The translations under genes and the position numbers were made by a program. Positions 1 to 64,000 of a DNA stretch of 64,000 nt are shown here, one piece after another. Source of the stretch: Sphingobium sp. SYK-6 (lineage in GTDB: Bacteria > Pseudomonadota > Alphaproteobacteria > Sphingomonadales > Sphingomonadaceae); assembly GCF_000283515.1 (NCBI RefSeq), contig NC_015976.1:1240001-1304000 (forward strand), given 5' to 3'. Under the pieces are notes generated by a model. The model was not told the DNA's origin, ran no database searches, and saw only the letters and a list, made by a program, of their open reading frames with translations. Positions within the stretch are counted from its first letter, which is position 1. Each line of letters begins with the position of its first letter.

Positions 1-320
1 ATGTGCTGTGGCACGGCCATGTGCCCGAGCGGATCTGCGAATGCCTGCCGCCCGTCGGCCTTGCCTGCGCGCGCGTGCTGCTCCGGCTGATGGAGGAGCC
101 GGGGCGCTCCGTGCCGGTCCGGGAGCTTGGCGCCGCCGCGGGAACGCGGTCGAGCTCCACGAGCGTCGTCAAGGTCTATGTCTGCCGCCTTCGCAGCGCG
201 CTGGCGCGGCAGGGCATTTCTCCCGCCGTGATCGAAACGGTCTCGCGCAGCTACAGGCTGCGGCCGGACGGGCTGGTGTCGCTCAGCCAGTTGCTCGCGG
301 CGCGACGGCCGGCCGCCTGA
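1..320 (+). CDS. Winged-helix (OmpR/PhoB C-terminal type) DNA-binding protein, 5' truncated by window edge
   Basis: The reading frame is open from base 3 and ends with TGA at 318-320; the true start probably lies upstream of the window. The visible 105 residues fit the effector domain of response regulators. A first helical part (about residues 18-45, with VLLRLMEEPGRSVPVRELG) is followed by a recognition-helix-like segment SVVKVYVCRLRSALARQG, and then by the wing IETVSRSYRLRPDG, comparable to the usual xI.TVRG.GYRL end. A receiver domain cannot be seen because the sequence is cut. It sits directly upstream of, and co-directional with, the phytate operon, so it might regulate that operon, but this is only positional inference. 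The family call is fairly sure; the role is unknown. Confidence 0.6.
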   Translation, partial: VLWHGHVPERICECLPPVGLACARVLLRLMEEPGRSVPVRELGAAAGTRSSSTSVVKVYVCRLRSALARQGISPAVIETVSRSYRLRPDGLVSLSQLLAARRPAA

Positions 321-373
321 TCCGCGCCGGGCGCGCAGCTGGCGCCCAGCTCCGGCGAGCAGTCCACAAGTCA

Positions 374-391
374 CTGTCACCGTTCCGTCAC
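374..391 (+). promoter_or_regulatory. Candidate PHO box (PhoB-binding direct repeat) before the phytate operon
   Basis: Two 7-mers, CTGTCAC and CCGTCAC, lie in direct repeat with a 4-nt spacer (CGTT). This is the 7-4-7 architecture of the PhoB box, whose consensus unit is CTGTCAT/C. The second unit is 17 nt upstream of a weak -10-like TGTAAA (408-413), so it could take the place of a -35 element. The TonB-dependent receptor start follows at 465. The match is by eye; PhoB control is inferred from this and from the phosphatase and phytase genes downstream. Confidence 0.6.
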
Positions 392-464
392 GAAAATGGC
401 GCGAGAGTGTAAAGAAGCCCTCCTAACGGCGCTCCCGAGAAGAAAATCCAGGGGGCAGATTATC

Positions 465-3284
465 ATGAAGACTCGGGTTGCAATGAAACTGGCGGCGGGC
501 CTGCTGGCCGCGGCTTCCACCACCACCGTGGCACGCGCGGGCGAACTGGCCGGGCAGGTGCTGGATGTATCGGGCACGCGGGCGCTGCAGTCGGCGCGCG
601 TCGTGATCGCCGAGATCAACCGGACGGTGGAGACCGCGCGCGACGGCAGCTTCCTCATTCCCGATCTGCCCGCCGGCACCTACACGGTGCAGGTCAGCTA
701 TGTCGGCGCGGAGACGAAGAGCGAGACGGTGACGGTGCCGGCGCAGGGGCGCGTGACGCTCAACTTCGGCCTGAGCGGCTATGGCCCGGACGACATCCTC
801 GTGGTGGGTCAGGCGGCCAATCTTTCCAGTTCGCTTTCGCGCCAGCGCGCCGCCGATGGCGTCGAGAATGTGCTGACGCGCGATTCGATCGGCCAGTTCC
901 CGGACCAGAATGTGGCGGAATCGCTGCGTCGCCTGCCGGGCCTCAATATCCTGAACGATCAGGGCGAGGGGCGGTTCGTCTCGGTGCGCGGGCTCGATCC
1001 GGAGCTCAACGCCGCGTCGATCAACGGCACGCGCGTCCCTGCGCCGGAGAGCGACGTGCGCTCGGTGGCACTGGACGTCATCCCGAGCGAGCTGATCGAA
1101 TCGATCGAGGTCAAGAAGACCCTGACGCCGGACATGGATGCCGACACCATCGGCGCGTCCATCGAGATCAACACGACCAGCGCGTTCGACCGCAAGAAGG
1201 ACCTCTTCTCGGTGAAGCTGGAAGGCAGCTACAATGATTATGCCAATGCGCTGACGCCCAAGGGCAGCTTCGATTTCTCCAAGCGCCTCGGCGACAATTT
1301 CGGCATCGCCGGCGGCTTCAGCTACTACAAGCGCAAGTTCGAGACGGACAATATCGAGGCCGCGGACTGGACCGAGTCCGATGCCGGCGTCTATTATGCC
1401 GAGGAAGTCCAGTATCGCGATTATGACGTGGAGCGCGAGCGCATCGGCGGCTCGCTGAACCTGGACTGGCGCGTGAGCGACAGCACCAAGCTTTACGCGC
1501 GGGGTCTCTACAGCGAGTTCTCGGATCAGGAATATCGCGGCGACATCATCCTCATCATGGACGAGGAGCCGCGCGCCGGCACCGCGACGAGCGCTTCCTT
1601 CTCGGACGAGGACGGGCGCATCGAGGTCCGCCGCCGGATGAAGGATCGCTTCGAGAAGCAGCGCATCAAGTCGCTGACCATCGGCGGCGAGACCGAGGCC
1701 GGCCCGTGGAAGGCGGTCTATGCGGGGTCCTGGTCGGAAGCATCGGAGCGGGAGAACGGCTCCGTCGATCCGACACGCTTCCGCGCGCGCTTCGACGGCG
1801 ACGGGGTGGGCGTGGACTTCGATTATTCCAATCCGCGTCGCCCGCTGTTCACGATCACCGGGGACACGGACCTCTTCAACGATCCGGAGGAATATGGCTT
1901 CAACGAGCTGGAGCACACGGTGCTCTCGGACTCGAAGGACCGCGAATATATGCTGAAGGGCGATCTTTCGCGCGTGTTCGCCTCGGCCGCCGGCTCGTTC
2001 ACGGTGCAGGGCGGCATCAAGGCGCGCTGGCGCGAGAAGTCCTACGGCCTCCAGTCGGACGTCTATGATGATTATGACGGCGACTATACGCTGGCGGACG
2101 TGCTGGGGCGGCAGAGCTATCGCATCGCTGATCTGGGGCCGCTCCCCAGCCACACCGGCCCGACCGATTTCTTCAACCGCAACCGCGCGAACTTCGAGCT
2201 GAACCAGGTCGATACCGACGTCGCCTCGAACGCGTCCGATTATTCGGTGAAGGAAGACGTCCTCGCCGCTTATCTTCTGGGCCGGTGGGACAGCGAGAAG
2301 GTGCGGGTGATCGGCGGCGTGCGCATGGAGCGCACCTGGAACGACATCCGCGCCAAGCGCACGCAGATCGTGGCGGAAGGCGACGAATATGAGGGCGTGG
2401 AAGTCGAGGAAGACACGGTCTTCGTCACGCCCAACCGGTTCGAGCGCAGCTATACCGACTGGCTGCCCAGCCTGGCGCTGCGGTACGAGCCCTCCGACGG
2501 ACTGGTGCTGCGCCTGGGCGGCTACAAGAGCCTCGTGCGCCCCAAGCTCTCCAACCTCGCGCCCCGCATGGAGATCAATGAGGATCGCGAAGTGACCGTG
2601 GGCAATCCCGATCTGGCGCCCTATCGCGCATGGAATATCGATGCCTCGGCGGAATGGTATTTCAGCAAGAATGCAGCGCTCACCGGCGGCTTCTTCTGGA
2701 AGTCGATCGACAATTTCGTGGTGGAGCAGCGCATCACCACGCCGGGGACCATCGATGGCGTGGCCTATACGGAGCTGACGACCTACATCAATGGCGATAC
2801 CGCCAAGGTGAAGGGCGTGGAGCTCTCCTACAACCAGCTCTTCACTTTCCTGCCTGCGCCGTTCGACGGCCTGCTGCTCAACCTCAATTACACCTATACC
2901 GACGCGACCGGCACGGTGCTGACCGATGGCGACATCGCCGATCCGCGCAACATTCCGCTCGCTGCCTCGGCACAGAACACCTTCAACATCGTGCTCGGCT
3001 ACGAGAAGGGGCCGCTCTCGCTGCGTGCGGCGGGCACCTATCGCGACAAATATCTGGACGAGCTGGGCGGCGAGGCGGAGCAGGACCGCTATGTCGACGA
3101 GCATTTCCAGCTCGACCTTTCCGCCAAGTATCGGCTCACGAAGAATGTCCGCCTGTTCGCGGAATGGATCAACGTGACCGACGCGCCTTACTTCGCCTAT
3201 CAGAATTACGGCAATGCCAAGCGCGTCCTGCAATATGAGGCGTATAACTGGACTGCCAAGTTCGGCCTTACCGCCAGCTTCTGA
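465..3284 (+). CDS. TonB-dependent outer-membrane receptor with N-terminal carboxypeptidase-regulatory-like domain (phytate operon)
   Basis: A 939-residue outer-membrane receptor that should bring a ligand across the outer membrane using TonB/ExbBD energy. The start at 465 is preferred over an upstream in-frame ATG (396) because it is preceded by a GGGGG-type ribosome site and opens a clean signal peptide ending ARA at about residue 25. The mature part begins with a beta-sandwich CarboxypepD_reg-like domain (about 27-105). A TonB-box-like DDILVVG and a plug (VENVLTRDSIGQFPDQNVAESL, RGLDPELNAASINGTR) follow, then a long barrel ending in aromatic F. Genes for a phosphoesterase and a phytase follow in the same direction, so the ligand is probably phytate, inositol phosphates or a metal-phytate complex. 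The receptor call is secure; the ligand is inferred. Confidence 0.93.
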   Translation: MKTRVAMKLAAGLLAAASTTTVARAGELAGQVLDVSGTRALQSARVVIAEINRTVETARDGSFLIPDLPAGTYTVQVSYVGAETKSETVTVPAQGRVTLNFGLSGYGPDDILVVGQAANLSSSLSRQRAADGVENVLTRDSIGQFPDQNVAESLRRLPGLNILNDQGEGRFVSVRGLDPELNAASINGTRVPAPESDVRSVALDVIPSELIESIEVKKTLTPDMDADTIGASIEINTTSAFDRKKDLFSVKLEGSYNDYANALTPKGSFDFSKRLGDNFGIAGGFSYYKRKFETDNIEAADWTESDAGVYYAEEVQYRDYDVERERIGGSLNLDWRVSDSTKLYARGLYSEFSDQEYRGDIILIMDEEPRAGTATSASFSDEDGRIEVRRRMKDRFEKQRIKSLTIGGETEAGPWKAVYAGSWSEASERENGSVDPTRFRARFDGDGVGVDFDYSNPRRPLFTITGDTDLFNDPEEYGFNELEHTVLSDSKDREYMLKGDLSRVFASAAGSFTVQGGIKARWREKSYGLQSDVYDDYDGDYTLADVLGRQSYRIADLGPLPSHTGPTDFFNRNRANFELNQVDTDVASNASDYSVKEDVLAAYLLGRWDSEKVRVIGGVRMERTWNDIRAKRTQIVAEGDEYEGVEVEEDTVFVTPNRFERSYTDWLPSLALRYEPSDGLVLRLGGYKSLVRPKLSNLAPRMEINEDREVTVGNPDLAPYRAWNIDASAEWYFSKNAALTGGFFWKSIDNFVVEQRITTPGTIDGVAYTELTTYINGDTAKVKGVELSYNQLFTFLPAPFDGLLLNLNYTYTDATGTVLTDGDIADPRNIPLAASAQNTFNIVLGYEKGPLSLRAAGTYRDKYLDELGGEAEQDRYVDEHFQLDLSAKYRLTKNVRLFAEWINVTDAPYFAYQNYGNAKRVLQYEAYNWTAKFGLTASF

Positions 3285-3348
3285 TCGCGCGAGCGACTGG
3301 CCGGCCGCGTCCCTTGCGCGGCCGGCAGTTCATTTTGGGAGGATGCCG

Positions 3349-4758
3349 ATGTCACGATCCGGTCTTTCGTTCAGGCGGGCGTTTCTGCCGGCGCTGCTGC
3401 TGGGCGCATCCTTCGCGGCGCAGGCCCAGGCGCCGCTTCCCCGGTCCGCCGGCACGCCCTATGCGCCGCGCACCCTGCCGGACCGCATCGTTCTGACGCC
3501 GGGAGCGGACCCCAGCCGGGAAATGGCGGTCGCTTTCCGCACGGACCTGCTCCAGCGCACGGCCGAGGCCGAGATCGGGCCCGCCTTGGATGGCCCGACG
3601 CTGGAGGAAAAGGCCGTGCGCCTGACCGGCACCAGCCGCCGGATCGAGAGCAGCAATGGCCCCGCGCTTTATCACCAGCTGCGCTTCACCGGACTGACGC
3701 CGGACACCGCTTATGCCTATCGGGTGAAGGGCAGCGCGGGCTGGAGCGAGTGGCTGCAGTTCCACACCGCCGCGCAGGAGCCCCGGCCTTTTCGCTTCAT
3801 GTATCTGGGCGATATCCAGAACGGCATCCTCACTTATGCCTCGCGCGTCATCCGGCAGGGCTTCCATGCGAATGGCGGCATCGCGCTGGTGCTTCATGCC
3901 GGCGATCTCGTCGCCCAGCGCGACGACCTCGATCATGACGACGAGTGGGGCGAGTGGAACCAGGCGGGTGGCTATAATTATGCCATCGTCCCGCAGGTGC
4001 CGGCCACCGGCAATCACGAATATGTCGACGTCCCGGCTGCCGACGGCAAGGAAAGCCGCGCGCTCGGTCCCTATTGGCCGGTGCAGTTCGCGCTGCCGGA
4101 CAATGGCGCGGCGGACGTGAAGGCGACCACCTATTTCATCGATTATCAGGGCGTGCGCTTCATCGTGCTGGATGGCACCTCGGCGATCGACCTGGGGACG
4201 ATGGCGGCGCAGACGCGCTGGCTGGACGAGACGCTCGCGAGCAGCAAGGCGCGCTGGAACGTGGTGCTGTTCCACCAGCCGGTGTTCACCTGCGCGCGGC
4301 CGAACGACACGGCGCAGATCAAGGCCGCCTGGAAGCCGGTGTTCGATGCCCGCAAGGTGGATCTGGTCCTGCAGGGCCATGACCATTGCTACAGTCGGCT
4401 GACGAACGAGGCCGGGAGCGCGGCGGGCATCGCGGCACGCGCGGGCGGCGCGGTGCAGGGGCCGGTCTATCTGGTCTCGGTGACGGGCTCGAAAATGTAC
4501 GGCCTCAATGACCGGGCATCGACGCAGCCGGACAAGGTGGCCGAGGCGACAGAGCTCTACCAGATCGTGGATGTGGCGGGCGATCGCCTCAAGTTCCGCA
4601 CCTTCACGGCCTCGGGCAAGCTCTACGACGGGTTCGATCTGGAGCGCCGGGCCGATGGCAACCATCTGGTCGAGACCGACGAGCCGACGATCGCGCGGCG
4701 CACCTGCACCGGCAATGTCGGGCCGGATGGCGGGGCCTGCGTGGCCAGATCCAAATGA
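3349..4758 (+). CDS. Secreted purple-acid-phosphatase-like metallophosphoesterase
   Basis: This 469-residue enzyme has a signal peptide (about 1-26, ending AQA) and a fibronectin-III-like N domain typical of purple acid phosphatases (about 40-140). The calcineurin-like phosphoesterase core carries the metal ligands in order: LGDIQNG, HAGDLV, TGNHEY, LFHQP and LQGHDHCY. The start at 3349 is chosen because GGGAGG lies 6 nt upstream; an ATG at 3343 is directly against that site. The stop overlaps an ATG of the next gene (ATGA at 4755). It should hydrolyse phosphomonoesters in the periplasm or at the surface. Next to a phytase it could finish dephosphorylation of lower inositol phosphates, which is inference. 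Confidence 0.88.
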   Translation: MSRSGLSFRRAFLPALLLGASFAAQAQAPLPRSAGTPYAPRTLPDRIVLTPGADPSREMAVAFRTDLLQRTAEAEIGPALDGPTLEEKAVRLTGTSRRIESSNGPALYHQLRFTGLTPDTAYAYRVKGSAGWSEWLQFHTAAQEPRPFRFMYLGDIQNGILTYASRVIRQGFHANGGIALVLHAGDLVAQRDDLDHDDEWGEWNQAGGYNYAIVPQVPATGNHEYVDVPAADGKESRALGPYWPVQFALPDNGAADVKATTYFIDYQGVRFIVLDGTSAIDLGTMAAQTRWLDETLASSKARWNVVLFHQPVFTCARPNDTAQIKAAWKPVFDARKVDLVLQGHDHCYSRLTNEAGSAAGIAARAGGAVQGPVYLVSVTGSKMYGLNDRASTQPDKVAEATELYQIVDVAGDRLKFRTFTASGKLYDGFDLERRADGNHLVETDEPTIARRTCTGNVGPDGGACVARSK

Positions 4759-4769
4759 AGGACCATGAC

Positions 4770-5861
4770 ATGGGACGGGCTGCGCGCATGAGATACGGGG
4801 CCGGGATCGGCGGGGCGCTGCTGGTATCGCTGCTGGCGCTTTCCGCCTGCGCGGAGCGGGAAATGCCGTTGGCCGAGCGCATCGCCAATGCGCTGCCCGC
4901 CGCTTCCGTCACGGCGCGCGGCGAGACCGAGCCGGTCGGCACCGCGAATGCCGATGCGGCGGACGATCCGGCCATCTGGCGCAATGCCGCCGATCCGGCC
5001 GCCAGCCTCATCGTCGGGACGGACAAGAAGGCCGGCCTCTATGTCTATGGGCTGGATGGCAAGCGCCGCGACTTTCTCGATGCGGGGCGCGTCAACAATG
5101 TCGACCTCAAGGACGGCGTCATGATCGGCGGCGCGCCCGGCGTGCTGGTGGTGGCGAGCGACCGCAACGACCCGGCGCAGGCGAAGCTGGCGCTGTTCCG
5201 GCTCGATACCGCCGCGGCGAAGCTGGTCGCGCTCGGCACGCTCGATGGCGGCGCCGGGGAAGCCTATGGCATCTGCCTCGGGCGCGATGCTGCCGGCCTT
5301 TCCGCTTTCATCGTGCTCAAGGACGGCACGATCAATCAGCTGCTGATCGATGCCGCCGGTGCGGCGCCCACGGGGCGGATCGTGCGCACGATGAAGCTCG
5401 GCACTCAGGCGGAAGGTTGCGCGGTCGATGACCGCACGGGCCGGCTCTACGTCGCGGAGGAGGATGTGGGGCTCTGGCGCTTCGGCGCGTCCCCCACGGC
5501 GCCCGTGGAGCCAGTGAAAGTCGCGGCGGCAGATGGCCGGCAGATCGTGGCCGACGCGGAAGGCGTCGCGCTGGTGCCGGAGGGGGAGGAGGGCGGCTAT
5601 GTCATCGTCTCCAGCCAGGGCGACAATGCCTACACGCTCTACAGCCTGCCGGACGAGCGCTATGTCGGCCGCTTCCGGATCGTGGACGGCACGGTGGGCG
5701 GCGCGCAGGAAACGGACGGCATCGAGTTCATGGCGGGCGATTTCGGCCCGGAATTTCCCGGCGGGCTGTTCATCGCGCAGGATGGCCAGAATGGCGCGCA
5801 GGCCCAGAATTTCAAGCTGGTGGCCTGGGCTGACATCGCGGCCGCGCTGGGGCTGGAATAG
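4770..5861 (+). CDS. Beta-propeller phytase (3-phytase family), lipoprotein
   Basis: A calcium-dependent beta-propeller phytase of 363 residues, the usual family length. Recognisable blocks in order are DDPAIW, TDKKAGLYVYGLDG, EGCAVDD, EEDVGLW, DAEGVALV, SSQGDNAY, GGAQETDGIE, PGGLFIAQDGQN and NFKLVAW. It releases phosphate from phytate. The N-terminus is a lipoprotein signal with lipobox LSAC, suggesting anchoring in the envelope. The start at 4770 is favoured by GAAGGA (4757-4762) 7 nt upstream; an ATG at 4755 overlaps the stop of the phosphoesterase gene and is an alternative. Tight spacing shows translational coupling with the phosphatase. Family assignment is very secure. Confidence 0.93.
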   Translation: MGRAARMRYGAGIGGALLVSLLALSACAEREMPLAERIANALPAASVTARGETEPVGTANADAADDPAIWRNAADPAASLIVGTDKKAGLYVYGLDGKRRDFLDAGRVNNVDLKDGVMIGGAPGVLVVASDRNDPAQAKLALFRLDTAAAKLVALGTLDGGAGEAYGICLGRDAAGLSAFIVLKDGTINQLLIDAAGAAPTGRIVRTMKLGTQAEGCAVDDRTGRLYVAEEDVGLWRFGASPTAPVEPVKVAAADGRQIVADAEGVALVPEGEEGGYVIVSSQGDNAYTLYSLPDERYVGRFRIVDGTVGGAQETDGIEFMAGDFGPEFPGGLFIAQDGQNGAQAQNFKLVAWADIAAALGLE

Positions 5862-5994
5862 ACGCGCCGACAGACCGGCCTCGGCACGGCATTCCCCGGG
5901 CCAGTTGCGCGCGCCGCCTGGGGGCCCCGGAAGCCTCATCCATCGCCGGAGGGAACGCGATTGCGCGGGCCCTGCCGCCTGCTAGGATGGGCCG

Positions 5995-6588
5995 ATGTCC
6001 AGATCGCTCCGCTGCCTCGCTACTCTCCCGCTTGCCGCCACGCTGTGCGTGCAGGCCGCCGCGCAGACCCCGGCGCCGGCGCAGGACCGCTTCCTCGCGT
6101 CCCTCGCGGCGCTGTGCGGCCATGCCTATGAGGGCAAAGTGACGAGCAGCGATGCGGCGGACGCGGACATGGCGGGCAGCAGGCTGGTCATGCATGTGCG
6201 CTCATGCACGGCGGACGAGGTGCGCGTGCCGTTCCATGTGGGCGAGGACCGCTCACGGACCTGGGTGGTGAGCCGGACGCCCGCCGGGCTGCGGCTCAAG
6301 CACGATCATCGCCATGAGGACGGCAGCGAGGACAAGCTCACGCAATATGGCGGGGACACGGTGGCCCCGGGCACGGCGGAAAGGCAGGAGTTCCCCGCCG
6401 ACGCCTATTCGCGCGCCATGTTCATCGCTCAGGACATTCCCCGCTCCGCCACCAATGTCTGGGCAATGGAGATCGTGCCCGGGCAGCGCTTCGTTTATGA
6501 ATTGCGCCGTCCCGGGCGGCATTTCCGGGTCGAGTTCGACCTCACCCGGCCGGTCGCGCCGCCGCCGCCGCCCTGGGGTGCGGAATAG
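5995..6588 (+). CDS. Secreted protein of unknown function
   Basis: A 197-residue protein with a clear Sec signal peptide (MSRSLRCLATLPLAATLC...AAAQ, cleavage near residue 24). The rest is a compact domain with two cysteines (ALCGHAYEG and RSCTADE) that could form a disulfide in the periplasm. It ends in a proline-rich tail. Alternating charged and aromatic strands (RTWVVSRTPAGLRLKHDH, RHFRVEFDLTRPV) suggest a beta-rich fold. I do not recognise a named family. It lies 133 nt beyond the phytase gene and could be read with it or independently. Confidence 0.7.
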   Translation: MSRSLRCLATLPLAATLCVQAAAQTPAPAQDRFLASLAALCGHAYEGKVTSSDAADADMAGSRLVMHVRSCTADEVRVPFHVGEDRSRTWVVSRTPAGLRLKHDHRHEDGSEDKLTQYGGDTVAPGTAERQEFPADAYSRAMFIAQDIPRSATNVWAMEIVPGQRFVYELRRPGRHFRVEFDLTRPVAPPPPPWGAE

Positions 6589-6774
6589 ACCGCCGGGGCT
6601 GATGTCGATCGGCCCGAAATGCGGCAGTAATGGCGTGGTGAGCGGACTGCCATGTTCTAGCGCACCGTTCTGTCGACCAGGCCCCAGACGTAGAAGAAGT
6701 GCCATGTGATCGGGCTATACGAAACACTTGGTCGTAGACGTACCGAGCGGTTCGTATGCAACTCCCACTATTGT

Positions 6775-7413
6775 TTAGCGCAATTTATCCGCAGTTTCGA
6801 AATGCGAGCATTGGTCGGACAATGCCTTTTGAAAGGCAGGGCGGGATGTGACCCGCTCGATATAGGACTCGCTTGCGGTTCTTTCACCGAAACTGCGTAC
6901 GAGTTCGACGCGCAGTACATCGGCCATTATGAGGTCGGCGAGTGTGAAGCGATCACCTACCAACCATTCGTGATCAGATAGCACCGCTTCCATTTGGTCG
7001 AGCCGCTTAGACATCCATTGCGTTATTTCCAGGACGTCCTTCTTCGACCACTGCAGTACGATCCAGGGCATCGTGACTATCTCTAATGAATTCAGGGCAG
7101 CAAAAGTCCATTGAAGGACTTCAGCGCGCCCCCGCTCATCAAAGGGGATCAGGTTTTCGCTTTTGTGACCAAGGTGCAGAAGGCTTGCTCCGCTTTCGAA
7201 AAGACGAACATTGCCATCTTCGAGCATGGGCACCTGACCAAAGGGCTGACGGTCGAGGTGGTTGGTCTCGCGGTCATCAAACGCGATAGTGTCGATACGG
7301 TAGGGAATACCGGCCTCCTCGCAAGCCCAGCGTAACCGGATATCGCGCACGAAACCTCGCGGCATTTCAGGAACCCAATCGAGGGTCCAGATAGTGACAG
7401 GTTCCTTCGTCAT
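6775..7413 (-). CDS. Glutathione S-transferase family protein
   Basis: A cytosolic GST-like protein of 212 residues. The thioredoxin-fold N domain includes RLRWACEEAGIPY, the cis-Pro segment FGQVPMLEDGNVRLFESGASLL (residues about 55-78, matching the glutathione-binding VP.L and ES motif) and an all-helical C domain with the N-capping box FTLADLIMADVL. The start at 7413 has GGGAGA 8 nt upstream; an in-frame upstream ATG (7437) lacks this. The gene is clearly poorer in GC than its neighbours and uses codons such as ATA, TTT and GAA more often. That fits recent acquisition. The substrate cannot be predicted. Confidence 0.88.
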   Translation of the reverse strand: MTKEPVTIWTLDWVPEMPRGFVRDIRLRWACEEAGIPYRIDTIAFDDRETNHLDRQPFGQVPMLEDGNVRLFESGASLLHLGHKSENLIPFDERGRAEVLQWTFAALNSLEIVTMPWIVLQWSKKDVLEITQWMSKRLDQMEAVLSDHEWLVGDRFTLADLIMADVLRVELVRSFGERTASESYIERVTSRPAFQKALSDQCSHFETADKLR

Positions 7414-7608
7414 CGCTTGCGTCTCCCACCCCAGCAAGATTCCGTGCCGTCGAAATCTAGAGAAGTGCGAAACCGAGTGTCAGGTTCCGGGTGATCATTA
7501 AATTGGACTGGATGTTCGCGATGTTGTCGCATCCGGAAGGTCTGATACGCGCTTGAAATGTCCAGATAGCGGGCGTCTTTATCGACTTGGGAATCTGTCC
7601 ACGCGCCC

Positions 7609-8775
7609 TCAGCCTTTGGGCGTCAGCTTGAGCATCTTGCCGTTGGGGCCGTCCTGCAGCAGCCACAGAGCGCCGTCCGGCCCCACGCGCACATTGCGCA
7701 GGCGCATGCCCATCTTCCAGTGATCGGCCTTGGTCGCCTTCTCGCCATCGAGCGAGATGCGGGCCAGCGCCATGCCGGAGAGGCCCGTGATGAACAGCGA
7801 GTTCTTCCAGGCGGGGAACAGGTCCGCGTCATAATAGGCCATGGACGCCGGCGCGAGCGACGGGTTCCAGTAGAGCCTGGGCTTCACGAAGCCGTCATCC
7901 TCGCTGTGATCGGGGATCGGGCGCTTGTCATAATGGTCGCCGTAAGAGCGGACCGGCCAGCCATAGTTGGCGCCCGGCTTCACCAGATTGAGCTCGTCGC
8001 CGCCGAGCGGGCCCATCTCGACTTCCCAGAGCCGCCCGTCGCGATCGAAAGCGATGCCGGTGAGGTTGCGCTGGCCGTAGGACCAGATCGCGGGATGGAA
8101 GCCCTTGTCCGCCAGCGGGTTGCCGGCCGCCGGCGTTCCGTCCAGATTGAGGCGCAGCACCTTGCCGAGCGTGGACTTGGGGTCCTGCGAGGGATCGAAC
8201 TTGGCGCGCTCGCCATTGGTGAAGAACAGATGTTTCCGGTCCGGCGAGAAGGCGATGCGGCCGGACCAGTGGGCGCCGCTCTCGATAAAGGGCTCGGCGC
8301 GGAAGATCACTTTCATGTCGTTCAGCGCGGCCCCGGCCTCGTCCAGCGTCGCGGTGGCGAGCGCGGCGCCGTTGGTCTTGCCTTCGCCTGGCTCGGAATA
8401 GCTGAAGTAGATCTTGCGGCTGGTCGCGAAGTCGGGGGCCAGCACGATGTCCATCATCGCGCCCTGACCGGCGCTGACCACCGGGGGCGTGCCGGACAGC
8501 GTCCGCTTGGCGCCGCTCGCCGGATCGAACAGTATGATCGCCCCCTGCTTCTCCGTCACCAGGATCTTGCCGTCCGGCAGGAACGCCATCGACCAGGGCG
8601 AATCGAACGTGCCGATCTCCGTGACGGCGAAGGGCTGCTCGGTCTCCTTCCCGGCTGCCCCGTCGCCGGACGGCATGGCGTTCGTCTGCGCGTCGCCGGG
8701 GGTGGAGACGCCCGAGCAGGCAAGCAGCATGAGCGAGAAAGTGCAGGCGAGGCCGACGGTCTTGCGGGCATTCAT
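7609..8775 (-). CDS. PQQ-dependent sugar dehydrogenase (soluble GDH / YliI-type), lipoprotein
   Basis: A 388-residue beta-propeller enzyme of the glucose/sorbosone dehydrogenase family, oxidising aldose sugars in the envelope with PQQ. Family blocks visible are SPWSMAFLPDGKILVTEKQG, GQGAMMDIVLAPDF, ESGAHWSGRIAFSPD, NLTGIAFDRDGRLWEVEMGP, GDELNLVKPGANYGWPV and a C-terminal GPDGALWLL. The start at 8775 follows GGAGA by 8 nt and gives a lipoprotein signal with lipobox LLAC; the longer frame upstream has no signal. PQQ supply is not encoded here. The gene is divergent from the small secreted protein at 8995. Confidence 0.88.
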   Translation of the reverse strand: MNARKTVGLACTFSLMLLACSGVSTPGDAQTNAMPSGDGAAGKETEQPFAVTEIGTFDSPWSMAFLPDGKILVTEKQGAIILFDPASGAKRTLSGTPPVVSAGQGAMMDIVLAPDFATSRKIYFSYSEPGEGKTNGAALATATLDEAGAALNDMKVIFRAEPFIESGAHWSGRIAFSPDRKHLFFTNGERAKFDPSQDPKSTLGKVLRLNLDGTPAAGNPLADKGFHPAIWSYGQRNLTGIAFDRDGRLWEVEMGPLGGDELNLVKPGANYGWPVRSYGDHYDKRPIPDHSEDDGFVKPRLYWNPSLAPASMAYYDADLFPAWKNSLFITGLSGMALARISLDGEKATKADHWKMGMRLRNVRVGPDGALWLLQDGPNGKMLKLTPKG

Positions 8776-8994
8776 GGCATCTGGTCTCCGAGCGATCGCG
8801 TTCTTGTTGGCCCGGACATAATCGCAAAGCCGTCGGCAGGGTAGGGTGCGAGCCGGAATTTCGGCTTGGCTGAGCTGGCACTTTGCCGGCCGCGTTGCCC
8901 AAAACAGCCGGGGGAAATGATTTGTCACACAGCCGCGGGGATCGGGAAACAAACAAAGGGCACTCGCAGGGGATTAATTTTCCCGGAGGTATGC

Positions 8995-9264
8995 ATGGTT
9001 TTCAGGTTCTGGCACGTCGCGCTGCTCGCCATCGCGCCCGCGTCTCTCGTTCCCGCGGCCCTCTCCGCGCAGCCCATCTCTTCGACGCGCGACAAGGTCT
9101 CCTTCCCCGCCAAGGCATCGGCCGAGCGTCCGTCGCGCGACAGCGATGGGTCTGCAGTCGCGAAATGCCATCCCGATGCCACCAAGGCGCTGATGTGCAA
9201 GGCTGCGGCGCGGCTGAAGAAGGCGCAGGCCGCCCAGGACGCAGCGAGCCGGGACAGCCTCTGA
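8995..9264 (+). CDS. Small secreted hypothetical protein
   Basis: An 89-residue product with a signal peptide (MVFRFWHVALLAI...LSAQ). The start has a perfect GGAGG 5 nt upstream (8985-8989). After the signal the chain is polar and basic. It carries two cysteines (KCHPDA and LMCKAAA) and an alanine/lysine-rich C-terminal helix (AARLKKAQAAQDAA). No family is recognised. It is transcribed away from the PQQ-type dehydrogenase across a 219-nt shared promoter region. A 22-nt hairpin-forming segment after the stop (CCGGCCGG repeated around TCGCAT) may end its transcript, but no T-run follows. Confidence 0.65.
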   Translation: MVFRFWHVALLAIAPASLVPAALSAQPISSTRDKVSFPAKASAERPSRDSDGSAVAKCHPDATKALMCKAAARLKKAQAAQDAASRDSL

Positions 9265-9505
9265 CCATCGCCCGGCCGGTCGCATCCGGCCGGCGAAAAC
9301 CGACTGGTGCATGATTGCATCAGTGCCCGGCCCGATGGCGCCGGCAATATTTTGTCACGATCTGGCAAACTATCGGACAGGTCGCCGATCTAATTTTCAG
9401 GTTCTCTGCAGTGACGGAGCACCGGCCCGCTTTCCGTAGCGTCCGAGATGCGAAGCCTGCAGGGCGCAGGATGGAACAGACACATCTTTCAAAGGGGTTT
9501 GTTCC

Positions 9506-10312
9506 ATGAAAAAATATATGTTCGCCGTAGCGTTCGTCGCGACGAGCATGTCGCCCGCTTATGCGCAGGAAGAGCCGGAGGTTTCGGTTTCGGGTTCCGT
9601 CGCGCTGGTGAGCGATTACCGGTTCCGGGGCGTTTCGCAGACAGACGAAGGCATGGCCATTCAGGGTGGCTTCACCGTGTCTCACGCCAGCGGCGCCTAT
9701 ATCGGCACCTGGGGTTCGAACCTGGCGGGCTGGGGCACGTTCGGCGGGTCCAGCATGGAGCTGGACATCTATGCCGGCTACGCTTTCCCCGTCGGTGCCG
9801 CGACCATCGACGTCGGCGGCACCTGGTTCATGTATCCCAGCGGCGCTGACACCACCGACTTCTTTGAAGGCTATGTGAAAGTGAGCGGCGATCTCGGCCC
9901 GGTCTCCGGTCTGGTGGGCGTGGCTTATGCGCCTGCCCAGGAAGCGCTCGGCAACTGGTCGAACACGCCGCAGAGCGTCGTCGGCGACAAGGAGGACAAT
10001 CTCTATCTGTGGGGCGACGTCTCGGCCGGCATCCCGCAGACGCCGCTGACGCTCAAGGCGCATCTCGGCTATTCGGACGGCAATCCCGGCCTTGGCCCGA
10101 ACGGCACGAGCATCGCGCCGACCGGCACCTATTGGGACTGGATGCTCGGCGCGGACGTGGCGCTGGGCCCGGTGACGGTGGGCATCGCCTATATCGATAC
10201 CAGCATCACCAATTCGGACCGGCAGTATATCCTCCCCGGCTTCGCGAACTCGCGTGACGGCACGAACATCGCCGCCGGCAAGGTGATCGGCTCGATCAGC
10301 GTATCCTTCTGA
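9506..10312 (+). CDS. TorF-family putative porin
   Basis: A 268-residue outer-membrane beta-barrel protein. A signal peptide (MKKYMFAVAFVATSMSPAYAQ) is followed by VSVSGSVALVSDYRFRGVSQTDEGMAIQGG, the characteristic opening strands of the TorF/gcw_chp family, and then by regular amphipathic strands. The chain ends ISVSF with the terminal phenylalanine used by the BAM machinery. The ribosome site AAAGGGG lies 8 nt before ATG. A strong hairpin follows the stop, so the gene looks monocistronic. The transported solute is unknown. Confidence 0.87.
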   Translation: MKKYMFAVAFVATSMSPAYAQEEPEVSVSGSVALVSDYRFRGVSQTDEGMAIQGGFTVSHASGAYIGTWGSNLAGWGTFGGSSMELDIYAGYAFPVGAATIDVGGTWFMYPSGADTTDFFEGYVKVSGDLGPVSGLVGVAYAPAQEALGNWSNTPQSVVGDKEDNLYLWGDVSAGIPQTPLTLKAHLGYSDGNPGLGPNGTSIAPTGTYWDWMLGADVALGPVTVGIAYIDTSITNSDRQYILPGFANSRDGTNIAAGKVIGSISVSF

Positions 10313-10320
10313 AAAACAAC

Positions 10321-10352
10321 GGAGCGCGGCGGCTGGCCTGCCGCGCTCCTGT
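10321..10352 (+). terminator. Probable intrinsic terminator after the TorF porin
   Basis: A perfect 10-bp inverted repeat, GGAGCGCGGC / GCCGCGCTCC, with a 9-nt loop starts 8 nt after the stop codon. The following TGTTC is only weakly T-rich, so termination efficiency is uncertain. Confidence 0.6.
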
Positions 10353-10544
10353 TCCCGGCCGGAGCCCTTATGCCCCGGCGCCGCAAAAGGCTTCGCCAGC
10401 GACGCGACGGCTTGCCTTCCGGGGCGACTCCGCCTATATGCGCTCTGCTTTCCTGACATCGTCAAGAGGTTGGGGCCGGCTCCGCGAGGAACCGGCGACG
10501 AAGCTGCTTGGTTTTTTCGCCCGATCGTGGGCAGCGGAGCATGA

Positions 10545-11111
10545 ATGTCGGACGTCGACCAGACTGTCGAAGCGCAGATCGCGCAGATCGTGGAGCCGGA
10601 GGCGAAGGCCCTCGGCTTCGATCTCGTGCGCGTGCTGCTGTTCGGTCAAGGAGACGATCGCACGCTCCAGATCATGGCCGAGCGGCCGGACACGCGCCAG
10701 CTCACCATCGATGATTGCGCTGATCTTTCCCGCCGCGTCTCGGACCGGCTGGACGCGCTGGAAGAAGAAGGGCGCGACCCGATCGACGGCGCCTATCGGC
10801 TGGAAGTCAGCTCGCCGGGCATCGACCGGCCGCTCACGCGGCTGAAGGATTATGTCGACTGGGCGGGCCATGAGGCGCGCGCTCATTTCGTCGAGCCGAT
10901 CGAGGGCGGGCGCAAGCAGGTGAAGGCCGTGATCGCGGGCGTGGACGGGGAAACCGTCCTGTTCGACGACCCCAAGTCCGGGCGCATCGCCATCCCCTTT
11001 TCCATCATCGCGAGCGCCAAGCTGATACTGACGGACGCGCTGATTTCTGCTACTGTGCCGCTCTCGACCGAGGGGGCGGACGACATCGTTACCCAGGAAC
11101 AGGAAGACTGA
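10545..11111 (+). CDS. rimP: Ribosome maturation factor RimP
   Basis: A 188-residue RimP that assists 30S subunit maturation. The N domain has ALGFDLVRVLLFGQ and the conserved LEVSSPGIDRPLTRLKDY stretch (about residues 84-101), followed by the SH3-like C domain (VDGETVLFDDPKSGRIAIPFSIIASAKLI). The start at 10545 has GGAG 5 nt upstream. It opens the classic rimP-nusA-ylxR-infB-rbfA cluster and is separated from nusA by only 4 nt. Confidence 0.95.
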   Translation: MSDVDQTVEAQIAQIVEPEAKALGFDLVRVLLFGQGDDRTLQIMAERPDTRQLTIDDCADLSRRVSDRLDALEEEGRDPIDGAYRLEVSSPGIDRPLTRLKDYVDWAGHEARAHFVEPIEGGRKQVKAVIAGVDGETVLFDDPKSGRIAIPFSIIASAKLILTDALISATVPLSTEGADDIVTQEQED

Positions 11112-11115
11112 CCCC

Positions 11116-12720
11116 ATGGCCAACGTTATCTCCGCCAACAAGGCCGAACTGATCGCCATCGCCAATTCCGTGGCGAGCGAGAAGATGATCGACAAGGCGA
11201 TCGTTATCGAGGCCATGGAGGACGCGATCCAGCGCTCGGCGCGGGCACGCTACGGCGCGGAGAACGACATCCGTGCCAAGCTCGATCCCGAGACCGGCGA
11301 CCTGCGCCTGTGGCGCGTCGTCGAGGTGGTCGAGGCTGTGGACGACTATTTCAAGCAGGTCGATCTCAAGGCCGCGCAGAAGCTGCAGCCGGGCGCCGTG
11401 GTGGGTGACTTCATCGTCGATCCGCTGCCGCCGGTGGACCTGGGCCGCATCGACGCGCAGAGCGCCAAGCAGGTGATCTTCCAGAAGGTCCGCGATGCCG
11501 AGCGCGAGCGCCAGTATAACGAGTTCAAGGACCGCGCCGGCGAGATCATCACCGGCGTCGTCAAGTCCGTCGAGTTCGGTCATGTGGTGGTCAATCTCGG
11601 CCGTGCCGAGGGCGTCATCCGCCGCGACCAGCAGATCCCGCGCGAAGTCGTCCGCGTCGGCGATCGCGTGCGTGCGCTGATCCTCAGCGTCCGCCGCGAG
11701 AATCGCGGGCCGCAGATCTTCCTCAGCCGCGCGCATCCGGACTTCATGAAGAAGCTGTTCGCGCAGGAAGTGCCGGAAATCTACGACGGCATCATCGAGA
11801 TCAAGGCCGCCGCCCGCGATCCGGGTTCGCGCGCCAAGATCGGCGTCATCAGCCATGATGGCTCCATCGATCCGGTCGGCGCCTGCGTCGGCATGAAGGG
11901 CAGCCGCGTGCAGGCCGTCGTGCAGGAAATGCAGGGCGAGAAGATCGACATCATCCCCTGGAGCGAGGACACGGCGACCTTCGTCGTCAATGCGCTGCAG
12001 CCCGCCACCGTCAGCCGCGTCGTCATCGACGAGGACGAGGAGCGGATCGAGGTCGTGGTGCCGGACGATCAGCTCAGCCTCGCCATCGGCCGTCGCGGCC
12101 AGAATGTCCGTCTCGCCAGCCAGCTCACCGCCAAGGCGATCGACATCATGACCGAGGCGGACGCGAGCGAGAAGCGCCAGCGCGAGTTCATCCAGCGGTC
12201 CGAGATGTTCCAGAACGAGCTGGACGTGGACGAGACGCTCTCCCAGCTGCTGGTGGCGGAAGGCTTCACCGAGCTGGAGGAAGTCGCTTATGTCGGCCTC
12301 GACGAGCTGGCCTCGATCGAGGGCTTCGACGACGAGCTGGCCGAAGAGCTGCAGAGCCGCGCGCAGGAAGCGCTCGAGCGCCGTGAAGCCGCTGCCCGCG
12401 AGGAGCGTCGCGCGCTTGGCGTGGAAGATGCGCTGGCCGAGATCCCGCACCTCACCGAGGCCATGCTGGTGACGCTCGGCAAGGCCGGGATCAAGACGCT
12501 CGACGATCTCGCCGACCTGGCGACCGACGAGCTCGTGACCAAGAAGCGCGTCGATCCGCGCCGGCGCCGCGACAACAACGATGACAAGGGCGGCGTCCTC
12601 GCCGAATATGGCCTGTCCGAAGAGCAGGGCAACGAGATCATCATGGCCGCGCGCGCGCACTGGTTCACCGATGAAGAGCCCGCCGCCGAGGAAAGCGCCG
12701 ATCAGACAGGGGGTGACTGA
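11116..12720 (+). CDS. nusA: Transcription termination/antitermination protein NusA
   Basis: A 534-residue NusA controlling RNA polymerase pausing, termination and antitermination. The order is: N-terminal polymerase-binding domain (MEDAIQRSARARYG); S1 domain around residues 135-200 (ITGVVKSVEFGHVVVNLGRAEG); two KH domains (DPVGACVGMKGSRVQAV and SLAIGRRGQNVRLASQL); and C-terminal helix-hairpin-helix repeats (VGLDELASIEGFDDELAEEL and LVTLGKAGIKTLDDLADL). Its TGA overlaps the ATG of the tautomerase gene by one base, so that gene is translationally coupled. Confidence 0.96.
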   Translation: MANVISANKAELIAIANSVASEKMIDKAIVIEAMEDAIQRSARARYGAENDIRAKLDPETGDLRLWRVVEVVEAVDDYFKQVDLKAAQKLQPGAVVGDFIVDPLPPVDLGRIDAQSAKQVIFQKVRDAERERQYNEFKDRAGEIITGVVKSVEFGHVVVNLGRAEGVIRRDQQIPREVVRVGDRVRALILSVRRENRGPQIFLSRAHPDFMKKLFAQEVPEIYDGIIEIKAAARDPGSRAKIGVISHDGSIDPVGACVGMKGSRVQAVVQEMQGEKIDIIPWSEDTATFVVNALQPATVSRVVIDEDEERIEVVVPDDQLSLAIGRRGQNVRLASQLTAKAIDIMTEADASEKRQREFIQRSEMFQNELDVDETLSQLLVAEGFTELEEVAYVGLDELASIEGFDDELAEELQSRAQEALERREAAAREERRALGVEDALAEIPHLTEAMLVTLGKAGIKTLDDLADLATDELVTKKRVDPRRRRDNNDDKGGVLAEYGLSEEQGNEIIMAARAHWFTDEEPAAEESADQTGGD

Positions 12721-12950
12721 TGCCCTATGTGAAGATCGAAGTCATCGAAGGCATCAGCCGGGAGCAGAAGGCCGGGCTCGTCGCGGATGTGACGCGCTCG
12801 CTCGTCGACCGTCTCGGCAAGCGGCCCGAGCAGGTCTTCGTCGTCATTCAGGAAGTGTCGGCGGATGACTGGGGCTATGCCGGTGCGCTGATCTCCGAGC
12901 GGACGACACCGCGAAGGGAGGACGCCAGTGCTGCGGTTCCCTCCCAATGA
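12720..12950 (+). CDS. 4-oxalocrotonate tautomerase-family small protein
   Basis: A 76-residue member of the tautomerase superfamily. The catalytic N-terminal proline follows Met (MPYVKIEVIEG), and the subfamily signature GKRPEQVFVVIQEVSADDWG is present. Compared with classical 4-OT, the Arg at position 11 is Ile and the Arg at position 39 is Phe; residue 50 is Trp instead of Phe. The substrate therefore probably differs from 2-hydroxymuconate. The extra tail after residue 62 (TPRREDASAAVPSQ) is disordered-looking. It begins inside the nusA stop codon (TGATG). A tautomerase gene at this point of the nusA operon is unusual. Confidence 0.82.
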   Translation: MPYVKIEVIEGISREQKAGLVADVTRSLVDRLGKRPEQVFVVIQEVSADDWGYAGALISERTTPRREDASAAVPSQ

Positions 12951-13088
12951 GAGGCTAGCTCTCCCAATCAGTGCCAGGGTTTCCGCGCGCGCCATGTGCG
13001 TGCGCGACTCCGCGTCGCCCGCGAGTCTCCGGGCTGGCGCCGCCTCGCATGTCGCTGCCCGGCCGGCTGAAGCCGGGGAGGTGCGCGC

Positions 13089-13832
13089 ATGAGCGAGCGG
13101 CGTTGCATTCTCTCGGGCGATCATGCCGATCCCGCCCTGCTGATCCGGCTGGCGATCTCGCCGGACGGATTCGTGCTGCCGGACGTGCGCGCCCGTGCCC
13201 CCGGGCGCGGTGCGTGGATCGGCGTGACTCGCACGCAACTGGAAGAGGCCATGGCCAAGGGGCGGCTGCGCGGTGCGCTGGCCCGCGCCTTCAAGGGCGC
13301 GGCGCTGGAGATCCCGGAGGACCTGCCGGCGCGGATCGACGATGCCCTGCGCGCGGAGCTTCTCGCACGGCTGGGGTTGGAGGCGCGGGCCTCCAACCTG
13401 TTGACCGGCTTCGAGAAGATCGACGTCGCAGCGCGGCGCGGGCAGGTGCGGATGCTGTTCCATGCCGCCGATGCGGGCGGCGATGGCGCGCGCAAGCTGG
13501 ACCAGGCCTGGCGCGTGGGCGAGGAGCGGGAAGGCGAGCTTTTCGGTGGAGAGCGCTTGCCGGTGGACCGCGAGGCCCTATCTATGGCATTGGGGCGTCA
13601 CAATGTCGTACATGTCGCAGTGACGAACGCGACCGCAGCAGATCGTATCGGCGGCCTGCTCGGCCGCTGGCAAAGCTATCTGGGATACGCTAACGCGGCG
13701 CCGGACTCCGGTTCGGCTGACCGCGCTCATATGGATCATGGGCCGCAGAGCGGTGTGAAGACGAACGATGCGGACGGCGCCGCTGCGCCGGGCCGGACGG
13801 ACAATGAAGGGTTAGATTGCGTCGATGAGTGA
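13089..13832 (+). CDS. ylxR: YlxR (DUF448) fused to an L7Ae-like RNA-binding domain
   Basis: A 247-residue two-domain protein. The N part (about 1-75) is YlxR: SERRCILSGDHADPALLIRLAISPDG, the charged loop ARAPGRGAWIGVTR and LRGALARAFKG. The second part (about 80-185) resembles the L7Ae/YlxQ fold: LEARASNLLTGFEKIDVAARRGQVRMLFHAADAG and ALGRHNVVHVAVTN. A disordered tail overlaps the infB start by 8 nt. GGGGAGG lies 7 nt before ATG. Both domains are known RNA-related partners in the nusA-infB region. The gap of 138 nt back to the tautomerase gene contains no gene. Confidence 0.88.
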   Translation: MSERRCILSGDHADPALLIRLAISPDGFVLPDVRARAPGRGAWIGVTRTQLEEAMAKGRLRGALARAFKGAALEIPEDLPARIDDALRAELLARLGLEARASNLLTGFEKIDVAARRGQVRMLFHAADAGGDGARKLDQAWRVGEEREGELFGGERLPVDREALSMALGRHNVVHVAVTNATAADRIGGLLGRWQSYLGYANAAPDSGSADRAHMDHGPQSGVKTNDADGAAAPGRTDNEGLDCVDE

Positions 13833-16410
13833 CAATAGGGAAGACAAGCCGACCTTGGGCCGCAAGCCGCTTGGGCTGAAGCGGACGGTCGAGGCCGGTC
13901 AGGTTCAGCAGAGCTTCAGCCATGGCCGCAAGAACACGGTCGTGGTCGAGGTGAAGCGCCGTCGCGTCATCGGCAAGCCCGGTGAGGCCGAAGGCGCGCG
14001 CCCTGCGCCTGCGCCCGAGCCGGCTGCGGCACCCCCGCCGCCGCCCCGCCCGCAGGCACCCCGTCCCGCCGCGCCGCCGCCGCCGCGGCAGTCCAGCACC
14101 GACAGCCTGCTCACCCGTCAGGAGATGCAGGCCAAGCTGCTCCGCGAGGCCGAGGAAGCGCGCATGACCGCGCTTGAGGAAGCGCGTCGCCGCGAGGAAG
14201 CCGAGCGACTGGCCGCCAGCGAGGAAGAGAAGCGCCGCGCCGAGGAAAATCGCCGCGCCGAGGAAGAAGCCGAGCGTGCGCGCCAGGCGGCTGCCGAGAG
14301 CAAGGCGGCCGAGCCCGAGACGCCGGCGACGCCCGCCGAGGCGCCGGCAGCGGCGACGACACCGGCTGCGGCTTCCGCGCCCGACCAGCAAGCGCCCGCC
14401 GCGAGTGGCACGGCGCAGCAGGAAGAGCGCCCCGCCGCGCGGCGTTTCACGCCCGTGGCCGCGCCCAAGCGCCCCGAGCCGCCCAAGCAGGACCGCAACA
14501 AGCGTGGCGACGATCGTCGTCAGGCCGGCAAGCTCACTGTCAATCGCGCACTGGCCGATGACGACAGCGCGCGGGCCCGCAGCCTGGCCGCGCTCCGCCG
14601 TGCCCGCGAGAAGGAACGCCGCGCCCACACGCCCGGCAATTCCCAGCCGCGCGAGAAGCAGAGCCGCGACGTGATCGTCCCCGAGGCGATCACCGTGCAG
14701 GAACTGGCGAACCGCATGGCCGAGAAGGGCGCGGACCTCGTCAAGTCCCTGTTCAAGCTGGGCATGATGGTCACGGTCAACCAGACCATCGATCAGGACA
14801 CCGCCGAACTGCTGGTCGAGGAATTCGGCCACCGCATCCAGCGCGTGTCCGACTCCGATATCGAGATCGATACGGCAGGCGACATCGATGCGCCCGAGAC
14901 GCTCCAGCCGCGTCCGCCCGTGGTCACGATCATGGGCCATGTCGACCACGGCAAGACCAGCCTGCTCGATGCGCTGCGCGGCACGGATGTGGTCGCTGGC
15001 GAAGCCGGCGGCATCACGCAGCATATCGGCGCCTATCAGGTGAAGACCAAGGGCGGCGACATCATCACCTTCCTGGATACGCCCGGCCACGAGGCGTTCA
15101 CGGAAATGCGCGCGCGCGGTGCCAATGTGACGGATATCGTCATCCTGGTCGTCGCGGCCGATGACGGGCTGATGCCGCAGACCATCGAGGCGATCAACCA
15201 CACCAAGGCGGCCGGCGTGCCGATGATCGTCGCGATCAACAAGGTCGACAAGCACGATGCCAATCCGCAGCGCATTCGCGAACGCCTGCTGGAGCATGAA
15301 GTCATCGTCGAGGAAATGGGCGGCGACACGCAGGACGTGGAAGTCTCCGCGCTCAAGAAGACCGGCCTCGATGACCTGATCGACAAGATCATGCTGCAGG
15401 CCGAGCTGCTCGAGCTCAAGGCCAACCCGGACCGGCCCGCCGAGGGCACGGTCGTCGAGGCGCAGCTCGACAAGGGCCGCGGCCCGGTCGCGACGATCCT
15501 CGTCGGCCGCGGCACGCTCAAGGTCGGCGACATCTTCGTCGTCGGCGAGCAGAGCGGCAAGGTCCGCGCGATGGTGAACGACAAGGGCCAGCAGGTGAAG
15601 GAAGCCGGGCCGTCGAGTCCTGTCGAGGTGCTGGGCCTCTCCGGCGTCCCGATGGCGGGCGACCAGCTCTCCGTCGTGGAGAACGAGGCACGTGCTCGCG
15701 AAGTGGCGGCCTATCGTCAGGAGCTTGCCCTGCGCAAGCGCACGACGGCGGCGCCGACCAGCTTCGAGCATATGTTCTCGGCGCTCAACACGCAGGTCAT
15801 CGAATATCCCGTGGTGGTGAAGGGTGACGTGCAGGGCACGGTCGAGGCGATCATCAGCGCGCTCAACCGCGCGTCGACGGACGAGATCAAGGTGCGCGTC
15901 CTGCATTCGGGCGTCGGCGCGATCACGGAAAGCGACGTGACGCTCGCGGCGGCCTCCAGAGCGCCACTGATCGGCTTCAACGTCCGCCCCAATGCCAAGG
16001 CGCGCACGCTCGCCGAGCGGGACAAGGTGTCGCTGCGTTATTATGACGTGATTTACGACCTCATCGAGGAAGTGAAGAGCGAGATGTCCGGCCAGCTCGC
16101 GCCGGAGCGCATCGAGACGGTCATCGGCAAGGCCGAGGTCCTGCAGGTCTTCCCGGCCGGCAAGAAGGACAAGGCAGCCGGTCTGCTCGTTCTGGACGGC
16201 GTCATCCGCAAGGGCATCAATGCCCGCCTCACGCGCGACGATGTCATCGTCTCGGCGACGACCATCGCGTCGCTCCGCCGGTTCAAGGACGATGTGTCGG
16301 AAGTGCGCGCGGGCATGGAGTGCGGCGCGGTGCTGCACGATACGAACGACATCAAGGCCGGCGACATGCTGGAGCTGTTCGAGGTCGAGGAGCGCGCGCG
16401 CGTCCTCTGA
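13825..16410 (+). CDS. infB: Translation initiation factor IF-2
   Basis: IF-2 of 861 residues, the GTPase that places initiator tRNA on the 30S subunit. The N-terminus ([20 protein letters not shown], then VEVKRRR) is the alphaproteobacterial form. It is followed by a Pro/Ala-rich and a Glu/Arg-rich charged linker (about 55-270), the IF2_N domain ([20 protein letters not shown]) and the G domain from about residue 370 ([22 protein letters not shown]). Domains II, III and IV follow. The start ATG lies inside the end of ylxR, so the two are coupled. Confidence 0.97.
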
Positions 16411-16429
16411 GCTTGTCGCTCCGGCCAGT

Positions 16430-16465
16430 GGGGACGGGCAGCGCGATTCGCGCCCGCCTGTCCCC
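16430..16465 (+). other. Intercistronic hairpin between infB and rbfA
   Basis: GGGGACGGGCAGCGCG pairs imperfectly with the downstream CGCGCCCGCCTGTCCCC around a 3-nt loop, with one mismatch and a small bulge. No T-run follows, so it is more likely an attenuator, processing site or mRNA-stabilising stem than a terminator. Confidence 0.4.
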
Positions 16466-16541
16466 GGGCAGGTGCATGCGGCGCTTCGCCGTCGCGGGTT
16501 GAAGTCGTCCGGCGCGGTCGCGCCTTGAGGGAGTCTATGCG

Positions 16542-16925
16542 ATGAGCGGTTCGGGTGAACCCTCCGTCCGTCTGCTGCGGGTGGGCGAACAGGTGCGTCA
16601 TGTGCTGGCGGATATCCTCCAGCGTGGCGACGTGCATGACGATGTGCTCGCGAGCCATGTGGTGAGCGTGACGGAAGTGCGCATGTCGCCGGACCTGCGC
16701 CATGCCACCGTGTTCGTGAAGCCGCTGCTGGGCCGGGACGAGGCGGTGGTGCTGAAGGCGCTGCGCACCAACACCGCCTTTTTCCAGCGGGAAGTCGCCA
16801 AGCGCGTGAAGACCAAATTCGCCGCGAAGCTGAAATTCCTCAGCGACGAGAGCTTCGAGGAAGGCAGTCACATCGACGCCATCCTGCGCTCCCCCGCCGT
16901 GGCGCGCGATCTCGACGAGGACTGA
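16542..16925 (+). CDS. rbfA: 30S ribosome-binding factor RbfA
   Basis: A 127-residue RbfA, a cold-shock and 30S-maturation factor with a type II KH fold. Conserved features are [21 protein letters not shown], the strand [19 protein letters not shown] and the C-terminal [17 protein letters not shown]. It follows infB by 131 nt, a gap that holds a hairpin. The remainder of the usual cluster (truB, rpsO, pnp) comes 4 kb later because other genes intervene. Confidence 0.95.
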
Positions 16926-16989
16926 GCCGCAGGGCAAGCACGCGGGATTGCGCTGGCGTCGTGCGCATGCGCGGATATAGCGGGCAGTC

Positions 16990-17568
16990 ATGGCCAAGCT
17001 CTACTTTTACTACGCCTCGATGAATGCCGGCAAATCGACCACGCTGCTGCAGGCCGATTTCAATTATCGCGAGCGGGGCATGGCCACGATGCTGTGGACC
17101 GCGAAGGTCGACACGCGGGATCGGGCGGGCTGGATCACCTCGCGGATCGGGCTGGCCGAGCGGGCGCGCATCTTTGATGTCGGGACCGATCTTCTGGCGG
17201 AGATTTCCGCGCGGATGGCGGAAGGTCCGCTCGCCTGCGTCCTCGTCGATGAAGCGCAGTTCCTGACGCGCGGGCAAGTGCTGGCCCTTGCGCGGGTGTG
17301 CGATGAGCTGGGCGTGCCGGTGCTGTGCTATGGCCTGCGCACCGATTTCCAGGGCGAATTGTTCGAGGGGTCTGCCGCCTTGCTCGGCCTTGCGGACACG
17401 CTGGTGGAGCTCAAGGCGGTCTGCGAGTGCGGCGCGAAGGCGACGATGAACCTGCGGATCGACGCGGCGGGCCAGCCGGTGAGCGAAGGCGCGCAGACGG
17501 CGATCGGCGGCAATGAGCGCTATCTCGCGCTGTGCCGCAAGCATTTCATGGCGCGGCTTGGCGGATGA
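16990..17568 (+). CDS. tdk: Thymidine kinase (type II, tetrameric)
   Basis: A 192-residue thymidine kinase for the dTMP salvage route. The Walker A loop is SMNAGKSTTLL (about residues 10-20), the catalytic and Mg-binding segment is VLVDEAQFL, and the flexible lasso region is YGLRTDFQGELFEGSAALLGLAD. The C part carries CECGAKATMNLR and a later LCRKHF, corresponding to the zinc-binding cysteines, though the last ligand could be His here. Length is typical. It starts 64 nt after rbfA in the same direction. Confidence 0.94.
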   Translation: MAKLYFYYASMNAGKSTTLLQADFNYRERGMATMLWTAKVDTRDRAGWITSRIGLAERARIFDVGTDLLAEISARMAEGPLACVLVDEAQFLTRGQVLALARVCDELGVPVLCYGLRTDFQGELFEGSAALLGLADTLVELKAVCECGAKATMNLRIDAAGQPVSEGAQTAIGGNERYLALCRKHFMARLGG

Positions 17569-17659
17569 GCGCGCCCGTGCGGTTCATGGTTGCTTCAGGC
17601 GGCGCATGGCATGAGTGGCCGCTGAAGATGCGCACCGTGGCAGGAAGAGGAGAGCGGGA

Positions 17660-18049
17660 ATGGCCCTGACCAATCGATACAGCTTTGCCTTCGCCCTTGC
17701 GACGCTCGGTTTCGTGGCGAGCGGCGGCGTGCAGGGCCTCGCGCAGGTGGCTGCCTCGGAAGAGAGCGCGAAGAGCGCGGAAGTCTCCATTCCCTTCATC
17801 AACCATGGCGGCGTGCGCGACTGGCAGGCGGTCGGCGACGACAAGCTCTATATTCAGGACAGCGGCGGCAAATGGTATCTCGCCACGCTGGCAGCGCCAT
17901 CGCCGGACCTTGCGTTCGCGACGGCCATCGGTTTCGAGACAAAGGGCGCAGACCGGCTCGACAGGTTCGGCACGCTGGTGATTGCGGGCAATCGCTATCC
18001 GCTGGCCTCGCTGGTGGCGAGCTCGCCCCCGCCGCCCCGCAAGAAATAG
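17660..18049 (+). CDS. Small secreted protein, DUF6491-like (paralog of 19897-20283)
   Basis: A 129-residue protein with a signal peptide ending near residue 30. The core SIPFINHGGVRDWQAVGDDK...IQDSGGKWYLATLAAPSPDLAFATAIGF closely parallels the protein at 19897 (SIPFANINGVRNWVAEGN...). The two are clearly paralogs. The name DUF6491 is from memory and not checked. ATG at 17660 is preceded by a GAGGAG-type site. It ends with a short Ser/Pro tail. The function is unknown; in many such proteins the core predicts a small beta fold in the periplasm. Confidence 0.72.
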   Translation: MALTNRYSFAFALATLGFVASGGVQGLAQVAASEESAKSAEVSIPFINHGGVRDWQAVGDDKLYIQDSGGKWYLATLAAPSPDLAFATAIGFETKGADRLDRFGTLVIAGNRYPLASLVASSPPPPRKK

Positions 18050-18091
18050 TCCGCCGCTCGCCTTCGGGTGGGGCGTGAACCGCCCGCGCCC

Positions 18092-18667
18092 TCAACGGCC
18101 CGGCGCGCTCTCCCAGTCTTCCCGCAGCAGCGAGAACAGCATCGTGTCGCGCACATGGCCGGTCCATGTGATGCGTTCTGCCCGCAGCACGCCTTCCGGC
18201 TGCGCGCCGATCTTGCGTACCGCGCCCTGGCTGCGGGTGTTGCGCGCGTCGATCCGGAACTCGATGCGCCGGATCCCGCTGGCAAAGGCATGGTCGATCA
18301 TCAGCCGCTTCATCGTGCCGTTGAGGCCGGTGCCGCGCTCCTCGGGCATGATGTAGCTGTTGCCGATCTCGAGCGTCTGCGCGCTTTCCTCGATGCGCAG
18401 ATAGGCCGTCATGCCGACGAGGCTCTCCTCCCGGAACACCGCGAAGGGCAGGCGGCTGCGATTGGCCATCAGCGCGTCAAAGCTCGTATCGAACGCGGCG
18501 GGGGCATAATTGGTCGGGTAGATCTGCCAGATCTCGCTGTCGGCGGCGCAGGCGGCGCGCAGCGCATCGCGATGGGCCGGTGTCAGCGGCGTGAGCGTGA
18601 CCGCGCCGGCATGGAGCGGCACCAGCAGCCGGTCGCGCAGGGGGAGAGGGTTCGTCGTCATCATCAT
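18092..18667 (-). CDS. GNAT N-acetyltransferase, RimJ/RimL type
   Basis: A 191-residue acetyl-CoA-dependent acetyltransferase. GNAT motifs seen are VTLTPLTPAHRDAL at the first strand, LEIGNSYIMPEERGTGLNG (motif A with the acetyl-CoA pyrophosphate loop) and RIEFRIDARNTRSQGAVRKIGAQPEGVLR (motif B). Three consecutive ATG codons (18667, 18664, 18661) could serve as start; the first is used here, 7 nt after the stop of the acyltransferase gene. The close spacing on the minus strand suggests an operon. The acceptor substrate is unknown. Confidence 0.85.
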   Translation of the reverse strand: MMMTTNPLPLRDRLLVPLHAGAVTLTPLTPAHRDALRAACAADSEIWQIYPTNYAPAAFDTSFDALMANRSRLPFAVFREESLVGMTAYLRIEESAQTLEIGNSYIMPEERGTGLNGTMKRLMIDHAFASGIRRIEFRIDARNTRSQGAVRKIGAQPEGVLRAERITWTGHVRDTMLFSLLREDWESAPGR

Positions 18668-18674
18668 CGCCCGT

Positions 18675-19658
18675 TCAGGCCAGGGCAGGGCGCGGGGGCG
18701 CGCGGAACAGGGGCAGAGGCGCGAAGCCGGCCAGACCAGCCAGCCCGAGCCGGCGCGCCACCAGATCGGCGAGCAATGGCAGGCCGATGGCAGCGGCAAG
18801 GCTGATCGTCACGGCGATAGGCACCGGCAGGCCGGGCGCGGCATGGCCGAGCAGGATGCGCGTGCCAGCGCCCGCGATCACATGAAGCAGATAGATCGGG
18901 AGGCTGTGCCGCCCGAGCATTGCCAGCAGAGCCCCCGCGCTGGCCGAGCGCGCGGCGAGGCTGCCGCCGACATAGGCCGCATAGCATCCCGCCAGCATCA
19001 GCGGAAAAGCGCTGGCATAGCCGAGTTGCCGTCCGTTTATCGTCGCGGTCCACGCGCCAAGGCCGATGGCGAGCAGGCAGAGCGCGCCCGCGATCAGGTT
19101 CGCCGGCGGGTGCTGGCCGCTCTGTCGCAGCCAGGCGCCGATGAAGATGAAGGGGAAATAAGAGAGGAAATAGCCGCCGAAGCCAGTGCCGTGGAGGCCG
19201 AGGCACAAGGCCGTCGCGCCCAGCAGCAGGGCCGGCGTCCGCAGCAGGCCGATGAGCGCAGTGCCCGCCATCAGCGCGAGCAGGAACCAGAAATGCTGGA
19301 TGGGCTCGACCGGGATCCGCATCAGCGCCTGCCAGTCCATGGCGCTGTTCACTTGCCCGGCAAAAGCGGCGGAAAGCAGCCAGCTCACCACCGACCAGAG
19401 CAGATAGGCATGATAGAGCGAGACCTGCCGCCGCAACTGGAAGCGCCATCCGTCCGCGCGCGGGAAGGAGAGATAGCCCGCGATCAGGAAGAAGCTCTGC
19501 ACATGGAAGCCATAAGCCAGCGTGTCGGCGAAGCGCAGCGGGACGGTCTCGGTCAGCAACCCCGCCGAGGAATAGCCGCGCGTGACATGGAACAGCACCA
19601 CCGCGAGAATGGCGATCCCTTTCGTGCAGTCGAGCGCGATATCCCGCTTCTGGTCCAT
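18675..19658 (-). CDS. Acyltransferase family 3 integral membrane protein
   Basis: A 327-residue membrane protein with about ten hydrophobic segments. The N-terminal DCTKGIAILAVVLFHVTRGY (start 19658) contains the conserved His after the first helix typical of acyltransferase-3 proteins, which modify sugars or lipids at the cytoplasmic membrane. Later landmarks are FFLIAGYLSF, HFWFLLALMAG and LGRHSLPIYLLHVIAG, the last matching the family's C-terminal GxxSlxiYLlH pattern. A longer upstream reading frame adds no membrane or signal features. It is probably co-transcribed with the GNAT gene. The substrate is unknown. Confidence 0.87.
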   Translation of the reverse strand: MDQKRDIALDCTKGIAILAVVLFHVTRGYSSAGLLTETVPLRFADTLAYGFHVQSFFLIAGYLSFPRADGWRFQLRRQVSLYHAYLLWSVVSWLLSAAFAGQVNSAMDWQALMRIPVEPIQHFWFLLALMAGTALIGLLRTPALLLGATALCLGLHGTGFGGYFLSYFPFIFIGAWLRQSGQHPPANLIAGALCLLAIGLGAWTATINGRQLGYASAFPLMLAGCYAAYVGGSLAARSASAGALLAMLGRHSLPIYLLHVIAGAGTRILLGHAAPGLPVPIAVTISLAAAIGLPLLADLVARRLGLAGLAGFAPLPLFRAPPRPALA

Positions 19659-19896
19659 GGCGAGCCCTGTTCCCCGTGTTTTCCGGGGCTTGGACGAGGG
19701 GGCAGCGGCTTGGCAAGCCCCTTTCCCGGATTGGCCGAAAAGCCGCATCGCGCCGCGCTGGTCATCCCCCGTACAGAAACGTCGCAAGATGTCGCGTACG
19801 CTTCCCAAAGTGTCGCTGGCCCTTGCGGCGCGGGGTCCCGCGCCTGATCTCGCTGGTCCCGGATCGGAAAGCTGATCCCGGCACAGGAGAAAGGCC

Positions 19897-20283
19897 ATGA
19901 AGTTCGCTCAGTTTCTCGCGCCGCTTGCCGCGCTGGCACTGACGGCATCCCCGGCGTTCGCCACCACCAGCCCCGCGCCCGCGCGCAGCGCGTCCATCCC
20001 GTTCGCCAACATCAATGGCGTGCGCAACTGGGTCGCCGAGGGCAACCAGACGATCTATTTCCAGGACAATGGGCGCCGCTGGTATCGCGCCGTCCTGTTC
20101 GCGCCTTCGACCGACCTGCCGTTCGCGACGCGGATCGGCATCGACTCCCGTCCGCTCGGCACGCTCGACAAGTGGGGCGCGGTCATCGTTCATGGACAGC
20201 GCTATCCGTTCCAGTCCTTCGAGCAGGTCGACGGGCCGCCCGCGAAGGCGTCCGGCAAGAAGGCGTCGGACGGGAAGGAATAG
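19897..20283 (+). CDS. Small secreted protein, DUF6491-like (paralog of 17660-18049)
   Basis: A 128-residue protein with signal peptide MKFAQFLAPLAALALTASPAFA. The mature core has SIPFANINGVRNWVAEGNQT, then YFQDNGRRWYRAVLFAPSTDLPF and ATRIGIDSRPLGTLDKW. It lines up with the product at 17660 over about 75 residues. The C-terminus is a lysine-rich tail (KASGKKASDGKE). ATG is preceded by AGGAG at good distance (cacaggagaaaggcc). The two paralogs flank the oppositely oriented GNAT and acyltransferase genes. The molecular role is not known. Confidence 0.72.
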   Translation: MKFAQFLAPLAALALTASPAFATTSPAPARSASIPFANINGVRNWVAEGNQTIYFQDNGRRWYRAVLFAPSTDLPFATRIGIDSRPLGTLDKWGAVIVHGQRYPFQSFEQVDGPPAKASGKKASDGKE

Positions 20284-20560
20284 GCCCGGTGGAGGGGGCG
20301 GGCGGCGCGACGATGCCCGTCCGACATGGGCGGGGGCGTGAAGGATGACAAAGGCGACCGCACGACCGTGTCATCCGTCCTTTCTTCCCGCCCTCATTCC
20401 CGCGCTGCAAGCGAACCCGAACCGGGAAGACTTTGCCATCCGCCTTGGTTCTGCGTCGCGAGGGCGACTGGATTCCGGCGTGCGCCGGAATGACGAGGAA
20501 TGGGGCAGGGTGCGCGCCTCCCGATAATTCAGCCATGGCGCTGGCTCGGCCGCGTGGATG
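20284..20560. other. Gene-free stretch upstream of truB, first part
   Basis: No credible reading frame is present. The stretch holds GC-rich low-complexity sequence just after the small secreted gene, then the palindrome at 20472-20491. The repeat element at 20561-20709 follows directly. From 20710 to the truB start nothing but an early AGGAGG (20802-20807) was seen. Confidence 0.6.
20472..20491. repeat. Short intergenic palindrome (REP-like)
   Basis: ATTCCGGCG-TG-CGCCGGAAT is a perfect 9-bp-arm palindrome, followed by GACGAGG. This looks like a dispersed repeat unit rather than a terminator, since it is not placed directly after a gene end. Confidence 0.6.
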
Positions 20561-20709
20561 AATTCCGAGGCGTTGGCGGCGCGCCCTGTCTCGTCATTCA
20601 CGATGTCATCCCGGACTTGCTCCGGGATCCCGCTTCTTCCGGTTTCTCAAGCCGTCCGAACTCGGCGAGGCTCATGGTAGCGGGGATCCCGGATCGAGTC
20701 CGGGATGAC
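20561..20709. repeat. 149-nt inverted-repeat element, copy 1
   Basis: The element starts with AATTCCGAGGC and includes CCCTGT..CGTCATT. It then has a left arm GTCATCCCGGACTTG-CTCCGGGATCCCGCT (20605-20634) and a right arm ending in GAGTCCGGGATGAC (20679-20709) that is nearly its reverse complement. A second copy lies at 31795-31941 with the same leader and both arms. No coding capacity was seen. It resembles a non-autonomous palindromic (MITE- or REP-pair-like) element. Confidence 0.75.
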
Positions 20710-20830
20710 AAAGGAAAGGACCGAAAAGCACGCTTCTGGTTCCCTCAAAGTTCGGGCATTTGCCCCGGCCGCCTCGCAACGCGACCGATATCGGCACTGA
20801 CAGGAGGGGCAGGGCGGGCTATGGGGCCCC

Positions 20831-21778
20831 ATGATCGCTCCTGCTTCCGACCCCGCGCCGCTCCATGGCTGGCTCATCCTGGACAAGCCCGTCGGCATGG
20901 GGTCCACCCAGGCAGTGAGCGCGGTCAAGCGGATGCTGCGCGAGGCGGGGCTGCCGCGGGGGAAGATCGGCCATGGCGGAACGCTCGATCCGCTGGCGGA
21001 AGGTGTGCTGCCCGTGGCCATCGGCGAAGCGACCAAGCTCGCCGGGCGGATGCTGGACAGCGACAAGATCTATGATTTCACCGTGCGCTTCGGCGCGCAG
21101 ACCGACACGCTCGATCTGGAAGGCGCGGTGATCGAGACCAGTGCGCAGCGGCCCACGCGCGCGCAGGTCGAGGCCGTGCTGCCGCGCTTTACCGGGCCGA
21201 TCGAGCAGGCCCCGCCCGCCTACAGTGCGATCAAGATCGAGGGGCGGCGGGCCTATGATCTGGCGCGCGCCGGCGAGGAGGTGGAGATGAAGCTGCGCGC
21301 CGTGACGGTGCATGGCCTCACGCTTGCCGATGCCGTGCCGGAAGAGGCGGCCGAGGGCGCGCCGGACGGGGGGCTTGCGTCGGTCACGCTCACCGCCCAT
21401 GTATCGAAAGGCACTTATATCCGCAGCCTTGCCCGCGACATCGCGCAGGCGCTCGGCACCGTGGGTCATGTGACCATGTTGCGGCGGCGCAAGGCAGGGC
21501 CGTTCGGGCTGGATCAGGCGATTTCGCTGGACATTCTGAACGATGCTGCTAAGGCGCGCGCCATTGCGCAGCATATGCTGCCATTGACGGCAGGGCTGGA
21601 CGACATCCCGGCTCTTCCCGTCACCTCCGAGCAGGCCATGGCCCTCAGACAGGGCCGGACGCTCGCCGGGGATCCTCGCACGCAGGGGCTCATGCTGGCG
21701 ACCGAGGGCGAAACGCCCGTGGCGCTGGTGGAGGCTTTGGGGCCGGACATCCGGGTCGTGCGGGGCTTCAATCTCTAG
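20831..21778 (+). CDS. truB: tRNA pseudouridine(55) synthase TruB
   Basis: A 315-residue TruB that makes pseudouridine 55 in the T-loop of tRNAs. The catalytic aspartate lies in [23 protein letters not shown], preceded by [59 protein letters not shown] and [18 protein letters not shown] are further signature blocks. The C-terminal part is PUA-like. The nearest strong Shine-Dalgarno (AGGAGG, 20802-20807) is 23 nt upstream of the ATG, so a non-ATG start slightly upstream is possible. It lies 17 nt before rpsO. Confidence 0.95.
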
Positions 21779-21795
21779 AACGAAAGGAATGGACG

Positions 21796-22065
21796 ATGTC
21801 GATTACGGCCGAGCGCAAGGAAGCGCTGATCAAGGACAACGCCCAGCATGAGGGCGACACCGGTTCGCCGGAGGTTCAGGTTGCGATCCTCACGGAGCGC
21901 ATTTCCAACCTCACCGAGCACTTCAAGGCTCACCACAAGGACAATCACAGCCGTCGGGGCCTGCTGATGCTGGTCAACAAGCGCCGCTCGCTCCTCGACT
22001 ATCTGAAGAAGAAGGACGGGGGGCGTTATACGGCCCTCATCGCGAAGCTCGGTCTTCGCAAGTAA
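21796..22065 (+). CDS. rpsO: 30S ribosomal protein S15
   Basis: An 89-residue S15, the usual length, binding 16S rRNA. The sequence runs [29 protein letters not shown], then [22 protein letters not shown] and [19 protein letters not shown] lies just before the ATG. A hairpin terminator follows, and pnp is next, the standard rpsO-pnp arrangement. Confidence 0.97.
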
Positions 22066-22074
22066 TCAAGAGCG

Positions 22075-22097
22075 CGGCCCGCTTCGGCGGGCCGTTT
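22075..22097 (+). terminator. Intrinsic terminator/attenuator after rpsO
   Basis: An 8-bp stem CGGCCCGC / GCGGGCCG with a TTCG tetraloop, followed by TTT. It lies 9 nt after the rpsO stop and probably partly uncouples pnp from rpsO. Confidence 0.75.
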
Positions 22098-22111
22098 GCA
22101 TATGGCGCCAT

Positions 22112-22195
22112 CCCCGCGAGAGCGGGGGGCTGCGGCAAGCGACGGGCGCAAGAGCGCATCGGATGCCGCAACGATGCTCCCGCCTTCGCGGGAGC
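22112..22195. repeat. Compound palindromic repeat in the rpsO-pnp gap
   Basis: Three nested or adjacent inverted repeats occupy the leader of pnp: CCCCGC/GCGGGG (22112-22127), TGCGGCA (22131-22137) with TGCCGCA (22164-22170), and GCTCCCGC-cttc-GCGGGAGC (22176-22195). The last is of the short dispersed palindrome kind. In mRNA the region could fold into a cruciform structure in front of pnp, where RNA structure is known in other bacteria to support autoregulation by RNase III and PNPase. Confidence 0.55.
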
Positions 22196-22321
22196 GACAA
22201 GGAGAGGGCGGCAATCCGGCCAACCTCCCGGGGACGAACGAACGTCCCGAACCGCAGGGGCCGGACAGCCCCGAAAGCAAGCCCCGCCGCGCAATAGGGC
22301 CGGCGGACGGAAGGAAACCCA

Positions 22322-24664
22322 ATGTTCAATGTAAAGACTGTCGAAATCGAGTGGGGCGGAAAAACCCTCAAGCTCGAAACGGGGCGCGTTGCCCGTCAGG
22401 CCGATGGCGCGGTGCTCGCGACCTATGGCGAAACTGTCGTGCTGTGCGCTGTCACGGCCGCCAAATCCGTGAAGGACGGGCAGGACTTCTTCCCGCTCAC
22501 CGTCCATTATCAGGAGAAATTCTCGGCTGCCGGGCGCATCCCGGGCGGCTTCTTCAAGCGCGAGCGCGGCGCGACCGAGAAGGAGACGCTCGTCTCCCGT
22601 CTCATCGACCGCCCCGTGCGCCCGCTGTTCCCGGAAGGTTTCTATAACGAAATCAACGTGATCGCGCAGGTCCTCTCGTTCGACGGCGAGACCGAGCCCG
22701 ACATTCTGGCGATGATCGCCGCGTCGGCCGCGCTCACCATCTCGGGCGTGCCGTTCATGGGCCCGATCGGCGCGGTCCGCGTCGGCTACAAGGATGGCGA
22801 ATATCAGCTCAATCCCAGCCTCGATGAGGTGAAGAGCGGCGAGCTGGACCTCGTCGTCGCCGCGACCGACGCTGCGGTGATGATGGTCGAGTCCGAGGCC
22901 AAGGAGCTTTCCGAAGAGGTCATGCTCGGCGCCGTCATGTTCGCGCATGAAGAGAGCCGCAAGGTCATCGGCGCGATCATCCAGCTTGCCGAGAAGGCCG
23001 CCAAGGAGCCTTGGGAACTGAACCTGGGCGACGGCAATGCCGAGCTCAAGGCGAAGCTCAAGGATCTGATCGGCGCGGACATCGCGGCAGCCTACAAGCT
23101 GACCAACAAGTCCGAGCGCTCCAACGCCCTCAATTCCGCGCGGGACAAGGCCAAGGAATATTTCGCGGCCCAGGGTCTCGACGCCCAGAGCGTGATGGCC
23201 GGCATCAAGCTGGTCAAGAAGATCGAGGCGGACATCGTGCGCACCGCCATCCTCAAGGAAGGCCAGCGCATCGACGGTCGGACCACGACGCAGATCCGCC
23301 CGATCGAGGCGATGGTGGGCTTCCTGCCGCGCACGCACGGCTCGGCGCTGTTCACGCGCGGTGAGACGCAGGCCATCTGCACCACCACGCTGGGCACCAA
23401 GGATGCCGAGCAGATGATCGACGGCCTGACCGGGCTCTCCTACGAGAGCTTCATGCTGCACTACAACTTCCCGCCTTATTCGGTCGGCGAAGTGGGCCGC
23501 TTCGGCGCGCCGGGTCGCCGCGAGGTCGGTCACGGCAAGCTCGCCTGGCGCGCGCTGCACCCGGTGCTGCCCGCCAAGGAGGACTTCCCCTACACGATCC
23601 GCGTGCTCTCGGACATCACCGAGTCCAACGGTTCCTCCTCGATGGCGACCGTCTGCGGCGGCTCGCTCTCGATGATGGACGCCGGCGTGCCCCTGAAGCG
23701 CCCGGTCTCCGGCATCGCCATGGGCCTGATCCTAGAAGGTGAGGACTTCACCGTCCTTAGCGACATCCTGGGCGACGAGGATCATCTCGGCGACATGGAC
23801 TTCAAGGTCGCCGGCACCTCCGAAGGCATCACCACGATGCAGATGGACATCAAGGTCGCCGGCATCACCAAGGAGATCTTCGAGGCGGCGCTGCACCAGG
23901 CCAAGGACGGCCGTGCGCACATCCTGGGCGAGATGAACAAGGCGCTGGACAGCACCCGTTCGGAACTCTCGGCCCATGCCCCGCGCATCGAGACGATCCA
24001 GATCGACAAGTCCAAGATCCGCGACGTCATCGGCACGGGCGGCAAGGTCATTCGCGAGATCGTCGCGGAGACCGGCGCCAAGGTCGACATCGACGACGAG
24101 GGCGTCATCAAGATCAGCTCGTCCGATATCGCGCAGATCGAGGCGGCCAAGGCCTGGATCCTCGGCATCGTCGAGGAAGCGGAAGTCGGCAAGATCTACA
24201 ACGGCAAGGTCGTCAACCTGGTCGACTTCGGCGCGTTCGTGAACTTCATGGGCGGCAAGGACGGTCTCGTCCATGTCTCCGAGATCCGCAACGAGCGGGT
24301 CGAGAAGGTGGCGGACGTCCTGAAGGAAGGCCAGGAAGTCAAGGTCAAGGTCCTCGAGATCGATCCGCGCGGCAAGGTTCGCCTGTCCATGCGCGTCGTC
24401 GACCAGGAGACGGGCGAGGAGCTGGAGGACACCCGTCCTGCCCGCGAACCGCGCGGTGACCGGGGCGACCGTGGTCCGCGTCGCGAAGGCGGCGACCGGG
24501 GTGATCGCGGCGGCCGTGGCGGCGACCGTGATCGCGGCCCGCGCCGTGACCGTGGCGACCGGGGCGGAGAGCGCGGCGAGCGCGGTCCGCGCCGCGAGCG
24601 CAACGACGATGACGGCCCGGCGCCCGAGTTCGCTCCCGCGTTCCTCAAGCGCGACGACGACTGA
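22322..24664 (+). CDS. pnp: Polyribonucleotide nucleotidyltransferase (PNPase)
   Basis: PNPase of 780 residues, the phosphorolytic 3'-5' exoribonuclease of the degradosome. First RNase PH domain ([41 protein letters not shown]), helical linker, second PH domain ([42 protein letters not shown]), KH domain ([20 protein letters not shown]) and S1 domain ([21 protein letters not shown]) are all present. After S1 there is a long Arg/Gly/Asp-rich tail (about residues 705-780) with repeated GDRGDRG-type units. An ATG with GGAAGGA upstream is used. A terminator follows the stop. Confidence 0.97.
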
Positions 24665-24690
24665 GCCCTTCGCTCATCGACAGAACAGGG

Positions 24691-24724
24691 AAGCCCCGCA
24701 GCGATGCGGGGCTTTTCCTTTTTC
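24691..24724 (+). terminator. Intrinsic terminator after pnp
   Basis: A 9-bp stem AAGCCCCGC / GCGGGGCTT with loop AGCGAT is followed by a T-rich run (TTCCTTTTT). It lies 27 nt after the pnp stop. Confidence 0.88.
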
Positions 24725-25030
24725 GGCGCTCACGCGATGGATGATGCGGCCGGGCAGGGGGGATCGCGCCACGTCTCCCGAATGATTCATTCCGGCACAG
24801 ACTGTCTTGAAAAGAACCGGCGCGCGCCGCCGGTTTCCGCGCCCTTTTCGATTGACTTGCCATCCTCCGTGCAGGCAAAAGAAGATCGTCCGGGTAAAAC
24901 AAAATTGCTTGAGAAAGCCGCAAAGGCTTCGAAGCTTATACGGGGTCGCATATATGTCGGGCATTTGCGGGACATGACGGTCGGGTCAGGTGATTATATT
25001 GGCGTGCCTGCGAGCAGTGGGTAGCGCGCG
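24725..25030. other. Gene-free leader before the first winged-helix regulator
   Basis: No convincing gene. Composition becomes AT-richer from about 24845. The segment holds the 20-bp near-palindrome at 24955-24974, so it is probably the promoter and control region of the gene at 25031. A clear -35/-10 pair could not be assigned. Confidence 0.55.
24955..24974. promoter_or_regulatory. Operator-like near-palindrome, copy 1
   Basis: TGTCGGGCATTTGCGGGACA, with TGTC/GACA ends and a GCATTTGC centre, sits 56 nt before the winged-helix gene. Almost the same 20-mer recurs at 25645-25664 before the paralogous gene, and both are followed by TGA. This is a candidate binding site of these regulators themselves. 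Confidence 0.5.
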
Positions 25031-25486
25031 ATGACGCGTGACCTTCTTCTTGGCCAATATGATCTTTCATCCGGGAAATCGAAATTGACTTTCGCAGCGA
25101 ATGAACGCGTTCGCGCGCTCGGCGACGAGCTTGCTCGCGAATGCACGGCGCCTGCCGCCATCGCGCTGGCGGCGAAGGCCCAGCGTCTTTACGACCTGTT
25201 GCGTCACCGTGAGCGCCATTTTCTTCGGCCGGTCATGGCGGATCGGGCCATGGCCGCCATGCTCTCGCTCTTCCTGGCGGAGCTCAAGGGCGTGACACTC
25301 ACGCCCGAGAATCTGTCCCTCATCAATCTGTTCAACGACGACGAGGAACGTGGCGTCGTCGATTCCCTCATCCTTGCGGGACTGGTCGCCCGAACCGGGG
25401 AAAACCCGGAACGGCGCACAGTCGGGCTAACGCCCCTCGGGTCCGCGCGGATGCGAAGCTTCATCAGCGACTACCCGGATATCTGA
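25031..25486 (+). CDS. Winged-helix (MarR-like) DNA-binding protein, tandem paralog 1
   Basis: A 151-residue protein. After a polar N-terminus (about 1-45) comes a winged-helix domain: helix LRHRERHFLRPVMADRAMAAMLSLFLAELKG, turn and helix LSLINLFNDDEERGVVDSLILAGLV (likely recognition region), then the wing RTGENPERRTVGLTPLGSARMRSF. Layout and the LTPLG wing signature resemble MarR-type helix-turn-helix proteins. No cysteine or ligand pocket can be assigned. The closest relative in the window is the gene at 25786. The target is unknown; autoregulation through the palindrome at 24955 is suggested. Confidence 0.72.
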   Translation: MTRDLLLGQYDLSSGKSKLTFAANERVRALGDELARECTAPAAIALAAKAQRLYDLLRHRERHFLRPVMADRAMAAMLSLFLAELKGVTLTPENLSLINLFNDDEERGVVDSLILAGLVARTGENPERRTVGLTPLGSARMRSFISDYPDI

Positions 25487-25785
25487 TGAGCTTCGCGGGT
25501 CAGCGCGCCGGGGTGAAGTCGGCCTTTCTTCGGAAATCCCACACGAAGAATGGCCCGGCTCCCGACGCGCTGGCCCACCCGTAACGGAAGGGGCATGATG
25601 CTGATGAGGTCGTCCAGGCAGAAATTCACATGTGTGAAGCCGCTTGTCCGGCATTTACGGGACATGAAAGACCGCGGGTGCCGCGCTATAGGGCTCGGGA
25701 ACGGAAAATCGGGACGCGATGCATGCGGAAGCGGGGCTTCGCGGCCGGCATCGCCATTTGTGGTTGCATCTGAGGTTTTTTTGAC
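25487..25785. other. Spacer between the two winged-helix paralogs
   Basis: About 300 nt without an acceptable gene. It contains the second copy of the operator-like palindrome (25645-25664). Reverse-strand frames are open across part of it but lack ribosome sites and family features. Confidence 0.5.
25645..25664. promoter_or_regulatory. Operator-like near-palindrome, copy 2
   Basis: TGTCCGGCATTTACGGGACA differs from copy 1 (24955) at two positions. Its outer five bases form a perfect TGTCC/GGGACA-type inverted repeat. It lies 121 nt before the GTG start of the second winged-helix gene. Confidence 0.5.
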
Positions 25786-26178
25786 GTGGCGGATTTCGGG
25801 CATCGTGGCTTACCTTCGGGAGCCGTTCAGGGCGCCGATCGCCGGGTGGATGTGACTCTCGAGGCAAAGGCGACGCGCATGCACATGCTCGGCCGCCTGC
25901 GCACCAAGCATTTCTACGCACCGGTCATGGCGGATACCGCCATGGACGTGATGCTCAGCCTTTACGTCGGTGAATTGCAGTCCGGGGCTGTGAGCGATAC
26001 GGCCCTGGCCCTCGCGAACATGCTCAGCAGGAACGAGACGGACGCGATCATCGACAAACTGGTCCAAGCGGAACTGGCCGTCACAACGGGACAAGAGCCC
26101 GAAGGACGGACAGTCGGGCTGACGCCCCTCGGGTCCGCGCGGATGCGAAGCTTCGTCAACGACTACCCGGAAGTTTGA
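25786..26178 (+). CDS. Winged-helix (MarR-like) DNA-binding protein, tandem paralog 2
   Basis: A 130-residue paralog of the protein at 25031, starting at GTG with GAGG 10 nt upstream. It lacks most of the extended N-terminus. The shared core is LRTKHFYAPVMADTAMDVMLSLYVGEL, ALANMLSRNETDAIIDKLVQAELA and the wing RTVGLTPLGSARMRSFVNDYP. The last 60 nt of the shared coding part are about 95% identical to the first gene while the remainder is far more diverged, which suggests gene conversion or strong local constraint. The role is unknown, probably regulatory. Confidence 0.7.
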   Translation: MADFGHRGLPSGAVQGADRRVDVTLEAKATRMHMLGRLRTKHFYAPVMADTAMDVMLSLYVGELQSGAVSDTALALANMLSRNETDAIIDKLVQAELAVTTGQEPEGRTVGLTPLGSARMRSFVNDYPEV

Positions 26179-26469
26179 CGATTTTCGCAGGTCGGCGCGT
26201 CGTTCGATCCCCGTGAAGCCATCCCCCCACGCTGGCCTCACATTGCGGGATCGGGCGGTGCGCCGACCGTTGCTTCGCACCTGAAGGCTGTGTTGCCGTC
26301 TCCGTCCCTCCCCCCCACAGGAGCGGCAACACAGCCTGATGGCGCGTTCAGCTTGCGTTCAAGCGCAAATCCCTGTTTCGCAGCCATGTCGGTTCCTACT
26401 TTCGAGGCGCATGGCGCACCCCGCATCAATCGCTTGGCGACCCCAATTCGCCGCGCTAAGAGGCTGCGC

Positions 26470-27255
26470 ATGACTGCTTCCCCCATGCGCCGTGTCGCTC
26501 TGCTGGCCGCCGTGCTCCTGCCCGCCATTCTCGTCGCGGGCTGCGCGCGCAACCAGAACCGTGCCGACACCCAATATGTCGCCCGCGACGTCAGCACGCT
26601 CTACATGGCGGGCAAGCAGCGCCTCGATCGCGGCCGTTTTGCGGAAGCGGCGATCCTGTTCGACGAGGTCGAGCGGCAGCATCCTTATTCGCCCTGGGCG
26701 CGCCGGGCGCAGCTCATGAGCGCGTTCAGCTATTATGCGGCGCGCGACTACACCAAGTCGATCCAGTCGGCGCAGCGCTTCCTCTCGATCCACCCCGGCA
26801 ATCGTGACGCGCCTTATGCTTATTATCTGATCGCGCTTTGCTATTACGAGCAGATCAGCGACGTGACGCGCGACCAGAAGATCACGCTGCAGGCCAATGA
26901 CGCGCTGGGCGAACTGATCCGCCGCTTCCCCGATTCGCGTTATGCGGCCGATGCCCGGCTGAAGCTCGATCTCGTGGCCGACCATCTGGCCGGCAAGGAA
27001 ATGGAGATCGGCCGTTTCTACCAGCGTCGTCGCGAGTGGATCGCGGCCACGATGCGCTTCCGCAAGGTCATCGATACTTATCAGGCGACGAGCCACACGC
27101 CCGAGGCGCTGCACCGGCTTGTCGAGAGCTATCTCGCGCTCGGTATTCCGGAGGAAGCCAAGCGCGCTGCTGCGGTGCTGGGCAAGAATTATCCCGATTC
27201 GACCTGGTATGAGCGCTCCTATCGCCTGATGCAGCAATATGCGCCCAACGCCTGA
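26470..27255 (+). CDS. bamD: Outer-membrane assembly lipoprotein BamD
   Basis: A 261-residue BamD, the essential lipoprotein of the BAM complex. The lipobox LVAGC places the lipidated Cys at residue 25. The remainder is TPR-like: YMAGKQRLDRGRFAEAAILFDEVERQHPYSPWA, YYAARDYTKSIQSAQRFLSIHPGN, DALGELIRRFPDSRYAADA and AVLGKNYPDSTWY. ATG at 26470 follows AAGAGG by 6 nt; an in-frame frame extending further upstream has no signal sequence. It precedes recN as in other alphaproteobacteria. Confidence 0.94.
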   Translation: MTASPMRRVALLAAVLLPAILVAGCARNQNRADTQYVARDVSTLYMAGKQRLDRGRFAEAAILFDEVERQHPYSPWARRAQLMSAFSYYAARDYTKSIQSAQRFLSIHPGNRDAPYAYYLIALCYYEQISDVTRDQKITLQANDALGELIRRFPDSRYAADARLKLDLVADHLAGKEMEIGRFYQRRREWIAATMRFRKVIDTYQATSHTPEALHRLVESYLALGIPEEAKRAAAVLGKNYPDSTWYERSYRLMQQYAPNA

Positions 27256-27384
27256 CCGGGCGCGCCTGCCGGCTGGCGGGTGAGTTTCGGACCGGGGCGG
27301 CGGGCACTGGCCACCACCATCATCGCGGACGGGCGCAATCGCGCGTGACAGGCACGGGCGCAATCGACTAACTCTCTGCCGGCC

Positions 27385-29049
27385 ATGCTCACCGGGCTTT
27401 CCATCCGCAACATCGTGCTCATCGAAGCGCTCGATCTCGCTTTCGACGGCGGGCTGACCGTGCTCACCGGCGAGACGGGCGCGGGCAAGTCCATCCTGCT
27501 CGACGCGCTGGGCCTCGCGCTCGGCATGCGCGCGGACAGCGGGCTCGTGCGGGCGGGTGCGGCGCAGGCGAGCGTCACCGCCAGCTTCGAGCCGCCGCGG
27601 CCCGGCACTGCGCTGGCCGCGCTGCTCGCGGAGAACGAGATCGCGCAGGAGCCCGGCGAGCCGCTGCTCATCCGCCGGACCCTGAAGGCGGATGGCGGAA
27701 GCCGCGCTTTCCTCAACGATCAGCCCTGCTCGGCAGCGCTGCTGAAGGATGTCGGCGCGCTGCTGGTGGAAATCCATGGCCAGCATGACGAGCGGGGCCT
27801 GCTCAATCCGCGCGGCCACATGGACCTGCTCGATGCCTATGGCGGAATGGACAGTGGCGCCGTGCGCGCCGCCCATGGCGCCTGGCAGACGGCGCAGGGC
27901 CGGCTGGAAGCCGCGCGCGAGGCGCTCGACAGCGCGGCGAAGGAGCGGGACTATCTCGCCCATGCCGTGGACGAACTCAGCCGCTTCGCTCCCGAGCCCG
28001 GCGAGGAGGAGGCGCTGGCAAGCGAGCGCGCGGCGATGCAGAAGGGCGCACGGCTGACCGAGGACCTCGCTACGCTGGAAACGCTGCTTGGCGGATCGGA
28101 CGGGGCGCTCTCGGGCCTGCGGCAGGCGGCGCGGCGGCTGGACAGGATCGCGCCCGAGCATGATCTGCTGGCCGTGGCGCTGGCATCGCTGGATCGCGCC
28201 GTGATCGAGGCTGCGGAGGCCGAGGACCAGCTTGCCCGCGCGAGCGAGGCGCTCGCTGCCGATCCCGCCCGGCTGGACGCGATCGAGACGCGGCTGTTCG
28301 ATCTGCGTGCGCTCGCTCGCAAGCATCAGGTCGCGCCGGACGATCTGGCCGATCTCTCGGCGCGCATGGCCGCCCAGCTCGCCCGGATCGACGCGGGCGA
28401 GGCGGGGCTGGCCGAACTGGAAAACGAAGTGGCGCAGGCCCGCGCGGCTTATGAAGCCGCCGCGCAGGCGCTGAGCGAGGCCCGGCGCGCGGCCGCCGCG
28501 CGGCTCGACGCCGCGATGGCCGGCGAGCTGGCGCCGCTCAAGCTGGATGCCGCGCGCTTCCGCACCGATGTTGAGCCGCTGCCGGAAGGGCAATGGCGCG
28601 CCTCCGGGCGGGACCGCGTCGAGTTCATGATCTCGACCAATCCCGGCGCGCCCTTCGCGCCGCTGACCAAGATCGCGAGCGGCGGCGAGCTTTCCCGCTT
28701 CATCCTGGCGCTCAAGGTGGCGCTGGCGGCGCAGGGCGCGGCGGGCACGATGATCTTCGACGAGATCGACCGGGGCGTGGGCGGCGCGGTGGCAGGCGCC
28801 ATCGGCGAGCGGCTCTCCCGGCTGGCGGGCGGCGCGCAGGTCATCGTGGTGACGCACAGCCCGCAGGTCGCGGCGCGCGGGGCGGGGCATCTGCTCATCG
28901 CCAAGTCTTCGGAAGGCACGATCACCCGCACCGGCGTCCATCCGCTCGACGAGGCCGAGCGACGCGAGGAAATCGCCCGCATGCTCTCCGGCGCTGCCGT
29001 TACCGACGAGGCGCGGGCGCAGGCGGACCGGCTGCTGGAGGGCGTGTGA
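27385..29049 (+). CDS. recN: DNA repair protein RecN
   Basis: An SMC-like ATPase of 554 residues acting in double-strand break repair. The Walker A motif TGETGAGKSILLDALGLALG is at about residues 28-47. A long coiled-coil central part (about 150-370, Ala/Glu-rich heptads) is followed by the ABC signature IASGGELSRFILALKVAL, Walker B MIFDEIDRGVGG and the switch His VVTHSPQVAA. It is followed 3 nt later by a monooxygenase-like gene; ligA lies downstream in the same direction. Confidence 0.95.
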   Translation: MLTGLSIRNIVLIEALDLAFDGGLTVLTGETGAGKSILLDALGLALGMRADSGLVRAGAAQASVTASFEPPRPGTALAALLAENEIAQEPGEPLLIRRTLKADGGSRAFLNDQPCSAALLKDVGALLVEIHGQHDERGLLNPRGHMDLLDAYGGMDSGAVRAAHGAWQTAQGRLEAAREALDSAAKERDYLAHAVDELSRFAPEPGEEEALASERAAMQKGARLTEDLATLETLLGGSDGALSGLRQAARRLDRIAPEHDLLAVALASLDRAVIEAAEAEDQLARASEALAADPARLDAIETRLFDLRALARKHQVAPDDLADLSARMAAQLARIDAGEAGLAELENEVAQARAAYEAAAQALSEARRAAAARLDAAMAGELAPLKLDAARFRTDVEPLPEGQWRASGRDRVEFMISTNPGAPFAPLTKIASGGELSRFILALKVALAAQGAAGTMIFDEIDRGVGGAVAGAIGERLSRLAGGAQVIVVTHSPQVAARGAGHLLIAKSSEGTITRTGVHPLDEAERREEIARMLSGAAVTDEARAQADRLLEGV

Positions 29050-29052
29050 ACC

Positions 29053-29429
29053 ATGACGACACGGCGCGACATGATCGAGGGAGGGCTTGCCGGTCTGGCC
29101 GGGCTCGCGGTGCTGGCGGGCGCGCCTGCCCGTGCCGCTTCCGCTGCTGCTGAAGCGGGCTATGGCCTGATCGGCCAGATGAAGGCGCAGCCGGGCAAGC
29201 GCGATGAGCTCATCGCCATTCTCGGCGAGGGCACCGGGGCGATGCCGGGCAATATCGCTTATATCATCGGCGCCGATCTGGCGGATGCGGACGGCATCTG
29301 GATCACCGAACTCTGGACGGACAGGCAGGCACATGCCGCCTCGCTCCAGCTTTCGGCTGTGCAGGAAGCGATCCGCAAGGGCCGTCCGCTGATCGCCGGC
29401 ATGGGCGTGCGGGTGGAGTTCCAGCCGGG

Positions 29430-29433
<4 letters not shown>
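29053..29433 (+). CDS. Exported antibiotic-biosynthesis-monooxygenase (ABM) domain protein
   Basis: A 126-residue protein. The N-terminus MTTRRDMIEGGLAGLAGLAVLAGAPARA carries a twin-arginine-like pair and a hydrophobic stretch, indicating export. The domain that follows (YGLIGQMKAQPGKRDELIAILGEGT, ADADGIWITELWTDRQAHAAS) is a ferredoxin-like ABM fold, as in small quinol monooxygenases or stress-related dimeric alpha-beta barrel proteins. The stop overlaps the next ATG (ATGA). No cofactor is visible; this family usually acts without one. The substrate is unknown. Confidence 0.8.
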
Positions 29434-31770
<2,337 letters not shown>

Positions 31771-31794
31771 GCGCTCGCCGGGGGGGCGTGGGCA

Positions 31795-31941
31795 AATTCC
31801 GAGGCATGGTGGCGCACCCTGTTACGTCATTTCACGACGTCGTCCCGGACTTGATCCGGGACCCGCTGCCTTGAATCCCGCCGTGCCCGGCCTATTCGAG
31901 AAAAAGGAAGAAGCGGGATCCCGGATCAAGTCCGGGATGAC
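31795..31941. repeat. 147-nt inverted-repeat element, copy 2
   Basis: The second copy of the element at 20561-20709. It keeps the leader AATTCCGAGGC..GGCGCACCCTGT, the left arm GTCGTCCCGGACTTGATCCGGGA and the right arm ATCCCGGATCAAGTCCGGGATGAC. The central spacer differs from copy 1. It lies in the 309-nt gap between ligA and the small gene at 32080; the rest of that gap shows nothing else. Confidence 0.75.
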
Positions 31942-32079
31942 ATCGTGAGTGACGGGAGATGCTGTGTCGCCATGGCCTTAGGCCCTGTCCATGCCGCCTA
32001 ACGCCGCCGTTCAGCCTCGGCTCAGCCGGCGCCTGTCAGGCACGCCGCCTTTGCGGATGATCCGGCACGGGAGGTGGCC

Positions 32080-32232
32080 ATGCATCACAAGCGCGGACGG
32101 GCGCGCAATCGGCGCGCGGGCTGCAAGCTGTGCAAGCCCTGGAAAGCGAACGGCGTGCGTACCGAGCGGCCGGATGGCGAGCGCTTCAGCGATCATCGGC
32201 GCCGGTTTGCGGAGGGGTTCGGCGCGGCCTGA
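32080..32232 (+). CDS. Conserved-looking 50-residue Cys-containing protein
   Basis: A very short gene with an excellent ribosome site (GGGAGG, 5 nt before ATG). The product starts MHHKRGRARNRRAGCKLCKP and continues WKANGVRTERPDGERFSDHR. It is strongly basic with a CxxC (GCKLCKPWK). From memory this resembles a family of tiny basic proteins of unknown function in proteobacteria, with GC.LCKP.K; the match was not checked. It could bind nucleic acid or zinc. It converges with the E1 gene ending at 32255. Confidence 0.65.
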   Translation: MHHKRGRARNRRAGCKLCKPWKANGVRTERPDGERFSDHRRRFAEGFGAA

Positions 32233-32254
32233 AGGTCGCGCGGTCGCTCCTGGC

Positions 32255-34603
32255 TCAGGGGCGCAGGAAGAGATTGGCGGTGGCCTCGACGATCGCATCT
32301 GAGCCGAGGCGGTAAACGGCGTAGAGATCGGGCAGGTCGCCGGTCTGGCCGAACCGGTCGAGGCCCAGCGGGCTGACTCGCATGCCGCGCACGGCGCCCA
32401 GCCAGGACAGGGTGGAAGGCGAGCCGTCCACGACCGTCACCAGCCCGGCGCGCGGATCGAGCGCGTCGAGCAGCGTGTCGACATGGCTCGGCGTCGCGGG
32501 CGCGCCTGACCAACGCTCGGCGCGGGACGCGGACCAGCCGCGGTGCAGCAGGTCCGGGGATGTCACGTTGAGCAGGCCGAGGCCGGGAAGATCCTCGACG
32601 AGGATTGCCCAGGCGGCCATCACCTCGGGCGCGAGGGCGCCGGTGAAGACGAGCGCCGCCTCGGCGCCCGGCCCGGGCCGCTTGACCCAGTAGCCGCCCT
32701 TGAGCGCATCGGCCTGCCAGTCGTCGCTCTCGCGCTCGATCTGGTCGATGACGCGCGTGGAGAGGCGCAGATAGACCGAGCCGCCGTCCGCCGCCTGCAT
32801 GTGCCCGAAGGCCCAGTGCATGATGAGCGCCAGCTCATCGACGAAGGCAGGCTCGAAATAAGTGAGATTGGGCTGGCCCATGCCGATCAGCGGCGAATAG
32901 ATCGACTGGTGCGCGCCGCCTTCCGGGCCGAGCGTCAGGCCCGACGGCGTGGCGACCAGCAGGAAGCGCGCATCCTGGTAGCAGCCGTAATTGAGCTGAT
33001 CGAGGCCGCGCGCGATGAAGGGATCGTAGACCGTGCCGACAGGCAGCAGCCGCGTGCCGAACAGCGGTCCGGACAGGCCGAGCGCGGCGAGCATCAGGAA
33101 GAGATTGCTCTCCGCGATGCCCAGCTCGATATGCTGGCCGGCATCATGCCCCTGCCACTTCTGCGCCGAGGGAATCCGGGCGGAGTGAAACACGTCCTTG
33201 AGCTCGCGGCGGCGGAAGAGGCCGCGCTGGTTCACGAAACCGCCCAGATTGGTGGAGACGGTCACGTCCGGCGAGGTGGTGACGATGCGATCCGCCAGCG
33301 GATGGCCCGACTTGGCGAGATCGAGCAGGATGCGGCCGAAGGCGGCCTGCGTCGACTGCTGCGGATCGGTCGGCGGCGGGAGGCTGTCCGGCAGGGGCAC
33401 GGGCGCCGCTTCCGGCGGCGCGTCACGCCGGGCCAAAGGCGAAGCCTCGACAAAGGCCTTCAGCGCCACGGCGGTGTTGTCGCCAAGGCCGCCATAAGGC
33501 TCCCATTCCTCGCCGGGCGCAATCCCCATGCTTTCCCGCAAGGCTTCCATCTGCGCCGGGTTCATGAGCCCCGAATGATTGTCCTTGTGACCCGCGAAGG
33601 GCAGGCCGAAGCCCTTGACGGTATAGGCAATGAACAGGGTCGGGCGATCGTCGTCGATGCGCTGGAAGGCATCGACCAGCGTCTCCATGCAGTGGCCGCC
33701 CAGATTGGTCATGAGCGCGGCCAGCCCGGCATCGTCGAAGGACGCGATCAGGCCGGCCACATCCGGCACGCCCGCAAGGTCGGCAAGCAGGCGTTCGCGC
33801 CACGCGCCGCCGCCCTGATATGTGAGCGCCGCGAAATCCGCATTGGGGCAGGCATCGATCCAATCCGCCAGTGCCTGCCCGCCCGGCCGGCTGAAGGCCG
33901 CGCGCTGGAGCTTGCCGTGCTTGAGCGTGACGACGCGCCAGCCGCAGGTGCGGAAGATGTCGTCGAAGCGGCTGAACATGCGGTCCGCCGTGGTGGCGTC
34001 GAGCGACTGGCGATTATAGTCGACGATCCACCAGCAATTGCGGATCTCGTGCTTGTAGGCCTCGATGAGGCATTCGTAGATATTGCCCTCGTCCAGCTCC
34101 GCGTCGCCCATCAGGGCGATCATCCGCCCGGCCCGGTCCTGCGGCAGGGCGCCATGGGCGATCAGATAATCCTGCACCAGACTGGCGAAGGCCGTGATGG
34201 CGACGCCGAGACCCACCGAGCCGGTGGAGAAATCCACGCGAATCCGGTCCTTGGTGCGCGAAGGGTAGCTTTGCGCGCCGCCCAGACCCCGGAAGCGCTT
34301 GAGCTGGTCGAGCGTCTGGTGGCCCAGCAGATATTCGATGGCATGCAGCACGGGACCGGCATGGGGTTTCACTGCCACCCGGTCATTGGGCCGCAGGATA
34401 TGGAAATAGAGTGCCGCCATGACGGCCGTCATCGAAGCGCAGCTTGCCTGATGGCCGCCCACCTTCAGTCCGTCCCGGCTCTCGCGGACATGATTGGCAT
34501 TGTGGATGGTCCAGGACGCGAGCCAGCGCAGCCGCCCGTCCAGCGCTTCCAGCGAAGCGAGCAGGTCGTCCGGAATGGCCGGCCTAGCGGATGTCATGGT
34601 CAT
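32255..34603 (-). CDS. ThDP-dependent E1 dehydrogenase / transketolase-like protein (AceE-like), candidate 2-oxobutyrate dehydrogenase E1
   Basis: A 782-residue homodimeric-type E1. The ThDP-binding motif is GDAELDEGN with a partner DYNRQSLD about 28 residues later, in AceE style. Other marks are DGLKVGGHQASCASMT, DFSTGSVGLGVAIT, TVKGFGLPFAGHKDNH, QHIELGIAESNLF and the C-terminal transketolase-like domain (LVTVVDGSPSTLSWLG). It is about 100 residues shorter than E. coli AceE. Its ATG overlaps the stop of threonine ammonia-lyase (ATGA), so the two are translated together. Since that enzyme makes 2-oxobutyrate, the likely substrate is 2-oxobutyrate, as for MdeB beside methionine gamma-lyase in pseudomonads (family knowledge). 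No E2 or E3 gene is nearby. The exact substrate is inference. Confidence 0.85.
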   Translation of the reverse strand: MTMTSARPAIPDDLLASLEALDGRLRWLASWTIHNANHVRESRDGLKVGGHQASCASMTAVMAALYFHILRPNDRVAVKPHAGPVLHAIEYLLGHQTLDQLKRFRGLGGAQSYPSRTKDRIRVDFSTGSVGLGVAITAFASLVQDYLIAHGALPQDRAGRMIALMGDAELDEGNIYECLIEAYKHEIRNCWWIVDYNRQSLDATTADRMFSRFDDIFRTCGWRVVTLKHGKLQRAAFSRPGGQALADWIDACPNADFAALTYQGGGAWRERLLADLAGVPDVAGLIASFDDAGLAALMTNLGGHCMETLVDAFQRIDDDRPTLFIAYTVKGFGLPFAGHKDNHSGLMNPAQMEALRESMGIAPGEEWEPYGGLGDNTAVALKAFVEASPLARRDAPPEAAPVPLPDSLPPPTDPQQSTQAAFGRILLDLAKSGHPLADRIVTTSPDVTVSTNLGGFVNQRGLFRRRELKDVFHSARIPSAQKWQGHDAGQHIELGIAESNLFLMLAALGLSGPLFGTRLLPVGTVYDPFIARGLDQLNYGCYQDARFLLVATPSGLTLGPEGGAHQSIYSPLIGMGQPNLTYFEPAFVDELALIMHWAFGHMQAADGGSVYLRLSTRVIDQIERESDDWQADALKGGYWVKRPGPGAEAALVFTGALAPEVMAAWAILVEDLPGLGLLNVTSPDLLHRGWSASRAERWSGAPATPSHVDTLLDALDPRAGLVTVVDGSPSTLSWLGAVRGMRVSPLGLDRFGQTGDLPDLYAVYRLGSDAIVEATANLFLRP

Positions 34604-35844
34604 GCGACCTCGCTGAAGGAGTAAGGCGCCGTCTGCATCGGTTCGATGAGATTGGCATCATAGCCGGCATCGTGCAGGGCCTGCAACAGCACGCGATTGC
34701 GGTCCCGGTCCGGCAGCTCGACCGTGAAGATCGCATTGGCCGAACGGGCCGAGGCCCCGCCGAACACGCGATCATGCGAGACTTCCAGGATATTGCCGTC
34801 GAGCTGGCCGATGATCGTCGCCACCGCGCCGAGGAGGCCGGCATTGTCGAGCATCGAGACGCGCAGGCGGATGAGCTGGCCCGAGCGCGCGAGATGGCGC
34901 TGGAGCATCGCGGTCAGCACGCGCATGTCGATATTGCCGCCGCACAGGATCAGGCCGACGCTCTTGCCGCGGAAGCGCTCCGGCTCGGCCAGCACGGCCG
35001 CCAGGCTGGCGGCGCCCGCGCCTTCGCACAGGGTCTTTTCGATCTGCAGCAGCAGCGCGACGGAGTCCTCGATCAGGGCCTCGGGCACGACGATCACATC
35101 GTCGACCAGCGCCTGCGCGGCGGCGAGCGTGAGCACGCCAGGCTTCGCCACCGCGATCCCCTCGGCGACCGAGGTGCCCCCGGCGAGCGGGCCCGAATAG
35201 CGGCCGAGCGCGAGCGCCATGGAAGGATAGAGCTCGCTCTGCACGCCGATGACCTGCGTGGCCGGGGAGAGGGCCTTGAACACGGTGGCGACGCCGCCGA
35301 TCAGGCCGCCGCCGCCCACCGCGACCAGCGCCACGTCCAATGGCGGACCCTGCTCGACCATTTCGAGCGCGATGGTGCCCTGGCCGGCAATGATCTCGGC
35401 ATCGTCGAACGGGGAAATGAACGTCAGGCCCTGCTCGATATAGCGCGGAACGGCCATGCTCGCTTCCGCGAAATCCTTGCCGGTGAGGTCGACGGTGGCG
35501 CCGAAGCTGGCGGTGCGCTTGACCTTCACGGTAGGCGTGGAGAGCGGCATGACGATGGTCGCCGGGATGCCGAGGCGGCGGGCATGGAGCGCCACGCCCT
35601 GGGCATGATTGCCGGCGGACACCGCGACGACACCGCGCTGGCGCGCGTCCTCGCCCAGCGTGAGCAGCTTGTTGAGCGCGCCGCGCTCCTTGAACGAGCC
35701 GGTGAACTGGAGATTCTCGAACTTGAGCCAGATCTCCGCGCCGGTCAGCTCGGAGAGAGTCTGCGAATGCAGGAAGGGTGTCCGGACGATCGCATTGCCC
35801 AGCCGTTCGGCGGCCAGTCGGACGTCTGCAAGTGTCAATGTCAT
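34600..35844 (-). CDS. ilvA: Threonine ammonia-lyase (threonine dehydratase) with ACT domain
   Basis: A PLP-dependent enzyme of 414 residues converting threonine to 2-oxobutyrate and ammonia. The PLP lysine is K52 in QFTGSFKERGALN, and the glycine loop is VAVGGGGLIGGVATVF. The serine/threonine lyase core ends near residue 325. It is followed by a single ACT-like domain (LIRLRVSMLDNAGLLGAVATIIGQL), consistent with the short, catabolic or TdcB-like rather than double-ACT biosynthetic form. It overlaps the downstream E1 gene by 4 nt. Position in a peptide-degradation series suggests a catabolic role, though an isoleucine role remains possible. Confidence 0.9.
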   Translation of the reverse strand: MTLTLADVRLAAERLGNAIVRTPFLHSQTLSELTGAEIWLKFENLQFTGSFKERGALNKLLTLGEDARQRGVVAVSAGNHAQGVALHARRLGIPATIVMPLSTPTVKVKRTASFGATVDLTGKDFAEASMAVPRYIEQGLTFISPFDDAEIIAGQGTIALEMVEQGPPLDVALVAVGGGGLIGGVATVFKALSPATQVIGVQSELYPSMALALGRYSGPLAGGTSVAEGIAVAKPGVLTLAAAQALVDDVIVVPEALIEDSVALLLQIEKTLCEGAGAASLAAVLAEPERFRGKSVGLILCGGNIDMRVLTAMLQRHLARSGQLIRLRVSMLDNAGLLGAVATIIGQLDGNILEVSHDRVFGGASARSANAIFTVELPDRDRNRVLLQALHDAGYDANLIEPMQTAPYSFSEVA

Positions 35845-35945
35845 CTATGATCTCCGAACCACGGGAGTCGCGCCACCGCTCCGGAAGCGAGACCTTCCGG
35901 CGGGCGGGTCCGGACAAGGGACCGGGCGCCGTTCGCTGTCGCGGC

Positions 35946-35966
35946 GGGGCCGGCCAAACCGGCCCC
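35946..35966 (-). other. Hairpin between amidohydrolase and threonine ammonia-lyase genes
   Basis: GGGGCCGG-CCAAA-CCGGCCCC has perfect 8-bp arms and lies 20 nt beyond the amidohydrolase stop. There is no T-run on the minus strand, so it may be a weak terminator or an mRNA-stability element that sets different expression levels within the series. Confidence 0.45.
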
Positions 35967-35985
35967 GGCCGTCATCTCTATAGCT

Positions 35986-37584
35986 CTATTGCGTCTTTTC
36001 GAGTGTCGGCCACTTGACGCCGAGCTGATCCAGATAGGTCTTGTACTTCGCCGGATTGTAATAATAGGGCCGCATCTTCTCGCGGAACTGCTCCATGATG
36101 TCGGCATTCATTTCGATATAGGGTTTCTCATTCGTGAGAACCGGCTGGTACTTGACGTCCTTGGTCTGAACATCGGTGAAATAGGTCTTGGCCGAGGCCA
36201 GGAGCTCCGGCTTCGTCATGAGATCGAGCATGGTCATGGCCATCGCCTTGGCCCCGGCGACGGCGCCCTTGTGCGCGATGGGCGTGGCCATGGCGATGGC
36301 GTTCGACCAGTTGTGGCCGAGCAGGTTCGGGATGTTCGACGGGAAGCGAATGGTGATCGTCGGCTTGGTCCAGGAGACATCCCCGATGTCATCCGAGCCG
36401 CCGCTCTTGGGCTCGGGCACGGGTGCCGCGAGCGCATCCAGCTCGGTGTCGAGCCCGGTCTCCTTGCCCTCGACGAGCTTCTGCACGGCCTTGGCGAACT
36501 GCTGTTCCTCCGCCGTCCAGGTCGGCAGGCCGACCTTCCTGATATTCTCGAAAGCAGCTTCCGCGATCGGCTTGCTCATGTGCCGGGGCGCTGCCGTGCC
36601 GATGATGCGGCTGGAGACGGTCGTGTCCGTCATCATCGCGGCCGCATCCGCCATCTTCTTGCTGATGTCGAAGTTCTTGCGGATATGGTCGAAGGTCTGC
36701 TCGCGGACATAGTACCAGACCGTCGCGGACGAGGGGACGACATTGGGGAAGTCGCCGCCGTCCTTGATGACATAATGCGAGCGCTGCTCGGGCCGCAGAT
36801 GCTCGCGGCGGAAGTTCCAGCCGATGTCCATCAGCTCGACGGCATCGAGCGCACTGCGGCCGCGCCAGGGCGCGCCGGCCGAATGGGCGGATTCGCCGCT
36901 GAAGGTATAGAGCACCGAAATGCCGCCGGTGCCGCTCTGCTCGCCCCAGCTCGTGCCGAGATTCGAGCCGACATGCGTGAAGAGCACGGCATCGACATCC
37001 TTGAACATGCCGTCCCGCACGAAGAAGGCCTTGGCCGCCACCGGCTCCTCGGCGACGCCGGGCCAGAGCAGCAGGGTGCCGGGAATCTTCTCCCGGATCA
37101 TGATGTCCTTGACCGCGAGCGCGGCCGCGATGTTCACGGCCTGACCGGAATTATGGCCCTCGCCATGGCCGGGCGCGCCCTCGACGAGCGGCTCGCGCCA
37201 GGCGACGCCCGGCTTCTGGCTGGCCTTGGGAATTCCATCGAGATCCGAGCCCACGGCGATGACGGGGCCGCCTTCGCCATTCTTCCACACCGCCGTCCAG
37301 GCCGTGGGCATGCCGGAGACGCCGCGCGTCACGGTGAAGCCGTTCTTCTCGAGAATGGCCGTGATATATTTGGAGGTCTCGAATTCCTGCATGCCCAGCT
37401 CGCCGAAGCTGAAGATGGAATCGATCATCTCCTGCACGAGCTTGCTCCGGCCCTCCACGCCCTTCACGGCTTCGGTCTTGAGTGCCTCGACGCGCTCGGG
37501 GGCGACCTGGGCAAGCGCGGCGTCAGCGCCGATGAGACTGAGGAGCGCAATGACCGCCCGGCTTCCCGCAGCAAATGAATTCAT
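35986..37584 (-). CDS. Exported M20-family amidohydrolase (AbgB-like)
   Basis: A 532-residue metal-dependent amidohydrolase/peptidase. The start at 37584 follows AAAGGGA and gives a signal peptide (MNSFAAGSRAVIALLSLIGADAALA), so it works outside the cytoplasm. Active-site landmarks are VGSDLDGIPKASQK, the metal motif GHGEGHNSGQA, FTHVGSNLGTSWGEQSGTG and the dimerisation part FSGESAHSAGAPWRGRSALDAVE. C-terminal SDDIGDVSWTKPTITIRFP matches the p-aminobenzoyl-glutamate hydrolase B branch. It probably cleaves an amide-linked amino acid or small peptide. It lies 168 nt after the M14 peptidase gene, in the same direction. Confidence 0.88.
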   Translation of the reverse strand: MNSFAAGSRAVIALLSLIGADAALAQVAPERVEALKTEAVKGVEGRSKLVQEMIDSIFSFGELGMQEFETSKYITAILEKNGFTVTRGVSGMPTAWTAVWKNGEGGPVIAVGSDLDGIPKASQKPGVAWREPLVEGAPGHGEGHNSGQAVNIAAALAVKDIMIREKIPGTLLLWPGVAEEPVAAKAFFVRDGMFKDVDAVLFTHVGSNLGTSWGEQSGTGGISVLYTFSGESAHSAGAPWRGRSALDAVELMDIGWNFRREHLRPEQRSHYVIKDGGDFPNVVPSSATVWYYVREQTFDHIRKNFDISKKMADAAAMMTDTTVSSRIIGTAAPRHMSKPIAEAAFENIRKVGLPTWTAEEQQFAKAVQKLVEGKETGLDTELDALAAPVPEPKSGGSDDIGDVSWTKPTITIRFPSNIPNLLGHNWSNAIAMATPIAHKGAVAGAKAMAMTMLDLMTKPELLASAKTYFTDVQTKDVKYQPVLTNEKPYIEMNADIMEQFREKMRPYYYNPAKYKTYLDQLGVKWPTLEKTQ

Positions 37585-37752
37585 GTGATATTTCCCTTTA
37601 TCCATCCCCGCCGCGACGGACGGGGTTGCGCTGTGCGATGAACCGGCGATGCCCCCCGGTCCCACCGGACCGGAACGGATTCCCCATGCACGGGAACGGA
37701 GGAACATGCATGGCGAAGGCCGAACCGGTCCGGTAGCTCGAAGCTGCCCCTT

Positions 37753-40407
37753 CTAGGAGACGGGCGCCAGCAGTGAATCGAACAGCAGCTTGTAAGTGCC
37801 GTGCGCCTGACTGCGGTGCTGGGGGCGGAAGCCGATGAGGATCACATCCCCCTTGCCATGCTTGACCGAAACCATCGCCGCCTTGCCGGCGATCACTTCC
37901 TCGCCCAGCAGCCAGCCGCTCTGGAGCACGTCCTTGTCCGTATAGGACGCGATCACCTTCACATTCTCGTTGCGGATGCGCGGGATGACTTCATAGGCCT
38001 GACAGCCGGCCGTGAAGATGGCGAGCGCCTTGTCCGGCATGCCATAAGCGCGGGGATCACTGGTATCCACGTTCATCCGGAAGGTGGAACCGGGCGACCA
38101 GAACTCCTTGGACGACTTGCCCGCGACGACATTGGCGACCGGAAGGCCGAACTTCTTGATCGGCAGATCGCCGGCCTGGGCGAAGGTGACGAGCTTGCCC
38201 CCGGCCTTCACGAATTCCTCCAGCGCCTTGACGCCGGCATCGCCGAAGCCGCTGTGATATTCCGGTGGCACGCCTTCGAGATTGTCGCGCCCGCCGGGGC
38301 GGCCGCCCATGTCCGAGGCATCGCCCGTCATCGCGCCGAGCGAATCGTCCGGCAGCACGATCACATCATATTTCTTGATGAGATTGCCCGCCTTGATCTC
38401 GGCATCCATGATGGAGGTATAGCCATAGTCGTAGCTTTCGAACACGAAGCGGGTCCAGCCCTCGTCCATGTTGCCGCCGCGATAGCGCTTGAGCATCGCG
38501 ATGCGTGGCGCCTTGACCGCGATCGCGCTGCCGGCCGGCGCGCTGCCTGCGGCGGTGAAGTTCACGCCCGTGGAGGCCGCGATGCTCTCGGCCGTGGCGC
38601 CGCTCACGCCGGAGACAAGGAAGTCCCCGACCTTCGCCGCGCCGGACGCGGTGGTGACGCGCTGCACCGTGGCGCCGCCCTTGAGCAGCAGGTTGACCGC
38701 ATGGAAGCTGTCATTGAGCGCAGCGTCCAGCAGATAGGGGCCGCTGCCCTCGACCGTGCCGCGCGGCGCGATCGCTGCGCCGAGGCGCTCCAGCCCGGCG
38801 ATCGCGACCGGGGTGGCGACCGGCGTGCTCTCGACGCCCATGAACTCGGTCATGGCATCGGTCGACATGTCATAGGGCCGGATGGGCGTGCCATCCTTCG
38901 TGCGGGCATAGCTGTCGTCGGGGAAGAAGGTCTGGCCGAGCAGCCAGCGCACCAGGCCCATCTTCGGCTGGTCCATCGGCACGACGAAGGTGCCCGCCTC
39001 GTAGATGTGACCCTCATGCGTGAATGGCGCGGGCGCGCGATAGACGTCGACCTTCTGCGCCAGCAGGGCATTGACCATCTTGGTCGCCGTCAGCGGATCG
39101 TGCTGCTTGACGTCAATCACATAGGCCTTGGTTTCGCCCTCGGCGCCGCGCCGGGTCTGGCGCAGGGCCTTGGTGTACATATTGCGCAGCACCATTTCCT
39201 TGTTCTTCGCTGCCGCGTCCACCAGCGCCCAGGATGTCACTTTCTGCCGGTCGACGATGTCGCGCACGCGCCACCAGCCGCCGGGCCAGGGGTTGGGCAT
39301 GTTCATCTGCGCCTTGTTGTCCGGCACGTTGCGCTGGCCGCCCTTGAGCTGGTCGGGATGGACATAGAGCGGCGTGGCGAGATTGGCGCTCGCGGATTCG
39401 TCCAGCATGCCCGCGATGTTGTGGAACGGCGTGATCCAGTGGAAGCCGAAATGGCCCCAGCCTGAATAGATGGCATCGCCGATGCCACCGGAGAGGTCCG
39501 CGGCATCCAGCTCATAGGCCATGGCCGCGCCGAAGAAAGTCATCTCGCGCCACACCAGCGGATCGCCGAAAGGCCGGATCGGATCGGTATAGGGCGGGAT
39601 GGAGATGCGGGGCGCATACTGGCCCATCTGGTGATGGTCGATATAGGCCTGCGGCGTCCAGTCGCGGTACAGGATGCTGGCCAGATGCCTGGATTCCGCC
39701 ATGTTCAGCATGAAGGCGTCGCGGTTGTTATCGTGGCCGACATATTTCTGGTAGAGCCACGGCAGGGCGCCGCCTTCATAGGGCGTGCCGACATATTTCA
39801 TGTACCAGTCCTGCACCATGTCGTGCCCGTCGGGATTGAGCGAGGGCATGATGATGGTGATGACCTTGTCGAGCACGTTCATCATCTCGGGGTCGGTGCG
39901 GGTCGCCATGTCATAAGTGAACTCGACCGACGTCAGCGATGCGGCAATCTCGCTCGAATGGAGGTCGTAGGACTGGACGACGACGGCCTTGCCGTCCTTC
40001 ACGATCCGGTCCAGCTCGTCCTGCGACACGCCGCGCGGATCGGTGAGCTTGAGGTTCATCTGGCGATACTCCTCGAGCCGCGCGAGATTGGCGGGCGAGG
40101 AGATGTACAGCGCCAGGAAGGGGCGTCCTTCGGTCGACTTGCCCAGCTCAACGAGCTTGATGCGGTCGCTCGTCTTCGCCAGCTCCTGATAATAGGCGAC
40201 CATCTTCGCATAGGGCTCGAGCTTGCGGTCCGTGCCCATGCGATGGCCAAACCAGGATTCGGGCGTCGGCACGGCCGTCTGGGCGGCGGCATGGCTGACG
40301 GGGACGACGGTCGCCGCGACCATGCCCCCGATGACCGCCGCGTGCAGCGCGAGAGTCGAGCCCGACAGCATCAGGGCCCGGGCAGCTTTCTGAATGATCG
40401 GTTTCAT
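37753..40407 (-). CDS. Exported M14-family zinc carboxypeptidase with C-terminal GATase-like domain
   Basis: An 884-residue secreted peptidase. The signal peptide runs to about residue 42. Zinc ligands are H150 and E153 (YDLHSSEIAAS) and a histidine about 105 residues later (YIDHHQMG, 258-259), the spacing of M14 peptidases. The stretch KVITIIMPSLNPDGHD is also typical. After the peptidase part (to about residue 480) a middle domain and a class I GATase/ThuA-like non-catalytic domain (YDVIVLPDDSLGAM; ALEEFVKAGGKLVTFAQAGD) follow. ATG at 40407 has GGAGA 6 nt upstream. Between a TonB receptor and an amidohydrolase, it suggests peptide trimming in the periplasm. Confidence 0.88.
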   Translation of the reverse strand: MKPIIQKAARALMLSGSTLALHAAVIGGMVAATVVPVSHAAAQTAVPTPESWFGHRMGTDRKLEPYAKMVAYYQELAKTSDRIKLVELGKSTEGRPFLALYISSPANLARLEEYRQMNLKLTDPRGVSQDELDRIVKDGKAVVVQSYDLHSSEIAASLTSVEFTYDMATRTDPEMMNVLDKVITIIMPSLNPDGHDMVQDWYMKYVGTPYEGGALPWLYQKYVGHDNNRDAFMLNMAESRHLASILYRDWTPQAYIDHHQMGQYAPRISIPPYTDPIRPFGDPLVWREMTFFGAAMAYELDAADLSGGIGDAIYSGWGHFGFHWITPFHNIAGMLDESASANLATPLYVHPDQLKGGQRNVPDNKAQMNMPNPWPGGWWRVRDIVDRQKVTSWALVDAAAKNKEMVLRNMYTKALRQTRRGAEGETKAYVIDVKQHDPLTATKMVNALLAQKVDVYRAPAPFTHEGHIYEAGTFVVPMDQPKMGLVRWLLGQTFFPDDSYARTKDGTPIRPYDMSTDAMTEFMGVESTPVATPVAIAGLERLGAAIAPRGTVEGSGPYLLDAALNDSFHAVNLLLKGGATVQRVTTASGAAKVGDFLVSGVSGATAESIAASTGVNFTAAGSAPAGSAIAVKAPRIAMLKRYRGGNMDEGWTRFVFESYDYGYTSIMDAEIKAGNLIKKYDVIVLPDDSLGAMTGDASDMGGRPGGRDNLEGVPPEYHSGFGDAGVKALEEFVKAGGKLVTFAQAGDLPIKKFGLPVANVVAGKSSKEFWSPGSTFRMNVDTSDPRAYGMPDKALAIFTAGCQAYEVIPRIRNENVKVIASYTDKDVLQSGWLLGEEVIAGKAAMVSVKHGKGDVILIGFRPQHRSQAHGTYKLLFDSLLAPVS

Positions 40408-40438
40408 CGGTATCTCCATAAGAACATCATTGGACAAG

Positions 40439-40464
40439 GCGTGGCCGGACGGGCCCGGCCACGC
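40439..40464 (-). terminator. Intercistronic hairpin after the TonB-dependent receptor
   Basis: A perfect 10-bp stem GCGTGGCCGG / CCGGCCACGC with a 6-nt loop lies 10 nt after the receptor stop and 32 nt before the M14 start on the minus strand. Only CTTGTCC follows, so it probably attenuates or protects the receptor mRNA rather than stopping all transcription. Confidence 0.55.
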
Positions 40465-40473
40465 TTCCGGCGG

Positions 40474-43400
40474 CTAGAACCGGGCTTTCAGGGACATGAA
40501 GAAGTTGCGACCGAGCACGTCGTAGTTGGAGGATTCGTAGGTCTCCGGCGTGTTGCTGTAGGAAGGGGGTGCCCGGTTGAACACATTGGTCACGCCTGCT
40601 GTCAGCTGGATGTCCTTCGTGAAGGCATAGCCGACGTTGAGATCGAACAGATGATAGGCCGCGATCCCCTGTGGCGCGGAGTTCGACGTGACGGAATTGC
40701 TGTGCTGCATCTTGTCGATGAAGCGCCAGGTCACGCCCATGTCGAAGCCGCCGAGCGTGTAGGTGAGGTTGGTGTTTGCCTTCCAGGTCGGGTGGACCGC
40801 GCCGGCATTGCTCTCGATCGAGAAGCCGATGGTGCCTGCATAGTCATAGGTCGGGGCGCCCGGCAGGTTCTGCACGGCGAACTTGTCCAGATAGCTCACC
40901 ACCGTGCGGAAGCTCAGGCTGCCCGGATCGCCACCGAAGCCGAAATCGGACAGGTCGGCCGCCCAGTCGAACTGCACGTCGATGCCCTGCACCTCGAAAG
41001 TGCCGAGATTGAGCAGCGGCTGGCTGGTGGGCGGCTCGAGCGTTCCTTCGGGCGCGCGGGCCAGCAGCTGGCAGTAATAATTGTTGTTGTCGTAGGTCGG
41101 GTTGGAAGCGCCGTCCGCGTTGAAGCAATATTGCACCGACTGGGTGATCGCGAGAACGCCGATCGCGTCCTTGATCTTGATGTTGTACCAGTCGACCGAC
41201 ATCCGGATCCGGTTCAGCAGCGGACTGGTGAAGGGCGAGCTGAGCACTGCGCCGAACGACCAGGTGTCGGCGGTTTCCTCGTCCAGATCGGGATTGCCGC
41301 CCGTGAGCGGGAAGATCTGCGACGTGCCGATGAAACCGGCCGCCGTGGTGCCGTAGGTGCTTTCCGACATGCCCTGGGCGAGGCAGAGCTGCTTGACCTG
41401 CGCTTCTGCCCGCTTGCGATATTCCGAGCGATAGTCGCATGGATCGCCGGCGAGGGTGCCGGCCTGCGCCTGGCCGATGCTGGTGCTGCCTGTCGAGATC
41501 GGCGCGTAAAGCTCGCCGACGCTCGGCGCGCGGATGGCGCGGTTGTAGCCGCCGCGCAGGCGCACCTGATCGATCACGCGCCAGTCGAAATCGACCTTGT
41601 AGGTATGCGCCCCGCCGATCGAATTATAGTCCGAGTAGCGATAGCCCAGATCGAGGTTGAACTCCTGGATCAGTGGCAGATCGTGCAGCACCGGCACGAA
41701 CAGCTCGCCGAACAGCTCCTTCACATTGACCGCGCCGGACGAGGAGCGCAGCACGGCGAAGCCGATGATGTCGCTGGTCCCGTCCGGCTGGTCGAGTGCG
41801 TCGTCTGATTTGTAATCGAAGGAATTGCGGCGGTAGCTCGCGCCCATGGCGAACCGGACCGCGCCCGCCGGAAGCGGGAACAGGCTCCCCTGCAGAGTGC
41901 CCTGCACGATGTCCTGCCGCATGTTGGTCGTGTTCAGGGTGTCGCGCATGACATAGTCCTTGCACGCATCGGAAATCGGCAGGTCGCCGAAGATGTTGAA
42001 GTCCGTGCAATTGCCGAGACCGCCCGTGGGGCTGGCGAGCAGCGCTTCCATCCGGCTGAGGCTGAGGCCGCCGGTCTGGCCGTTCTTGAAGTCCGACGAA
42101 CTGGTGCTGCCGTAGAGGTCCCAGCTCAGGTCGCCGATGCCGAGCTTTCCGGTCAGGCCGACCATGAACTGCCAGACGTCATATTCGTAGGTCTGGCCGC
42201 GATTGCCGATGGCCTGCCAGGACTTGTAGAACTGGAAGTCCGCCGTGGGATTAGGCCGCGAGGCGAGGATGGTCCTCAGGTCCTCGGGGACGAAGAAGCT
42301 GTCATAGGGAATATTCTGAAGGTAGATGTTGTTCGAGAGCGTCGTGTTGACGATCGAGAATTGCTTGTAGGTCGTGAAGTTGAATTGCCCGTAGGCGGAA
42401 ATGGAATCGGTGACGTCATAGTCCACCCGGCCCATCGCCATGTAGCGTTCCATGTCCGACTGGATGTCGGCGCCGGTCCAGCCGAACTTGAACTGCTTGG
42501 ACGGACCGAAGATCGAATTGCCCGAGTCCACGAAATAGGCGTCGTCGGTTTCCACGCCCTTGAAGTTGACGACCGGCGCATTGTTGGCGGTGTAGAGCGT
42601 GCCGTCATTGTTGAAGCCGATCTGCGCGCCGCCGCTGTAACGCTGGCTGCCATTGCTGGCGACGAACGGATCAAAGCCATATTTGTCGTGGAAGATGGAA
42701 TTGACGGCTGCGAGCGTCGGCTCGTTGCCCGAGAAAAGCGCCGAACCATAGGGATTGGCTGCGTTGCCGGTCTGCGGCGTGCGGTCCGAATACCAGGGGC
42801 GCTCGCGGCGCTTGGCGCGCTCGCGCTTCGAATAATCGAGCGAGACGAAGGCCCGGCCGCGTCCGTCGTCGAAATTGCCGCCGGCGGTGGCGCTGACGCG
42901 ATAGTTCGCGCCGTCGCCATAATTGGAAATGCCGGTGGTCGCCTTGAGCGTGAGGCCGGAATAATCGCGCTTGAGGCGGAAGTTGACGACGCCTGCCGTG
43001 GCGTCCGAGCCGTAGGTCGTGGACGCGCCGCCGGTGATGACCTCGATATTGCCGATCAGGGCTTCCGGTATGGTGTTGAGGTCGACCGAGCCGTCGGGAT
43101 TGGAGGGTTGCAGGCGCTTGCCGTCGAGCAGGATCAGCGTGCGCTTGGAGCCCAGGCCGCGCAGGGTCGCATAGGCCTGGCCGCCGTTCAGGCCGGTGCC
43201 GGTGCTGGAGGTGTTGCTCTGGCCGAGGCCGCCGGCGAACTGCGGCATCTGCGCAAGGGCCCGCTCGACGGTGATCTGGCCAGTGCTTTCCAGCGATTCC
43301 GCGCCGATGGAGACGATCGGGCTGTTCGCCTGATAGTCCGGGCGGGAGATGAGCGAGCCCGTGATGACGATGTCGTCCGGTGCGTCGGCTTCGGCCTCGG

Positions 43401-43524
43401 CCGTCTGGGCGGACGCCGGTTGCATCGCGGCCAGCAGAACCGCGCTGCTGGCAGTCGCCAGCAAAATGCTTCGATGGACGACAGAGCCAATGTTACGCGA
43501 TGGAGAAGATGGAATATTCAGCAT
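40474..43524 (-). CDS. TonB-dependent outer-membrane receptor (peptide-utilisation locus)
   Basis: A 1016-residue receptor. A signal peptide (to about residue 40, ending QPASAQ) is followed by a TonB-box-like DDIVITGS, then a plug domain (ITVERALAQMPQFAGG; ATLRGLGSKRTLILLDGKRLQP; IEVITGGASTTYGSDATAGVVNF). The barrel ends RNFFMSLKARF with terminal Phe. The RGLGxxRTLxLLDGRR pattern is common in sphingomonad and Caulobacter receptors placed beside peptidases. It is transcribed from a long AT-rich upstream region. The ligand is inferred to be a peptide from the neighbouring M14 and M20 enzymes. Confidence 0.93.
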   Translation of the reverse strand: MLNIPSSPSRNIGSVVHRSILLATASSAVLLAAMQPASAQTAEAEADAPDDIVITGSLISRPDYQANSPIVSIGAESLESTGQITVERALAQMPQFAGGLGQSNTSSTGTGLNGGQAYATLRGLGSKRTLILLDGKRLQPSNPDGSVDLNTIPEALIGNIEVITGGASTTYGSDATAGVVNFRLKRDYSGLTLKATTGISNYGDGANYRVSATAGGNFDDGRGRAFVSLDYSKRERAKRRERPWYSDRTPQTGNAANPYGSALFSGNEPTLAAVNSIFHDKYGFDPFVASNGSQRYSGGAQIGFNNDGTLYTANNAPVVNFKGVETDDAYFVDSGNSIFGPSKQFKFGWTGADIQSDMERYMAMGRVDYDVTDSISAYGQFNFTTYKQFSIVNTTLSNNIYLQNIPYDSFFVPEDLRTILASRPNPTADFQFYKSWQAIGNRGQTYEYDVWQFMVGLTGKLGIGDLSWDLYGSTSSSDFKNGQTGGLSLSRMEALLASPTGGLGNCTDFNIFGDLPISDACKDYVMRDTLNTTNMRQDIVQGTLQGSLFPLPAGAVRFAMGASYRRNSFDYKSDDALDQPDGTSDIIGFAVLRSSSGAVNVKELFGELFVPVLHDLPLIQEFNLDLGYRYSDYNSIGGAHTYKVDFDWRVIDQVRLRGGYNRAIRAPSVGELYAPISTGSTSIGQAQAGTLAGDPCDYRSEYRKRAEAQVKQLCLAQGMSESTYGTTAAGFIGTSQIFPLTGGNPDLDEETADTWSFGAVLSSPFTSPLLNRIRMSVDWYNIKIKDAIGVLAITQSVQYCFNADGASNPTYDNNNYYCQLLARAPEGTLEPPTSQPLLNLGTFEVQGIDVQFDWAADLSDFGFGGDPGSLSFRTVVSYLDKFAVQNLPGAPTYDYAGTIGFSIESNAGAVHPTWKANTNLTYTLGGFDMGVTWRFIDKMQHSNSVTSNSAPQGIAAYHLFDLNVGYAFTKDIQLTAGVTNVFNRAPPSYSNTPETYESSNYDVLGRNFFMSLKARF

Positions 43525-43827
43525 GACCTATCCCCTTTGTTTGACAGGTGTCCTAAAACTGAAAATGCCTCTCCATCATCGAATAGAGCATTGATTATAT
43601 AGCTTTTCTAATTAATAGAAACTTCCTTGATTTCTGTTCATATATATAAATATTATATTTCAGTATTTTACTTTGAGGTGATGAATTTTGCTAAATGATA
43701 AAAATAATCATGAATATAATATTTGAATTGAAAGTATATTTTCCGAATATTGGCATTCTATAGGCGTGATGAATCATCCGGCCGCGCGAGCAGGCGTATC
43801 ATGACAGTGAATGTCGAGTGATTCCGT

Positions 43828-43844
43828 GGCATGACTCTCATGCC
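43828..43844. promoter_or_regulatory. Palindrome, candidate operator
   Basis: GGCATGA-CTC-TCATGCC is a perfect 7-bp-arm inverted repeat about 300 nt upstream of the receptor start. Its ATGACTCT half recurs in the repeat at 43897-43911. Confidence 0.4.
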
Positions 43845-43896
43845 TGAGAGACAAGTCGGCGCAGTAACTATCAATTTCTATTATGTCGGAGAGGAT

Positions 43897-43911
43897 GACT
43901 CTTTATGAGTC
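43897..43911. promoter_or_regulatory. Inverted repeat, candidate operator
   Basis: GACTC-TTTAT-GAGTC; together with the preceding AT it repeats the ATGACTCT word of 43828-43844, 68 nt away. Possible second binding site for the same regulator. Confidence 0.35.
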
Positions 43912-44130
43912 TTTCCTCATTCGATTCATCACCCTGTTGATGGCAGTTTGGGGCAATATATATTAATGTCAAGCGGAAATTCCGCTTTAAAAGTCCTTTA
44001 TCATGGAATTCCTGAGCGGACGGCTTTTTCACGAGCGGGAGCGGGCGGCTCTCCTCAAGGAAAACAGCTATTTAACCAGGGTTCCGTAGGGTCATGCGCC
44101 CGTTTCCGGCACGGATTGCCCGGCTCCGCT

Positions 44131-45852
44131 TTACTGGATTGCGTCTTCCGGCAGGACATCGAAGGCGATGGTGAGTCGGTCGCCGCCGTCCGGGCAAGGC
44201 ACGGTGCCGTGCCACATATAGGAGGGGAAGAGCACGAGCATGCCCGGCTGCGGCCTGACGAAATGCCCAGCTTCCAGAGGCGGGGCGGTCGGGATGCCGG
44301 GCTGGCCGAACCGGATCCAGCCGGCGCGCGCCTCTTCATCATCCATGCCGTCGGGCAGGGCGATGTAGCAGGCGGAGGAAATCCAGCCCTGTGGATGCAC
44401 ATGGTCGACATGGAAGCCGCCCGGTGAGAGTCTGACCGACCACATACCCTTGAGCCGGTAGCCGCCTCGCCGCCTCGCGCGGAAGGGATCGCTACCGGCG
44501 CCCAGGATCTCGACATAGCGGCGGATGGCGCCATCGATGGCTGTGCGAAAACCCCGGATCGCGGGATCGTCGCTCCTGAGCAGATCCGCGCTCGTCTGCG
44601 TGCCGGAGCGGAGAGACTGGTCGAGCGGATGCGCGGTGAAGCCGTGAAGGCTGCGCAGGGACGCTGCGAGATCGCCCAGATAGTCCGGCAGGCTGCTCCA
44701 GCCCGGCGGCGGCTCGATGGTCATGGCACTGACGAAGGCGTCATAATCATAGAGCGCGTCGGCGCGCCCGTCGCCCAGCAGGCGCCATGCCGTCCATTGC
44801 GCGGCGATCAGTCCCTGGTCGAGCGGTGTCAGGGCCAGTTGCGTCTCGATCCTGTCCAGCGCCTGTTGCGGCTGGCCAGTCGCCAGCAAGGCGTCGATCA
44901 CCTGATGGCGGATGCTGCCGCTCGCGGGGGCCAGAGCTTCGGCCCGCAGCGCATGGGCAAGGGCCCGTTCCGGATCAAAGCCGATGGCGAGCTGAGCGGC
45001 GGCGCTTTCCGTCTCGGCACTGCCGGGCCCTCCTGCCTGCGTGAGCAGGCGATAGCCTGTCGCCGCATCGCCCGCGGCATCATGGAAGCGCGCCATGACC
45101 ATTCGCAGGCGGCCGGCCTGCTCGGTCGCGAGGCCCGGCGCCAGTTCCGCCAGCGCTGCATCGAGGCGTCCGGTGCGCATCCACCTGAGCTGGGCGAGAT
45201 CGCGCAGCGCCTCGACATAGGATGGACGCAAGGCCACGGCGCGGCGAAACGCCTGTTCCGCTTCATCCAGCCTGTTCTGGCCCTGCAGTGCCCGCGCCAG
45301 CACCAGCCAGGTCTCGGGCGCCTTGCCGCCGAGCGCGAAAGCCTGGCGCGCCGCCGCTTCGGCGCGTTGCGCATGGCCGGCGTCCCCGAGCGCCGCCGCC
45401 AGATTGTGATAAGCGGACGATCGGGCGGGGTAGAGCGCGACGATGCGTTCGCGCTCCGCGAGCCTTTCCTCCGGCCTGTCGAGCGCCTGAAAGGCCCGGG
45501 CGCGCTCGACGAGCAAGGCTTCCGCCGGACGCGCGACGGCTGCGGCCGGGCCGGTCAGAGCGATGACGCGCTCGGGTTCGCCGCCGGCATTGAGCAGGCG
45601 TGCCAGCTCCACGGCGGCGTCCTGAAACAGCGGGTCGAGATCCAGCGCGAGGGCGAGTTCCCGCGTCGCGCCGGCCGCATCTCCCCGGTGGCGCAAGGCA
45701 AGAGCGAGGAAGAAATGGGGCCGGGCATCCTGCGGCGCCTGCCGGGCGGCCGTTTCGAGAAGTCGCTCCGCGTCGGCCAGCCTGCCTTGGCGCATCAGGT
45801 CGACGGCGCGCTGGAGATCGCCCGAGAAATGGGGGGAGGGGCCTGTGCTCAC
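44131..45852 (-). CDS. TPR protein with C-terminal putative 2OG-Fe(II) oxygenase domain
   Basis: A 573-residue cytoplasmic protein without a signal sequence. About residues 1-350 are tetratricopeptide repeats (AVDLMRQGRLADAERLLETAARQAP; AYHNLAAALGDAGHAQRAEAAARQAF; LDEAEQAFRRAVALRPSYVEALRDLA). The C part fits a 2-oxoglutarate/iron oxygenase: H481-x-D483 in FHVDHVHPQ, distal H548 in YMWHGTVP and R559 in DRLTIAF as possible 2OG ligand. Genes like this often sit beside TonB receptors in Sphingomonadales and Caulobacterales (general knowledge). It is followed by the AT-rich region and preceded by the XRE-cupin gene at 57 nt. The hydroxylation target is unknown. Confidence 0.8.
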   Translation of the reverse strand: MSTGPSPHFSGDLQRAVDLMRQGRLADAERLLETAARQAPQDARPHFFLALALRHRGDAAGATRELALALDLDPLFQDAAVELARLLNAGGEPERVIALTGPAAAVARPAEALLVERARAFQALDRPEERLAERERIVALYPARSSAYHNLAAALGDAGHAQRAEAAARQAFALGGKAPETWLVLARALQGQNRLDEAEQAFRRAVALRPSYVEALRDLAQLRWMRTGRLDAALAELAPGLATEQAGRLRMVMARFHDAAGDAATGYRLLTQAGGPGSAETESAAAQLAIGFDPERALAHALRAEALAPASGSIRHQVIDALLATGQPQQALDRIETQLALTPLDQGLIAAQWTAWRLLGDGRADALYDYDAFVSAMTIEPPPGWSSLPDYLGDLAASLRSLHGFTAHPLDQSLRSGTQTSADLLRSDDPAIRGFRTAIDGAIRRYVEILGAGSDPFRARRRGGYRLKGMWSVRLSPGGFHVDHVHPQGWISSACYIALPDGMDDEEARAGWIRFGQPGIPTAPPLEAGHFVRPQPGMLVLFPSYMWHGTVPCPDGGDRLTIAFDVLPEDAIQ

Positions 45853-45909
45853 GGACGGAGAGGGCCGAAGGTCCGGCGAGGCGGCGGAGCCATCATCTCC
45901 GGGCCAGCC

Positions 45910-46476
45910 CTAACCCGGGGTGACAACCAGCAGGCCCACGGCCGCCGTATCGGTATGATTGCGAACGGCGTGCGGCACATCCGCCGGATAGCGCGCGATG
46001 GACCCGGTGCCGACGACGGCTGTCGTGTCCGCGCTCGTCACCGTCAGTTCGCCGAGGAAGACAGTGAGATGTTCCCAGCAGCCACGCGTATGCGGGTCCG
46101 ACACCAGCTCGCCGCCGGGCGCGATGGTCAGATGATAAAGCTCCGGGCCGACGATCTTGTCCGGGCTGAGAATCCGCATGACGCACAGGCCATCCTCCGT
46201 GCGGATTTCGGGAACGAACGAGGCGGCCGTCAGCTCGATGCGCCCGCGCCGCTCCACTTTCTGCCCGCCGACGAAATCGGCGAATTCCACGCCGAGCGCT
46301 TGCGAAAGATGCCACACGGTCGCCACGGTCGGATTGGCCTGGCCACGCTCGATCTGGGACAACATCGATCTCGACACGCCCGACGCCGCCGAAAGCGTGT
46401 CGAGCGTCATTCCATGTTCCTTGCGAAGATCGCGTAGTCTGGGCCCAATAGCGGGCGGTTTCTCTCTGATGGTCAT
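45910..46476 (-). CDS. XRE-family regulator with C-terminal cupin domain
   Basis: A 188-residue one-component regulator. The HTH (about residues 10-65) is LRDLRKEHGMTLDTLSAASGVSRSMLSQIERGQ followed by NPTVATVWHLSQALGV. The cupin sensor (about 95-185) includes YHLTIAPGGELVSDPHTRG, WEHLTVFLGELTVT and YPADVPHAVRNH. Regulators of this kind usually sense small metabolites and control neighbouring catabolic genes. ATG at 46476 is preferred; a TTG 18 nt upstream is possible. It heads the minus-strand series that leads to the TonB receptor and peptidases. Confidence 0.9.
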   Translation of the reverse strand: MTIREKPPAIGPRLRDLRKEHGMTLDTLSAASGVSRSMLSQIERGQANPTVATVWHLSQALGVEFADFVGGQKVERRGRIELTAASFVPEIRTEDGLCVMRILSPDKIVGPELYHLTIAPGGELVSDPHTRGCWEHLTVFLGELTVTSADTTAVVGTGSIARYPADVPHAVRNHTDTAAVGLLVVTPG

Positions 46477-46865
46477 ATTGCCCCGGAAAACCAAATTGCC
46501 ATTTAGCTAGCCGATTTTTGCCAAAATGACAATGGATGCCGATGTAATCAGTTGTAATGCCCTGATGATTCTTCCAATTTTGGCCTATTATTTCGTAATT
46601 ATTTCTGCGGCCGTACGAAAATATGTCAAAGTCTTCTTGTTGGGAAAGTCGCTTTCATGCCCCGCCTCTTTCTCTGGCGGGGACTTCAAGGCGGCATCAA
46701 GGCAGCACTTGGTCGCACCGCCCTCCGCGCCGGTGCTGCGCAAGGAGTCAGCAGATAGAGTTTTCCATTATATCGGACAAGCCTTCTGTCGCGCGTGCGT
46801 CTCCATTCGACGCAGCGCGGGGATGTCCATGGAAGGGGGAGCGGTCCCTTCTGGAGGTGGGCCGG
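46477..46865. other. Control region before the XRE-cupin gene
   Basis: About 390 nt with no convincing gene; AT-rich from 46495 to 46640. Three related words occur: CCAAATTGCC (46491-46500), TTGCCAAAATG (46518-46528) and CCAATTTTGGCC (46574-46585), whose CCAA/TTGG arms suggest operator half-sites. CCCCGCC-tctttctct-GGCGGGG (46660-46682) is a hairpin that may end the dienelactone-hydrolase transcript coming from the right. Confidence 0.5.
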
Positions 46866-47717
46866 CTAGACCAAGGCCGCCTTGTAGAGCGCCGTCAGCG
46901 CTGCCCAGGCCTTCTCGGCGGACGCTTCGTCATAGGCCTGGCTACCCGGCACGCACCAGCCATGGTCTGCCGGATAGACCTCCACGCTGGCTTCCTTGCC
47001 GGCCTTGGCGAAGGCGGCGGTGAGGATGTCCTTGGATTGCGGCTCGCGCGCATCGTCGTTCCGCGCCACCGCGACGAGATAGGCGGCGTTGGTCTTCGGG
47101 ATCAGCAAATGCGGGCTGTTGGGCTTGTCGGTGGTGAGGCCGCCGCCGTGGAAGCTGGCGACAGCGCCGATGCGGTCCGGCACGGCGGCGGCGGTGCGGA
47201 AGGAGAGGGGGCCACCCATGCAATAGCCCTGCACGCCCGCTTTCCTGCGCCGGTCCGTCTGCGGCCGGGCATCGAGGAAAGCGAGATAGGCCACCGAGTC
47301 CTTGTCCACACCCTCGTCGCTCATCGCCCCGCGATAGCCGAACAATGTCTGCCGGTTGGCGGGATCGTTGAAGTCCGCGCTGATCGCCGAGGCCTTGGCG
47401 CTGCGATAGAAGGGGTTGGGCACCAGCACGACATAGCCCTGCGCGGAGAGCCGGCGGCCCATCTCGCGAAACACCGGCCGCAGCCCCATGATATCCGGCC
47501 AGACAAGCACGGCGGGCCATGGTCCGGTGCCGGCGGGATGGAACAGCACGGCGTCGGCCACCCCGTCCGGGGTCTTGACGGTCACGTCCTCCTCGACGAC
47601 CTGCCCGGCGGCGCAGGCCGCGCCGGAAAAGCCCGTGGCCGCCGCCAGCGCGACGAAGGTGCGCCGCGTGAGGCTCCAGTCCTCGACAAGCCCCTGATTG
47701 ATCTCATTGTCGCACAT
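46866..47717 (-). CDS. Dienelactone hydrolase family protein, exported (Tat-type signal)
   Basis: A 283-residue alpha/beta hydrolase. The N-terminus has LTRRTFVALAAATGFSGAACA, a twin-arginine signal. The nucleophile is the Cys in QGYCMGGPL, where most esterases have Ser, as in dienelactone hydrolases. The other triad members are probably D in VARNDD and H in PADHGW. The oxyanion part is VWPDIMGLRP. It is the first gene right of the XRE-cupin control region and is divergent from phhA. The natural ester or lactone substrate is not evident. Confidence 0.87.
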   Translation of the reverse strand: MCDNEINQGLVEDWSLTRRTFVALAAATGFSGAACAAGQVVEEDVTVKTPDGVADAVLFHPAGTGPWPAVLVWPDIMGLRPVFREMGRRLSAQGYVVLVPNPFYRSAKASAISADFNDPANRQTLFGYRGAMSDEGVDKDSVAYLAFLDARPQTDRRRKAGVQGYCMGGPLSFRTAAAVPDRIGAVASFHGGGLTTDKPNSPHLLIPKTNAAYLVAVARNDDAREPQSKDILTAAFAKAGKEASVEVYPADHGWCVPGSQAYDEASAEKAWAALTALYKAALV

Positions 47718-47821
47718 GCCGACTCTCTCCCGTCACTTTCGCGGATGCTCCCCTGCGCCCGGCGCGCTGTCAACCGGCCCGCGCTTTTACCCTTGCTCCG
47801 GCCCGTGCTACACTCGCGTGC

Positions 47822-48694
47822 ATGGAGAGCCTGCATATCCACGAGACACCGCCGCCCGGCGCGGCGCAGGACTGGACCATCGACCAGAACTGGTCAGCCT
47901 ACAGCGCGCAGGATCATGCGATCTGGGACCGGCTGTTCGCGCGGCAGAGCGCCCAGCTCCCCGGCCGCGCCTGCGAGGCCTATCTGCGCGGGCTGGACGT
48001 GCTCAGGCTCTCGCGGCCCGGCATCCCGGATTTCGCGGAATTGTCCGATCGGCTGATGGCGCTCACCGGCTGGCAGGTCGTGGCGGTGCCGGGGCTGGTG
48101 CCGGACGATGTGTTCTTCGATCATCTCGCCCATCGCCGCTTCGTGTCCGGCACATTCATCCGGCGCGCGGACCAGCTCGATTATCTGCAGGAGCCGGACG
48201 TCTTCCATGACGTGTTCGGGCATGTGCCGCTGCTCGCCGATCCGGTCTATGCTGATTACATGCAGGCTTATGGCGAGGGCGGCCTGCGCAGCCTGAGTTT
48301 CGGCGCGCTGCACAAGCTGGCGCGGCTATACTGGTACACGGTCGAGTTCGGGCTGGTCGAGGAAGCGGGCGGCCTGCGCCTGTTCGGGGCCGGCATCCTC
48401 TCCAGCCATGGCGAGAGCATCTTCGCGCTGGACGATCCCAGCCCGAACCGCATCGCCTTCGATCTCCTGCGGGTCATGCGCACCGAGTACCGGATCGACG
48501 ATTACCAGCAGAGCTATTTTGTGATCCCAAGCTTCGAGGCGTTGCTGAAGGCGACGGCCGAGGCGGATTTCGCACCGGTCTATGCCGCGCTCGACTCGCT
48601 GCCGGACATCGCGCCGGACGCCGTGCTCCCGGAGGACCGGCTCTTCACGCGCGGCACGCAGGCTTATGCGCACGGGAAGGCCGCCGGCGCCTGA
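47822..48694 (+). CDS. phhA: Phenylalanine 4-monooxygenase
   Basis: An iron- and pterin-dependent aromatic amino acid hydroxylase of 290 residues turning phenylalanine into tyrosine. The iron ligands are in PDVFHDVFGHVPLL (two His) and YWYTVEFGLV (Glu). WQVVAVPGLVPDDVFFDHLAHRRF and GAGILSSHGE are further conserved blocks. It has no regulatory ACT domain, as expected for bacterial forms. No pterin-recycling gene is adjacent. It is divergent from the dienelactone hydrolase gene over a 104-nt gap. Confidence 0.95.
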   Translation: MESLHIHETPPPGAAQDWTIDQNWSAYSAQDHAIWDRLFARQSAQLPGRACEAYLRGLDVLRLSRPGIPDFAELSDRLMALTGWQVVAVPGLVPDDVFFDHLAHRRFVSGTFIRRADQLDYLQEPDVFHDVFGHVPLLADPVYADYMQAYGEGGLRSLSFGALHKLARLYWYTVEFGLVEEAGGLRLFGAGILSSHGESIFALDDPSPNRIAFDLLRVMRTEYRIDDYQQSYFVIPSFEALLKATAEADFAPVYAALDSLPDIAPDAVLPEDRLFTRGTQAYAHGKAAGA

Positions 48695-48728
48695 GCCGGC
48701 AGCGGCACGGGCACGGCGCCGGTGCCGC

Positions 48729-49745
48729 TTACCAGCTCCCGTAGCCCGGAGCGTCGCCGAAGTCCTCGCGGCGCCAGTGGAGCGGGCGGCGCCAGCCGAA
48801 GCGGTGGCGCTTGCGCAGGCGGAGCGTCGGCCAGTCGCCATGGTCGGCGCGCTCCATGAGCAGCATGCCCTGCGCGCGATAAGCGGCGGTCACGCGATCG
48901 GCCTGGGTCTTGAGCAGGCCCGCGATCACCAGCGTGCCGCCCCCGGCCAGCTGCGCGACGAGGCTTGGCGCCAGCTCGATCAGCGGCCCGGCAAGGATGT
49001 TCGCGATGATGAGGTCATAAGGCGCGAGGCCCACGATCAGGTCATGATCGACGCCGGGCGCCGCCACGAGCTGCACTTCGCCCGCGCCGCCGCCGAGCGG
49101 CACGCCGTTGAGCGCCGCATTTTCGGCCGAGACCGCGACGGCGACCGGATCGATGTCCGAGGCGAGGACATGCGCGCGCGGCCAGAGCGAGAGCGCGGCA
49201 AAGGCGAGCAGGCCCGTCCCCGTGCCGATATCGGCAATGTTGCCGAAGCGATGGCCCGTCTCGCCGAGGCGCGAGAGCACGTCCAGGCAGCCGCGCGTCG
49301 TCTCGTGCTGGCCAGTGCCGAAGGCGCGGCTCGCGGGGATGAGAAAGTCGGTGAAGCCCGGGGGCGCCGCATCCTCGCCGTCATTGCGGACATGGAAGCG
49401 GCCGGCGGTAATCGGCTCCAGCCCCGCCTGGCTCTGCGTCACCCAGTCGGCATCTGGCACCGGCTCCAGCCGGTAGGGCGTGGCTGTGCCCTCGGGCAGG
49501 CGGGCAAGCACTGTGGCGATCGTCGCGTCATCCGGCTTGTGCGGAAAGATGATGTCGAGCAGCCAGTCGTCGGGCCGCGTCTCGTCCGGCTCGCTCGCGA
49601 CGAGGGCGGGTGGCGAGGGCCAGCCGGCGAACAGCATGTCCGCCTCGTCCTGCAGCTGCTCGCAAAGCGCGCGCGTGCAGGGGAAGCTCATTTGCCAGGC
49701 CGGGCTGGCGGGATCAGTCGTTCCGGTCGATGCGGGTTTCTTCAT
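48729..49745 (-). CDS. prmA: Ribosomal protein L11 methyltransferase
   Basis: A 338-residue SAM-dependent methyltransferase modifying L11. After an N-terminal substrate domain (ending about residue 130) the catalytic part has FGTGQHETTRGCL, the SAM motif IADIGTGTGLLAFAAL and the substrate-linked NILAGPLIELAP. DIDPVAVAVSAENAALNGV is motif II. The C-terminal RFGWRRPLHWRREDFGDAPG tail is an extension not typical of E. coli PrmA. It converges with phhA. Confidence 0.93.
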   Translation of the reverse strand: MKKPASTGTTDPASPAWQMSFPCTRALCEQLQDEADMLFAGWPSPPALVASEPDETRPDDWLLDIIFPHKPDDATIATVLARLPEGTATPYRLEPVPDADWVTQSQAGLEPITAGRFHVRNDGEDAAPPGFTDFLIPASRAFGTGQHETTRGCLDVLSRLGETGHRFGNIADIGTGTGLLAFAALSLWPRAHVLASDIDPVAVAVSAENAALNGVPLGGGAGEVQLVAAPGVDHDLIVGLAPYDLIIANILAGPLIELAPSLVAQLAGGGTLVIAGLLKTQADRVTAAYRAQGMLLMERADHGDWPTLRLRKRHRFGWRRPLHWRREDFGDAPGYGSW

Positions 49746-49856
49746 GCCGCCCGTCTAGCGCACCCGGCGCGGAATATGAACCGTGCGTCAACGGGTGGCC
49801 GGATGGCGGAAACGGGGGACGGAGGTCCGGGCGCGGGGCGTGGCGGACGGCAGGCC

Positions 49857-51209
49857 TCAGCCCGCCGTGCGCCTGCCGTTGCTGCCGACCGACAGGACGA
49901 AGTTCATCGAACGGTCGCGCAGGCCGCCCAGATGATTGCGCACTTCGGTGAAGCCGCTCTCCAGATCGTCGATCTCGGAGGCCACGATCTCGGTGTCCTG
50001 GCGGATGGCCGAGATGTTGGAGGACATGGAGTCGGCGGCCAGCGCGGTCTCGTCCACGGCGGCAGTGATCATCGTCACCGTCTGGGACTGGGCGTCCATG
50101 GCCGTGCGGATGCGCATGCTCATGGTCTGCACGTCCTGCACCGTGGCGCGGATGCGGTCGTTGGTCTCCACCGAGAGGCGCGTGGCGTTCTGGATGGCGG
50201 CGATCTTCTGCGCGATATCGTCGGTCGCGCGTGCCGTCTGGCTGGCGAGCGACTTCACTTCCTGCGCCACGACAGCGAAGCCGCGGCCCGCATCGCCTGC
50301 CCGTGCCGCCTCGATGGTGGCGTTGAGGGCGAGCAGATTGGTCTGGCCGGCAATGTCGCGGATGAGGCCGAGGATCGATTCGATCGACTGGGCATGGTCG
50401 GAGAGCGTGGCGGACATGGTGACGGCCTCGCCGGCCTGCTGGGATGCGCGCGCGGCGACTTCGGCCGCCTGGTCGACTTCGGTGCGGGCTTCCTCGATGG
50501 CGCGGATCAGGCCGGAGCTGGTGTGCGCCGCCTCGCGCATGGCGATGGCGGATTGCTCGGCGGCGGCAGCGACTTCGCTCGCCTTGTCGAGCATGCCGCG
50601 CGTGGCGCTGGACGCTTCGCGGGCCTGGTCGCGCAGCCGGTCGCCCAGGTCGGCGGCCTTGTCGATCTGGCCGGTGAGCAGCTCGGAGAATTGCTGGCGC
50701 TGGCGATCGCGCTCGAGGCGATCCTGGTCGCGGATGGAATCGGCATAAGCCGCGCAGCACAGTTCCACCTGGACCAGCGAGATGAACCGCATGGCCCCGA
50801 GCAGGGCGGCGCGCTCGTCACGATCGGCGACGTTCTCGCCCAGGATCTCGCGGACCTTGTCGACCACGCAGTTGATCGTGAAGATCTGGCTGCGGATGGA
50901 CAGCCCGCGCGCCATGGCGCTCATCAGGAAAGCGCGCGATTCCTCGCCCCAGCGCTCGCCGGCGAAATCCGTCAGCAGATGCCGGTGGAAAGCGCGGGCG
51001 CCCTGGCGAAGCAGGTCGAGTTCCCCGGCACTGTGAGTATGGAAGACGGCATTGGCGAGATAAGCCTCGTAAGCAGTGTCGCCCAGCTCGTCGATGCGAT
51101 CGCCGACCGCCTGCGCAATCTTGGCCGCCATGCCCGGGAGCTTCCCCTCCGGGTCAAACTCGCGAAGGCGTTCCGCCATCGAAATCGTATCGCTGATAAC
51201 TGCGGTCAT
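49857..51209 (-). CDS. Soluble methyl-accepting chemotaxis-type signalling protein
   Basis: A 450-residue receptor without membrane helices. ATG at 51209 is used because the longer frame is Cys/Pro/Arg-rich and improbable. The first about 165 residues form an all-helical sensor ([34 protein letters not shown]) that I cannot name; a distant globin-coupled or bacteriohemerythrin-like sensor is possible but unproven. The rest is a canonical coiled-coil signalling module with the hairpin tip [37 protein letters not shown]. It should couple to CheA/CheW. It is divergent from sdhCDA. Confidence 0.85.
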
Positions 51210-51402
51210 GGCTTTGCTTGATCCCCTGCCCCGACACGGTAACCATCTTGGTCGGATCGCCGGATAGCGACTCTTCGTTAATCGCGGGTTATTGTCGCGG
51301 CGGTTCCACCCGTTTCCCGACAGGGACAGCGAACATTTGCAGTGCGGCGGCTTTGCGCTAAAGGGGCCGCGACATTTCACTTCAGCTTCAGGATGGCTCG
51401 GC

Positions 51403-51837
51403 ATGGCGCAATCCCGGCAAAGGCCGCTCTCACCGCACCTCTCGATCTGGCGATGGGGCCCGCACATGCTGGTTTCCATCCTGCACCGCGTCACGGGCGA
51501 CGGCATGGCGGTCCTTGGCGCGCTCATGCTCAGCTGGTGGCTTTTCGCTGCCGCGAGCGGGCCGTCGGCTTATGCGACGTTCCAATATTATATGTGGCAG
51601 GCCGATGCCGCCGATACGCTCGGCCTGGTGGTCAATGTGCTCGCGCGGATCCTGCTGGTCGGCCTGAGCTGGGCCTTCTTCCAGCATCTTTTCTCCGGCC
51701 TTCGTCATCTCGTGCTGGATATGGGCGCGGGCTATGAGTTGCGGACGAACAAGCGCTGGGCGATGCTGATCGTCGCGGCGGCGATCGTGGCGACCATCGC
51801 CTTCTGGGGCTGGATGCTGGTGGGGAGGACGCACTGA
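51403..51837 (+). CDS. sdhC: Succinate dehydrogenase cytochrome b556 subunit
   Basis: A 144-residue membrane anchor with three helices. Signature blocks are [26 protein letters not shown] at the start, with the conserved His of HRVTG, and [17 protein letters not shown] with a probable heme-ligand His. ATG 51403 is selected over a longer frame because it begins directly before the family N-terminus [12 protein letters not shown]. Its TGA overlaps the ATG of sdhD. The 193-nt gap to the divergent chemotaxis gene must hold both promoters. Confidence 0.93.
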
Positions 51838-52226
51838 TGGGCACGGGAACGGGAGTAGGCCGCGTCCGCGGTCTCGGATCGGCGCGCAGCGGCACGCATC
51901 ATTGGGTCGCGCAGCGCGTGACGGCGGTGGGCAATGCCCTGCTGGTCACCTGGTTCGTCGTCAGCCTCGCGATGCTGCCATCCTATGATCATGCCGCGGT
52001 CACCGGCTGGCTCGCCCAGCCCATCGTCGCGCTGCCGATGATGCTGATGATCGCCAATCTCTTTTACCATATCCGGCTGGGGCTGCAGGTGCTGATCGAG
52101 GACTATGTCCATGACGAGGGCCTGAAGTTCGCCACGCTCATCCTGCTCCATTTCTTCGTGATCGGCTGCGCGGCCGTCGGTCTCTTCTCGGTTGCCCGAA
52201 TCGCATTTGCCGGAGGCGCGTTCTGA
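51837..52226 (+). CDS. sdhD: Succinate dehydrogenase hydrophobic anchor subunit
   Basis: A 129-residue three-helix anchor. [25 protein letters not shown] is the standard start of alphaproteobacterial SdhD, and [24 protein letters not shown] holds the quinone- and heme-associated His. It overlaps both sdhC and sdhA by one base each (TGATG-type junctions), so sdhC, sdhD and sdhA are translationally linked. Confidence 0.93.
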
Positions 52227-54043
52227 TGTCGGAAACTGCTTCGACGCCCGCATACAAGATCATCGATCACACTTATGACGCGGTGGTCGTCGGCGCCGGC
52301 GGCTCGGGCCTCCGCGCCACCATGGGCATTGCCGAGAGCGGCCTCAAGACGGCCTGCATCACCAAGGTCTTCCCCACCCGCAGCCACACCGTCGCGGCGC
52401 AGGGCGGCATCGCCGCCTCGCTCGGCAACATGGGGCCGGACCACTGGACCTGGCACATGTTCGACACCGTGAAGGGATCGGACTGGCTCGGCGATCAGGA
52501 CGCGATCGAATATATGGTCCGGGAGGCGCCTGCCGCCGTCTACGAGCTGGAACATGCGGGCGTTCCCTTCAGCCGTACCGGCGAGGGCCGGATCTACCAG
52601 CGCCCGTTCGGCGGCATGATGCAGAATATGGGCGAGGGCCCGCCGGCCCAGCGCACCTGCGCCGCTGCGGACCGCACCGGCCACGCCATGCTGCATGCGC
52701 TCTACCAGCAGAGCCTGAAGTATGACGCGGACTTCTTCATCGAATATTTCGCGCTCGACCTCATCATGGAAGATGGCGAGTGCCGCGGCGTCATCGCCCT
52801 GTGCATGGATGACGGGATGATCCACCGCTTCCGCGCGCATTCCGTGGTGTTGGCGACCGGCGGCTATGGCCGTGCCTATTTCTCGGCGACCAGCGCGCAT
52901 ACCTGCACGGGCGACGGCGGCGGCATGGTGCTGCGCGCAGGGCTTCCGCTGCAGGACCTGGAGTTCGTCCAGTTCCACCCGACCGGCATCTATGGCGCGG
53001 GCGTGCTCATCACCGAGGGCGCGCGCGGCGAGGGCGGCTATCTGACCAACTCGGAAGGCGAGCGCTTCATGGAGCGTTATGCCCCGTCCGCCAAGGACCT
53101 GGCGAGCCGCGACGTCGTCTCCCGCTCGATGGCGATGGAAATCCGCGAGGGGCGGGGCGTCGGCGCCAACAAGGACCACATCCACCTGCACCTCGATCAT
53201 ATCGATCCCAAGGTGCTGGCCGAGCGTCTGCCGGGCATCACCGAATCGGGCAAGATCTTCGCGGGCGTGGACCTGACGCGCCAGCCGCTGCCCGTCGTGC
53301 CGACCGTGCATTACAATATGGGCGGCATCCCGACCAATTATCATGGCGAGGTGGTGACGCTGAAGGATGGCAATCCCGATACCGTCGTCCCCGGCCTGTT
53401 CGCCGTCGGCGAGGCGGCCTGCGTGTCCGTCCATGGCGCCAACCGGCTCGGCTCCAACTCGCTGATCGACCTCGTGGTCTTCGGCCGCGCGACCGGCAAG
53501 CGGATCGCCGAACTGGTCAAGCCCGGCACCACCCACAAGCCGCTGGCGAAGGGGTCGGAAGAATTCGCGCTTACCCGTCTCGATCATTTCCGCAACGCCA
53601 AGGGCGGCACGCCCACGGCGCAGATCCGGCTCGAGATGCAGCGCACCATGCAGGCCCATGCCGCCGTGTTCCGCACCGAGGAGATCATGGCCGAGGGCGT
53701 CGAGAAGCTCGGGCAGGTCTATGCGAGCATGAGCGACATCGCCGTGACCGACCGCTCCCTCATCTGGAACAGCGATCTTGTGGAGACGCTGGAGCTGGAC
53801 AACCTCATCTCGCAGGCGAGCGTCACCATCCAGGGCGCCATCAACCGCAAGGAAAGCCGCGGCGCCCATGCGCGCGAGGATTATCCGGAGCGCGACGACG
53901 CCAACTGGATGAAACACAGCCTCGGCTGGTTCGAGGGCTGGGGCGGCCAGGGCGGCACGGTCACGCTCGGCGAGCGGCCGGTGCACGACTATACGCTCAC
54001 CGACGAGGTGGAGTATATCAAGCCCAAGAAGCGGGTCTACTGA
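52226..54043 (+). CDS. sdhA: Succinate dehydrogenase flavoprotein subunit
   Basis: A 605-residue flavoprotein oxidising succinate to fumarate. The FAD dinucleotide fold is [20 protein letters not shown], the His that carries covalent FAD is in [10 protein letters not shown], and the substrate and catalytic blocks are [36 protein letters not shown] and [14 protein letters not shown]. The C-terminal [10 protein letters not shown] is standard. It is complete. Unusually no sdhB follows; the next 350 nt have no gene. Confidence 0.96.
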
Positions 54044-54396
54044 TCGCCGCGTCGCTTATGGCGGCGCGGATTCAGCAGCGCGCATTCTCCGGCATGCCGA
54101 CGATCGGCCGCGCGTGATCGGCTGTGACCCTGCCCCGCGTGGCCAGGCCATGCGGGCAGTCAGCAGCACGCCGTGAGCCAAGCAGGCTCGGGCACGCCTT
54201 CCGGCAGGCCGGTCGCCGGCGGCAGCCGTCGGGAGGCAGGCAAGACATGCCCGCCACCCGGAGACCGTCGCCGATCGGCCGGGACCGTCAGTCCGCGAGC
54301 TTCGATCCCGCCAGCCTTGCGCTCGCGAGTCTCAACCTCTGTCGATAATCAGGCAGCCTTTATCGGCAATTCGGGTTCGCCGGCTTCTGCCGGCTA
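54044..54396. other. Gene-free stretch after sdhA
   Basis: No reading frame here resembles the iron-sulfur subunit SdhB (no CxxCGxC-type cysteine clusters in any frame) or any other protein known to me. Some imperfect GC-rich stems directly follow the sdhA stop (e.g. CCGCG...CGCGG). Confidence 0.55.
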
Positions 54397-54558
54397 TCAG
54401 GTGCCTGCCTGGGCAAGTTCCTGTTTGATCTGGAGTTTCTGCTTCTTGAGCATCGCTACGAGGAGCGTATCTGGTTTCGGACGCGCGGTCTCCGTCCGGA
54501 TCCGGGCTTCGAGCCCGGCATGTTTGGCATGAAGTGCGGAAACATGACCTGTATCCAT
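54397..54558 (-). CDS. YdcH-family (DUF465) small coiled-coil protein 1
   Basis: A 53-residue helical protein. The start at 54558 has AAGGAGG 5 nt upstream, which decides against an upstream ATG. The sequence MDTGHVSALHAKHAGLEARI continues to ETARPKPDTLLVAMLKKQKLQIKQEL. It fits the YdcH pattern of a short helix, an RP.PD turn and a second helix rich in Lys (LKK.KL.IK.E). A divergent relative begins at 54785, with a 226-nt shared upstream region. The function of the family is unknown. Confidence 0.72.
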   Translation of the reverse strand: MDTGHVSALHAKHAGLEARIRTETARPKPDTLLVAMLKKQKLQIKQELAQAGT

Positions 54559-54784
54559 CAGTTCCTCCTTGGCCATTGAGACAATGGGGATTGAGTAGAT
54601 CACCTTTCTTAGGGTCTGTCGCTGTCTTTTCGACTCCCTTTGCGATGAATCGACCCGAGAGGCTCGGCAGCATGTGCAAGGCAGGCTTCCTCACCCTCGC
54701 CATTGCGCCACCGTGGAATAAAATCCTGCAACTACGCTCTTTTCTTTCGGGGCTTGCGCATTGCGGCCCGGGTGTCGCAGTGCG

Positions 54785-55024
54785 ATGATCGATCGGAGTG
54801 AATGGGTTGGAGGTCGCGAGTCGGTGCTGACGGCGGAGGAAATCGAGCGGCGGCTGGAGCTGCTGCGCGTCGAGCATCGTGATCTGGATTGCGCCATCGT
54901 CGCGCTCAGCCAGCTCGCCCAGCCCGATCAGCTGCAGCTTGCCCGGCTGAAGAAGCGCAAGCTGCGCCTGCGCGACGAGATCACGATGCTGGAGAACAGC
55001 CTCATCCCGGATATCATCGCCTGA
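54785..55024 (+). CDS. YdcH-family (DUF465) small coiled-coil protein 2
   Basis: A 79-residue relative of the product at 54397. Its helical hairpin reads LTAEEIERRLELLRVEHRDLD, then SQLAQPDQLQLARLKKRKLRLRDEIT, again with LKK.KL.L.DEI at the end. The start is uncertain: ATG 54785 is used, but a GTG 38 nt later with GGAGG upstream would remove the first 13 residues. It is followed after 173 nt by the RcdA-like gene; proximity of YdcH-type and DUF1465 genes is common in sphingomonads as far as I know. Confidence 0.68.
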   Translation: MIDRSEWVGGRESVLTAEEIERRLELLRVEHRDLDCAIVALSQLAQPDQLQLARLKKRKLRLRDEITMLENSLIPDIIA

Positions 55025-55197
55025 GATCAGAGGAGCGGGCAGGTGCGGCCCGCATGCGCACTGGTGCGCATTCCAGACGGGCACTGAGTCGTCCGCGCTG
55101 CGCCATTCTGAGACGATTGCGCCGGTACGGGGCTGCCGGATGTTGATTTGCAGTTAACGCACCTGACAGGGGGCGGGGACTGTGGCAGCAAATCGGG

Positions 55198-55677
55198 ATG
55201 AAAGACTCGATCTCGCTGCTCCACCAGTTCGACCGCCGGCTGATCGACAGTCTTTATGTCGAGGCCATGGTGCTGGCCGACGAGGCGCGCTCCTTCTTCG
55301 ATCATCGGGCGGAGGAGCACCGGGCGGTCCTCAGTCAGATCGACCGGGTGGAATTCGCCTGCGAATCGCTCAAGGTGACGACCCGCCTGATGCACATCAT
55401 CGCCTGGCTGCTCACCCAGCGCGCGATCATCCATGGGGAATTGCCCGAGTCGTCGCGCACCGATGCGCATCACCGGCTGGGCGAGGCCGCCTCGACGCCG
55501 GCCGGCATGACCGCGCGCTTCAGCGAGGAAATGGCCGGTCTTATCGGGGCGAGCGAAGATCTCTACCAGCGCGTCGCGCGGCTGGAGCGCCAGTTTGTCG
55601 GCCGCGCGGACGGGGCGCTGCCCATGCCGACCGGCCCGGCGCGGGACCTGCTGACGCGCCTCGAGCGCGCTTTCTGA
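55198..55677 (+). CDS. rcdA: RcdA-like protease adaptor (DUF1465)
   Basis: A 159-residue helical-bundle protein. The typical blocks are FDRRLIDSLYVEAMVLADEARSFFD, CESLKVTTRLMHIIAWLLTQRAI and FSEEMAGLIGASEDLYQRVARLERQF. In Caulobacter the family member RcdA works with CpdR and PopA as ClpXP adaptor in CtrA degradation. Here the same role in the cell cycle is inferred from family membership only. The C-terminal tail is short. Confidence 0.78.
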   Translation: MKDSISLLHQFDRRLIDSLYVEAMVLADEARSFFDHRAEEHRAVLSQIDRVEFACESLKVTTRLMHIIAWLLTQRAIIHGELPESSRTDAHHRLGEAASTPAGMTARFSEEMAGLIGASEDLYQRVARLERQFVGRADGALPMPTGPARDLLTRLERAF

Positions 55678-55787
55678 GCCCGGGCCGCCGCGCGGCACCT
55701 GTGGGCGGCACTCCACGGAGCCCGCAAAAGCGGTCAGGCGATCGGAATGTCGCTTGCAGTCGGGCGGCGAACTCATAGACAGGGCAG

Positions 55788-57878
55788 ATGTCGCGCCGGT
55801 CGCTTGTTTGGCAGTCTTCTCCTGTCGGTTGGACGTTGGCGGCGATATCGGTGCTGATGTCCGCCGGTGCGGTTCATGCCCAGGCCCCGAGGCCTGGCGT
55901 CGCCGCGCCGCAGCTTCCCGCCGAGGACGATCTGGATCTCGATCCCATGCCGGACATCGGCCTGGACTGGCCAGATCTCGACGCGTCCGACGGGGCGCCG
56001 GCGGAGCAGCCGGACGAACCCGTCGAGCCGCCCCCTTTGCCCGTTCTTCCGCCGGAAGGAGAGGCGCCCGACGCCACGCCACCCGCCGCTGCCGGCCCGC
56101 CCCCGGAAAGTGAAGCGCTGGCGACGATCGATCCCGCCGCGCCGCTGCGCTACGGCGTCACGCTCCAGGGCATCGATGAAGCTGCGGACGACCTGTTCCG
56201 CTCCCGCTTCAATCAGCTGTCCGTTCTGAAGGGCGGGGAAGGCGAACGCGCGAACATCGCCCAGATCCGCCGGCGCGGCGAGAGCGATCTGGAACTGCTC
56301 GACGAGTTGCTGCGCGCGCGCGGCTATTATGACAGCCGCTCGCGCCTCCGCTTTGGACTGGACGGCGGCACGGACCCGCGTATTGACGTCATCCTCAATG
56401 CCAATCCCGGCCAGCGATATGCGCTCAGCCAGGTCAATGTGAGCGGGCTGGAAGGCACGAGCCCGCTCGGGACGGACCTGCGCGGCCTGTTCGCGGTGAA
56501 GCCCGGCGATCCGGCCGACACCGATCGCATCCTCGCGGAGACCGACAAGCTGCGCCTCGGGCTGAGCGAGGGCGGCTATCCCTTTGCCGATGTGCGCGAT
56601 CCCGTGCTCACCGTTGACCACCAGCAGCGCGACGCCCAGCTCAACCTGGGTGTGAATACCGGCAGTTTCCGCCGCTTCGGCGATATCGTCGTGAATGACG
56701 ATGCGCCGTTCGATGCGAGCCACATCGCGGTCATCGCGCGCTTCCAGCCGGGTGATCCCTACAACCAGAGCGACGTGACCGATCTCAATCGCGCGCTGGT
56801 CGCCACTGGCCTTGTCTCGCAAGTGACGATCACGCCGGAGGAAGGCAAGGACGACCAGACGGTGGATCTGGCCATCAGCATGCGGCGCGCGCGGCCACGC
56901 ACCGTCTCGGGCGAGATCGGCTACGGCACCGGCGAGGGCGCCCGGATCGAGGCGAGCTGGCAGCATCGCAATTTCTTCCCGCCTGAAGGCGCGCTCACCG
57001 TGCGCGGCGTGATCGGCACGCAGGAGCAGAGCATCATCGCTGCCGTCCGCCGCAGCAATTTCGGCCGCCGGGACCGGGTGATCAATGCCGAGGTGGGCGT
57101 GGCGAACATCAACCAGCCGGCCTATCGGGCCGTCACGGCCGGCATCGCCGCGAGCCTTGAGCGCCAGACCAACATCATTTTCCAGAAGGACTGGACATGG
57201 TCCCTCGGCGCAGAGCTGAGGATCAGCGACGAGCGCGATTTCTACGGCAAGTCCCTGGTCGAGCGGCGCAGGACCTATGTGATCGGCGCTCTGCCGACCA
57301 GCGTGATCTATGACGGCAGCGACGATCTGCTCGATCCGCGCGAGGGCTTCCGGCTCGGCGGACGCATCTCCCCGGAAATCTCGCTGCAGGACGGCGTGTT
57401 CAGCTATGTGCGTGCCCAGTTCGATGGCAGCGGCTACATTCCCTTCAACGATCGGGTGACGCTTGCCGGGCGCGTCCGGCTCGGCACCATCGTCGGCGCC
57501 TCGGCCGAGCGCATCGCACCCACTCGCCGCTTCTATGCCGGCGGTGGCGCATCCGTGCGCGGCTATGGCTATCAGGCGATCGGCCCGCGGGACATCAACA
57601 ATGATCCGGTCGGCGGACGCAGCCTCGGCGAGTTGGCGCTGGAGGCGCGCTTCCGCTTCGGCAGCGCAAACCAGTTCGGCGTCGTGCCGTTCGTGGACGC
57701 GGGCACGATCTCGCCCGATCCATGGCCGAGCCTCAGCGAGCTGCGCGTCGGCGCTGGCGTGGGCCTGCGTTATTACAGCAATTTCGGGCCGATCCGCATC
57801 GATGTGGGCACGCCCGTCAATCCGCAGCCGGGCGATTCCCGGATCGGCGTCTATGTGTCGCTGGGGCAGGCCTTCTGA
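55788..57878 (+). CDS. tamA: Autotransporter assembly complex outer-membrane protein TamA
   Basis: A 696-residue Omp85-family protein. Signal peptide to about residue 31, then a Pro/Glu/Asp-rich linker (about 35-110), POTRA domains (YGVTLQGIDEAADDLFRSRF; RYALSQVNVSGLEG; FRRFGDIVVNDDAPFDASHI) and a 16-strand barrel with the VRGYGYQAIGPR lid-lock motif near residue 590. It ends YVSLGQAF. Its TGA overlaps the tamB start, and TamA-TamB together form the translocation and assembly module linking inner and outer membranes. Confidence 0.92.
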   Translation: MSRRSLVWQSSPVGWTLAAISVLMSAGAVHAQAPRPGVAAPQLPAEDDLDLDPMPDIGLDWPDLDASDGAPAEQPDEPVEPPPLPVLPPEGEAPDATPPAAAGPPPESEALATIDPAAPLRYGVTLQGIDEAADDLFRSRFNQLSVLKGGEGERANIAQIRRRGESDLELLDELLRARGYYDSRSRLRFGLDGGTDPRIDVILNANPGQRYALSQVNVSGLEGTSPLGTDLRGLFAVKPGDPADTDRILAETDKLRLGLSEGGYPFADVRDPVLTVDHQQRDAQLNLGVNTGSFRRFGDIVVNDDAPFDASHIAVIARFQPGDPYNQSDVTDLNRALVATGLVSQVTITPEEGKDDQTVDLAISMRRARPRTVSGEIGYGTGEGARIEASWQHRNFFPPEGALTVRGVIGTQEQSIIAAVRRSNFGRRDRVINAEVGVANINQPAYRAVTAGIAASLERQTNIIFQKDWTWSLGAELRISDERDFYGKSLVERRRTYVIGALPTSVIYDGSDDLLDPREGFRLGGRISPEISLQDGVFSYVRAQFDGSGYIPFNDRVTLAGRVRLGTIVGASAERIAPTRRFYAGGGASVRGYGYQAIGPRDINNDPVGGRSLGELALEARFRFGSANQFGVVPFVDAGTISPDPWPSLSELRVGAGVGLRYYSNFGPIRIDVGTPVNPQPGDSRIGVYVSLGQAF

Positions 57879-60800
57879 TGGCTGGCGAGCCCGATCAGCC
57901 CCCGCCGCCCGAGACGTCCGGGGAGACTGCGGCCGCGCCGGCGCCGCCTCGCAAGCGGCCCTGGCTCGGCATGGCCCTGCTGCTGGCGCTGGTCGCGCTG
58001 ATGCTCGGCCTGTGGGGCGGGATGCGCTGGATCGACAGTCCGCCGGGCCATCGTTTCCTCATTCGCCAGATCGAGGGCCTGCGCCCCGCTTCGGGCCTGC
58101 GGATCGAGGTCGGCGCGATCGAGGGGCGCCTCTTCGGGGCCATGGTCCTGCGCGACGTGCGCTTCCATGATCCGCAGGGTCGCTTCGCGCGAGTGGCGCG
58201 CGCCGATCTCGACTGGTATCCGTTCGGCTGGCTCTCCAACCGGCTGGATATCGACCGGCTGCGGATTCACTCGGCGGACCTTGACCGGCTCCCGCGGTTC
58301 AATCCCTCCACGAAGCGCGGCTCCATCCTGCCCGGGTTCGACATCCGGCTGGGCGATCTGCAGATCGACCGGCTGGGCATCGGCGCCAGTATTTCCGGCA
58401 CCCGCAGGACGTTGCGCGCGATCGGCAAGGCGGACATCCGCTCCGGGCGGGCCGTGATCGACCTGCTGGCGGCCTCGGCCGACACGGCGGACGTGGTGCG
58501 GATCGCGCTGGACAGCCGGCCCGACGACCGGCGCTTCGACATCGATGCCGTGGTCTATGGTCCGCGAGGCGGCATCATCACGGGTCTGCTGGGCACGCAG
58601 CGCTCGGCTGCCCTTACCATCCGTGGCGATGGCGACTGGGAACGCTGGCGCGGCCGCCTCATCGCGCTGGATGGCGGCGCGCTCGTCACCAATCTGGCGC
58701 TGTCCGTGCAGGACGGCCGCTATCTCGCGCGCGGGCCGCTGGCGCTGGTCGGTCCGCTCGCCAGCCTGCGCTCGCTTGCGCCGCAGGGCAACGCGCTGCT
58801 GGATGCCGATCTGACGTTCGAGCGCCGGGTCGCGCGGGGCACCGCATCGCTGCAGGTCGCCGCGCTTCGCCTCGGCGTGGCGGGCGGGGTCGATCTCGGC
58901 CGCAACCGGTTCGACGATCTCCGGCTGGAGGCGGCGGTCGACCAGCCCGGCCGGCTGGCGGCAGGCGTCACGGGCAAGCCGCTTCTGCTGCGGGCGAGGC
59001 TGGCGGGGCCGTTCGACGACATCGCGCTCGATTATCTGCTCACGACGCCCGAGCTGCGGCGCGGCAAGACCGCGATCCTCGATCTGCGCGCCTCCGGCAA
59101 GGCGCGTCTCACCGGTGCGCGAGGCAGCATTCCCATCCGCCTCACCGCCCGCTCGCTGGCGCTGGGCCTGCAACCGCTCGACGAGCGGCTGCGCAATCTC
59201 GTCGCGGAGGGGCGCATCCTGCGGGACGGCAATGCCTTGCGTCTGGCGCCCACCGCGATCCGCGCGAACGGCTTCACTGGCCAGCTCGATGGCGCGGCCG
59301 ATCTGGGCGAAGGGCGCTATGCCGCCAATCTGCGCGCCGGGTTCGAGGGGCTGGAGATACGCGGGCTTGGCCGGCTCGATCTGGCCGCCGTGCTGCGGCT
59401 GGACCGTCCGCCGCGCGGGCAGGCGAGCTTCGGCGGTACGGCGCGGGCCGCGATGCGCCGGATGGACAATGGCTTCCTGCTCGGGCTGGCCGAAGGGCTG
59501 CCGGTGCTGACCAGCAATCTCGCCATTGCGCCGGACGGGGCAATCGCGTTGCGCGGCCTGCGGCTCGCCGCGCCGGGGCTGACGCTCGCCGGCAATGCCA
59601 CTGTGGACGGGCGCGGGATGCTCCGCTTCACGGGTGAGGGCGAGCATCGCGCCTATGGTCCGCTGCAGCTGACGCTCACCGGCGATCCGAGCCGGCCGGA
59701 AGTCGACGTGCTGCTCGCCCGGCCGCTGCCGGCGCTGCGCCTCGCGAACGTGCAGGCCCATCTCGTGCCGGATGCGCAGGGCTATGCGGTGAGCGTGGCG
59801 GGCGGATCGATGCTCGGGGCTTTCAAGGGGGAAGGCGCCATCCTGCTGCCGCCGGACGGACAGGCGCGGATCATGCTTGCCAATCTCGGGGTGAGCGACG
59901 TGGTGGTGCACGGCGAACTCGTCCCCGTCTCAGGCGGGCTCGAGGGCGCGCTGGCGCTGTCGGGCCCGGCGGAAGGCAAGATCGCGCTGTCCATGGTGGA
60001 CAGCGTCCAGAAGGTCGCGCTGGACGTGGACCTGGGGGGCGCCCGGTTCACGGGCTCGCCCGCGATCACGGTGAACCGGGGCCATGTGAGCGCGGAGATG
60101 CTGCTGAAGCCCGGCGCCGTCACCATCACCGGGGAGGCGCAGGGCCGGGGCGTGCGCATCGGCACGCTGGCGATCGGCCGCGTCGCGGGTTCGCTCAATC
60201 TCGTCAATGGCGAGGGCACGGCCACCGTCTCCCTGAACGGCCGCAATGGCCGGCTCTTCCAGCTCCAGTCCCGCGCGTCCATCGCGACGGACCGGATCGG
60301 CGTCGATCTGGAGGGATCGATCGACCAGCGTCCCCTGCGGCTCGACCGCACGGCGGTTTTCACGCGGGAGGCGGATGGCTGGCGCCTCGCGCCCACGTCG
60401 CTCCGCCTGCAGGATGGCAGCCTGCGCCTGGCCGGCTTCATGGGCGCCGAGGCGACGCATGTCGATGCGCGCGCGCAGGGTCTGCCGATGGCCCTGCTCG
60501 ATCTGGCGAACAGCGATCTGGGCCTGGGCGGCACGGCGGACGGCACGCTGGCGTTCGACTGGCCGCGCGGCGGTGTGCCGAGCGGGCGGCTGAACCTGCG
60601 CGTGAAGGGGCTGACCCGCTCGGGTCTCGCGCTCAGCTCCGCGCCCGTGGACATCGGCCTCAATGCCGAGCTGAACAGCCAGCGCCTCGCCGCGCGCGCG
60701 CTGCTGGCCCGGGGCGGCAAGGTGGTCGGGCGAGGGCAGGCGCTGGTGACGCCGCTGGGCGAGGGTTCGCTCTCGCAGCGCCTCTTCCATGCGCCGCTGC

Positions 60801-62077
60801 GGGCGCAGCTGCGTTATGGCGGCGATGCGGACACGCTCTGGCGCCTCACCAATGTGGAGATCGTCTCGCTGGGCGGCGAGCTGCGCCTCGTGGCCAATGC
60901 CGGCGGCACTTTGTCCGATCCGCAGATCGAGGGCACGCTGACGACGCGGGACGGGCGTATCCAGAGCCCGGTGACCGGCATGACGCTGACCGGCGTGGCC
61001 GCGCGTGGCACCTTTGCGGGATCGCGCCTCACCATTGGCGAGCTCTCGGGGCGGACGAGCGGCGGCGGTTCCGTCACCGGGACGGCGGCGTTCGATATCT
61101 CCGCCGAGCGCGGCATCGGCATGGACATCGATCTGCGGACCGAGCGTGCCGAGATCCTCAATCGGGACGATGTCGGCGCGCGCGTCACCGGGCCGCTGCG
61201 CATCCGCTCGTCCGGCAATGGCGGTGTCATCTCCGGCGATCTCGACGTGGTGTCCAGCCGCTTCATGCTCGGGCGCGCCTCATCCGTTGCCGAGATTCCG
61301 CAGATCCGCCTGGTCGAGCTCAACCGTTCGGGCGAGGAAGTCGAGCGGACACGCGCGATCGCGCCCTGGCGGCTCGATGTGCGCGCCCGCGCCGCAAACG
61401 GCCTGACGGTCGAGGGGCTGGGCATGCAGAGCGAATGGTCGGCCGACCTCACCATCGGCGGGCTCGTCACTGCGCCGGCCTTCAAGGGCATGGCGAACCT
61501 CATTCGCGGCACCTATGATTTCGCGGGCAAGCGCTTCGATCTGGAAGAGGGGCGGCTGACTTTCCAGGGTGCCACGCCGGTCAACCCGACCCTCGATATC
61601 CGCGCCACGGCGGACGTGCAGGATCTGAGCGCCACGATCACCGTCACCGGCTCCAGCCTGCGGCCGATCATCACATTCTCCAGCACGCCCGCCATGACGC
61701 AGGACGAGCTGCTCTCGCGGCTGCTGTTCGGCACCTCGATCACCAATCTTTCCGCGCCCGAGGCGCTGCAGCTCGCGTCCGCCGTCGCGGCGTTCCAGGG
61801 AGAGGGCGGGGGGCTCGATCCCATCAATGCCGTGCGCCGCGCGACCGGCCTCTCGCGCCTGCGCATCCTCCCCGCCGACACCACCACCGGGCAGGGCACG
61901 TCCATCGCGGCGGGCAAGAATATCGGCCGCGATCTCTATGTGGAGCTCATCAGCGACGGCCAGGGCTACAGCGCCACCCGCATCGAATATCAGATCACCC
62001 GCTGGCTATCCCTGCTCTCCAGCGTCTCGACCATCGGCCGCCAAAGCGTCAGCGCACGCGTCTCCAAGGATTATTGA
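57878..62077 (+). CDS. tamB: Translocation and assembly module inner-membrane component TamB
   Basis: A 1399-residue AsmA-like protein. A cytosolic Pro-rich N-terminus is followed by one membrane anchor (PWLGMALLLALVALMLGLWGG, about residues 28-50), then a very long repetitive beta-helix that spans the periplasm and probably transports lipids or barrel substrates. The C-terminal DUF490 domain has RFDLEEGRLTFQGATPVNPTLDI and SRLLFGTSITNLSAPEALQLASAVAAFQG. The start is the ATG inside the tamA stop. The last 7 nt overlap the convergent MATE gene. Confidence 0.92.
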   Translation: MAGEPDQPPPPETSGETAAAPAPPRKRPWLGMALLLALVALMLGLWGGMRWIDSPPGHRFLIRQIEGLRPASGLRIEVGAIEGRLFGAMVLRDVRFHDPQGRFARVARADLDWYPFGWLSNRLDIDRLRIHSADLDRLPRFNPSTKRGSILPGFDIRLGDLQIDRLGIGASISGTRRTLRAIGKADIRSGRAVIDLLAASADTADVVRIALDSRPDDRRFDIDAVVYGPRGGIITGLLGTQRSAALTIRGDGDWERWRGRLIALDGGALVTNLALSVQDGRYLARGPLALVGPLASLRSLAPQGNALLDADLTFERRVARGTASLQVAALRLGVAGGVDLGRNRFDDLRLEAAVDQPGRLAAGVTGKPLLLRARLAGPFDDIALDYLLTTPELRRGKTAILDLRASGKARLTGARGSIPIRLTARSLALGLQPLDERLRNLVAEGRILRDGNALRLAPTAIRANGFTGQLDGAADLGEGRYAANLRAGFEGLEIRGLGRLDLAAVLRLDRPPRGQASFGGTARAAMRRMDNGFLLGLAEGLPVLTSNLAIAPDGAIALRGLRLAAPGLTLAGNATVDGRGMLRFTGEGEHRAYGPLQLTLTGDPSRPEVDVLLARPLPALRLANVQAHLVPDAQGYAVSVAGGSMLGAFKGEGAILLPPDGQARIMLANLGVSDVVVHGELVPVSGGLEGALALSGPAEGKIALSMVDSVQKVALDVDLGGARFTGSPAITVNRGHVSAEMLLKPGAVTITGEAQGRGVRIGTLAIGRVAGSLNLVNGEGTATVSLNGRNGRLFQLQSRASIATDRIGVDLEGSIDQRPLRLDRTAVFTREADGWRLAPTSLRLQDGSLRLAGFMGAEATHVDARAQGLPMALLDLANSDLGLGGTADGTLAFDWPRGGVPSGRLNLRVKGLTRSGLALSSAPVDIGLNAELNSQRLAARALLARGGKVVGRGQALVTPLGEGSLSQRLFHAPLRAQLRYGGDADTLWRLTNVEIVSLGGELRLVANAGGTLSDPQIEGTLTTRDGRIQSPVTGMTLTGVAARGTFAGSRLTIGELSGRTSGGGSVTGTAAFDISAERGIGMDIDLRTERAEILNRDDVGARVTGPLRIRSSGNGGVISGDLDVVSSRFMLGRASSVAEIPQIRLVELNRSGEEVERTRAIAPWRLDVRARAANGLTVEGLGMQSEWSADLTIGGLVTAPAFKGMANLIRGTYDFAGKRFDLEEGRLTFQGATPVNPTLDIRATADVQDLSATITVTGSSLRPIITFSSTPAMTQDELLSRLLFGTSITNLSAPEALQLASAVAAFQGEGGGLDPINAVRRATGLSRLRILPADTTTGQGTSIAAGKNIGRDLYVELISDGQGYSATRIEYQITRWLSLLSSVSTIGRQSVSARVSKDY

Positions 62078-63477
62078 GCGGGGCGGGGCGGGGTGAGCCG
62101 GTGGCGCCAGCTTCCGTGGCGGAACCAGTAGAGGCAGAGCAGCGCCGCGGCGGCATTGGCAATGGGGTAGCTCCACCAGATGCCGAGGATACCCCAGTCC
62201 GTGCCGAAGGCGATGAGATAGGCTGCCGGCATCTGGAACATCCACTGCATGACGATCGAGATCAGCATGGAATGGCTGGGGCTGCCCGCGCCGCGAAAGG
62301 CGCCGAGCAGCGCCTGCGGCACGGTGAGCACGCCGAGGAACGGGAAATAGATATAAGCGAAGGTGGAGGCGCTTGCGATCACGTCCGGTTCGCCCGGTGC
62401 CAGCGCCGTCATCATGGCCGGGACGAACGGCAGGTGCGCGAGGCCGACGAGCGTCATGCCCGCAAAGCCCAGCCAGGCGGAGAGGCGGGCGGCTTCCTCT
62501 GCCCGCGCGGTGAGGCCGGCGCCGATATTCTGGCCGACGACTGCCGCCGTGGCGATCGACAGGCCGATCATCGGCGTGAACCAGAAATGGAGCGGCCGCG
62601 AGCCCACGCCATAGGCCGCGAGCCCCAGCGTACCGAAGCTGGCGGCCAGCGCCATGAGCAGCAGCGAACTGAAGGTGCGGATCGCCTGCTCGATGGAGGC
62701 AGGCAGGCCCAGGCTGAGGGCGAGGCGGATATGGGCGGGGTCCGGCTGGAAATGGTGGCCGCGCAAATGCAGTGATGAGCGCCCGGAAAGCAGGTGATGC
62801 AGCAGCACGAGCAACGCGCCGATCTGGGCAATCACGGTCGCCAGCGCGGCACCGGGCACCCCCATCTCCGGGAACGGGCCGACTCCGAAGATCAGCAGTG
62901 GATCGAGCAGGGCATTGGCGATGACGCTGCCAATCTGCACCCGCATGGCGAAGCGCACTTCGCCCACTGCCTGCAGCATGGCTTGCAGCGCCATGAAGCC
63001 GAACATCGGCACCATGCCGACATAGCGGATCGCGAGATAATCCGCGGCGAGATCGTGGATCGCCGGCTCCACGCCGATGAGCCTGAGCAGTGGTCCGACG
63101 GTGGCGGCACCGGCCAGCGTGAAGGCGAGCGCCATCAGTCCCACCATCAGCAGCGTCTGCGCGGCGACATGGTCGAGCCGGTCGAACCGCTTTGCGCCCG
63201 CAATCTGCGCGATCAGCACGGCCCCGGCGGTGGAGAGGCCCGAGCCGAGCGAGATCAGCACGAAGAAGAGCGGTCCGCCGGCGGTGATCGCCGCGATGGC
63301 GGCCTCGCCGAGCCGGCCCACCCAGACGGCATTGACGATATCGAAGCTGGCCTGGGCGAGATTGGTGATGGTGATCGGCAGCGCGACGCGCAGCAGGATG
63401 CGGGGCAGGGGGCCCTCGGTCATCGTGATGCCGGCTCTCGCTTCAGCCCCCGCTCTCGCCCCCGTCGCTCTCGCCAT
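62071..63477 (-). CDS. MATE-family multidrug/sodium efflux transporter
   Basis: A 468-residue membrane protein with twelve hydrophobic segments in two homologous halves. First half: TEGPLPRILLRVALPITITNLAQASFDIVNAVWVGRLG; second half: HIRLALSLGLPASIEQAIRTFSSLLL. Helix 8-9 signature AVVGQNIGAGLTARAEEAAR is characteristic. ATG at 63477 has GGGAGAG upstream; an ATG at 63423 would start closer to the first conserved helix and is a real alternative. The exported substrate is unknown. It ends within tamB's last codons, on the other strand. Confidence 0.9.
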   Translation of the reverse strand: MARATGARAGAEARAGITMTEGPLPRILLRVALPITITNLAQASFDIVNAVWVGRLGEAAIAAITAGGPLFFVLISLGSGLSTAGAVLIAQIAGAKRFDRLDHVAAQTLLMVGLMALAFTLAGAATVGPLLRLIGVEPAIHDLAADYLAIRYVGMVPMFGFMALQAMLQAVGEVRFAMRVQIGSVIANALLDPLLIFGVGPFPEMGVPGAALATVIAQIGALLVLLHHLLSGRSSLHLRGHHFQPDPAHIRLALSLGLPASIEQAIRTFSSLLLMALAASFGTLGLAAYGVGSRPLHFWFTPMIGLSIATAAVVGQNIGAGLTARAEEAARLSAWLGFAGMTLVGLAHLPFVPAMMTALAPGEPDVIASASTFAYIYFPFLGVLTVPQALLGAFRGAGSPSHSMLISIVMQWMFQMPAAYLIAFGTDWGILGIWWSYPIANAAAALLCLYWFRHGSWRHRLTPPRPAQ

Positions 63478-63616
63478 GGCCGCGTCTCTCCCCCCTGCGC
63501 GCCCGATCGGATGGCGGGACGGCCATTCCGCCCTCACGGCCCTGCCGGACTTTGTCAACCGCCGCGCCGTCCTGCGCTTTCCGGATCGCCCGGGTCGCGT
63601 CATGTTATCCCGGCAT

Positions 63617-63645
63617 GGAAAAGGCCCCGGCCTGCGCCGGAGCCT
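63617..63645 (-). terminator. Intrinsic terminator after the aldehyde dehydrogenase gene
   Basis: Read on the minus strand: AGGCTCCGGC-GCAG-GCCGGGGCCT-TTTCC, a 10-bp stem with a single G-U type pair followed by T's. It lies 31 nt beyond the aldehyde dehydrogenase stop. Confidence 0.75.
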
Positions 63646-63675
63646 CTCCGTCTCATGATCCGCTGCGCAGGGCGA

Positions 63676-64000
63676 TCAGGCGAGTTCGCCGATGACCGCC
63701 TTCTTTTCCATGAATTCCTCGAGGCCGAACTTGCCGAACTCGCGACCATTGCCGGACTGCTTGTAGCCGCCGAAGGGCGAGTTGAAGTCCAGCCCGCCGG
63801 AATTGACGAACACGCTGCCCGCGCGGATGCGGGGCACGATCTTCGAGGCTTCCGCCGGGTTGCCCGCGATATAGGCGCCCAGGCCATAAGGCGTGTCGTT
63901 GGCGATCTTCACGGCCTCGTCGACATCCTTGTACTTGATGACGACGATGACCGGGCCGAAGATTTCCTCGCGCGCGGGCGTCATGTCGTTGGTCACGTTG
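63676..64000 (-). CDS. Aldehyde dehydrogenase family protein, C-terminal part (5' end beyond window)
   Basis: Only the last about 108 residues are in the window; the start lies beyond base 64000. The NVTNDMTPAREEIFGPVIVVIKYKD segment, with the strictly conserved EEIFGPV, is followed by the family's ANDTPYGLGAYIAGNP, GSVFVNSGG and PFGGYKQSGNGREFGKFGLEEFME. This is the usual end of NAD(P)-dependent aldehyde dehydrogenases. The substrate cannot be told from this part; the catalytic Cys is outside the window. Confidence 0.9.
   Translation of the reverse strand, partial: NVTNDMTPAREEIFGPVIVVIKYKDVDEAVKIANDTPYGLGAYIAGNPAEASKIVPRIRAGSVFVNSGGLDFNSPFGGYKQSGNGREFGKFGLEEFMEKKAVIGELA

Follow-up and report, generated by a model that had tools for sequence, protein, structure and literature searches.

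A putative tandem PhoB operator in front of TonB receptor, phosphatase-like and phytase genes in Sphingobium sp. SYK-6

We analyzed a stretch of 64,000 nucleotides from Sphingobium sp. SYK-6 (NC_015976.1, positions 1,240,001 to 1,304,000; hereafter the window), which opens with a gene fragment for a DNA-binding protein followed by genes for a TonB-dependent receptor, a metallophosphatase and a phytase (Table 1). The end of the Trans_reg_C gene (320) and the start of the receptor gene (465) are 144 nt apart. The N-terminus of the receptor is a CarboxypepD_reg-like domain, and the protein belongs to the TIGR01782 subfamily, scoring 605 bits against a curated cut-off of 310. An alternative in-frame ATG at 396 lies within the repeat array described below and is not plausible as the receptor start. 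The receptor and phosphatase genes are separated by 64 nt, and the phosphatase stop overlaps the phytase start by 4 nt. Inspection of the metallophosphatase points to a signal peptide, and the protein is predicted to be secreted. The phytase is assigned to the beta-propeller class, as it exceeds the PF02333 cut-off and aligns over most of its length (residues 51-366) to a solved structure, the Bacillus-type phytase 3amr (E 8e-60). Compared with this homolog, the window phytase is a likely lipoprotein, judging by inspection of its lipobox (LSAC, Cys32), and its gene shares an operon with that of a TonB receptor. A first-pass annotation of the locus had already named the receptor, phosphatase and phytase genes; domain searches and comparison with solved structures confirmed these calls and refined the phosphatase to a purple-acid-phosphatase-like protein.

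Table 1. Features at the 5' end of the window (positions in the window)
Feature	Position	Strand	Description
Gene fragment with C-terminal Trans_reg_C DNA-binding domain	window start to 320		small gene; window opens within it
Putative PHO-box array	374..417	+	four 11-bp units starting at 374, 385, 396 and 407, which form a pair of adjacent PHO boxes
TonB-dependent receptor	465..3284	+	939 aa; Pfam plug and barrel
Intercistronic hairpin	3300..3326	+	11 pairs, 10 of them G-C; weak T tail
Purple-acid-phosphatase-like metallophosphatase	3349..4758	+	469 aa; PF00149 and PF16656
Beta-propeller phytase	4755..5861	+	368 aa; PF02333, 241 bits

A search of public genomes with the phytase returned at least 517 relatives, and the best 80 loci were kept. 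Among these 80, the closest relatives are mostly from Sphingobium, with best-segment identities of at most 79%. Upstream of the window (L122:204-8330) lies a repetitive open reading frame of 2,708 aa, in which LLSLTGV occurs 19 times at a spacing of exactly 85 aa.

The solved structures nearest in sequence to the phosphatase-like protein are plant purple acid phosphatases. Its Pur_ac_phosph_N and Metallophos domains exceed their cut-offs, and it has GD, GD, GNHE, H and GHDH motifs. In purple acid phosphatases, the tyrosine of the GDxxY motif binds Fe(III). This tyrosine is absent from the window protein, which reads GDLVA at this point, and alanine replaces it in all seven relatives in which the motif was found (L044, L049, L052, L053, L057, L072, and L082); L103 gives no clear reading there. 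Because the tyrosine is missing, we class the protein as purple-acid-phosphatase-like and not as a purple acid phosphatase. Its gene is present at 8 of the 80 phytase loci kept from the at least 517 relatives.

PHO boxes are arranged in tandem at the pstS promoter of E. coli. The classical PHO box is described, in the available part of the source, as 11-nt direct repeats with a 7-nt core that reads CTGTCAT in E. coli (PMC4415409). The first-pass annotation had reported a clean PHO box, CTGTCAC-CGTT-CCGTCAC, upstream of the receptor gene. This repeat is present on the plus strand at 374-391 exactly as given, matches CTGTCAY-N4-CTGTCAY at 13 of 14 positions, and leaves 73 nt between position 391 and the receptor ATG. 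The annotation was right but understated, as the repeat is the first half of a four-unit array whose end at 417 lies 47 nt before the ATG. The third and fourth units read ATGGCGC (396-402, weak) and GTGTAAA (407-413). "Clean" therefore holds for units 1 and 2 but not beyond them, since unit 3 is degenerate and scores below zero; the four units score 5.0, 10.5, -0.6, and 5.6, respectively, with the pstS-trained matrix described below. The array thus contains at least two direct repeats with a 7-nt core and a period of 11, and we regard it as a putative PhoB site that differs from the classical box, as described in the available part of that source, in its CTGTCAY core, its degenerate third unit and its fourth unit, GTGTAAA.

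With a four-unit consensus score of 21/28, the array is the top site in the window, ahead of a runner-up at 19. Loose matching by itself proves nothing, because the window holds three sites with up to three mismatches to CTGTCAC-N4-CTGTCAC when 3.4 are expected. Only the site at 374-391 has a single mismatch, and the other two have three each. Across the 4.35-Mb genome, no site matches CTGTCAY-N4-CTGTCAY perfectly and five, including 374-391, have one mismatch. Sites with up to two mismatches number 64, compared with 33 for the reversed pattern.

The promoters of pstS are classical PhoB targets. In 25 of them (from the SYK-6 genome and 24 genomes of the same genus), the mean four-unit score is 19.6 at a period of 11 and 14.0 to 16.1 at the other periods from 8 to 15, so that only period 11 stands out. 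We trained a matrix on the pstS promoters of the 24 same-genus genomes and held out the SYK-6 genome. The training sites were selected by their match to CTGTCAY at a spacing of 11, so the matrix does not depend on the window but does depend on that consensus. Some of the promoters used for training are nearly identical to one another. When both strands of the window were scored, position 374 ranked first with 20.6 bits, and the best non-overlapping position reached 1.1. The held-out SYK-6 pstS promoter scored 43.4 bits, and the array at 374-417 carries the same motif as this promoter of its own lineage. In simulations, 20.6 bits was reached at none of 2 million positions with the dinucleotide composition of the window and at one of 2 million with that of the intergenic region 321-464. 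Matrix scores elsewhere in the SYK-6 genome cover preselected loci; they include a hit of 14.7 bits within coding sequence (L028) and antisense-strand scores of 10.6 and 8.0 bits at two other receptor loci (L133 and L135), so a high matrix score alone is not proof. Near phoB, a gene for a phosphate-selective porin (Porin_O_P; L001:1563-2981) is preceded by a PHO-like array at 1479-1522 that scores 23.8 bits.

Conservation of the repeat upstream of orthologs was a check proposed by the first-pass annotation. Of 81 phytase loci (the 80 kept plus the window), 70 have an adjacent receptor open reading frame, namely those of 69 relatives and the window. These receptors form three clusters at 40% identity linkage, with 31, 22, and 17 members. 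The receptors of cluster 1 are all co-directional with the phytase, and those of clusters 0 and 2 occur in both orientations. An array scoring above 6 bits was found in 55 of the 70 receptor promoters in this set drawn from the best 80 of at least 517 relatives (22 of 31, 20 of 22, and 13 of 17 by cluster), and the remaining 15 score at or below 6 bits. The median position of the array relative to the start used is -100, -105, and -126 in the three clusters. Some of these starts were assigned mechanically: 396 was used for the window, and the starts at L047 and L105 look wrong, so that both count as misses despite nearby hits. For the 22 receptors of the window type, the proposed conservation was borne out, with 20 promoters (window included) above 6 bits; L079 and L084 lack a pstS-like array at that threshold. 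These 22 promoters have a mean four-unit score of 19.3 when the period is 11, compared with 14.4 to 15.6 for other periods, so that period 11 alone is enriched. By plain consensus, 17 of the 22 have a shuffle P value below 0.05; with five misses, this consensus is too weak to judge single relatives, and three of the five (L032, L033, and L103) score above 15 bits by the matrix.

In the background, 2.94 million strand positions contained 26 clusters that score above 6 bits, or about 0.006 per 360-bp zone. At a matched background threshold, the real matrix with its period of 11 accepts 63 of the 70 zones, compared with 0 to 10 zones at the wrong periods (9, 10, 12, 13, and 14) and a mean of 3.3 (maximum, 22) for 50 column-permuted matrices. 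The antisense motif passes in 20 of the 70 zones, which may stem from divergent promoters. When the 80 loci (the best of at least 517) were searched with the two-unit consensus, 43 sites agreed with it at 12 or more of the 14 positions, versus 6 for the reversed pattern. As the relatives are not independent of one another, these statistics overstate certainty.

No receptor open reading frame was found at 11 of the 81 phytase loci, two of which (L053 and L058) are cut by contig ends. Of the nine that remain, three (L070, L073, and L094) score above 6 bits on the sense strand no more than 350 bp from the start of the phytase gene, and six do not. The period-11 signal was not seen at the phytase start in the 27 loci first classed as receptor-less, many of which later proved to have receptors of other clusters.

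As a control within the SYK-6 genome, 36 receptor-type matches were grouped into 30 loci, of which 28, including that of the window, were scored. The other 27 receptor promoters reach at most 15/21 over three units and 18/28 over four units, compared with 17 and 21 for the window. This control is rough, because the first ATG was taken as the start and a small number of the loci represent fragments of a single gene. Nevertheless, a PHO-box array does not seem to be a general trait of receptors.

The genome contains the cognate regulatory system. Its PhoB exceeds the NCBIfam cut-off (337.9 versus 296.2 bits), and the genes for PhoB, PhoU, and PstS lie in one cluster, where PstA/B/C-type genes and a histidine kinase gene (likely phoR) adjoin pstS. 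The likeness of the window array to the genome's own pstS promoter array links it to PhoB over other OmpR-family regulators. Collectively, the first rank by the pstS matrix, the conservation among relatives and the period of 11 support the PHO-box reading of 374-391 that the first-pass annotation had put forward. From these sequence comparisons, we consider it very probable that 374-417 is a tandem PhoB operator that controls the operon. Because a PhoB-type array precedes most of the related gene pairs that were examined, the cell probably turns on the import and the breakdown of organic phosphate jointly under phosphate shortage.

Under such control, phosphate scarcity would lead the PstSCAB/PhoR system to phosphorylate PhoB. 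Phosphorylated PhoB would then bind the four head-to-tail 11-bp repeats, which make up two PHO boxes, and recruit RNA polymerase. The promoter would be placed roughly between 418 and 450; a clear -10 element was not seen in that interval, and no sigma-70-like promoter was found in 300-464. A single mRNA would encode the receptor, the phosphatase and the phytase for the use of organic phosphate. The TonB receptor in the outer membrane would probably import inositol phosphates, either as such or complexed with metals, into the cell envelope, and the metallophosphatase, presumably periplasmic, and the phytase, presumably lipid-anchored, would release phosphate.

The cargo of the receptor is less certain than the PhoB operator. 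TonB receptors commonly carry metal complexes, and phytate chelates metals. The receptor of a PhoB-run operon could accordingly import a metal complex such as ferric phytate mainly for the metal, with the enzymes stripping phosphate from it. This reading is compatible with a PhoB operator, but the phosphate-type operator is a feature common to the receptor clusters, and we judge a primary role in metal supply to be unlikely. Since the receptor gene carries a conserved, probable PhoB operator, we favor the view that it belongs to phosphorus supply. With respect to the operator itself, regulators of the OmpR/PhoB family often use tandem repeats, and roughly a dozen PhoB-like response regulators of full length are encoded in the genome (12 matches span nearly the whole model), so that another of them might bind the 11-bp direct repeats. 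However, the array is recognized by a matrix whose training set consisted of pstS promoters alone, and arrays of this type also precede the genome's own pstS and the phosphate-selective porin gene next to phoB, which makes a regulator other than PhoB highly improbable. Least probable of all is a chance or decayed repeat without function: loose matches in the window are no more frequent than expected and single high matrix scores occur elsewhere in the genome, but the site ranks first by a matrix trained elsewhere and is conserved with turnover of bases at a constant period.

We also examined the spacer between the receptor and phosphatase genes, which contains a G-C-rich hairpin. A 69-nt segment with the hairpin folds at -33.4 kcal/mol (z = -1.8), and 8 of 200 shuffled sequences fold as well. 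Of 17 relatives examined, 7 have a stem with the same CCGG-type arms at the corresponding position; the phosphatase gene comes next in five (L044, L049, L052, L057, and L082), and a spacer before the phytase gene holds the stem in two (L048 and L055). The other 10 of the 17 have no such stem, and in these the next gene starts at or overlaps the receptor stop; their coding segments also fold, at -20 to -38 kcal/mol. Among the seven distinct hairpin sequences (the window and six relatives, L057 being identical to L052), 97.3% of cells pair. Two pairs are changed on both sides, and 31 of 500 shuffles reach the observed covariation score, making the covariation only suggestive. The exact stem pattern is found at one place in the genome, so exact copies of the hairpin are not dispersed through it. 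The number of terminator-like patterns in the region does not exceed chance (3 found versus 2.5 expected), and no Rfam family reaches its gathering score in positions 1-8000 of the window. The hairpin may serve as an attenuator, or it may form an end that protects the mRNA; in either role it would let the amounts of receptor and enzymes differ. Being stable, it could uncouple enzyme levels from that of the receptor, and it might limit transcription of the enzyme genes.

Phosphate-starvation control of phytase and TonB receptors is already known from Caulobacter and Flavobacterium. The PhoB regulon of Caulobacter crescentus, an alphaproteobacterium like the host of the window, includes several TonB receptors, a phytase and phosphatases (PMC11208175). 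The available part of that account gives neither a single-operon arrangement nor the operators of these genes, whereas the window has an operon with an array. In Flavobacterium johnsoniae, the phytase Fjoh_1367 and the TonB receptor Fjoh_1368 rise at low phosphate (PMC8115612); the two genes have neighboring locus tags with no gene between, unlike the window, where the phosphatase-like gene intervenes. This species also differs from the window host in belonging to the Bacteroidetes, and a PHO-box array like that of the window is not mentioned in the available part of the report. None of the titles and abstract openings found, a partial coverage of the literature, describes a PHO box in front of a phytase-receptor operon in sphingomonads, and phytase is not mentioned in the available part of a review of sphingomonad TonB transporters (PMC7142613). 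What is new here is the probable tandem operator, the finding that three clusters of receptors, in both orientations, retain it, and a hairpin shared by several relatives.

These features can be combined into a more tentative model, for which we see somewhat less than an even chance, of a phytate-use module in sphingomonads. In this model, the PhoB operator is the fixed element. Next to a single phytase lineage, receptors of at least three clusters would have replaced one another, in both orientations, and most retain the tandem array some 100 bp upstream of the start of the receptor gene. These receptors would be dedicated to importing inositol phosphates under PhoB control, and where an operon has a spacer, the shared hairpin would set how much receptor is made relative to the enzymes. 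A major part of the organic phosphorus stored in soil is phytate, and plants commonly have sphingomonads around them. The receptor described here is a specific candidate for the transport of inositol phosphates across the outer membrane, and the pstS-trained matrix offers a simple marker of phosphate-linked TonB receptors in genomes that encode dozens of receptors.

Two further loci came to light in the SYK-6 genome. At L187:5108-8751, a second TonB receptor gene (5108-7672) overlaps a Y_phosphatase3 gene and has a weak two-unit box upstream; the locus is absent from those scoring above 5 by the pstS matrix, and we do not claim PhoB control of this receptor. At L123:5305-5348 (G000:C1:4017304-4017347), a PHO-like array of 33.5 bits lies about 220 bp before the ATP synthase gene atpH, beside a divergent MCP gene. 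Upstream of atpH in the 24 same-genus genomes, the best sense-strand score is 4.5 bits (L193), so among these genomes the strong four-unit array was seen only in that of SYK-6; L193 and L212 have weaker two-unit sequences at a similar distance from atpH.
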